A model generated the notes under the pieces. That model saw only the letters and a list, made by a program, of their open reading frames with translations, was not told where the DNA came from and searched no databases. Made by a program: the position numbers and the translations under genes. Source: Opitutus sp. (GTDB lineage Bacteria; Verrucomicrobiota; Verrucomicrobiia; Opitutales; Opitutaceae). From it: a DNA stretch of 35,055 nt. Position 1 is the stretch's first letter. Every line of letters begins with the position of its first letter. The stretch is from positions 1 to 35,055 of the forward strand of contig PNKG01000006.1 in assembly GCA_013822585.1 (NCBI GenBank), written 5' to 3'. This document shows, piece by piece, positions 1-35,055 of the stretch.

Positions 1-118
1 CCCCGAAGTCCCACGTGCGCCCCGGCTCGCAATCGACGTGCAGGAGCAACCGGAACAGGCGCTCGGCCTCGGCCTCGATCTCGGCCGGAGAAAAGGTGCG
101 GGGGAGGGTGTCTATCAT
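1..118 (-). CDS. N-terminal fragment of an unidentified protein, cut by the window edge
   Basis: A minus-strand frame opens with ATG at 118 and runs off the left edge after 39 codons. The visible peptide begins MIDTLPRTFSPAEIEAEAER and ends in a segment with CEPGRTWDFG. It is amphipathic and acidic, with no signal peptide or membrane segment. An in-frame stop lies about 14 codons upstream of the ATG, so the start cannot be far off. The codon pattern (GC at third positions) fits a real gene. I do not recognise the family and give no function. The region between this start and the hydrolase at 387 is a divergent intergenic space of about 270 bases in which I see no clear gene. Confidence 0.5.
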   Translation of the reverse strand, partial: MIDTLPRTFSPAEIEAEAERLFRLLLHVDCEPGRTWDFG

Positions 119-386
119 GGCGCGCAGGTCGGTGCGGAAGATGTCCGACCCGGCACGTTACACCTTTCCGGCGGGAATGCGCCAGAGCTGTTTCCTGCCG
201 GCGGCGGTTATTTCGGAGAGTGCCGAGGGGGCGCTGCGGAGCTGATAGGAACGGCAGCTCAGTCGACAATCTCCGCAACGGGCCGGCGCCGACCTTGCCA
301 CGCCTAATTCCGGATGCGCCCCGACCCCGGCTCGCACCGGCATTGTCACCGTCTTATTCGTGTGCATTCTCCCTGCGCACCCGGTC

Positions 387-1244
387 ATGAGCGCCTTCTC
401 CACCGTGCAGCTATCCGCCGCCGACGGCACACCGGTGACGGCGTGTTATTTTCCCCCGCGGGGCGAACCGCGCGGCGCCGTGCTCATCGTGCCGGCGATG
501 GGTTGCCCGCAAGCCTTCTATGCGCCCCTCGCCGCGTGGCTGGCCGCGCAGGCTTTTCTCGTGGCGACCTTCGACTACCGCGGCATCGGCCTGTCGCGCC
601 CGGCGGCGGGCCTGCGCGGTTTCCAAGCCGACATCCTCGACTGGGCGCGCCTCGATTGCGGGGCGCTGGTGGAGGACATCCGCCGCCGCGCGCCGGCGCT
701 GCCTCTCTACTGGATTGGCCACAGCCTCGGCGGACAAATCCTGCCGTTCGTTCCGGGCCGCGAACACGTGCGCAAGATGGTGACCGTCACCGCCGGCAGC
801 GGCTATTGGCTCGACAACGCTTCCGCACTGCGGTGGCGCGTGTGGTTCCTCTGGTATTGCGTCGTGCCCGTCGCGCTGCCGTTCTGCGGCTACTTCCCCG
901 GCAGGCGCCTGCGCATGGTCGGCGACCTGCCGCGCGCCGCGATGGCCCAATGGCGCCGCTGGTGCCTGCATCCCGACTACGCCGCCGGCGCCGAGGGCGA
1001 GGCCGCCCGCGGGCTCTACGCCGCCGTGCGCACGCCGATCACGGCGCTGTCGTTCACCGACGACGAGATGATGTCCGCCCGCAACATCGAGCGCCTGCAC
1101 GCCACCTACGCCAACGCCCCGCGCCGCATGGTGCGGCTCGCGCCAGCCGAGGTCGGCGCGAAACGCATCGGCCACTTCGGCTTCTTCCGCCGCGAATTTC
1201 AGGAAACCCTCTGGCGCCGCCACCTCCTGTCCGAGCTGGCCTGA
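387..1244 (+). CDS. Alpha/beta hydrolase
   Basis: An 285-residue serine-hydrolase-fold protein. The nucleophile elbow GHSLGG places the catalytic serine near residue 113, and an oxyanion-loop stretch (VPAMGCPQAFY) lies near residues 35-45; a late histidine in the IGHFGFF segment is the likely catalytic histidine. This arrangement resembles the predicted alpha/beta hydrolases grouped in COG4757. No signal peptide is present, so it is probably cytoplasmic; the hydrophobic stretch near WFLWYCVVPVALPF is likely a lid helix. The ORF can be extended 9 codons upstream, but the ATG at 387 gives the usual family start. The substrate cannot be told from the sequence. It stands alone, with a transposase relic downstream. 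It is not the haloalkane-dehalogenase-like OleB that would be expected beside oleC and oleD. Confidence 0.85.
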   Translation: MSAFSTVQLSAADGTPVTACYFPPRGEPRGAVLIVPAMGCPQAFYAPLAAWLAAQAFLVATFDYRGIGLSRPAAGLRGFQADILDWARLDCGALVEDIRRRAPALPLYWIGHSLGGQILPFVPGREHVRKMVTVTAGSGYWLDNASALRWRVWFLWYCVVPVALPFCGYFPGRRLRMVGDLPRAAMAQWRRWCLHPDYAAGAEGEAARGLYAAVRTPITALSFTDDEMMSARNIERLHATYANAPRRMVRLAPAEVGAKRIGHFGFFRREFQETLWRRHLLSELA

Positions 1245-1370
1245 GCGTTCGCGCCGCTTTGGCGTTGAAATCGGACGGTGTTCCGTTTGCCAATCCCCAC
1301 CATGCAACCAGACACCGCGCTCCCCCGCGGGTTGCGAGATTGCCCTTCTCGAGGACACCGCGGCGCTCTG

Positions 1371-1505
1371 GGATTGCCCTCGTTTTGTAGACTTGGGGCG
1401 CAGTGGGTTTCAGTTGGTTTGGTTTTCAAAGTCGACCGGCGAGAGATGGCCGATGGAAGAGTGACGGCGGCGGAGGCTGTGGAAGGCCTCGATCCCTTCG
1501 AGGGT
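1371..1505 (-). mobile_element. IS3-family transposase (OrfB) C-terminal relic plus element end
   Basis: This 323-base gap between the hydrolase and the first amidohydrolase holds a degraded insertion sequence. On the minus strand, an out-of-track frame ending at a TGA (1410-1412) reads IEAFHSLRRRHSSIGHLSP followed by VDFENQTN. This matches the well-known C-terminal signature of IS3-type OrfB integrases (Y/F-N-x-x-R-R-H-S-x-L-G-Y-L-S-P-x-x-F-E). Downstream of the stop comes AGTCTACAAAACGAGGGCAA, which looks like the conserved right end of such elements. Upstream of the signature the frame no longer resembles a transposase, so only about 30 codons and one end survive. The relic lies directly before the amidohydrolase start and explains the spurious upstream extension of that ORF. 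The remaining sequence (1245-1370) shows nothing I can name. Confidence 0.7.
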
Positions 1506-1567
1506 CGCACCGGGTGGGCCGCTTTCCCGTTGCCGAGGTTCCGGGCGTTCGTAGCCTTCACGCCCTT

Positions 1568-2914
1568 ATGTCCCTCCGACCCCTGTTACCCCTGGCGGTC
1601 CTGCTGGCCGCCGGCGTCTGCGCACAGGAGAAGACGGTCGTCTTCCAGGGCGCACAACTGATCCCCATCGCCGGCGAGCCGATCGCGGACGGCGTGCTCG
1701 TCGTCACGGGCGGCAAGATCGCCGCCGTCGGCCCGGCTGGCCGGGTCGCGGTGCCCGCGGGCGCCGAGATCCGCGACGTCCGCGGCAAGGTCATCATGCC
1801 GGGCCTCGTCGATTCCCACAGCCACATCGGCGGCCCCGCCGGCGCGGATGCCTCGAACCCGATCCAGCCCGACGTCCGCGCGCTCGATTCCATCGACGCC
1901 CAGAGCCCGTCGATCCAGAAGGCGCAGGCCGGCGGCATCACCACCGCCAACCTCATGCCCGGCTCGGGCCACCTCATCAGCGGCCAGACCGTCTATGCCA
2001 AGCTCCGCGACGGCCGCACGATCGACGACATCCTCATCCGGCTCGACGACGGCGCCATCGCCGGCGGCCTCAAGATGGCCAACGGCACCAATTCGATCCG
2101 CCCCACCGGCAATTTCCCCGGCACGCGCGGCAAGTCCGCCGCCCTCGTGCGCGAGCAATACATCAAGGCCCAGGAATACCGCGCCAAGATCGAGCGCGCC
2201 AAGGGCGACCCGGAGAAGATGCCCGCCCGCGACCTCGCGCTGGAGGAGCTGGTAGAGGTCCTCGACGGCCGGCGGGTCGTCCAGCACCACACGCACCGGC
2301 ACGACGACATCCTCACCGTCCTCCGGCTCTCGAAGGAATTCGGCTTCAAGGTCGTGCTCCACCACATCAGCGAGGGCTGGAAGGTCGCCGACGAGATCGC
2401 CCAGGCCGGCGCGGCCTGCTCCGTGATCATTGTCGACTCCCCCGGCGGCAAGCTCGAGGCCAAGGAAGCCTCGTTCGAGACGCCTGCCGTGTTGGAAAAG
2501 GCCGGTGTGCTCGTCGGCCTGCACACCGACGACGGCGTGACCGACTCGCGCCACTTCCTCCGCGTGGCCGGGCTCGCCGTGCGCGGCGGCATGTCGCGCG
2601 AGGGCGCGCTGCGCGCCCTGACGATCGCCAACGCGAAGATCCTCGGCCTCGAGAACCGCGTCGGCTCGCTCGAAAAGGGCAAGGACGCCGACTTCATCAT
2701 CCTCAATGGCGATCCGCTCAGCGTCTACACGCATGTCGAGCAGACTTGGGTCGAGGGCCGCAAGGTCTTCGACCTCGCCGACCCGCAGGACAAACTCTAC
2801 GCCCTCGGCGGCGCCGGGGCGGGCGATCCGCGCCGCATGCAGCTCTGCTGCTTCGGCAACGCCTGGGACATCATCGCCGCCGCCAACGCCCAGCTCTTCG
2901 GAGGTGCCCAATGA
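1568..2914 (+). CDS. Exported amidohydrolase (imidazolonepropionase-like)
   Basis: A 448-residue amidohydrolase-superfamily enzyme of the imidazolonepropionase/COG1228 type. A signal peptide (MSLRPLLPLAVLLAAGVCAQ) predicts export. The fold is visible in order: small beta-sandwich start (residues 25-75), metal motif DSHSH (H84, H86), a possible second ligand group QHHTHRHDD (about 239-247), H265/H266 in VVLHHISEG, the late aspartate motif GLHTDDG (about 318-323), and the C-terminal return strand ENRVGSLEKGKDADFIILNG. All ligands expected of an active metal-dependent hydrolase are there. The ATG at 1568 is chosen because it starts the signal peptide; the longer ORF from 1403 reads through transposase-relic DNA. 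The stop overlaps the next start (ATGA), so the two paralogues form an operon. Substrate unknown; a peptide, cyclic amide or nucleobase-like compound is possible. Confidence 0.88.
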   Translation: MSLRPLLPLAVLLAAGVCAQEKTVVFQGAQLIPIAGEPIADGVLVVTGGKIAAVGPAGRVAVPAGAEIRDVRGKVIMPGLVDSHSHIGGPAGADASNPIQPDVRALDSIDAQSPSIQKAQAGGITTANLMPGSGHLISGQTVYAKLRDGRTIDDILIRLDDGAIAGGLKMANGTNSIRPTGNFPGTRGKSAALVREQYIKAQEYRAKIERAKGDPEKMPARDLALEELVEVLDGRRVVQHHTHRHDDILTVLRLSKEFGFKVVLHHISEGWKVADEIAQAGAACSVIIVDSPGGKLEAKEASFETPAVLEKAGVLVGLHTDDGVTDSRHFLRVAGLAVRGGMSREGALRALTIANAKILGLENRVGSLEKGKDADFIILNGDPLSVYTHVEQTWVEGRKVFDLADPQDKLYALGGAGAGDPRRMQLCCFGNAWDIIAAANAQLFGGAQ

Positions 2915-4299
2915 GAATGTTCCGCTCGTTTGCCGTCGTTGTGGGCGGGGTGCCCTCACCCCGCGAGTTGCCGATTTCGCCGCGGCGTTCCTGCCGGGTG
3001 GGGGAGCCCGGCCCACAGCGCACCTCGGCCCTTCTTGCGCTGCTTGCGTTTTTTGTGGCCACCCCTTCCGCACTCCGCGCGGCCGACACCGCCGACATGC
3101 CGCTGGCCATCCACGCCGACACGCTCCACACCGCCACCGGCGCGCCGATCAGGGACGGCCTCGTGCTCGTCGGCCGCGACGGCAAGATCGCCTACGCCGG
3201 GCCCGCCAAGGACATGATGTATACCGCCGACCACCGCGTCGTGCGCGCCAAGGTCGTCACGCCCGGCCTCATCGACGCCCGCGCCACGGTCGGCCTTTCC
3301 GGCCTGCTCAATCAACCGCACGACCAGGACATGCTCGAGCGCTCCGCCGCCGTGCAGCCCGAGCTCCGCGCGCTCGACGCCTACAACGCCCAGGACCCGC
3401 TCGTCGCGTGGGTGCGCGGCTTCGGTGTCACCACCGTCAACACCGGTCATGCCCCCGGCACGCTCATCTCCGGCCAGACCATGATCGTGAAAACCCTCGG
3501 CCGCGAGACGGAGGCCGATGTCGTGAATCCCGCCGCCATGACCGCCGTTTCGCTCGGCACCAACGCCCTCAACCGCACCGACGGCCCCGGCGGCGCGGCC
3601 GGCGCGGGTCCGCCGCGCCCCCCCGGCACGCGGGCCAAGGCCGTCGCCATGCTCCGCGCCGAACTGATCAAGGCGCAGGAATACGCGCGGAAGCGCGAGG
3701 CCAAGGACGAGTCCAAGCACCCGGCGCGCGACCTGAAGCTGGAGACGCTCGGCCGCGCCCTCGACGGCAAGCAGCCGCTCCTCGTCACCGCGCAGAAACA
3801 GCTCGACATCCTCGCCGCGCTCCGCCTCGCGAAGGAGTTCAACCTCCGGATCGTCCTCGACGGCTGCGCCGACGCCCACCTCGTGCTCGACGAGATCAAG
3901 GCCAGCGGCTTCCCGGTGATCCTGCACCCGACGATGGCCCGGGCCAACGAGGACACGGAGAACCTCGCGATGGACACCGCGAAGAAACTCCGCGATGCCG
4001 GCATCCCCTTCGCGCTCCAGAGCGGCTACGAATCCTACGTGCCCAAGACGCGCGTGGTGCTCTTCGAGGCCGCGGTCGCCGCGGGCAAGGGCCTCGGGTT
4101 CGACACCGCGCTGGCCAGCGTGACGATCGAGGCCGCGAAAATCCTCGGCATCGCCGACCGCACCGGCTCGCTCGAAAAGGGCAAGGACGCCGACCTCGCG
4201 CTCTACGACGGCGACCCCTTCGAATACGCGACCCACTGCACCGGCACCGTGATCGACGGCCGCCTCTTCGACGGCGAGAAATCCCCCTCCACACCCTGA
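2911..4299 (+). CDS. Amidohydrolase paralogue, probable pseudoenzyme, with repeat insertion in its signal peptide
   Basis: A 462-residue paralogue of the preceding gene, translationally coupled to it (ATGA overlap, GGAGG about 7 bases before the ATG). The overall fold aligns throughout, including LISGQT, IKAQEY, the PARDL segment and the RTGSLEKGKDAD end. Every metal-ligand site I can align has changed: DSHSH is DARAT here, the HTHRHDD segment is TAQKQLD, VVLHHIS is IVLDGCA, and LHTDDG is LQSGYE. From family knowledge this should abolish metal-dependent catalysis, so I infer a non-catalytic partner or regulator of the upstream enzyme. The N-terminus is unusual: after MRMFRSFAVV come 25 residues encoded by a palindromic element, then a normal hydrophobic core (SALLALLAFFVA) and an ALRA-like cleavage site. 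Export probably still occurs, but with a long n-region. Confidence 0.85.
   Translation: MRMFRSFAVVVGGVPSPRELPISPRRSCRVGEPGPQRTSALLALLAFFVATPSALRAADTADMPLAIHADTLHTATGAPIRDGLVLVGRDGKIAYAGPAKDMMYTADHRVVRAKVVTPGLIDARATVGLSGLLNQPHDQDMLERSAAVQPELRALDAYNAQDPLVAWVRGFGVTTVNTGHAPGTLISGQTMIVKTLGRETEADVVNPAAMTAVSLGTNALNRTDGPGGAAGAGPPRPPGTRAKAVAMLRAELIKAQEYARKREAKDESKHPARDLKLETLGRALDGKQPLLVTAQKQLDILAALRLAKEFNLRIVLDGCADAHLVLDEIKASGFPVILHPTMARANEDTENLAMDTAKKLRDAGIPFALQSGYESYVPKTRVVLFEAAVAAGKGLGFDTALASVTIEAAKILGIADRTGSLEKGKDADLALYDGDPFEYATHCTGTVIDGRLFDGEKSPSTP
2941..3015. repeat. Paired-palindrome (REPIN-like) element inside the amidohydrolase-2 signal peptide
   Basis: Exactly 75 bases (25 codons) with imperfect inverted ends: GTGGGCGGGGTGCCCTCACC at the left and a matching GGGGGAGCCCGGCCCAC at the right. 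Each arm is itself a hairpin (GCGGGGTG-AGGG-CACCCCGC and GCCGGG-TGGGGGAG-CCCGGC), giving the two-hairpin inverted layout of REP doublets. It is translated in frame without stops (residues 11-35). The paralogue upstream lacks it, which supports insertion rather than ancestral sequence. Confidence 0.7.
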
Positions 4300-4324
4300 G
4301 CGTGCCGTTCCGGCAGGCAGCCGC

Positions 4325-4415
4325 GTCCCTGGAGGGCGCGGCTACCGCCGCGCCGCAACCGAGTCGGTGCGCTTCGCCGCGTGCACGGCCCGGCAGTAGC
4401 CGGGCCCTCCAGGAC
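4325..4415. repeat. Paired-palindrome intergenic repeat (CCTGGAGGG family)
   Basis: Outer inverted ends of the form CCTGGAGGG / CCCTCCAGG enclose two strong hairpins, GGCGCGGCTACCGCCGCGCC and GGCCCGGCAGTAGCCGGGCC, separated by about 30 bases. It lies about 25 bases after the amidohydrolase-2 stop and ahead of the dehydrogenase at 4524. It may also act as a transcription-end or mRNA-protecting structure, but no T-run follows, so it is not a classic intrinsic terminator. Confidence 0.7.
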
Positions 4416-4523
4416 GTGATGCCGCCATCCTAAAGGTGTCGCCCGCAATCCGCCGGCGAAATTCTCATGCGCTGCGCCGGCTCGGCATTTGCGTCCGCCG
4501 CGGGGCCGGCTACGCTGCCAGCC

Positions 4524-5519
4524 ATGAAAGCCGCCCAGCTGGTCGCCCTGAAAAGCCCCGTGGTCGTCAACGAAGTGCCCGCGCCCGTCGCCGGTCCGGG
4601 CCAGGCGGTCGTCCAACTCAAGGCGGCGGCGCTCAACCACCGCGACGTGTGGATCCAGCAGGGGCTTTATCCGGGCATCGCCCTTCCGATCACGCCGGGT
4701 TCCGACGGCGCGGGCATCGTCACCTCGGTCGGCAGCGCCGGCGACGAATCATGGGTCGGCCGCGAGGTGATCATCAATCCCGCGCTGGAGTGGGGGAGCG
4801 ATCCGCGGGCGCAGGGGCCGAAATTCCGCATCCTCGGCATGCCGGACCCCGGCACGTTTGCGGAACAGATCGTGATCTCCACGGCGCAGCTGGCGCCGAA
4901 GCCCGCGCACCTTGGCTGGGAGGAGGCCGCGGCCCTGCCGCTCGCGGGCCTCACGGCTTGGCGCGCGGTGTTCACGCGCGCGCAGCTCAAGGCCGGCGAG
5001 CGCGGGCTCGTCACCGGCACGGGCGGCGGCGTGGCGCTGTTCGCGCTGCAGTTCGCCGTCGCGGCGGGCGCGCAGGTCTGGGTGACCTCGGGTTCGCCCG
5101 ACAAGATCCTCCGCGCGAAATCCCTCGGCGCGCTCGGCGGCGTGAACTACCGCGCCGCCGACTGGTCCGAGCAGCTGTTGAAATCGGCGGGGCCGTTCGA
5201 CGTGATCGTCGACAGCGCGGGCGGCGACGGCTTCCCGAAGCTGATCGACCTCACCGCGCCCGGCGGCCGCATCGTGTTCTTCGGCGCCACGGCGGGAAAC
5301 CCGAAGCTGTTCGAGATGCGCAAGTGTTTCTTCCGCCAGATCAACGTGCTCGGGACGACGATGGGCTCGCCGGTCGACTTCGCGGGCATGACGCAGCTCG
5401 TCGCCGCGAGGAAGATCAAACCGGTGGTCGACTCGTCGTTCCCGCTCGCCGAGGCCGAGCGCGCTTTCCGCCGCATGGCCGAGGGCGCGCAGTTCGGCAA
5501 GATCGTGCTGACGATGTGA
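4524..5519 (+). CDS. MDR-family NAD(P)H:quinone oxidoreductase / zinc-free alcohol dehydrogenase
   Basis: A 331-residue medium-chain dehydrogenase/reductase. The GroES-like N-terminal half (residues 1-125) has the typical LNHRDVWIQQGLYPG and TPGSDGAGIV motifs; the Rossmann half carries GTGGGVALFALQFA for NAD(P) binding, followed by the family end (GKIVLTM). The four-cysteine structural-zinc lobe and the usual catalytic zinc cysteine are absent, pointing to a quinone-oxidoreductase or enoyl-reductase type that uses NADPH without zinc. The ATG at 4524 gives the standard MKAAQLVAL start; the ORF extension upstream is not family-like. Cytoplasmic. Flanked on both sides by palindromic repeats, so probably transcribed alone. 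The exact electron acceptor cannot be assigned. Confidence 0.88.
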   Translation: MKAAQLVALKSPVVVNEVPAPVAGPGQAVVQLKAAALNHRDVWIQQGLYPGIALPITPGSDGAGIVTSVGSAGDESWVGREVIINPALEWGSDPRAQGPKFRILGMPDPGTFAEQIVISTAQLAPKPAHLGWEEAAALPLAGLTAWRAVFTRAQLKAGERGLVTGTGGGVALFALQFAVAAGAQVWVTSGSPDKILRAKSLGALGGVNYRAADWSEQLLKSAGPFDVIVDSAGGDGFPKLIDLTAPGGRIVFFGATAGNPKLFEMRKCFFRQINVLGTTMGSPVDFAGMTQLVAARKIKPVVDSSFPLAEAERAFRRMAEGAQFGKIVLTM

Positions 5520-5550
5520 GCGATCGCGCGACGCGCTCGGTCGCTTGTAG

Positions 5551-5625
5551 CAACAAGGAGCGGCTTTGCGCCGCGATGCGGGCGCCGCTCCGGTTTCGCG
5601 ACGGTCGGGGCGCAAAGCCCCTCCG
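5551..5625. repeat. Paired-palindrome repeat (GCTTTGCGCC family), third and diverged copy
   Basis: Two inverted hairpins, GCGGCTTTGCGCCGC and GGGGCGCAAAGCCCC, separated by about 32 bases, lie between the convergent dehydrogenase and the membrane-protein gene. The hairpin core is the same as in the longer elements at 14372 and 20985, but the terminal sequence of those copies is missing. Its position between two converging genes would suit a bidirectional end structure. Confidence 0.65.
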
Positions 5626-5630
5626 GCAGT

Positions 5631-6068
5631 TCACAGTCCCGACAGCGTAAACAGCCACACGCCGACCATGATTGCGCGCGCCGTCCACGCGAGCGTGCGC
5701 GCCCAGTTGGCCAGCACCAGCGCGCGGTGCGCGCCGGCGTCGTAGCCCGCGCCGAGCCGGCGCTGCAGCGGCGCTTCGACGGCGAAGGTGATCGCCCAGA
5801 TCGTGGCGATGAGCACGAGCGAGCCGAGGAAGAGCGGACCGCGCACGCCCTGGAGCAGGAGCAGGCCCGCCGTCGCGGCCTCCGCACCCATCAGCGGCAC
5901 GGCCACGAAGGAGATCCCGCGCACGTAGCGCCGGTGGTAGGCCGCGAAGCGGTCCGCCCCCACGCCGTCGAAGAGCGGGTAGACCGCGAGTTGCACGGCC
6001 CAGATCAGGCCGGCCAGCGCGGCGGTGACCGCGACATGGGCGATGGCGAGGTGCGCGAGGTTGAACAT
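5631..6068 (-). CDS. Small four-helix membrane protein of unknown function
   Basis: A 145-residue inner-membrane protein with four predicted hydrophobic helices (about residues 5-28, 52-75, 80-98 and 122-143). The loop after helix 1 carries a conserved-looking pattern VQLAVYPLFDGVGADRF followed by AYHRRY, reminiscent of small uncharacterised DUF-type membrane proteins with a YPLF...YH signature. A good Shine-Dalgarno (GGAGGAGC) directly precedes the ATG at 6068, one of the few strong sites in the window. It converges on the dehydrogenase and diverges from the TerC gene. No catalytic motif is visible and I assign no function. Confidence 0.75.
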   Translation of the reverse strand: MFNLAHLAIAHVAVTAALAGLIWAVQLAVYPLFDGVGADRFAAYHRRYVRGISFVAVPLMGAEAATAGLLLLQGVRGPLFLGSLVLIATIWAITFAVEAPLQRRLGAGYDAGAHRALVLANWARTLAWTARAIMVGVWLFTLSGL

Positions 6069-6136
6069 GCTCCTCCGAGCGAAACCCCCCGCGCGGCGCG
6101 GTCAAGCGCCGGGCTGGAAACTTCCCGGGGAATTCC

Positions 6137-6151
6137 AAGCCGGTCCGGCTT
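6137..6151. promoter_or_regulatory. 15-bp perfect palindrome in a divergent promoter region
   Basis: AAGCCGGTCCGGCTT is a perfect odd-length palindrome centred 47 bases before the TerC start and about 75 bases before the divergent membrane-protein start. Position and symmetry fit an operator for a dimeric regulator, but it could equally be a hairpin in an untranslated leader. No function is shown. Confidence 0.3.
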
Positions 6152-6190
6152 GCGGCGGATTGGCGGGGCGGGATTCTCCGGCGGTCTCCG

Positions 6191-7210
6191 ATGACCGACT
6201 ACATCCCCCTGTTTCCCTTCGCCGACTACTGGTGGTTCTACGGCCTGTTCACCCTGTTCGTGCTCGCCCTGCTCGCGCTCGACCTGGGCGTGTTTCACCG
6301 CGAGGCGCACGTGGTGGGCTTCAGGGAGTCGGCGGCGTGGAGCGCGGTCTGGATCTCGCTCGCCCTCGTTTTCGGCTACGGGCTCTACCAATATGCGCTC
6401 CACCAATTTCCTCTCGATCCGCGGCTCGCCGGCCTCGACCACGCGGCGCTGGCGAGACAGACCGGGCTCGAATATCTGACCGGCTTCCTCGTCGAGAAAT
6501 CGCTCTCGGTGGACAACATCTTCGTGTTCGTCGTGGTGTTCGGCTACTTCGCGATCCCGCCGCAATACCAGCACCGCGTGCTCTTTTTCGGCATCCTCGG
6601 CGCGCTGGTCTTCCGCATCATCTTCATCAGCCTCGGCGCCGTGCTCATGCAGTTCCACTGGGTGATCTGGGTCTTCGGCGCCTTCCTCATCCTCACGGGC
6701 ATCAAGCTGCTCTTCGCCCCCGAGAAGCCGATCGAGCCCGAGAAGAATCCCGTCATCCGGCTCCTGCGCAGGGTCCTGCCCGTGACCCCGCGGCTCGAAG
6801 GGCAGAGATTCCTCCTGCGCAAGGATGGCGTGCTCCACGCCACGCCGCTCCTCGTGTGCCTGGTGTTCGTGGAGCTGACGGACATCGTCTTCGCGGTCGA
6901 CAGCGTGCCGGCGATCTTCGCGCTCACGAAGGAGCCGCTGGTGGTCTTCACCTCGAACGTCTTCGCGATCCTCGGCCTGCGCGCGCTGTTCTTCATGCTC
7001 GCGGGCGTCATGCACAGGTTCCGCCTGCTCAAATACGGCCTCGGCCTCGTGCTCGTCTTTGTCGGCCTGAAGATGGTCTGGCTCAACGAGGCCTTCGGCG
7101 GGAAGTTCCCGATCTCGTGGTCGCTCGGCATCATTGGCGGCGTCATCGGCGCCTCGGTGCTGCTCTCGCTCCTCGTGCCCGCGCGGGGCGGCAAGCCCGC
7201 CGCGGGGTGA
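6191..7210 (+). CDS. TerC-family integral membrane protein (Alx-like)
   Basis: A 339-residue polytopic inner-membrane protein of the TerC/Alx family, associated with tellurite resistance, metal-ion (manganese) export and pH response. About nine hydrophobic helices are visible. The two family acid motifs are present: EKSLSVDNIFVFVVVF (about residues 103-118) and ELTDIVFAVDSVPAIFALT (about 231-249), whose acidic residues are thought to bind the metal. A hydrophilic loop (residues 175-215) separates the two halves. Length is normal. The ATG at 6191 lacks a clear Shine-Dalgarno. I looked for the manganese-sensing yybP-ykoY riboswitch that precedes alx in enterobacteria; the 120-base leader is too short and lacks its conserved parts. 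The downstream neighbour is convergent. Confidence 0.9.
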   Translation: MTDYIPLFPFADYWWFYGLFTLFVLALLALDLGVFHREAHVVGFRESAAWSAVWISLALVFGYGLYQYALHQFPLDPRLAGLDHAALARQTGLEYLTGFLVEKSLSVDNIFVFVVVFGYFAIPPQYQHRVLFFGILGALVFRIIFISLGAVLMQFHWVIWVFGAFLILTGIKLLFAPEKPIEPEKNPVIRLLRRVLPVTPRLEGQRFLLRKDGVLHATPLLVCLVFVELTDIVFAVDSVPAIFALTKEPLVVFTSNVFAILGLRALFFMLAGVMHRFRLLKYGLGLVLVFVGLKMVWLNEAFGGKFPISWSLGIIGGVIGASVLLSLLVPARGGKPAAG

Positions 7211-7216
7211 GGCCGG

Positions 7217-7837
7217 TCAGCCGCGCAGCCAGCCGAGCAGCGACTCGACCAGCTGCGCCGCGGCCTCGCCGAGGAAGACGAAATACAGCACGCCGGCGGC
7301 AAACACCACGTAGCCGAGCAGCACGGCGAGCCCGTCGCGCTCGAGCAGGCCGCCGGCGATGAGCAGGACGGCCCACGCCGGAAAACTGTTCGTGAACGGG
7401 ATCGGCAGCGGCAGCAGCAACGCCCCCGCGGCGAGGAGCATCAGCAGGGCGTGGAGCTGGTTGAGCAGCGGCGTGCCGGTCAGCGCGGTCCATCGCGGCC
7501 GGAGCAGGCGTTCGAGGAGGTGGAGGATCTTCGCCGCGACCCGGAACACCTTGAGCAGGAACCCGGCGGGCAGCTGCGTGCGCTGGAGTTTCTTCGGCAG
7601 CCACGGCCGCTGGCCGAGCGTCAGGCGCAGGGCGATGAGCGCGATGGCGAGGCCGAAGGGGGTCGAGAGGCCGGGCAGCGGAATGGGGGTGAGGAAGGGC
7701 AGGGCGAGCAGCACCACGAGCAGCAGGTAGGCGCGGCCGCGCAGCACGTAGATGACCTCGCGCAGGGTGAGCGGCCGGTCGGAGGCGCGCGCCGTGAGGA
7801 GCGCGATTTCCTCGGAGAGTTTCCGTGGCGCCAGCAT
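7217..7837 (-). CDS. ExoD-family membrane protein
   Basis: A 206-residue protein matching the ExoD family (exopolysaccharide synthesis, ExoD). The cytoplasmic N-terminus contains the family-typical LTLREVIYVLRGRAYLLLVV followed by a short membrane segment and the PLPGLSTPFGLAIALIALRL stretch; two to three further hydrophobic segments fill residues 130-195. In rhizobia ExoD affects exopolysaccharide production and alkaline tolerance, but its molecular activity is not known. The start lies 9 bases after the queE stop, so it is probably the last gene of a queC-queE-exoD transcript, though a functional link to queuosine is not evident. The stop is 6 bases from the convergent TerC stop. Confidence 0.85.
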   Translation of the reverse strand: MLAPRKLSEEIALLTARASDRPLTLREVIYVLRGRAYLLLVVLLALPFLTPIPLPGLSTPFGLAIALIALRLTLGQRPWLPKKLQRTQLPAGFLLKVFRVAAKILHLLERLLRPRWTALTGTPLLNQLHALLMLLAAGALLLPLPIPFTNSFPAWAVLLIAGGLLERDGLAVLLGYVVFAAGVLYFVFLGEAAAQLVESLLGWLRG

Positions 7838-7846
7838 GGCCGTCGA

Positions 7847-8539
7847 TCAGGTGCCGCGCCGGTTGCCGTAGAGCTCCACGTGCAGGCGGTGCGCGTAGCG
7901 GTAGCCGCGCGCCTTGCACAGTTCGCCCAGCCAGCCGGCGCGGGAGCGCAGCGTCTCCAAGTCCGTGCCCTCGGGCATCAGCAGCACCTTGTGCGGCGGC
8001 ACCACGCAGAGCGTGTCGCGCAGCAGTTCCTCGATCTCCGCCATGTCGGCCTCGGAGCGGACGACGAACTTCAGCTGGTAATCGCCGGCGGCGATCCAGT
8101 CGGCGAGGACCTCGGGCTGGCGGCGGAGGGATTCGTGCTTCTTGCGCCAGGTGTCGTCGAGGCGAGCGTCCGGCGCGGAGTGGGCGAGCTTCGGGCTGAG
8201 CGAGGCGAGGTCGCAGGCGATGCCGCGGGGCCGCACGGTGGCCGCCGTCTCGATCGTGACGTGGTAGCCGAGCTCCTTGAGCTGGAAGGCCAGCTCGTGG
8301 ATCTCCGGCGCCACCATCGGCTCGCCGCCGGTCAGCACCACGTGTTTCGCCGGGAACGCGCGCACGCGCCGGAGAATTTCGCCGACCTCCAGGTTCTCGC
8401 CTTCCGGGTTCCATGAGGCGTAGGGCGTGTCGCACCAGTTGCAGCGCAGGTTGCAGCCGCTGGTGCGGACGAACACCGACGGCACGCCGGTGAGCTCGCC
8501 CTCGCCCTGGATCGAGTGGAAAATTTCCGAGATGAGCAT
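7847..8539 (-). CDS. queE: 7-carboxy-7-deazaguanine synthase QueE
   Basis: A 230-residue radical-SAM enzyme that converts 6-carboxytetrahydropterin to 7-carboxy-7-deazaguanine in the pathway to preQ0 and queuosine. The N-terminus has the family signature IFHSIQGEGELTGVPSVFVR, then the cluster motif CNLRCNWC (CX3CX2C, C29, C33, C36), which binds the 4Fe-4S cluster; WCDTPYASW follows as expected, and the SAM-binding GGEP motif (VVLTGGEPM) is near residue 70. Length is normal. It follows queC on the same strand, separated by 64 bases filled with a palindromic repeat. The other pathway genes (queD, folE) are not in the window. Confidence 0.95.
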   Translation of the reverse strand: MLISEIFHSIQGEGELTGVPSVFVRTSGCNLRCNWCDTPYASWNPEGENLEVGEILRRVRAFPAKHVVLTGGEPMVAPEIHELAFQLKELGYHVTIETAATVRPRGIACDLASLSPKLAHSAPDARLDDTWRKKHESLRRQPEVLADWIAAGDYQLKFVVRSEADMAEIEELLRDTLCVVPPHKVLLMPEGTDLETLRSRAGWLGELCKARGYRYAHRLHVELYGNRRGT

Positions 8540-8550
8540 TCTGGTCGCCC

Positions 8551-8611
8551 GCTAATCACGCGAATATCCGCGAATCTCAAACCTCGATTCGCGGGAATTC
8601 GCGCTATCCGC
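8551..8611. repeat. Inverted repeat between queC and queE that supplies the queC stop codon
   Basis: Arms of about 26 bases (GCTAATCACGCGAATATCCG... against ...GATTCGCGGGAATTCGCG) flank a short A/C-rich loop. The element fills nearly the whole queC-queE gap, and the queC stop (8604-8606) lies within its right arm, so the last residues of QueC are repeat-encoded. A transcript would form a long hairpin here, which could attenuate queE or protect the upstream mRNA. Confidence 0.65.
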
Positions 8612-9293
8612 GGGAAGGATTGGCCGGCAGCGGCGGCGTGGCGGCGTAAGCGGTCGGGTCGGCGAGGCCGGCCTGCTGGAAGGCCTCGCGGCGCTCGACG
8701 CAGGTCCCGCATTTGCCGCAGTGGATTTCGCCGCCTTGGTAGCACGACCACGTTTGGGCGAGGTCGACCCCGAGGCGCGCGGCTTCGGCGGCGATCCGAC
8801 CCTTGTTCAGCGCGATGAAGGGCCGCAGCAGCTGGATGCCGGCATAGGTGCCCAGCCGCAGCGCCTCGCCCATCGCGCGCATGAAGTCCTCGCGGCAGTC
8901 CGGGTAGATCGCGTGGTCGCCCCCGTGCGCCGCGATGACGAGCCCCTCCGCGCCGACGCTCTCGGCGAAGCCGCCGGCCACCGCCAGCATGATGCCGTTG
9001 CGGAAGGGCACGACGGTGCGCTTCATGTTCTCGTCCGCATAGTGGCCCTCGGGGATGGCGCCGCCGGACTTCAGCAGGTCGGAGCTGAAATGCTCGCCAA
9101 TGAAGGCCAGCGGCACCACCTGGTGCGGGGCGCCGGCCAGCCGGGCGTGGGCGGCGGCGAAGGGGATCTCGCGGTGGTTGTGCTTGGCACCGTAGTCGAA
9201 GCTCAGGACCACGCGCACGTCGTGGCACCGCCGCGCCCAGTGGAGCGCGGTCACGGAGTCCATTCCCCCGGAGCAGAGCACGACGACCTTCAC
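8604..9293 (-). CDS. queC: 7-cyano-7-deazaguanine synthase QueC
   Basis: A 229-residue ATP-dependent enzyme that turns 7-carboxy-7-deazaguanine and ammonia into preQ0. The PP-loop motif SGGMDS (residues 8-13) binds ATP, and the C-terminal zinc site is intact: C184, then CGKCGTC giving C192, C195 and C198. RNGIMLAVAGGFAE matches the family middle region. The start is GTG at 9293, with MKVVVLCSGGMDS the expected N-terminus. First gene of the queC-queE-exoD run. The last few residues run into a palindromic repeat, but they lie beyond the conserved domain, so activity should be unaffected. Confidence 0.95.
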   Translation of the reverse strand: MKVVVLCSGGMDSVTALHWARRCHDVRVVLSFDYGAKHNHREIPFAAAHARLAGAPHQVVPLAFIGEHFSSDLLKSGGAIPEGHYADENMKRTVVPFRNGIMLAVAGGFAESVGAEGLVIAAHGGDHAIYPDCREDFMRAMGEALRLGTYAGIQLLRPFIALNKGRIAAEAARLGVDLAQTWSCYQGGEIHCGKCGTCVERREAFQQAGLADPTAYAATPPLPANPSRG

Positions 9294-9294
9294 C

Positions 9295-9310
9295 GGCCCT
9301 ACCTAGGGCC
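9295..9310. promoter_or_regulatory. 16-bp palindrome touching the queC start
   Basis: GGCCCTACCTAGGGCC has perfect 7-base arms and ends one base from the queC GTG. It would cover the ribosome-binding region in the mRNA or serve as an operator in DNA. No preQ1 riboswitch consensus is recognisable in the 158-base divergent region (9294-9451). Confidence 0.35.
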
Positions 9311-9451
9311 CCGGCCCCGAAAAACCCACCAAAATCTCGCCGCCGGGCGGGGTGGCCGGGAGGCGGAAGGCGGCGATTAATCCGGCCTTGAAGGGCCCCG
9401 GGCTTTGGGTTTTCTGTTCGGCTCCCTTCCGTCCGTAGGCGGACACAGTTC

Positions 9452-10306
9452 ATGATCCTCTTTCACGACCCAACTTGCGCGGAATACGGCTCGTCCATGC
9501 GGCCGGAGCAACCCGCGCGCCTCACCCGCAGCGTGCCGCACCTGAAGGCGGCCCACCCGGACTGGGAGTGGCGGCTGCCGGGGCCCCTCGACGAGGCGGT
9601 CCTCCTCACCGCGCACACGCCCGCGCTGATCAAGCGCATCGCCCACGGGCCGGACATCGACGACGACACGCCGTATTTTCCCGGCATCGAGCGGCACGCC
9701 CGCCGCGCCGTGGCCGCCGCGCTCGACGCCGCGCACGAGGCGCTGGCCGGGCGCCGGGCCTTCGCGCTCATGCGCCCGCCCGGCCACCACTGCACGCGCA
9801 ACCAGGCGATGGGCTTCTGCTACCTCAACCAGATTGCCATCGCCGCGCTCAACGCCCGCGGCGGCGGCAGCGTGCGCGTGGCCGTGTGGGATTTCGACGC
9901 CCACCACGGCAACGGCACCGAGGACATCCTTGAGGGCAAGCCCGGCCTGTTCTTCGCGTCGGTGCACCAGTATCCCGGCTATCCCGGCACCGGCACGCGC
10001 TCGACCGTCAACTGCCGCAACTTCCCCGTGCCACCGCACGCGCCGCGCGAACAGCACATGGCCGAACTCGCGCGCTCCTGGGAGGCCGTCCTCAATTTCA
10101 GGCCCGACCTCGTGCTCGTCTCCGCCGGCTTCGACGCCTACGTGCACGATCCCCTCACCGAGATGACGCTCGGGCTCGCCGACTTCGCCGAACTCGGCCG
10201 CTGGGTGCGCCAGAGCGGCCTGCCTGCGGCCGGCGCGCTCGAAGGCGGCTACAGCGACGACCTCCCCCGGCTGCTCGACGCCTACCTCTCGGCCTGCGAC
10301 CAGTGA
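9452..10306 (+). CDS. Histone-deacetylase-superfamily amidohydrolase (AcuC/acetylpolyamine hydrolase-like)
   Basis: A 284-residue zinc amidohydrolase of the arginase/deacetylase fold. Active-site motifs are complete: RPPGHH (H112, H113), DFDAHHGNG (zinc ligands D149 and H151), SAGFDA (zinc ligand D228) and the transition-state tyrosine in EGGY (Y267). Bacterial members remove acetyl groups from polyamines, acetoin-pathway proteins or other small amides; the substrate cannot be set from sequence. The protein lacks a signal peptide. It is shorter than eukaryotic enzymes but normal for bacterial ones. The RNase D gene starts 10 bases after the stop, so the two are likely co-transcribed. Confidence 0.92.
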   Translation: MILFHDPTCAEYGSSMRPEQPARLTRSVPHLKAAHPDWEWRLPGPLDEAVLLTAHTPALIKRIAHGPDIDDDTPYFPGIERHARRAVAAALDAAHEALAGRRAFALMRPPGHHCTRNQAMGFCYLNQIAIAALNARGGGSVRVAVWDFDAHHGNGTEDILEGKPGLFFASVHQYPGYPGTGTRSTVNCRNFPVPPHAPREQHMAELARSWEAVLNFRPDLVLVSAGFDAYVHDPLTEMTLGLADFAELGRWVRQSGLPAAGALEGGYSDDLPRLLDAYLSACDQ

Positions 10307-10316
10307 AGCTTTCCGC

Positions 10317-11429
10317 GTGAATTCCGCTCCGCATTACCAGCTCATCACCTCGGCCGCCCAGCTCGGGCCGCTCTACGCCGCGCTCGACCGCGTGGACGAG
10401 ATCGCCCTCGATACCGAGGCGGACAACCTCTACCGCTACCGCACCGCCATCTGCCTCCTGCAGATCCAGGCCGGCCGCGAGATCTATCTCGTCGACCTCC
10501 TGGCGGACCTGCCGCTCGGCGAGCTCTGGCCGCGCCTCGCCCAGAAGCACCTCGTGATGCACGGCAGCGACTACGACCTGCGCCTCCTGCGCGGGCTCTG
10601 CGATTTCCGGCCACGCAGCCTGTTCGACACGATGTTCGCCGCCCAGCTGCTCAACATCCAGCGCTTCGGCCTCGCCGCGCTGCTCGAGCAGTTCTTCGGC
10701 GTGCAGCTCGACAAGGACCACCAAAAGGCCAACTGGTCCAGGCGCCCGCTCGAACCGGACATGCTCGACTACGCCGCGCTCGACGTCCACCACCTCCCCG
10801 CCTTGCGCGACAAGCTCACCGCCGAGCTCGCCAAGCTCGGCCGCCTCGACTGGCTGCAGCAGCGCTGCCGCTGGCAGATCGACGTGGCCGGCGAGGGCTT
10901 CGCCGGGCCGGACGAGAATTCCTGGCGCCTCGGCGGATCGGAGAAGCTCGGCGGCCGCGGCCTCGCCGTGCTCCACCAGCTCTGGCACTGGCGCGAGCGC
11001 TGGGCCGAGAAGCTCGACACCCCGCCCTTCAAGGTCACGGGCAACGAGATGCTCATGCGCATCGCCCGCGCGGCCGACGACGGTCTGCCCCTGCAGGACG
11101 TGCTGCACGTGCACCTCGGCCGGCGTCACGACCGCCTCTTCCCGAGCATGGCCGAGGCGGTCCGTCAGGGCTTCGCCGCCGACCCGCGCTCGCTGCCGCG
11201 CCGCGAGCGCCGCCGCGACTTCGCCCCGCTCACCCCCGAGGAACTCTCGCGGCAGGACCGCATCAAGGCCGACCGCGACCGCCTCGCGCAGGGCCTCAAC
11301 CTCGACCCCACGCTCATCGCCACCCGCTCGCAGCTCGTCCAGATCGCCCGCCAGCCGGCGAGCATCGACGAAGTGCTGCTGCCGTGGCAGGCGCAGCTCC
11401 TCAAGACCGAGCCCGCCTGGAAGACATGA
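10317..11429 (+). CDS. rnd: Ribonuclease D
   Basis: A 370-residue 3'-5' exoribonuclease of the DEDDy type that trims tRNA and other RNA 3' ends. Exo motifs are complete: ALDTEAD (D32, E34), GSDYDL with the second aspartate near residue 85-87, LFDTMFAAQLL (D104) and YAALDVHHL (Y152, D156). The C-terminal half (residues 215-300) has the helical HRDC-like character of RNase D. Two metal ions held by the acidic residues perform hydrolysis. The start is GTG at 10317, ten bases after the deacetylase-like gene. A palindromic element follows the stop and separates it from oleC. Confidence 0.9.
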   Translation: MNSAPHYQLITSAAQLGPLYAALDRVDEIALDTEADNLYRYRTAICLLQIQAGREIYLVDLLADLPLGELWPRLAQKHLVMHGSDYDLRLLRGLCDFRPRSLFDTMFAAQLLNIQRFGLAALLEQFFGVQLDKDHQKANWSRRPLEPDMLDYAALDVHHLPALRDKLTAELAKLGRLDWLQQRCRWQIDVAGEGFAGPDENSWRLGGSEKLGGRGLAVLHQLWHWRERWAEKLDTPPFKVTGNEMLMRIARAADDGLPLQDVLHVHLGRRHDRLFPSMAEAVRQGFAADPRSLPRRERRRDFAPLTPEELSRQDRIKADRDRLAQGLNLDPTLIATRSQLVQIARQPASIDEVLLPWQAQLLKTEPAWKT

Positions 11430-11484
11430 CCTCCGGTCCGTCATCGCGAACCCCCGCCGCGGCCGCGCAGAGGCCCCGCCCGAC

Positions 11485-11580
11485 TTTGGGGCTAATAAGC
11501 AACAATCGCCCTCCGCTCGCCCCCGGGCCCGTCGGAAGGGAAATCCGGGGGAAGCGGATTTGTTGCTTAATAGCCCCAAA
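11485..11580. repeat. 96-bp inverted-repeat element upstream of oleC
   Basis: Ends are TTTGGGGCTAATAAGCAACA... and its near-perfect inverse ...TGTTGCTTAATAGCCCCAAA (21-base arms with one mismatch). The interior is GC-rich. It fills the rnd-oleC gap and ends 12 bases before the oleC ATG; the apparent 11-codon N-terminal extension of the oleC ORF is repeat-derived. The interior shares GGATTTCC and a GGGCGAGCG-AGGG block with the insertion inside oleD (13911-14039), so both seem to be members of one family. Confidence 0.75.
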
Positions 11581-11592
11581 GCCTCCCTCCGC

Positions 11593-13257
11593 ATGAGCGA
11601 ATCCGCCAACATCGCCCGGCACCTGCCGCTCATGGCGGCGCGCCAGCCGGACCACCCGGCGGTCAAGGTCCCGCGCGGCCGCTCCGGCGGGCGCATCGAC
11701 TACCTCGCGCTCTCCTTCCGCGAGCTCGACGACGAGGTGAACGCCTGGGTCGCGCGCCTCGGGGCCAAGGGCGTGCGCCGCGGCGACCGCGTGCTCGTGC
11801 TGGTGCGGCAGGGCCTGCCGCTCATCGCCGCGGCCTTCGCGCTCTTCAAGCTCGGCGCCGTGCCCGTGATCATCGATCCCGGCATGGGCCGCGGGAGCTT
11901 CCTGCGCTGTGTCGAGCGCTCGCGCCCGCGCGTGCTCCTCGGCATCCCGCTGGCGCAGGCGCTGAGCCACGTGTTCCGCCGCGCCTTCGCCTCGGTCGAG
12001 GTGCGCGTCTGGGTCAGCGGCTCGCCCACGGCCCGCTGCGGCGGGGCGGGTCCGGGCAAACTGGCGGAGACCGCGCCGGGCGAGCTGGCCGCCATTCTCT
12101 TCACCAGCGGCTCCACCGGCGCGCCGAAGGGCGTGTGCTACGAGCACGGCATGTTCGACGCGCAGGTGCGGCTCGTGCGCGACACCTACGGCATCCGGCC
12201 GGGCGAAGTCGATTTGCCGATGCTGCCGATCTTCGCGCTCTTCAACCCCGCCCTTGGCATGACCACCATCGTGCCCGAGATCGACCCCTCGCGTCCGGCC
12301 GCGGTCGATCCGGCCAAGATCGTGCAGGCGATCGAACAGGAGAAGGTGACGAACACCTTCGGCTCGCCCACGCTCTGGCGCAAGATCGCCGCGCACTGCC
12401 GCGCCACGCAGGCGACGCTGCCGGCGTTGCGGCGCGTGCTCATGGCCGGCGCGCCCGTGCCGCCGGCGCTGTTTGCCGAGGTGCAGGCGCTATTGCCGAA
12501 CGGCACGGCCCACAGCCCTTATGGCGCCACCGAGTCGCTGCCGCTGTGCAACGTCGCCGCGGCCGAGATCGATGCGGCGGCGACCCTGACCGGCCGCGGC
12601 ACCTGTGTCGGCCGTCCCGTGGACGAGATCGAGGTGAGGATCATCGCGCTCACCGACGAGCCGGTCGCCACGCTCGCCGGGGCGCACGAACTGCCGCCCG
12701 GCGGGATCGGGGAGATTGTCGTCCGCGGCCCGGTGGTGACCAAGCTCTACGACGCGCTCCCCGAGGCGACCGCGGCCGCGAAGATCCGCGACGGCGACAC
12801 GGTGTGGCACCGCATGGGCGACGCCGGCTACCTCGATGCCGACGGCCGCCTCTGGTTTGTCGGCCGGAAGGCCGAGCGCGTCGAGACCCGCGAGGGCCTG
12901 CTCTTTCCCGACCAGGTGGAACCCATCTTCAACCAGCACCCCGATGTGCGGCGGACGGCGTTGGTCGGGCTCGGCGAGCGGGGCCGGCAGCGGCCGGCGA
13001 TCGTCGTCGAACCGCGCGGCCGCGCGGTGGTGGAGACCCCGTCGCTGCGCCGAAAGCTCATGCGCGAGCTGCGCGCGCTCGCCGCAAAGCATCCGCACAC
13101 GGACCGCATCCGGCTGGCCTTTCTCCATCCGGCGTTTCCCGTCGACGTCCGCCACAACGCCAAGATCCACCGGCTCACGCTGGCAAAATGGGCGGCGCAC
13201 CACTCGGGATACGAACTCGACAAGCGCGAGGTGCCCGTGGGGGCCCTGAAGCGATGA
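11593..13257 (+). CDS. oleC: OleC: AMP-dependent acyl ligase/beta-lactone synthetase of olefin biosynthesis
   Basis: A 554-residue adenylate-forming enzyme. The ATP motif ILFTSGSTGAPKG (residues 169-180), the SPYGATES motif, and the GDAGYLDADGRLWFVGR hinge are all intact. Length and the paired oleD gene identify OleC, which cyclises a 2-alkyl-3-hydroxyacid to a beta-lactone with ATP; OleB later decarboxylates it to a long-chain cis-olefin. A plain fatty-acyl-CoA ligase is the alternative, but the ATGA overlap with an OleD-like reductase argues for Ole. The ATG at 11593 is preferred because the upstream codons derive from a palindromic repeat. OleA and OleB, required to make olefins, are not in this window. 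Confidence 0.85.
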   Translation: MSESANIARHLPLMAARQPDHPAVKVPRGRSGGRIDYLALSFRELDDEVNAWVARLGAKGVRRGDRVLVLVRQGLPLIAAAFALFKLGAVPVIIDPGMGRGSFLRCVERSRPRVLLGIPLAQALSHVFRRAFASVEVRVWVSGSPTARCGGAGPGKLAETAPGELAAILFTSGSTGAPKGVCYEHGMFDAQVRLVRDTYGIRPGEVDLPMLPIFALFNPALGMTTIVPEIDPSRPAAVDPAKIVQAIEQEKVTNTFGSPTLWRKIAAHCRATQATLPALRRVLMAGAPVPPALFAEVQALLPNGTAHSPYGATESLPLCNVAAAEIDAAATLTGRGTCVGRPVDEIEVRIIALTDEPVATLAGAHELPPGGIGEIVVRGPVVTKLYDALPEATAAAKIRDGDTVWHRMGDAGYLDADGRLWFVGRKAERVETREGLLFPDQVEPIFNQHPDVRRTALVGLGERGRQRPAIVVEPRGRAVVETPSLRRKLMRELRALAAKHPHTDRIRLAFLHPAFPVDVRHNAKIHRLTLAKWAAHHSGYELDKREVPVGALKR

Positions 13258-14375
13258 ACGGCCCTGCCTTCATCACCGGCGCGAGCGGATTCATCGGCGG
13301 CCAGCTCGCCGGGCGGCTCCTCGCGGCCGGCCGGCCGGTGCGCGTGCTCGCGCGGCGCGACCTGCCGGAGCTGGCGAAACTCGGCGCGCGGATCGTGCGC
13401 GGCGATTTGCACGACCCCGCGGCCCTGCGCACGGGCTGCGAGGGCGCGGAGACGGTTTTCCATGTGGCCGGGCGCGTGGGAGTGTGGGGACCGGACGAGG
13501 ATTTTTTCCATGTGAACGTCGAGGGCACGCGCCACGTGGTCGCGGCTTGCCGTGCGGCGCACGTGCCGCGGTTGGTCTATACCAGTTCGCCGAGCGTGGT
13601 CTTCAACGGCGGCGATCTGGCCGGGGTCGACGAGTCCGCGCCGCTCTGCGCCGCGGCGCCCTGCGCCTATCCGACGAGCAAGGCCGCGGCCGAACGGCTC
13701 GTCGCCGCGGCCAACGGCCGCGAGTTGGCGACCGTGGCGTTGCGGCCGCATCTCGTCTGGGGGCCGGGCGACCGCCACGTCGTGCCGCGCGTGCTGGCGC
13801 TGGCGCGGCGCGGCAGGCTGAAGATCGTCGGCGCCGGGCGGAATCTCGTCGATTGCACGCACATTGCGAACGTCGTCGACGCGCACCTGTGCGCCGAGCG
13901 GGCGTTGGCGAATTGTCACCTAATAGGTGACGGACAAACAACGCGACGCGCGGATTTCCGGGCGAGCGAGGGGGAAAGTTGTCACCTAATAGGTGACAGT
14001 GCCCACGGAGCGACGGCCCGCGGAGGGGCGCGGGATCCGCGGGGGAAGGCGTATTTCATCACGAACGGCGAGCCGGTGGTGCTCTGGGACTGGATCAACG
14101 AGCTGCTGCGCGGCGTGGGCATTCCCGAAATCACGCGCCACGTCCCGCTCGGCACGGCGTATCGGGCGGGCGCGGTGCTTGAGACGCTGTGGCGCTGGCT
14201 GCCGCTGAAAGGCGAGCCGCCGATGACGCGCTTTGTGGCCAAGGAGCTGGCGACCGACCACTGGTTCCGGATCGACGCGGCGCGCCGCGACCTCGGCTAC
14301 GCGCCGCGTGTGACGATGGAGAGGGGGACGGCGGAGTTGATCGCGCACTACCGCGCGGAGCAGCCCTTCTATTGA
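13254..14375 (+). CDS. oleD: OleD: NAD(P)-dependent 2-alkyl-3-ketoacid reductase with an in-frame repeat insertion
   Basis: A 373-residue short-chain (extended) reductase of the 3-beta-hydroxysteroid dehydrogenase group. It should reduce the 2-alkyl-3-ketoacid made by OleA to the hydroxyacid used by OleC. Visible are the nucleotide-binding GASGFIGG (residues 9-16) and the catalytic YPTSK (Y139, K143) with SSPS near 111-114, then the typical GKAYFITNGEPV...WDWIN segment. Between residues 219 and 263 an extra stretch of about 40 residues appears, containing CHLIGDG and CHLIGDS 22 codons apart; it is encoded by a palindromic element and absent from the family as I know it. It falls past the active-site motifs, in a loop-like region, so the enzyme may still work. 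Coupled to oleC by ATGA. Its stop codon lies in the terminal repeat of another element. Confidence 0.85.
   Translation: MNGPAFITGASGFIGGQLAGRLLAAGRPVRVLARRDLPELAKLGARIVRGDLHDPAALRTGCEGAETVFHVAGRVGVWGPDEDFFHVNVEGTRHVVAACRAAHVPRLVYTSSPSVVFNGGDLAGVDESAPLCAAAPCAYPTSKAAAERLVAAANGRELATVALRPHLVWGPGDRHVVPRVLALARRGRLKIVGAGRNLVDCTHIANVVDAHLCAERALANCHLIGDGQTTRRADFRASEGESCHLIGDSAHGATARGGARDPRGKAYFITNGEPVVLWDWINELLRGVGIPEITRHVPLGTAYRAGAVLETLWRWLPLKGEPPMTRFVAKELATDHWFRIDAARRDLGYAPRVTMERGTAELIAHYRAEQPFY
13911..14039. repeat. In-frame palindromic insertion within oleD
   Basis: Two exact copies of the 17-base palindrome GTCACCTAATAGGTGAC (13915-13931 and 13981-13997) sit 66 bases apart, a multiple of three, so both are read as CHLIGD. 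Between them lies GGATTTCCGGGCGAGCGAGG, similar to the inverted interior of the element at 11485. The right-hand boundary is judged from where the OleD family sequence resumes (GKAYF) and is approximate. Confidence 0.75.
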
Positions 14376-14517
14376 GCCTGGATTCCGCGATTGCCTGAAG
14401 TGTGGGAGGGGCATTACGCCCCGACATCGGCCGCCTCTTCCGCGCCCGGGAAAGTCGCGGCGCAAAGCCGCTCCCACATTCGGAGCCGTCCTCTCCAATC
14501 CCGGAATCCGGGCTCAA
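14372..14517 (-). repeat. Long paired-palindrome element, copy 1 (inverted relative to copy 2)
   Basis: Terminal inverted repeats TTGAGCCTGGATTCCG and CGGAATCCGGGCTCAA bound a 146-base element. Inside are two hairpins, GGGGCATTACGCCCC and GCGGCGCAAAGCCGC, in the inverted doublet layout, each next to GTGGGAG/CTCCCAC. Its reverse complement matches the copy at 20985-21121 over about 133 bases with around ten differences by eye. It starts inside the oleD stop codon region (TGA at 14373-14375). It forms the first third of the 380-base gap between oleD and the receiver gene. Confidence 0.85.
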
Positions 14518-14564
14518 TACTGCGGCTCGCGCGACTGGCTGACGCGATCCTGCGTTCCCGGGGG

Positions 14565-14603
14565 GCCTGCGTCCCGCAGGCGGTCCTCGGCGTCCCGCCG
14601 AGG
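14565..14603. repeat. Tandem hairpins (GGCGTCCC family)
   Basis: Two adjacent stems, GCCTGCGTCCCGCAGGC (14565-14581) and CCTCGGCGTCCCGCCGAGG (14585-14603), lie in the oleD-receiver gap right after the longer element. They share the GTCCC loop with the 20896-20950 repeat and may be a truncated relative. Confidence 0.6.
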
Positions 14604-14605
14604 TG

Positions 14606-14686
14606 GCGCTCATCGCGCCCGCCCGCCGCCTCGTCGAACTGTGCAACCTGCTCAGCAAAAATCCCGACTTTCAGCTTGTCCACTGA
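14606..14686 (+). pseudogene. Possible transposase C-terminal relic (IS110-like)
   Basis: A 26-codon plus-strand frame that ends at TGA reads ALIAPARRLVELCNLLSKNP and then DFQLVH. The pattern (A-L-x-A-x-A-R-R-L followed by an N-x-L helix) is similar to the C-terminal helix of IS110-type transposases. It is short and has no start or upstream domain, so this is only a suggestion. The remainder of the gap to 14755 shows nothing I can name. Confidence 0.25.
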
Positions 14687-14755
14687 CACGGTTGCTCCCC
14701 GGAAGCGGAGCGCGACACAGGGCAGCCTGATGGACGAGCCTCGATAGGCCGTCTC

Positions 14756-15124
14756 CTACTTCGCGAGTGTTTCCTCGACGGTCCGGCGCAGACGGTCGAG
14801 GTCGAAGGGTTTGGCCAGCACCGCGGCGGCGCCGAACTTCTCCGCCATGTGGAGGTAGAGTTTCGGGTCGTGGGCGAGCCCGCCCGACATGGCAATGATG
14901 CGCACCTTCGGAAACTCGCGCCGGAGATCGAGAATCATGTCGAGTCCCTCCTTTTCCGGCATCACGATGTCGGTCATCACGAGGTCGGCCGGCTGTTCTT
15001 GGAACATCCTCAGCCCTTCGATGCCGTTCGTGGCCTGGCGGACGGTGTGACCGGCGTGTTGGAGTGCTCCTACGAGGACGTCGCGGAAGATGTCGTCGTC
15101 GTCGATGACCAGAATGTCAGCCAT
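14756..15124 (-). CDS. Single-domain response regulator (CheY-like receiver)
   Basis: A 122-residue stand-alone receiver. The acidic pocket (DDDD at 8-11), phosphoacceptor D52 (in TDIVMPE), the switch serine (AMSGG near 80) and conserved K105 (AKPF) are all present. There is no output domain, so it must act by protein contact, as a phosphate shuttle or by binding a target. It is 320 bases downstream of the hybrid kinase gene on the same strand, and may have its own promoter in that gap. The hybrid kinase and CHASE3 kinase nearby are candidate phosphodonors, but pairing is inferred from location only. Confidence 0.9.
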   Translation of the reverse strand: MADILVIDDDDIFRDVLVGALQHAGHTVRQATNGIEGLRMFQEQPADLVMTDIVMPEKEGLDMILDLRREFPKVRIIAMSGGLAHDPKLYLHMAEKFGAAAVLAKPFDLDRLRRTVEETLAK

Positions 15125-15444
15125 GTTTCATTATCCAGTCTTGGGTAGGCGTGGCAGCGACTGTCTGAGGCTCCATGAATTGCACATTTATGCAGGGAAT
15201 TGGCAAGAGTCGGATTTTACACACTCACATCGGCCCCGATCCGGAGCGCCCAAGGGAAAAACCGGAGAGGCCAAGTCCGGTGTCTGCGTAGGAAAATGAT
15301 GGATAGCCCAATACCAATCCATGGCGGCATCCGGATTCTCGAACATGATTGCAGGGCGGGGCGCGACTGCGACGGGGGCGGAATGCCGGCAGGCCTTGGG
15401 GAGGGCGGAGCCTCTGCTCACGGTCCCTTGTGGGCGTTGCCGCG
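15125..15444. other. Intergenic region with no convincing gene; likely leader of the receiver gene
   Basis: These 320 bases are noticeably less GC-rich than the genes around them. Track ORFs here do not look like proteins. On the minus strand, GCATAAAT preceded by TG offers an extended -10-like site about 65-70 bases before the receiver ATG, with a poor -35. I see no stable palindrome or repeat. Confidence 0.35.
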
Positions 15445-18105
15445 TCACGGATTGTCGGCGGGCAGCAGCTGGTGGATCGTCTGGAGGAGGTCCTCGATTT
15501 GAAAGGGCTTTTTCAGGTGGGCATCGCCATGCGTGGCGGCGATGGGCGACAAGGAATCGCTGCCGCTTATCACGAGGACGCGGCTCGAGGGATGGAATCT
15601 GCGCAGGAATCTGATGAACGGCAATCCGCCGAGCCAGGGCATGTTGAGGTCGCTGACAACGACATGGGGAGGCGTCTCCAAGGCCTCAAGAAGCGTGATG
15701 GCTTCCATGCCGTCGGCCGCGACATGGACGCGGTAACCGTATTCGATCAAGGCGGCTTCCACGGTGTCGCGCACCGCGGCCTCGTCGTCCACGAGCAGTA
15801 TGACCTCGCCGGAGCCGCGGGGGACCCTCTTGGGCGGAACGGGGGAGTTGGAGTTGACCGAGACGCCCTCTGCCGGGAGATAGACGTGGAATTCGGCCCC
15901 GCTGTTGGGGGCATTGACGGCGTGGCAGAAGCCGCCGTGCGCGGTGACGATGCCGCGCACCGTGGAGAGGCCGAGGCCGGTGCCCTTGCCCGCCTCCTTG
16001 GTGGTGAAAAACGGTTCCCAGATGCGCGGGAGAATGTCGGAAGGGATGCCGTGGCCGGTGTCGGCGACGCAAAGGTGGATGAAGGAGCCCGGGCGGCCGC
16101 CGGGAAGCGACGCGGCGGCGGCGGGGCCGAGGTGGGAGTTTTCGAGCGTGAGGTGGAGCGTGCCGCCGTTGGGCATGGCGTCGCGGGCGTTCACGCAGAA
16201 GTTGAGGAGCAGCTGGTGGAGTTGCGTGGCGTTCGCGCGCACGGTCCAGAGGTCGGAGGCGATGTGGGCGCTTATCGTGATGGAACGCGGGAAGGTGTCC
16301 TCGATGAACGCGACCACGTCCCGGGCGAGGTGTTTGGCCTGGAGCGGCGCCCGCTCGCCGCCGGTGCCTTGGGCGAAGCCGATAATCTGCTTCACGAGGC
16401 TGGCCCCGCGGTTGGCGCTCTCCTCGAGCGTGTCGACGAGCTTCTGCTCGGCCGAACCGGGCAGGCGCGCGCGGAGGAGCTGGGAGATCATGAGCACGGG
16501 GGCGAGGATGTTGTTGAGGTCGTGGGCGATGCCGGCGGCGAGGAGGCCGAGGTTCTCGAGGCGCTGGGTGCGGAGCACCTGTTCCTCCAGCTGCTTTTTC
16601 TCGGTGATGTCGGTCGCGATCTTCAGGTGGCCGGTTGGCTGGCCGCTCTCGTCGCGGATGAGCGAGAGGATGAACTCGGCCGTCAGGCGACGGCCCTCGC
16701 GGGTCTCGAGCGGCACTTCGCCACGCCACTGGCCGGTGCGCAGGGTCTCCTTGCGACCGGCCGCAAGGTGTTCCATGGCGCGGGGTGAAAACAGCTCGTC
16801 CGTCCTGCGGCCGAGCATTTCGCCGGGTTTCAGGCCGCACAGGGCGGCGGCCCCGGCGTTGCTGTAAGTCACGCGCTGGTCGAGGTCGGTCATGAAGATG
16901 GCGACCGGGGCGCGCTCGATGATGTCGGCCTGCTGGCGGAGGCGGGCTTCGTCCTTGCGGCGGTTGGTGATGTCGTGCGTGAGCGACAGCGCGGCCAGGA
17001 TGCGGCCTTCGGCATCGCGCATCGGGCTGACGTGGCTTTCGAGGATGCGGCGGCGGCCGCGCAGAGTGGCAACCGTGAAAACCCGCCGGCCCGTGTCTCC
17101 TTGGAACGCCCGGTGGATGAGCGATTCGTAACCGTCGCGCTCGGCCTTTATCGGGATGTAGGCATAGATGTTCCGGCCCTTCACCTGGTCGGGAGATTCG
17201 GCATCCAGCATGGCCAGGCCGGCCGGATTCATGTCGAGCAGAGTGCCGTCGGCTCCGACGAGCTTCACACAGGCGGGTTCGTTGTCGATGATGGCGCGCA
17301 GACGGGCCTCGCGGTCGCGCAGGCCGGCCTCGGCCGCCTTGCGGGCGGTGATGTCCTGCATCGAGCCGAGCATGCGGACGGCGCGGCCATCGGCGTCGCG
17401 TTGGATGTAGCCGCGATCCAGGACGTCGCCATAGGTGCCGTCGGCCCGCCGGAAGCGGTATTCGTCGGACCAGCTTTCGCGCCCGTGATCGAGGGCATGG
17501 CGGAGGCCGGTGGTGACGCGGGCGATGTCGTCGGGGTGGATAAGCTCCGGCCAGGAGGAGACCGTGCCGCATCGTTCGCCCGGGGCATGGCCGAAGAACC
17601 GGTGGAAGGCTTCGCTCCGCCAGATGCGATCGGTGAGGATGTCCCAGTCCCAGAGGATGTCGTTGGTGGCGCGGGCGACGAGGTCGAAGCGCTCATGGCT
17701 GAGCTGCAGGGAGTTTTCGGCGGCCAGCCGCGCCATGCGCTCGGCGGTTTCCTGCAGGACGCGGCGCAACACGGGCCCGAGGCGGGTGAGGCGGTCCTTC
17801 AGCACGTAGTCGGCGGCGCCGGCCTGCAGGGCGGCGATGGCGCTGTCTTCGCCGATGGAGCCGGAGCAGAAAACGAAGGGTGTCTCAGGGGAGTGCTCGC
17901 GCGCGAGGGTCAGCGCCTCGAGACCGTCGAACTCCGGCAGACTGTAGTCGGACAGGATGACGTCGAACCCGCCTTGCTGCAGTGCGGCAAGGTAGGCGGA
18001 GCGGTCGGCGACCATGTGGAGATGGCAGTCGCCCAGCTCCTGCGCGATGACGGCGCGGATCAACTCCGCGTCGCTGGGGTTGTCTTCAAGATGAAGGATT
18101 CTCAT
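15445..18105 (-). CDS. Hybrid sensor histidine kinase, REC-PAS-PAS-PAS-HisKA-HATPase-REC
   Basis: An 886-residue soluble kinase with no membrane segment. Domains in order: receiver (1-120, D53 in SDYSLPEFDG), PAS of the PAS_3/PAC type (about 140-255), PAS (265-382), PAS (392-503), dimerisation/phosphoacceptor helix with GIAHDLNN (H528), ATPase domain (about 625-745; N-box NFCVNARDA, ADTGHGIP, GTGLGLSTV) and a C-terminal receiver (766-882, D819, K865/K866). The N-terminal receiver suggests it takes phosphate from, or is modulated by, another kinase, and the C-terminal one gives an intramolecular relay. The start overlaps the upstream receiver gene by 20 bases. The signal sensed by the PAS domains is unknown; no heme or flavin motif is obvious. 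Confidence 0.92.
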   Translation of the reverse strand: MRILHLEDNPSDAELIRAVIAQELGDCHLHMVADRSAYLAALQQGGFDVILSDYSLPEFDGLEALTLAREHSPETPFVFCSGSIGEDSAIAALQAGAADYVLKDRLTRLGPVLRRVLQETAERMARLAAENSLQLSHERFDLVARATNDILWDWDILTDRIWRSEAFHRFFGHAPGERCGTVSSWPELIHPDDIARVTTGLRHALDHGRESWSDEYRFRRADGTYGDVLDRGYIQRDADGRAVRMLGSMQDITARKAAEAGLRDREARLRAIIDNEPACVKLVGADGTLLDMNPAGLAMLDAESPDQVKGRNIYAYIPIKAERDGYESLIHRAFQGDTGRRVFTVATLRGRRRILESHVSPMRDAEGRILAALSLTHDITNRRKDEARLRQQADIIERAPVAIFMTDLDQRVTYSNAGAAALCGLKPGEMLGRRTDELFSPRAMEHLAAGRKETLRTGQWRGEVPLETREGRRLTAEFILSLIRDESGQPTGHLKIATDITEKKQLEEQVLRTQRLENLGLLAAGIAHDLNNILAPVLMISQLLRARLPGSAEQKLVDTLEESANRGASLVKQIIGFAQGTGGERAPLQAKHLARDVVAFIEDTFPRSITISAHIASDLWTVRANATQLHQLLLNFCVNARDAMPNGGTLHLTLENSHLGPAAAASLPGGRPGSFIHLCVADTGHGIPSDILPRIWEPFFTTKEAGKGTGLGLSTVRGIVTAHGGFCHAVNAPNSGAEFHVYLPAEGVSVNSNSPVPPKRVPRGSGEVILLVDDEAAVRDTVEAALIEYGYRVHVAADGMEAITLLEALETPPHVVVSDLNMPWLGGLPFIRFLRRFHPSSRVLVISGSDSLSPIAATHGDAHLKKPFQIEDLLQTIHQLLPADNP

Positions 18106-18553
18106 CGGCCAAGGGGCGGTTTGGCGGCGGTTCGTTGACGAGGGCCCAGAAGACGCCGAGCTGGCTGACCGCCTCGATGAAGCAGTGGTATTCGACGGGT
18201 TTCACGACATAGCCGTTCACGCCCAACTGGTAACTTCGGACGACATCCTGTTCCTCGCGGGAGGAGGTGAGGACGACCACGGGGAGGGTGCGGAGCCTGG
18301 GGTCGGATTTGAGCTGCTGGAGCACTTCGAGGCCGCCGATCTTGGGCATCTTGAGATCGAGCATCAGCAGGGCGGGCAGACCGGGCGGGCGGTCGGCGAA
18401 ACGGTCGCGGGCGTGCAGCCAGTCGAGCACGGCCTCGCCGTCGGGGAGATGGATGATTTCGTTGGCGATGTGCGCGGTGCGGAGGGCTTCGAGGGTGAGT
18501 TCGACGTCGGCGGGATTGTCCTCGGCGAGGAGGATGGGGCGGAGGGAGTTCAT
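18086..18553 (-). CDS. Rcp1-like single-domain response regulator
   Basis: A 155-residue receiver of the Rcp1 type (partners of phytochrome-like kinases). Visible: ILLAEDNPADVELTLEAL with the acidic pair, the phosphoacceptor aspartate in LMLDLKMPKIGG, the VLTSS switch and YVVKPVEY with the conserved lysine, then the family-specific helix ending FWALVNEPP. There is no output domain. I chose the ATG at 18553; an alternative GTG at 18586 overlaps the upstream kinase stop as GTGA and would add 11 residues (MIAPQPPALSP), which supports tight coupling. It sits between two kinases, overlapping the downstream one by 20 bases, so the three genes form one operon and it probably carries phosphate from the CHASE3 kinase. 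Confidence 0.9.
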   Translation of the reverse strand: MNSLRPILLAEDNPADVELTLEALRTAHIANEIIHLPDGEAVLDWLHARDRFADRPPGLPALLMLDLKMPKIGGLEVLQQLKSDPRLRTLPVVVLTSSREEQDVVRSYQLGVNGYVVKPVEYHCFIEAVSQLGVFWALVNEPPPNRPLADENPSS

Positions 18554-18582
18554 GGGGGAGAGGGCGGGCGGTTGAGGAGCAA

Positions 18583-20730
18583 TCACGTCGTGTGATTCCC
18601 GTTTCTCGTGGAGGAGGCGGGTTCGGCGGGCAGGGAAAAATAGAAGGTGGCGCCGGCTCCGGGGCGGCCCTCGGCCCAGGTGCGGCCTCCGTGGCGGGCG
18701 ATGATGCGGCGGACGCAGGCCAGCCCGATGCCCGTGCCCTCGAACTCGGTGGAGGAGTGCAGGCGCTGGAAGACCCCGAAGAGCTTGTCGATGTAGCGGG
18801 GGTCGAAGCCGGCTCCGTTGTCGCGCACGAAGTATACCGTCTCCCGGTTGTCCGCCGCTGCGGGGCTGGCGCTGATCTCGATGCAGGGCTGCGGGCTCTT
18901 GGAGGAATATTTCACGGCGTTGTCGATCAGGTTGGCCCAGACCTGCCGGAGCATGGCGGGGTCGCCGCAGGTGGGCGGCAGCGGATCGATCCGCCAGGTG
19001 ACGCCCGGGTGCGATTGCGCATAATGCCGCTCGCGCACCACCCCGGCGACCAAGGCGGACTGATCCACCCGGCTCGGCTGCAGGGCCGCGCGTCCCATGC
19101 GGGAGAAGCTGAGCAGATCATCGATGAGCCGGCCCATCTGGCGGGCGGCGTTGGAGATGAAATCGAGGTGGCGCCGGGCCGTGGCGTCGAGCTGGGCGGC
19201 GGCGTTTTTCTGGAGCAGGGAGGCGAAGCCGTCGATGTGCCGCAGGGGGGCGCGCAGGTCGTGCGACACGGAGTAGGAGAAGGCTTCCAATTCGCGGTTC
19301 ACGGCCTCGAGGCGGGCCGCGTTGGCCTGGAGTTCGGAGTTCAGCCGGGCCAGCTGCTGTTCCGCGGCATGGCGCGCGGTGACATCGTGCAGAGTGGAAC
19401 GGCTGCGCAAGAAGCGGCCGGCCTCATCGCGGACCGCCGTGGCGCTGAGGGAGACGAAGAAGGTCGAGCCGTCCTTGCGCCGGAGCTCGAACTCGAGGTC
19501 GTCCACCCGGCCGGTCGCCATGAAGCGGGGAAAATTCCGCGCGAAGACTTCCTGCCCCTCCGGCGTGAGCAGGTCGCGGAAACGGAGGCGGCCCACCACC
19601 TCGTCGCGGGTGTAGCCGAGCCAGTCCAACTCGGTGTCGTTGATGGCCACAACCATGCCCTCGCCGTCGAGGGAATGATAACCGCACGGCGCGCGGTTGT
19701 AGAGGTCGTGGATCTCGGCGGCCGCCCGCTGCAGGGCGGCTTCGGCCGTGCGATGATCCGTGACGTCGCGGGCGATGGCGTGGATCTGACCGGTCTCCAC
19801 GGCCGTGCGCGCATTCCACTGCAGCGTGCGCGCCGAGCCATCCTTGCAGAGGTAGCGGTTCTCGAAGGAGATGATCTCGTGCCCGCCGATCTGCTGCTGC
19901 ACCACTTCACCCGTGCGCTGCCGGTCGTCGGGATGGATGAAATCATGGAAGGGACGTGCCAGCAGCTCGGCCTCGGTCCAACCGAGGGTTGCGGTGAAGG
20001 CGGGGTTGATGCGCTTGAAATAGCCGTCGAAGCCGGCGACGCACAGCAGGTCCCGGCTCAGGGTGAAAAAGCGATCGCGCTCCGCCTCGGCTTGCAGCCG
20101 CGCCCGCAGGTCGGTGCGGACCCAGAAGGCCGCCACCCCGACCACGACCAGGGCCACGCCGCCGCCGAGGAGCATCACCCCCAGGGTGCGTCCGGCCTCG
20201 CGGCGGGCCTCCTCGCTGCGCTCGTCCAGCAGCCGGCGCTCGTGCTCCTGCATCGCCGCCACGAGGTTGCGGACGCGGTCCATGGCGGCCTTGCCTTCGG
20301 CCAGCGCCGCGACCTCGGCGGCCGCTTCGAAACCCGCGGTGCGGCGCGCTCGGATCCGCCCGCGCATCAGCTCCAGCGTGCGAACGGCTGCTTCCCTCAG
20401 ATCGCGCATGCGCGCGAGTTGGGTGGGATTGTCCTCAATCAGTTTTTCGAGGCGCGGGAGGGAGTTCTGAATCTGGGTGCGGCCCGCCTGGTAGGGTTCG
20501 AGAAAGCGCTCCTCCCCGGTGAGCAGGAAGCCGCGGACTGCGGTCTGCATGTTGAGCAGGGCCGCCAGCAGGCCTTCGATCTGGTAGAGCACGCGGTGGG
20601 TGTGATCCACCTGGGCCGTCCTTGCCGCCGTGCGCGTGGCGCTGAACCAAACCGCACCGCTACTGAGTAGCAACAAGGCCACCGCAGCCGAGAATCCCAA
20701 GTGAATTTTGCGTTCGAGGGGCGTTTGCAC
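18583..20730 (-). CDS. Membrane sensor histidine kinase, CHASE3-PAS-PAS-HisKA-HATPase
   Basis: A 715-residue inner-membrane kinase. Helix 1 (about 12-31) and helix 2 (about 183-204) bracket a periplasmic CHASE3 sensor (residues 35-180; QTAVRGFLLTGEERFLEPY is characteristic). Then come two PAS domains (about 215-325 and 335-450), a short coiled coil (455-485), the phosphoacceptor helix with FSYSVSHDLRAPLRHIDGF (H490) and the ATPase domain (N-box NLIDNAVKYSS, DNGAGFD, GTGIGLACV). The SYSVSHDLRAPLR form is typical of kinases that pair with Rcp1-like receivers, matching the next gene. The start is GTG at 20730, with a hairpin in the leader just upstream. The ligand is unknown; CHASE3 domains are usually orphan sensors. 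Confidence 0.92.
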   Translation of the reverse strand: MQTPLERKIHLGFSAAVALLLLSSGAVWFSATRTAARTAQVDHTHRVLYQIEGLLAALLNMQTAVRGFLLTGEERFLEPYQAGRTQIQNSLPRLEKLIEDNPTQLARMRDLREAAVRTLELMRGRIRARRTAGFEAAAEVAALAEGKAAMDRVRNLVAAMQEHERRLLDERSEEARREAGRTLGVMLLGGGVALVVVGVAAFWVRTDLRARLQAEAERDRFFTLSRDLLCVAGFDGYFKRINPAFTATLGWTEAELLARPFHDFIHPDDRQRTGEVVQQQIGGHEIISFENRYLCKDGSARTLQWNARTAVETGQIHAIARDVTDHRTAEAALQRAAAEIHDLYNRAPCGYHSLDGEGMVVAINDTELDWLGYTRDEVVGRLRFRDLLTPEGQEVFARNFPRFMATGRVDDLEFELRRKDGSTFFVSLSATAVRDEAGRFLRSRSTLHDVTARHAAEQQLARLNSELQANAARLEAVNRELEAFSYSVSHDLRAPLRHIDGFASLLQKNAAAQLDATARRHLDFISNAARQMGRLIDDLLSFSRMGRAALQPSRVDQSALVAGVVRERHYAQSHPGVTWRIDPLPPTCGDPAMLRQVWANLIDNAVKYSSKSPQPCIEISASPAAADNRETVYFVRDNGAGFDPRYIDKLFGVFQRLHSSTEFEGTGIGLACVRRIIARHGGRTWAEGRPGAGATFYFSLPAEPASSTRNGNHTT

Positions 20731-20741
20731 GGCACAACACC

Positions 20742-20769
20742 GTCGGCCCTATCTTCCCATGGGGCCGAC
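20742..20769 (-). promoter_or_regulatory. Hairpin in the leader of the CHASE3 kinase gene
   Basis: GTCGGCCC and GGGCCGAC arms around a 12-base loop end 12 bases before the kinase GTG. In the mRNA it would lie next to the ribosome site and might modulate translation; as DNA it could be an operator. No ligand-binding RNA class is recognised. Confidence 0.35.
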
Positions 20770-20895
20770 AGCGGTGGAATTTTGTCACGGCGATATTTTT
20801 TGCAACGCAATTGCACCGCAGCAACAGCCGGGAGGCACCCGGGCTAAATGGTCTTATACCAGCGTCCGCTCGCTTCTGGACTATCAGGCAGGCAG

Positions 20896-20950
20896 GTGGT
20901 CGCCGCCGTCCCCGGCGCGACAGGCGTCGTCGGGGACGCCGACGCCCGCC
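20896..20950. repeat. Paired-palindrome repeat (CGTCCCCG family)
   Basis: Two inverted arms, GGTCGCCGCCGTCCCCGGCG and the inverse of GTCGGGGACGCCGACGCCC, each able to form its own hairpin. It is one of two elements in the 477-base gap between the kinase start and the DUF4097 gene. The rest of that gap shows no gene; an AT-richer stretch at 20775-20815 probably holds the kinase promoter, without a clear consensus. Confidence 0.6.
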
Positions 20951-20984
20951 CTAAAGTCAATTAGCTACGGATGCTTGGTCTTAA

Positions 20985-21121
20985 CCCGGATTCCGCGATT
21001 GGAGAGGACGGTTCCGAATGTGGGAGCGGCTTTGCGCCGCGACTTTCCCGGGCGCGGAAGAGGCGGCCGACGCCGGGACGTAAAGCCGCTCCCACACTTC
21101 AGGCATTCATGGAATCCGGGG
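20985..21121 (+). repeat. Long paired-palindrome element, copy 2
   Basis: CCCGGATTCC at the left and GGAATCCGGG at the right enclose GTGGGAGCGGCTTTGCGCCG and its inverse GTAAAGCCGCTCCCAC. It matches the reverse complement of 14372-14517 over about 133 bases with roughly ten mismatches, including a spacer (CTTTCCCGGGCGCGGAAGAG) that is itself not palindromic. Conservation of the non-palindromic spacer shows common descent, not convergence on hairpin structure. Confidence 0.85.
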
Positions 21122-21207
21122 TGAAGGCGCCACCGGCAGGGGGAGGGCATCCAATGCCCACCGCCGGGTCGACGGGGTTGTGCGGTCGGTGCCGAGCGCA
21201 ATCGGGA

Positions 21208-22272
21208 TCACTTCCCCTGACGGAGCGTGATCGTGCCGTTCATCGAGGAGAGCGAGATGTCGATGCCGCCGCCGTTGAGCGTGCCGGTGATGGACTTGCC
21301 GCCCCAGCCGGGGATGGGCGGAACGGGGGCAACGGGCGCGATCGCGGGAGCCGCGGCGCTCGCGGCGGCGGCATCGGCCGGCGGGGCCGGAGTCTCGTCG
21401 TCTTCGTCTTTGCCGCTGTGGGCGGCGCGTTGGGCGCGGGTGGCTTCGCGCACGGCGTCGCGCACCTCGCGTTGGGCGTTGCGCGCTTCACGCGCCACTT
21501 CGCGGGCGATATCGCGGGCGGCTTCGGCGGCCTCGTGGGAATAGGCGAGGCCGCGGCCGCGGAAGCCGGGAACCTTCTCGGTCTTGGAGACGAGCACGCC
21601 TTCGGGGAAGTTGGTGCGGATGCTGCCGTTGTGGGTGCGCATGCGCAGGTTGGCCTTCGTGTCGGCGGGGAGGCGGAGGTCGATCTCGCCGTTCATCGAG
21701 GTGATGGAGACGGGCTTGGCCGGGGCCTTGACGAAGTTGGCGCGCACCTCGCCGTTCATGGTGCTGACGACGGCGGAGCTGCTGATGTCCTCGAGCGTGA
21801 CCTCGCCGTTCATGCTGTTGACGTCGATGTCGCCGTCCACCTTCGACACGGCGATCTCGCCGCCGAGCTGGGTGCGGATGATGAGGTGGGTGTGGCGCGG
21901 AACCTCGACGACGAACTCGGTGCCATGCGAGAACCAGTGCTGGTCGCCGGAGACGGAGAGCGTGATGAGGTTGTTCTTCTCCTTGAGCTCGAAGGTGACG
22001 TCGTCGTCGAGGCGGCGGAAGCCGTCGGCGTCGACCGGTTCGCCTTTGTCCTTCTTGCGTTCGAGGGAAGAGCGGACGATGACCTCGCCGGTGTCGGTGC
22101 CGGTGATGCGGACGTCGGCCCAGGCGAGCGAGAGCTTGAAGGTGCCGGGCTTGGAGGGGTCGGAGAATTTGGCGCGGGCGGTGTCGCCGTTCGTGGCGTG
22201 GGAGGCGGCCGCCGCGGCGAGGGCGCAGAGCGCCAGCACGGAGGCACGGAGGAGGTGGATCGGGTTTTTCAT
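21208..22272 (-). CDS. Exported DUF4097-type beta-repeat protein with an internal helical segment
   Basis: A 354-residue exported protein (signal peptide over residues 1-27, ASHA-type cleavage). Residues 40-225 and 326-354 are DUF4097-like: successive strands with repeated S/T-MNG-E units (SMNGEVTL, TMNGEVRA, SMNGEIDL, SMNGTITL), predicted to form a beta-helix. Unusually, the beta part is split by an Ala/Arg/Glu-rich helical segment (about 246-285, EAAEAARDIAREVAREARNA) and an Ala/Pro linker (293-325). The family's role is unknown; many members accompany ECF sigma or PspC-type regulation. It lies 34 bases after the anti-sigma gene, so it is likely the last gene of the sigma operon and possibly an envelope sensor or effector. 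Confidence 0.85.
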   Translation of the reverse strand: MKNPIHLLRASVLALCALAAAAASHATNGDTARAKFSDPSKPGTFKLSLAWADVRITGTDTGEVIVRSSLERKKDKGEPVDADGFRRLDDDVTFELKEKNNLITLSVSGDQHWFSHGTEFVVEVPRHTHLIIRTQLGGEIAVSKVDGDIDVNSMNGEVTLEDISSSAVVSTMNGEVRANFVKAPAKPVSITSMNGEIDLRLPADTKANLRMRTHNGSIRTNFPEGVLVSKTEKVPGFRGRGLAYSHEAAEAARDIAREVAREARNAQREVRDAVREATRAQRAAHSGKDEDDETPAPPADAAAASAAAPAIAPVAPVPPIPGWGGKSITGTLNGGGIDISLSSMNGTITLRQGK

Positions 22273-22306
22273 CGTGAGGGTTGAGCTGGGAGGGGCGGAG
22301 GAGCGT

Positions 22307-23206
22307 TCAGGCCTTGCTGGTCGCTGGCTCCTTGGATTGGGCGTTGGGTTGACTGTCAGCGGGAGTGGGGAGGCGGAGCGTGGCGAGGGCGCGCTTGGCG
22401 GCGTCGCGGACGTTCTCGTCGGTCTGCGGATTGCGGCTGAGCTGGTCGAGGATCGGCTCGGCGCCGGTCTCGCGCACGGTGGCGAGGAGTTCGATCATGG
22501 CCATCTGCACGAGCGGGGCGGACTCGCGCGGCAGCGCGGCGAGCAGGCCGGCGCGGACAACATCCTCGCCGGCGTGCGGCGCGAGGGCCTCGACGGCGGA
22601 GAGGCGGACGTTGACGGAGGGGTCGAAGGCCAGCGTGCCGACGAGGTCGGTGAGGACCTTCCGGTCGGGGCTCTTGAGGTCCATCGTGGCGAGGACGCTC
22701 TGGAGGCGGTCGCTGGTGGATTTCTGCTGGAGGAGCGAGTAGGTGACGAGCTGGTTCATGCTGTTCACCTGGGCGCGGAGGGCGGCGAGTTCCTGTTTCG
22801 CGGAGTCGTCGGGGTGGATTTCGGCCGGGCGCTGGAGGAAGCGGGCGCCGGCGAACACGCCCGCGGCCAGGAGCGCGAGGGCAAAGGCGAACTGGAGCGC
22901 GGGCTGGGCGGGGAGGATGGCTTCGAAGAAGCGGTCGAGGCGGCTCTTCGCGAGGGCGAAGGGGCTGGGCGCGTCGGCCTCGCGCTGATGCGTTTCGAGC
23001 ATGGCGTAGAACTGCTCGCGCAGGCGCGGGCTGGGCTCCTCGGCGGGGAGGAGGTCGAGCTTGCGCGTGATTTCCTGCAGGGCGGACCATTCGCGCTGGC
23101 AGGCCGGGCACGAGGAGAGGTGGGCGCGGAGTTGCGCCGCGACGTCGGGAGGCAGGGTGCCTTCCTGGTAGTCGATGAAGAGGTCCTGGGCGCGTTGGCA
23201 GTTCAT
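22307..23206 (-). CDS. Anti-sigma factor: zinc-finger, membrane helix, HEAT-like tail
   Basis: A 299-residue membrane protein. The N-terminal cytoplasmic zf-HC2 domain has the HX3CX2C site (H29, C33, C36; HLSSCPAC), which in ZAS anti-sigma factors grips the sigma factor. A single helix (about 101-122) follows a linker. The C-terminal part contains an alpha-helical coil (136-165) and HEAT-like repeats (170-285; NVRLSAVEALAPHAG, NVRDAAKRALATLR). These repeats would lie outside the membrane and could bind a partner, an uncommon addition for an anti-sigma factor. It starts 49 bases after the sigma gene, on the same strand. Regulation by proteolysis or redox cannot be told from the sequence. Confidence 0.88.
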   Translation of the reverse strand: MNCQRAQDLFIDYQEGTLPPDVAAQLRAHLSSCPACQREWSALQEITRKLDLLPAEEPSPRLREQFYAMLETHQREADAPSPFALAKSRLDRFFEAILPAQPALQFAFALALLAAGVFAGARFLQRPAEIHPDDSAKQELAALRAQVNSMNQLVTYSLLQQKSTSDRLQSVLATMDLKSPDRKVLTDLVGTLAFDPSVNVRLSAVEALAPHAGEDVVRAGLLAALPRESAPLVQMAMIELLATVRETGAEPILDQLSRNPQTDENVRDAAKRALATLRLPTPADSQPNAQSKEPATSKA

Positions 23207-23254
23207 TTTGAGTGGGCGGTAGGCGGTGAGCAGGGGACGGGGCGCGGACGGGGG

Positions 23255-23890
23255 TTAGGCGGCCTGTTCGCGGCGGATCTTGAAATAGACCTCGCGCAGT
23301 TCCTTGAGCGCGCGGTGGACGCGGACTTTGACGGCGCCGACGGAGCAATCGCAGAGCCGGGCGATGTCCTTGTGCCCGACGTTTTGCAGGCGGGCGAGGA
23401 CAAGGACTTCGCGATGCTCGAGCGGCATGCGGCTGAGGGCGACGCGGAGGAGCTCGAGATCGTCGGTCGTGGCGGCCCGGGAGTCGGGCGAGGCGCCCGC
23501 GTCGGGGTGCTGGTGCAGGTCGGTGGGGTCGGTGGGGGCGGCGGCCTTGGCGTGCTTGCGGAAGTGGTCGGCGGCGACCTTGCGGGCGAGGTGGTAGATC
23601 CAGGCGGTGAACTTGCCCTCGTCGCGGTAGGTGTGGCGGTATTTCAGGATGCGGTAGAAGACGACCTGCACGAGGTCCTCGCTGACGGCGGGCTGATTGG
23701 TGAGGCGGAGAAAGAACCCGTAGAGACGCTGCTGGTAGCGCTCGAAGACCTCGCCGAGTTTCGCGACGTCGCCGGCGCGCACGGCTAGCATCAGTTCGTG
23801 ATCGGTGGCTTCCACGATGCTCGGGAAGTTAACGGCGGCGACGGCGGAGGGAACCCGGATTTCGGCGGCGGACTGTGAAGCGGACGACAT
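23255..23890 (-). CDS. ECF-type RNA polymerase sigma factor
   Basis: A 211-residue sigma-70-family factor with the two ECF domains only. Region 2 (about 45-112) includes ERYQQRLYGFFLRLTN and the -10-reading FTAWIYHLARKVAADHFRK; region 4 (about 148-200) has LPLEHREVLVL-type helices and the HTH HKDIARLCDCSVGAVKVRVHRAL. An acidic/proline linker (118-146) joins them. A cysteine pair (LCDC, 180-182) lies in the region-4 HTH, which is unusual and could be redox-responsive, though this is only inference. First gene of the sigma/anti-sigma/DUF4097 operon. The start at 23890 gives a 30-residue N-terminal lead not typical of ECF factors; a later start is possible. Confidence 0.9.
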   Translation of the reverse strand: MSSASQSAAEIRVPSAVAAVNFPSIVEATDHELMLAVRAGDVAKLGEVFERYQQRLYGFFLRLTNQPAVSEDLVQVVFYRILKYRHTYRDEGKFTAWIYHLARKVAADHFRKHAKAAAPTDPTDLHQHPDAGASPDSRAATTDDLELLRVALSRMPLEHREVLVLARLQNVGHKDIARLCDCSVGAVKVRVHRALKELREVYFKIRREQAA

Positions 23891-24002
23891 GGAGCTGGGT
23901 CATGGCGGTGTGCGTGGGGGAATACCGTGCGCGGCGCGGCCGGTTACAGGGATTTTGGGAAAACGGCTGGCGCGACGCGGCCGTCCGCGTAAGTTGCTGC
24001 CT

Positions 24003-24953
24003 ATGAATCGCCGCGATTTCCTCCTGTCCACGTCCGCGGCCGTCTCGCTCGGGTTGCTGGCGAGAGGCCCGCTGTTCGCACAGTCGACTCCCCCCGCCCC
24101 GGCCGCCCCGCCCCCGGCTCCCCCTGCGCCGCCGCCGCTCGTCACGGAGTTCAAGGAGCTGCGGCGCGGCGTCGGCACCTTCACGGGCCGCGGCGGCACG
24201 ATCGGCTGGTTGTCCGACAAGGACGCGCTCGTTGCCGTCGATACGCAGTTCGCCGAGCCCGCCGCGCGTTTCCTCGCCGGCCTGCCCGGCCGCGCCGGCC
24301 GCCAGCTCGATGCCGTGATCAACACCCACCACCACTGGGACCACACGGGCGGCAACGCCACGTTCCGGCCCGAAGCGAAGACGATCGTCGCGCACGCCGC
24401 TGTGCCCGCCCTCCAGAAGGCCGCCGCCCAGCGCAGCCCCAACCTGGGCGAGCCCACGTTGCCGGACACGACCTTCGCCGGCACCTGGCACCTGGTCGCC
24501 GGCGACGAGCGCGTGCATGCCCGGCACTTCGGCGCCGCGCACACCGGCGGCGACATCGTGGTGCACTTCGAGAAGGCCAACGTCACCCATCTCGGCGACC
24601 TCGTCTTCAACCGCCTCTATCCCGTCACCGACAAGGCCGGCGGCTGCCGCGTGCGCAACTGGATCGCCGTGCTCGACGAGATCGGCCGCGCCTACCCGGC
24701 GGACACGCTCTTCATCTTCGGCCACGGCAGCGCGAAGTTCGGCATCACCGGCACACACGCGGACGTGAAGCAGATGGGCGCCTTCCTCGGCGCGCTCGTT
24801 GCGCACGTCGAGGCGGCGGTGAAGGCCGGCAAGTCCAAGGCCGAGGTCGTCACGCTGCAGAACCTCGATGGCTTCGCCGACTATCACGCCGCGCAAAACA
24901 GCCGCCTGCCGGGCAACCTCGGGGTCGTCTACGACGAGCTGACGGGCGTCTGA
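24003..24953 (+). CDS. Tat-exported metallo-beta-lactamase-fold hydrolase
   Basis: A 316-residue MBL-fold enzyme. The N-terminus MNRRDFLLSTSAAVSLGLLA carries a twin-arginine signal, followed by a Pro/Ala linker (28-45) of low complexity. The metal motif HHHWDH (H109, H111, D113, H114), H180 and D199 (HLGDL), and a C-terminal FGHGS histidine form the binuclear site of this fold. Such proteins range from beta-lactamase-like to quinoprotein relay-like enzymes (SoxH/glyoxalase II relatives). Tat export suggests folding with metal before secretion to the periplasm. The ATG at 24003 is chosen over the much longer ORF because it opens the Tat signal. The substrate is not identifiable. Its promoter lies in the short gap next to the divergent sigma gene. 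Confidence 0.9.
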   Translation: MNRRDFLLSTSAAVSLGLLARGPLFAQSTPPAPAAPPPAPPAPPPLVTEFKELRRGVGTFTGRGGTIGWLSDKDALVAVDTQFAEPAARFLAGLPGRAGRQLDAVINTHHHWDHTGGNATFRPEAKTIVAHAAVPALQKAAAQRSPNLGEPTLPDTTFAGTWHLVAGDERVHARHFGAAHTGGDIVVHFEKANVTHLGDLVFNRLYPVTDKAGGCRVRNWIAVLDEIGRAYPADTLFIFGHGSAKFGITGTHADVKQMGAFLGALVAHVEAAVKAGKSKAEVVTLQNLDGFADYHAAQNSRLPGNLGVVYDELTGV

Positions 24954-25017
24954 GCCCGGACGCCGGTCAATTTTGCATCGCGCGACCGCGCCTCCGCCGG
25001 CAAGGTCCCCTTCCCCC

Positions 25018-26940
25018 ATGCGCCGTGTTCTCCCCATGATGCTCGCCTTCGCCGCCGCCGGCCTCGCCGCGGCCGAATGGCCGCCGGGCGCGCGCGTGCT
25101 GGTGGACAAGGCCGGCGCCGGGCACCGCGCGATCGTGCTCCGCTCCGAGCCGGCGCGCAGCTACGTGGCCTACGAGGGCGCGGACGAAACCCACGACGAG
25201 TGGGTCGAGGCCGAGCGCATCCGCCCCGTGCGGCCCGCGCCCGCGCAGCCGGGCGAGCCCGACCAGCCTGCGGCGCAGGCCGAGGCCAGCGCCGCGCTGC
25301 CGGTGCCCGAACCCCTGCCGCATGCCCTCGAACTCCCGCGTCCCCCCCGCGCCGCCGCCGTGGCCGAGATCTGGCTCGAACAACTCGCGCGCAAGGACGC
25401 GGGCGATCCCGTGCGCTTCAGCACCGGCGCGCTGCCCGTGCCGCAGTTCCGTTTCGGCGACACCGCCGGCATCCCCACCACCCGGGCTCCGCTCCGCACC
25501 GCGCTGCTCCTGTCGCAGGGCCGGGTGCGGGGCTTCGCCGCCATCGAGGGCGGCGTGGCGATTTACCGGCGCGACGCGCAGGCCGGCTTCGTGCGCGTGG
25601 CCCAGCTCGACCTCGCCCCGCTGCAGGGCTTCGCCCCCGAGGTCCTCGTCGCCGCGGATTTCAATCACGACAACGAGACGGACCTGGTCGTCGCGGGCGG
25701 ACCGGTGGTGCAGGCCTTTTTCGGCAACGCCGCCGGCGGCTTCACCCCCGGCGTGCAGGCCTACCGCGCCGCGCTGCCGATCCGCGGTGCGGCGGCGGGC
25801 CGCTTCTTCACCGGGCCGCTTTCCACCGGGGTCGCGGTCATCGAGGGCTTCAACAGCTTTGCCGTCCTCCGCGTGACGCAGAGCGGGATCACCGCCGGCG
25901 GTCCGCCCTACGAATTGCGCTTCGACCGTCTCACGCGGCTGGCGGCGGGCGACTTCGACGGCGACGGCTTCACCGACGTGGCCGTGACGGCCGAGAGCCG
26001 GGGCCGCAGCACCGGCGCCTGGATGTTCTTCAACCAGCGCGGCGCGAGCCGGCCCTTCCTCTGGCCGATCGGCGGGCGCGACGACTTCGCCCGCGATCTC
26101 GCGGTGGCCGATCTCGATCGCGACGGGCGCGCCGACCTGATCCTGACCGACAGCGATGCCGAGCAGGGCGATCATGTGCGCGTCGTCTTCGGTTCCGCCG
26201 GCCGCGCGGGCTGGGAAGACCCGGTCGATCTGATCAGTTCCGAATACGGAGTCGGTCTCGGCACGGCCTCGGTCGTGGTGGCCGATTTCAATCGCGACGG
26301 CCGCACCGACATCGGGGTCGGCGGGCGCAACGGCCTGCGCGTGCATTTCGGCGCCGACTACCGGCGCTTCAGCCGCAACCCCGTCTGGCCGCGGCTCGCG
26401 GCCGGCCACGATTTCCCCGAGCAGCGCGTCTTCCTCGCGGGCGATTTCGACGGCGACGGCGCCGCGGACCTGCTCGGCTACACGCCCGCCTTCGCCACGG
26501 GCTACAACCTCTTCTACAACTCCACGCCCGCGGCCGTCGAAGGCGTGCACCTGCCCGCGCCGCTCCGGCGCCGCGTTCCCGCGCAGGCCAGCACGACGGT
26601 GGCGAAGGTCGAGCCGGCCTCGGCCGACCAGCCCGCCGGCGTGCCGCGCCTGCGTTTCCTCGCCAGCCGCGCCGAGCCCTACGGCCAGTGGCGCTACCGC
26701 ATCGTGGTCGAGGTCGCCGTGCTTTCCGAGCACGTGGTCGAGGCCGTCGACGCCGTGTGCCACTACGAAGGCGCCGACCAGCCCGTGCAGGAAACCGCCG
26801 CATCCGCCCGCCGCTCGAGCGACCAGCAATGGATGATCGAGGCGATACTCCCGCGCGGCCGGACCTACAAATTCCGCCTCACCGCCCGCGACGACCAAGG
26901 CCGTTCCTCCGAGCCGCTCCGCGTGACCGTGAACCCCTGA
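25018..26940 (+). CDS. Secreted FG-GAP/VCBS beta-propeller protein with N-terminal Tudor-like domain
   Basis: A 640-residue exported protein (signal peptide 1-18). Residues 21-72 resemble a Tudor-knot/chromo-barrel-like SH3-type domain: PGARVLVDKAGAGHRAIVL, then SYVAYEGADETHDEWVEAER, where the Y-x-x-Y-E-G...DEWV pattern is the mark of such domains. A Pro/Ala linker (70-115) follows. Residues about 130-510 form FG-GAP repeats with calcium loops DFNHDNETD, DFDGDGFTD, DLDRDGRAD, DFNRDGRTD and DFDGDGAAD, predicted to make a propeller. The C-terminal about 90 residues are beta-rich and Ig-like. There is no enzyme motif; a cell-surface or matrix binding role is inferred. The ATG at 25018 gives the signal peptide. 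It follows the MBL gene by 64 bases and may be in the same transcript. Confidence 0.85.
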   Translation: MRRVLPMMLAFAAAGLAAAEWPPGARVLVDKAGAGHRAIVLRSEPARSYVAYEGADETHDEWVEAERIRPVRPAPAQPGEPDQPAAQAEASAALPVPEPLPHALELPRPPRAAAVAEIWLEQLARKDAGDPVRFSTGALPVPQFRFGDTAGIPTTRAPLRTALLLSQGRVRGFAAIEGGVAIYRRDAQAGFVRVAQLDLAPLQGFAPEVLVAADFNHDNETDLVVAGGPVVQAFFGNAAGGFTPGVQAYRAALPIRGAAAGRFFTGPLSTGVAVIEGFNSFAVLRVTQSGITAGGPPYELRFDRLTRLAAGDFDGDGFTDVAVTAESRGRSTGAWMFFNQRGASRPFLWPIGGRDDFARDLAVADLDRDGRADLILTDSDAEQGDHVRVVFGSAGRAGWEDPVDLISSEYGVGLGTASVVVADFNRDGRTDIGVGGRNGLRVHFGADYRRFSRNPVWPRLAAGHDFPEQRVFLAGDFDGDGAADLLGYTPAFATGYNLFYNSTPAAVEGVHLPAPLRRRVPAQASTTVAKVEPASADQPAGVPRLRFLASRAEPYGQWRYRIVVEVAVLSEHVVEAVDAVCHYEGADQPVQETAASARRSSDQQWMIEAILPRGRTYKFRLTARDDQGRSSEPLRVTVNP

Positions 26941-26953
26941 CCGGGCGCCGGGA

Positions 26954-27466
26954 TCAGCCGCCCGCCGGAGTCGCGGGCGGTTGATCGCAAGTGGTGGCGA
27001 CCCCTGCCGGGTTCTGATCCGCGGCCAAGGGGGGCCGGATCCGGGTGGTCAAGCACGCCGCCATGTCACAGACGCCCCGATGGGCGGTGGTCTCGTCAGG
27101 AAAGCGGGACGGCCCCGGCGGCAGGTCCGGCGCAGCCGGGCCTGGCTTCGACGGATTGCCAGCGGACGATAGGACGACGGGCTGGCGGGGCGCTGCGGGA
27201 ACCGACGGGGCGGCCGCTCCTTTCGGTTGCGAGTCAGCGGCGGGTTCCGTCCAAGCCGAAAGCGCGCCGCCCGCAAACTGGGCGTTGGCGCCCCGGTCGT
27301 AGATCCACAGCTCGAAACCCCGGGCGGAATTGCGGAGCAAGGGGGCGCCGAGCACTTGGGCGACCCGGGGCGCTGACATGCCACGCTCGAGATGCCGCCA
27401 GGCTGTCCGGCTGCCGGCTGGCGCGGGAACGAGCAGGGCGAGGGAGAGAACGGCGAGCGGGACCAT
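26954..27466 (-). CDS. Small exported BamE/SmpA-like protein
   Basis: A 170-residue protein with an N-terminal hydrophobic signal (MVPLAVLSLALLVPAPAG). Residues 22-72 show the pattern WRHLERGMSAPRVAQVLGAP ... FELWIYDRGANAQF ... LSAWTEP, i.e. the W-x-x-L-x-x-GM-S-x-x-E/R-V-x-x-x-L-G-x-P core of BamE/SmpA-like domains. The C-terminal 95 residues are Pro/Ala-rich and disordered-looking, with two cysteines pairs (CDMAAC) late. No lipobox cysteine is visible, so a soluble or periplasmic protein is likelier than an outer-membrane lipoprotein. Not a known BamE; only the fold suggestion is supported. Its start is preceded by a hairpin (27472-27494) and it converges on the FG-GAP gene. Confidence 0.7.
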   Translation of the reverse strand: MVPLAVLSLALLVPAPAGSRTAWRHLERGMSAPRVAQVLGAPLLRNSARGFELWIYDRGANAQFAGGALSAWTEPAADSQPKGAAAPSVPAAPRQPVVLSSAGNPSKPGPAAPDLPPGPSRFPDETTAHRGVCDMAACLTTRIRPPLAADQNPAGVATTCDQPPATPAGG

Positions 27467-27471
27467 GCCCC

Positions 27472-27494
27472 GATTATCGCCCCCGCCGATAATC
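27472..27494 (-). promoter_or_regulatory. Hairpin just upstream of the BamE-like start
   Basis: Perfect 8-base arms GATTATCG and CGATAATC around a 7-base loop that, on the minus strand, reads GCGGGGG. It ends 5 bases before the ATG, with the G-rich loop the only purine tract available for ribosome binding. It may be a translation-control stem-loop or an operator. Confidence 0.4.
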
Positions 27495-27568
27495 CACCGA
27501 GGTGAAAATCACGAGCGAGGGTTCTTTGACGCTCGTTTAGCAAAGCGGCACTCTCCTCCAGGACCGGA

Positions 27569-27644
27569 TGGTGGGCCCGCCGGGATTCGAACCCGGAACC
27601 AAGGGATTATGAGTCCCCTGCTCTGACCGTTGAGCTACAGGCCC
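27569..27644 (-). tRNA. tRNA with CAU anticodon (Met or Ile2)
   Basis: The minus strand folds into a full 76-base cloverleaf: acceptor GGGCCTG/CGGGCCC (one G-U pair), D arm GCTC/GAGC, anticodon arm GGGGA-CTCATAA-TCCCT with CAU anticodon, T arm CCGGG-TTCGAAT-CCCGG, discriminator A and an encoded CCA. A CAU anticodon serves initiator Met, elongator Met or, after lysidine modification, Ile2. The paired first base pair (G1-C72) rules out the initiator form. I cannot decide between elongator Met and Ile2 by eye. Confidence 0.95.
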
Positions 27645-27748
27645 AGAATGCCCGGGAGTGTTGTCATGTCTGCGCCACCGTCGAGCCAATAGGGCGAGCG
27701 GCGCGGCGGGCGAGGAGCGGCTTGCGCGGCGCGGCACCGCTGTGCGAG

Positions 27749-28198
27749 ATGGTCAAGATGCGCATCGCAGTGTTGTCCGACACGCATGACCGGTATCCGG
27801 CCGATCTTCCCGCGCGGTTGCGCGCGGCGGACGAGATCTGGCACCTCGGCGACGTGTGCGAGCCCGGGGCGCTCGTGGAGTTCGAGCAGCTCGGCAAGCC
27901 GCTGGAAGTCGTGCTCGGCAACAACGAGACGCACAATCTCTGGCCCATCCAGCTGACGCTGGAGCGCGGGGGCTGGAGATTTTTCCTGACGCACATCCCG
28001 CCGCCGCGCGCGCCGCGGGGCGTGCATGCCGTGCTGCACGGGCACACGCACGTGCCGCGCGACGAGACCGATGCAGGCGGAGTGCGCTGGCTGAATCCCG
28101 GCTGCGTCTCGCGGCCGAACCGCGGCGCGCCGGCCAGTTTTGCCTGGCTCACCGTCGCGGCTGGCCGTGCGCCCGAGTGGAAGCTGATGCCGCTTTGA
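27749..28198 (+). CDS. YfcE/MJ0936-type metallophosphoesterase
   Basis: A 149-residue calcineurin-like phosphodiesterase. The family motifs follow in order: VLSDTHDRYP (D and H ligands), WHLGDVCEPG, VLGNNETHN (the GN(H/E) motif, here with GNNET), THIPPP, and the C-terminal HGHTHVPR. A dinuclear metal site cleaves phosphodiester bonds in small molecules or nucleotides; bacterial members act on generic phosphodiesters and the natural substrate is unknown. The GNNE form, with N-E in place of GNHD, is frequent in the MJ0936/YfcE group. The start is ATG at 27749 or 27758 (MRIAVLSD); the longer TTG ORF is unlikely. Followed by a GNAT gene on the same strand. Confidence 0.88.
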   Translation: MVKMRIAVLSDTHDRYPADLPARLRAADEIWHLGDVCEPGALVEFEQLGKPLEVVLGNNETHNLWPIQLTLERGGWRFFLTHIPPPRAPRGVHAVLHGHTHVPRDETDAGGVRWLNPGCVSRPNRGAPASFAWLTVAAGRAPEWKLMPL

Positions 28199-28235
28199 CG
28201 CGCGGCCGGCCCGGGTCCTGCATGAGAACACGACC

Positions 28236-28757
28236 ATGAACATCCTCATGCTGGACGAGGCGGGCGTGCTCGCCCGGGCCGATGAACTCGCCGGCCTGCT
28301 CACCGATGCGGTCGAGCACGGCGCCTCCATCGGGTTTGTGCTGCCGCTCACCGCGGCGGAGGTGCGCGATTACTGGAATGGGGTTGCGGTGCAAATCGCC
28401 GCCGGAGGCAAGGTCCTGTGCGTCGCTCTGGATGAGCCCGGCTCGGTCATCGGCGCGGCCCAGCTCGGCCTCGAGTGGCGCGCCAACGGACGGCATCGCG
28501 CCGAAGTGCAGAAGGTGATGGTGCGGCCCGCCGCGCGTGGCCGGGGCATCGGGGCGGCGTTGATGCGGCGGATAGAGGACGAGGCCCGCCGGCGCGGCCG
28601 CACGCTGCTCTTCCTCGACACGAGCGTGGGCGCGAGTGGCGCGGTGGAGTTCTACACCCGCCTCGGCTGGATCCCGGCCGGGAGCATTCCGGACTACGCG
28701 GCCGATCCCGACGGCACGCTCGTGCCGAACGCCATCTTCTACAAGCGCCTCGCGTGA
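28236..28757 (+). CDS. GNAT-family N-acetyltransferase
   Basis: A 173-residue acetyl-CoA-dependent acetyltransferase. The acetyl-CoA-binding motif A is clear: VQKVMVRPAARGRGIGAALM (the Q/R-x-x-G-x-G/A loop RGRGIGA), with motif B FLDTSVGASGAVEFYTRLGW typical of the family and a preceding LGLEWRANGRHRAEV strand. The substrate cannot be inferred; the set of GNAT enzymes with this layout includes antibiotic- and amine-acetylating ones. It has its own start 37 bases after the phosphodiesterase stop and may be co-transcribed. The stop is 7 bases from the convergent pilin-partner gene. Confidence 0.9.
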   Translation: MNILMLDEAGVLARADELAGLLTDAVEHGASIGFVLPLTAAEVRDYWNGVAVQIAAGGKVLCVALDEPGSVIGAAQLGLEWRANGRHRAEVQKVMVRPAARGRGIGAALMRRIEDEARRRGRTLLFLDTSVGASGAVEFYTRLGWIPAGSIPDYAADPDGTLVPNAIFYKRLA

Positions 28758-28764
28758 GGCGCGC

Positions 28765-29553
28765 TCAGGACGGGGAGGCTTTCCAAGGGTAGGCGCCGAC
28801 GTTGACCGCTTTCGGCGGCTCGGTGGCGGCGATGATGCCGAAGGACGTGATCACGATGGCCTGCCCCGCCTTGCGTCCGGCCCGGGCGACTTCGCGCACG
28901 CGCGGGGCCGTGGGCTTGCCGTCCTTGCCGATGGAGGCGAGCGTGACCTCGCCTTCGGGCGTGATGGTGACGATGCTGTTGCCCGGCGTGGAGCCGGTGG
29001 AGTAGGCGCCGGCCACCGTGCGGAAGATCTCCTGGCGCTCCGCGGGAGAGGAGACGATGGTGACTCCGGCGGGCAGGTCGCTCAACCGGCGCTGCGGCAG
29101 GCCGAAGCGCAGCGCGAACGCCATCAGGCCCAGGGCGAGCGCACCCAGGCCGACGAGGCCGAGCACCGTGCGCGTCGTGCTGCGCGTCGGGTCGAGACGG
29201 ATGACCTCGACGGTCCTGCCTTCGGCGGGCGCAAGCTGTTGCCGGAACGGCGGCAGGTGGGCGAGTTCCTCGCCGCGGTTGGCGGCCCAGAACTCGTCGA
29301 AGAGCGACGAGCTCTTGTGGAGGCGCAGGCGGTCCTCATGCACGACGAGGCGCCACTTCGATTCGCCGCGCTGGATCAGCAGGCCGGCTTGGGGGTCGCC
29401 TTTCTCCGTGCGCGCCAGGGCGAGCAGCTGGTCGGCGAGGCGGCAGATCTCCTCCACCTCCGCGCGTCCGTGGTCGACGCGGTCCTGCGAACCGCTGAAG
29501 CCGGCGAGCTTGGGTTTCAGATGGAGCAGGAAAATGTGATAGGACCCGCTCAT
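28765..29553 (-). CDS. Uncharacterised single-pass membrane protein coupled to a pseudopilin gene
   Basis: A 262-residue protein, unrecognised. An N-terminal soluble part (1-128) is followed by one hydrophobic helix (about 130-149, VLGLVGLGALALGLMAFAL) and a C-terminal part (150-262) rich in beta-prone residues. The N-terminus starts MSGSYHIFLLHLKPKLAGFS with no signal peptide, suggesting N-in topology with an exterior C-terminal domain. The start overlaps the pseudopilin stop as ATGA, so the two are co-translated and are likely to act together, perhaps in anchoring or controlling a secretion/pilus-like fibre. I find no enzyme motif. Confidence 0.7.
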   Translation of the reverse strand: MSGSYHIFLLHLKPKLAGFSGSQDRVDHGRAEVEEICRLADQLLALARTEKGDPQAGLLIQRGESKWRLVVHEDRLRLHKSSSLFDEFWAANRGEELAHLPPFRQQLAPAEGRTVEVIRLDPTRSTTRTVLGLVGLGALALGLMAFALRFGLPQRRLSDLPAGVTIVSSPAERQEIFRTVAGAYSTGSTPGNSIVTITPEGEVTLASIGKDGKPTAPRVREVARAGRKAGQAIVITSFGIIAATEPPKAVNVGAYPWKASPS

Positions 29554-30053
29554 GGTTCGAGGATGATCACGAGTGAGTTGGTCGATCCGAGGCGGATCGA
29601 GCCGGTGGCAAGATCGCCGTCGTCCATCATGCGGTCGATGAGCTCGAGCAGATCGAGATCATCGGTCATCGGCGCGGAGGGCGAGGTGACGATGACGATG
29701 GAGGCTTTGGCGGCGATGCCGTCGGCGGAGACGTTGTTGTTGAAATCGTAGAAGCCGCCGATCGGGGTCGCCCGGTCGTAGGTCTTGGGCAGCGCGTCGG
29801 CGAGTTCGGCCGGCACTTCGCCGACGGAGACTTCGGCGGGCCAGCGGCCGTTTTGCAGGTTGTAGGTCATGAACACACCGGTGATGGCCCGGAAGTCGTT
29901 TTGAAACGCCGAGGCCTTGGTGTGCTGGGTGAGAATCCGGAATCCCGGCAGGGCAATGGCGCACAGCAATCCGATGATCGCCACGACCACCATGATTTCC
30001 ACCAGGGTGAATCCAGCGAACGGACGCGGGAATCTGCGAGGTGATCCGGCCAT
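29550..30053 (-). CDS. Type IV pilin-like pseudopilin (prepilin N-methylation signal)
   Basis: A 167-residue protein with a classic type III signal: short charged leader, then FAGFTLVEIMVVVAIIGLL, where a G/F cleavage site precedes the conserved E5 and a hydrophobic helix. This is the mark of type IV pilins and type II secretion pseudopilins, processed by prepilin peptidase. The globular part is short, beta-rich and ends SLVIILEP. Verrucomicrobia encode many such orphan pseudopilins whose machines lie elsewhere; no peptidase, ATPase or platform protein is in this window. A promoter-like pair (30096-30124) lies about 45 bases upstream of the ATG. Confidence 0.88.
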   Translation of the reverse strand: MAGSPRRFPRPFAGFTLVEIMVVVAIIGLLCAIALPGFRILTQHTKASAFQNDFRAITGVFMTYNLQNGRWPAEVSVGEVPAELADALPKTYDRATPIGGFYDFNNNVSADGIAAKASIVIVTSPSAPMTDDLDLLELIDRMMDDGDLATGSIRLGSTNSLVIILEP

Positions 30054-30095
30054 TTTTCCAAATTCTGGGGTGTTCTCCCGAAATCCGCAACCAGT

Positions 30096-30124
30096 CTTAT
30101 ACCTAGGCCGGATTTTTTTTGCAG
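30096..30124 (-). promoter_or_regulatory. Possible sigma-70-type promoter of the pseudopilin operon
   Basis: On the minus strand CTGCAA and TATAAG are separated by 17 bases and end about 42 bases before the pseudopilin ATG. The -10 fits well, the -35 moderately. It lies in one of the few AT-rich spots (an A8 tract), which supports a promoter, though the genome's own consensus is unknown to me. Confidence 0.4.
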
Positions 30125-30161
30125 CCTGTCTGCCATAAGAACCTGACGACGTCCCGGCCAG

Positions 30162-30995
30162 ATGGACGCATCATCTTTTCCCGATGAACTGTCCATCGCC
30201 ACGCCGGCAAGCGCCCGCGGGACGGAGGCCGCAGGAGTTTTCTTGGAAATCCGCGGCATCGCCCCTTGGGTGGGGAAGGTGGACAGCGGGGAACAACAAC
30301 AGCTTGAGCCCGGTCCGGCCGCGCGGCCGGCACCCGCCATCGTCTACGTGCGCAGCCCGCTGGCGCGGCGCTACCGGCTGACCTTGCGGCGCGACGGCAC
30401 GGCCGTGGCCACGATTCCCGTGCGCGGCAACGAGCGCGAGGCCCGCCGCTTCGTGGATCAGCACCAGGAATGGCTCGAGCGCGCCCGCGAACGGCAGGCG
30501 AAGCGGCCGCGCGCGGCGGAGGTCTGGACGGTCGGCACGCCTGTGCTCTGGCGCGGTGCGATGCATGCGATCCGTCTCGCGGTTGGGGGCGAGAAGCCGC
30601 AGGTGAGCGTGGCGGCGGATGTCTTCCGCGTCGCCACGCTCGAGGGCGACCTGCGACCGACGCTCGAGGCGCATTTCGCGCGCCGCGCCCGGATCGAGCT
30701 GCCGGCGCGGGCTTGGGAGCTGGCGGCGGAGACGGGCGTCGACTTGAAAAGCGTGAGCGTGCGCAACCAGCGTGCGCGTTGGGGTTCGTGCTCGGCCGGC
30801 GGCGCGGTCTCGCTCAACTGGCGGCTGGTGCAGACTCCCGACACGGTGCGCGACTACATCGTCTACCACGAGCTGATGCACCTGCGGGAGATGAACCACG
30901 GCGAGCGCTTCTGGGCGCGCGTGGCCGAGGTGTGCCCGGGGTGGCGGGAGGCCGAGCGCTGGCTGAAACGCCACGGCGGCCTGCTCGGATTGTGA
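30162..30995 (+). CDS. YgjP-type (DUF45) zinc metallopeptidase
   Basis: A 277-residue protein of the YgjP/WLM-related DUF45 group. The C-terminal half carries RARWGSCSAGGAVSLNWRL, then YHELMHLREMNHGERFW, where HELMH with a downstream H gives the gluzincin zinc site (HExxH plus third ligand). The N-terminal half includes VYVRSPLARRYRLTLRRDG, typical of the family. Its substrates are unknown. No signal peptide, so cytoplasmic. The first about 55 residues (including Pro/Ala-rich stretches) are not family-like, so the true start may lie downstream, but no ATG or GTG in good context stands out before residue 62. Converges on the hybrid kinase, 15 bases apart. Confidence 0.85.
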   Translation: MDASSFPDELSIATPASARGTEAAGVFLEIRGIAPWVGKVDSGEQQQLEPGPAARPAPAIVYVRSPLARRYRLTLRRDGTAVATIPVRGNEREARRFVDQHQEWLERARERQAKRPRAAEVWTVGTPVLWRGAMHAIRLAVGGEKPQVSVAADVFRVATLEGDLRPTLEAHFARRARIELPARAWELAAETGVDLKSVSVRNQRARWGSCSAGGAVSLNWRLVQTPDTVRDYIVYHELMHLREMNHGERFWARVAEVCPGWREAERWLKRHGGLLGL

Positions 30996-31010
30996 GCGGA
31001 ACGCGGCGGG

Positions 31011-34025
<3,015 letters not shown>

Positions 34026-34123
34026 TCATGACCCCGGCACGCGGCCTTGCGCCCGGACTTGCAGCGCGTGGCCCAATGCGCGAAGTCCGGACGGTGGTGT
34101 CAACAGGGTCGGGGAGGGAGCAT

Positions 34124-34645
34124 TCAGCGGATGTCCAGAACCTCAACCTCGAAAACCAGCGTGGCCCGCGGAGGGATCGGCCCCTTGCCCTGGGTCCCGT
34201 AGGCCAGCCACCAGGGGATGACGAGGGTGCGCTTCTCGCCCTTGGTCATCGTGGCGAAGGCCTCGTCCCAACCTTGGATCACCGCGCCGGTCCCGACGCG
34301 GAAAGAGAACGGCTCGCCGCGGTCGTAGCTGCTGTCGAACTTCCGCCCGTCGAGCAGCGTGCCGTGGTAATGCACGGCCACCATGGCTCCGACCGACGGG
34401 GGCGGGCCCTCGCCCGGACGGCGCACAAGGTAGCGCAGGCCGGTCGCCGTCACGGTCGCGCCGGCATAGCGTTGCTGGATCTGCGCGAGGTCCTCGGGCG
34501 GGAGGCGCGCGGCCTCCTGCTGGGCGCGGGTCCACTTGTTGGCCGGCAGGCCCGGGTCGGCCCGGCGGAAGACGCCGGTGCGCGCCTGCCACGCGATGAA
34601 GATGAGGACGCCCGCGAGCACGAAAAGGATGCCGTAGTTGCGCAT
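34124..34645 (-). CDS. FKBP-type peptidyl-prolyl cis-trans isomerase, membrane-anchored
   Basis: A 173-residue protein with an N-terminal hydrophobic anchor (YGILFVLAGVLIFIAWQA, about 3-20) and a linker, then an FKBP domain (about 75-173). Family residues are visible: VHYHGTLLDGRKFDSSYDRG, FRVGTGAVIQGWDEAF, and the closing ATLVFEVEVLDI; the W in VIQGWDEA and the AYGTQG loop belong to the prolyl-binding pocket. It should speed folding at peptidyl-proline bonds in the periplasm. The ATG at 34645 begins the anchor; the 8-codon longer GTG start has no advantage. It precedes the hybrid kinase on the same strand by 98 bases; no functional link is known. Confidence 0.92.
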   Translation of the reverse strand: MRNYGILFVLAGVLIFIAWQARTGVFRRADPGLPANKWTRAQQEAARLPPEDLAQIQQRYAGATVTATGLRYLVRRPGEGPPPSVGAMVAVHYHGTLLDGRKFDSSYDRGEPFSFRVGTGAVIQGWDEAFATMTKGEKRTLVIPWWLAYGTQGKGPIPPRATLVFEVEVLDIR

Positions 34646-34809
34646 GGGGAAACGAGTGGTGGACGGCACAGTGCACCCAACCCCGGCGCGAAGAAAGGGG
34701 TTTTTGCCGATTATTCGGGACCGTTATCCGGGCCGAATGCCAGCTCATGGCTGGCGGAACCGCCGGATTTTTCCTTCCGTCGTCGCGCGCCCCGCGCCTT
34801 GCTGGGACC

Positions 34810-35055
34810 ATGCAGAATTTCAAACTCCCCCGCAGCCTCGCCGCCGAGGCGGTGCGGGGCGCCGCGATTGAACAGCGCTTCAGGATCGTCCGGAACGAAT
34901 TCGGCCCGGAGTGCATCTACCGCATCCACGACCCCGCCGACGGCGCCACCTGGGGCTACGTCGCCGTCGACAACCTCGTGCGCGGCCGCGGCCTCGGCGG
35001 CCTCCGCCTCGCGCCGGACGTGACGGTCGACGAGGTCTACGGCCTCGCTGCCGCC
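34810..35055 (+). CDS. Glu/Leu/Phe/Val dehydrogenase, N-terminal fragment (cut by window edge)
   Basis: The plus-strand ATG at 34810 opens 82 codons to the edge, not in the ORF track as a separate entry. It reads FKLPRSLAAEAVRGAAIEQR and later GYVAVDNLVRGRGLGGLRLA, then DVTVDEVYGLAAA. The GRGLGGLRLAPDVTVDEVYGLA block is the conserved dimerisation-domain region of the ELFV dehydrogenases (GxxxGGxR...pdvt..Ev..LA). These enzymes deaminate glutamate, leucine or similar amino acids with NAD(P). The substrate cannot be set without the C-terminal half. The 164-base gap upstream shows GCCAGC/GCTGGC and GGCGG/CCGCC stems but no sure promoter. Confidence 0.75.
   Translation, partial: MQNFKLPRSLAAEAVRGAAIEQRFRIVRNEFGPECIYRIHDPADGATWGYVAVDNLVRGRGLGGLRLAPDVTVDEVYGLAAA

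Follow-up and report, generated by a model that had tools for sequence, protein, structure and literature searches.

The window analysed here, a 35,055-nt stretch of contig PNKG01000006.1, belongs to an Opitutaceae MAG (G000; 2.55 Mb, 363 contigs, 73% complete) and contains two neighboring paralogous genes that share 38% identity, P0002 and, directly downstream of it, P0001 (Table 1). The 5′ coding region of P0001 carries a paired palindrome that the upstream paralogue lacks. Its 76-bp core at 2941-3016 is an imperfect inverted pair of the hairpin GTGGGCSGGGTGCCCTCACCCSGC, that is, a REP doublet, also called a REPIN or head-to-head GTGG REP dimer, with the layout GTGGGCGGGGTGCCCTCACCCCGC-28 nt-GCCGGGTGGGGGAGCCCGGCCCAC. 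Both arms consist of a GTGG head and a short hairpin. The arm pair folds better than dinucleotide shuffles of the same sequence, both as DNA (z -2.8) and as RNA (z -3.0). An Rfam check of the window returned one tRNA and no other match.

Table 1. Features at the P0001 locus (positions refer to the window).
Feature	Position	Strand	Description
P0002	1568..2914	+	upstream paralogue, no insert; stop overlaps P0001 start
Shine-Dalgarno GGAGG	2900..2904	+	6 nt before ATG 2911; SD-ATG context identical in congeners G116 and G074
P0001	2911..4299	+	host gene; exported amidohydrolase (Amidohydro_3/_1), 462 aa; export predicted from sequence
REPIN (head-to-head REP dimer)	2940..3017	no strand	76-bp core, usually flanked by T and A, here at 2940 and 3017
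REP arm 1	2941..2964	+	GTGGGCGGGGTGCCCTCACCCCGC; GTGG head, 8-bp stem, 4-nt loop; fits family pattern without mismatch
Spacer between arms	2965..2992		28 nt, non-conserved; length as in other 76-bp copies, sequence unlike
REP arm 2	2993..3016	-	GTGGGCCGGGCTCCCCCACCCGGC; 2 mismatches to family pattern
In-frame GTG inside element	2998..3000	+	possible alternative start giving an ordinary signal peptide
Signal-peptide hydrophobic core	3028..3060	+	ALLALLAFFVA
ALRA	3070..3081	+	putative signal-peptidase site, from sequence

The original prediction described a 75-bp paired palindrome with inverted ends, absent from P0002, that stretches the signal peptide of P0001. Most of this agrees with our analysis: the arms at 2941-2964 (+) and 2993-3016 (-) are indeed inverted and sit in frame, after codon 10 and ahead of a normal signal-peptide core, and removal of 75 bases leaves MRMFRSFAVV-QRTSALLALLAFFVATPSALRA. 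The predicted n-region grows from about 14 to about 39 residues with the insert while the hydrophobic core is unchanged. Within the element, codon bias falls to about -0.5; in the mature part of P0001 it is back at about +0.6. Tat export was considered and discarded because the stretch SPRRSCRV, judged by eye, does not contain the motif.

The palindrome is thus real, but its size has to be corrected to 76 bp (GTGGGC...GCCCAC), or 78 bp with the flanking T and A, since the earlier figure, which depends on where the cut is placed, omits the last base of the symmetric unit. A T precedes GTGG in 65 of 73 family heads, so that the conserved unit is best given as T+76+A, or 78 bp; the dinucleotide CT precedes 22 of the 73 heads compared with a background of 5%. 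The length inserted at this particular place is not fixed exactly because none of the orthologues compared has a clean empty site at the P0001 locus. A length of an exact multiple of three, proposed earlier as a property of the element, could not be upheld. Copies between genes have the same 76-bp geometry, which rules out a codon-tuned length.

Copy numbers in G000 were determined by pattern searches. With up to 3 mismatches allowed, the 24-nt arm yielded 55 matches and the reversed control 9; the 55 include opposite-strand shadows of the same hairpins and correspond to about 27 places. The family is both multi-copy and dispersed, as is characteristic of the GTAG/GTGG REP superfamily. Members of the family have a GTGG, sometimes GTAG, head followed by an 8-bp stem and a 4-nt loop. 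Full pairs, including intergenic copies and those of congener G189, are mostly 76 bp long with unlike spacers, and this combination of inverted REPs, fixed distance, variable spacer and long hairpin folds is that of REPINs. Across the Opitutaceae, the arm was found at up to 1 mismatch in 35 of 200 genomes and 15 of 49 genera (control matches: 0), while one family genome, G003, had no match to the exact arm sequence within 1 mismatch.

In five genomes of relatives, the family is associated with a cognate RAYT. A 138-codon RAYT of G189 sits exactly between two inverted family arms, and its protein matches NF047646 (REP_Tyr_transpos) with an E-value of 1.3e-20 and a score of 73.8, just under the NCBIfam cutoff of 80. 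RAYT homologues with 47-69% identity are bracketed likewise in four further genomes from three other genera (G037, G049, G141 and G198). A 51% homologue in G024 is not bracketed by family REPs, nor is any RAYT below about 47% identity. No cognate RAYT was found in the 73% complete G000, where the best match has 43% identity and is flanked by a different REP; genome incompleteness could explain the missing gene. None of the four RAYT-like genes of G000 (C3, C11, C64 and C200) is flanked by this GTGG family, C3 being flanked by GTAGGGCGGGGTCGCCGAACCCCGC. Separately, a 522-bp stretch of G189 (L230:1001-1522) is bracketed by two inverted family arms and contains further inner inverted repeats; with no evident RAYT frame, it is possibly a nested or decayed REPtron.

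Seven of the about 27 family places in G000 lie in frame inside six ORFs, both genes and intragenic copies having been called by a codon-bias scan. These ORFs are P0001, an HrpB-like helicase, uvrA (two copies), a U32 peptidase, a DUF58 protein and a 211-aa protein. Six of the seven copies read VGGVPSPR-like, a sample too small for a claim of frame bias. The hrpB and uvrA sites were compared among congeners on both strands. For hrpB (loci L313-L324), 7 of 12 congeners share a 153-nt empty site; the other five are filled in frame at the same place (G000 +60, G201 +54, G096 +54, G040 +42 and G189 +72), and the five inserts represent four different palindromic REP-type families. At uvrA site A1, an empty site of 159 nt in nine congeners is filled in G000 (+42), G040 (+42) and G201 (+33). 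These comparisons show that both genes have received in-frame insertions at sites that are empty in relatives; they carry intragenic REPs in the published sense (PMC3733652), which bears out the earlier suggestion that repeat insertion recurrently adds in-frame segments in this genome. The uvrA gene of G000 (L257) holds, besides its two copies of the GTGG family, one GTGGAGCGCGTTGACC-family dimer, one TGTAACC pair and two more inserts of GTAGGGCG-like or PAEPR..DG type.

The residues that the element encodes in P0001 are absent from all of the about 70 orthologues listed. Most congeners encode an orthologue without any insert. The orthologues of G116 and G074 carry another REP family, GTGGAGCGCGTTGACCTCAACGCGCTC, in the same signal-peptide n-region; this sequence has 188 and 69 matches in the respective genomes (control: 0). 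The G074 orthologue (L061) contains an additional GTAG REP, so that two different REPs follow each other in a row, still in frame. In total, three REP families occupy this n-region in three congeners, and G000, G116 and G074 have the same SD-ATG context and a frame that stays open through the different inserts.

These observations make it highly probable that a gene for a predicted exported amidohydrolase received, in its 5′ coding region, a REPIN from a RAYT-associated family, and that the insertion survived since it left the reading frame open and the n-region tolerates extra residues. The REPIN most likely spread as single-stranded hairpins handled by a RAYT (TnpA_REP). Known RAYT relatives cut CT/CA sites adjacent to GTAG (PMC8266576), and the T and CT preceding the family heads fit such cleavage sites. 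Frame-keeping insertions in tolerant places such as signal n-regions, loops and linkers would survive, and tolerance is probably the reason for where in-frame insertions sit. In P0001, translation from ATG 2911 would run through the element, and the n-region of roughly 39 residues would presumably still direct export before being cleaved off, leaving the mature enzyme unchanged.

Alternatively, the element could effectively be 5′-untranslated, with translation starting at the in-frame GTG 2998 in arm 2 and yielding MGEPGPQRTSALLALLAFFVATPSALRA, an ordinary signal peptide with a normal n-region of 10 residues. Many REPs at the 5′ ends of ORFs have been argued not to be codogenic (PMC3733652). 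However, this GTG lies inside a stable stem without an evident Shine-Dalgarno sequence, whereas ATG 2911 has a good one and overlaps the stop codon of the upstream gene, in a context identical in G116 and G074, two genomes whose orthologues contain other REP inserts and likewise keep an open frame. We consider the internal start unlikely. Still less probable is that the hairpin is kept as a regulator of translation or mRNA stability between the two coupled paralogues: a stable RNA hairpin does start 30 nt past the P0001 start codon, and other REP hairpins are found at the same place in two congeners, but the same GTGG family occurs in many unrelated contexts, mid-gene included, and most congener orthologues of P0001 are without any insert. 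An assembly or binning artefact, conceivable in a fragmented MAG, is hardly credible given that the P0001 copy has its own arm differences, its own spacer and an intact frame, and that congener genomes show the same arrangement at other sites.

Intragenic in-frame REPs as such are not new and have been published for Opitutus terrae, which holds the most GTAG copies and in which both uvrA genes are double-hit and RNA helicases and a DNA ligase also carry REPs, the intragenic inserts encoding 20-30 residues (PMC3733652). The elements in G000 resemble these as GTRG-tagged palindromes that form head-to-head dimers and in-frame inserts, and the two cases share target classes (uvrA double inserts, RNA helicases) and bacterial family. 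The GTAG-20 family of O. terrae mostly has GTGG (PMC3733652). Both the sequence of the G000 family and a host gene hit in its signal peptide may be new. REPINs of Pseudomonas fluorescens SBW25 likewise are RAYT-associated and consist of two inverted REPs, with a constant overall length and a spacer that varies; they are described as extragenic (PMC3116915), whereas several G000 copies are intragenic and in frame. Rickettsia palindromic elements (RPE) also are palindromic repeats found in frame in many unrelated proteins (PMC3733652). Membership in the RPE-4 or RPE-6 type was rejected since these are CGTC-tagged and not RAYT-linked (PMC3733652), in contrast to the GTGG-tagged, RAYT-linked family of G000. 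The latter offers a clear case of a short RAYT-linked repeat that supplies new protein segments.

One case of several REP families at one position has been reported, recB in Xanthomonas (PMC3733652), and the presence of several families at one residue position in the present genomes goes a little beyond that account. Given four families at the hrpB site in 5 of 12 congeners, inserts in three at the uvrA site and three families in the P0001 n-region of three congeners, unrelated REPIN families might repeatedly land at certain protein positions, a reading that we regard as unlikely. If true, it could point to RAYT targeting of gene positions, for example by means of single-stranded hairpins at specific sequences, or to useful peptides, as opposed to survival alone. 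The Didemnitutus-like congeners provide clean empty and filled hrpB and uvrA sites, where the same residue is occupied by several independent REP families, and these comparisons allow targeting to be tested against survival at tolerant sites, a question raised previously (PMC3733652).

Other repeats are present in the window. An oleD-like gene (13254-14375) had been cited as another case of repeat insertion, but its repeat is a different one; it contains a pair of TGTCACCTAATAGGTGACA palindromes (13914 and 13980, within 13884-14003), encodes the peptide CHLIGD twice and shows a collapse of codon bias between the two palindromes. A related pair, TGTAACCTAWTAGGTTACA, spaced 52-54 bp apart, is found in uvrA of G000 (L257:739 and 793), on G000 contig L026 and at the uvrA locus of G040 (L327). 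Three more inverted repeat pairs in the window, at 4328-4413, 5557-5624 and 21019-21096, are all intergenic and represent other REP-like families (CTGGAGGGCGCGGCTACC; GTGGGAGCGGCTTTGCGCCGCG).
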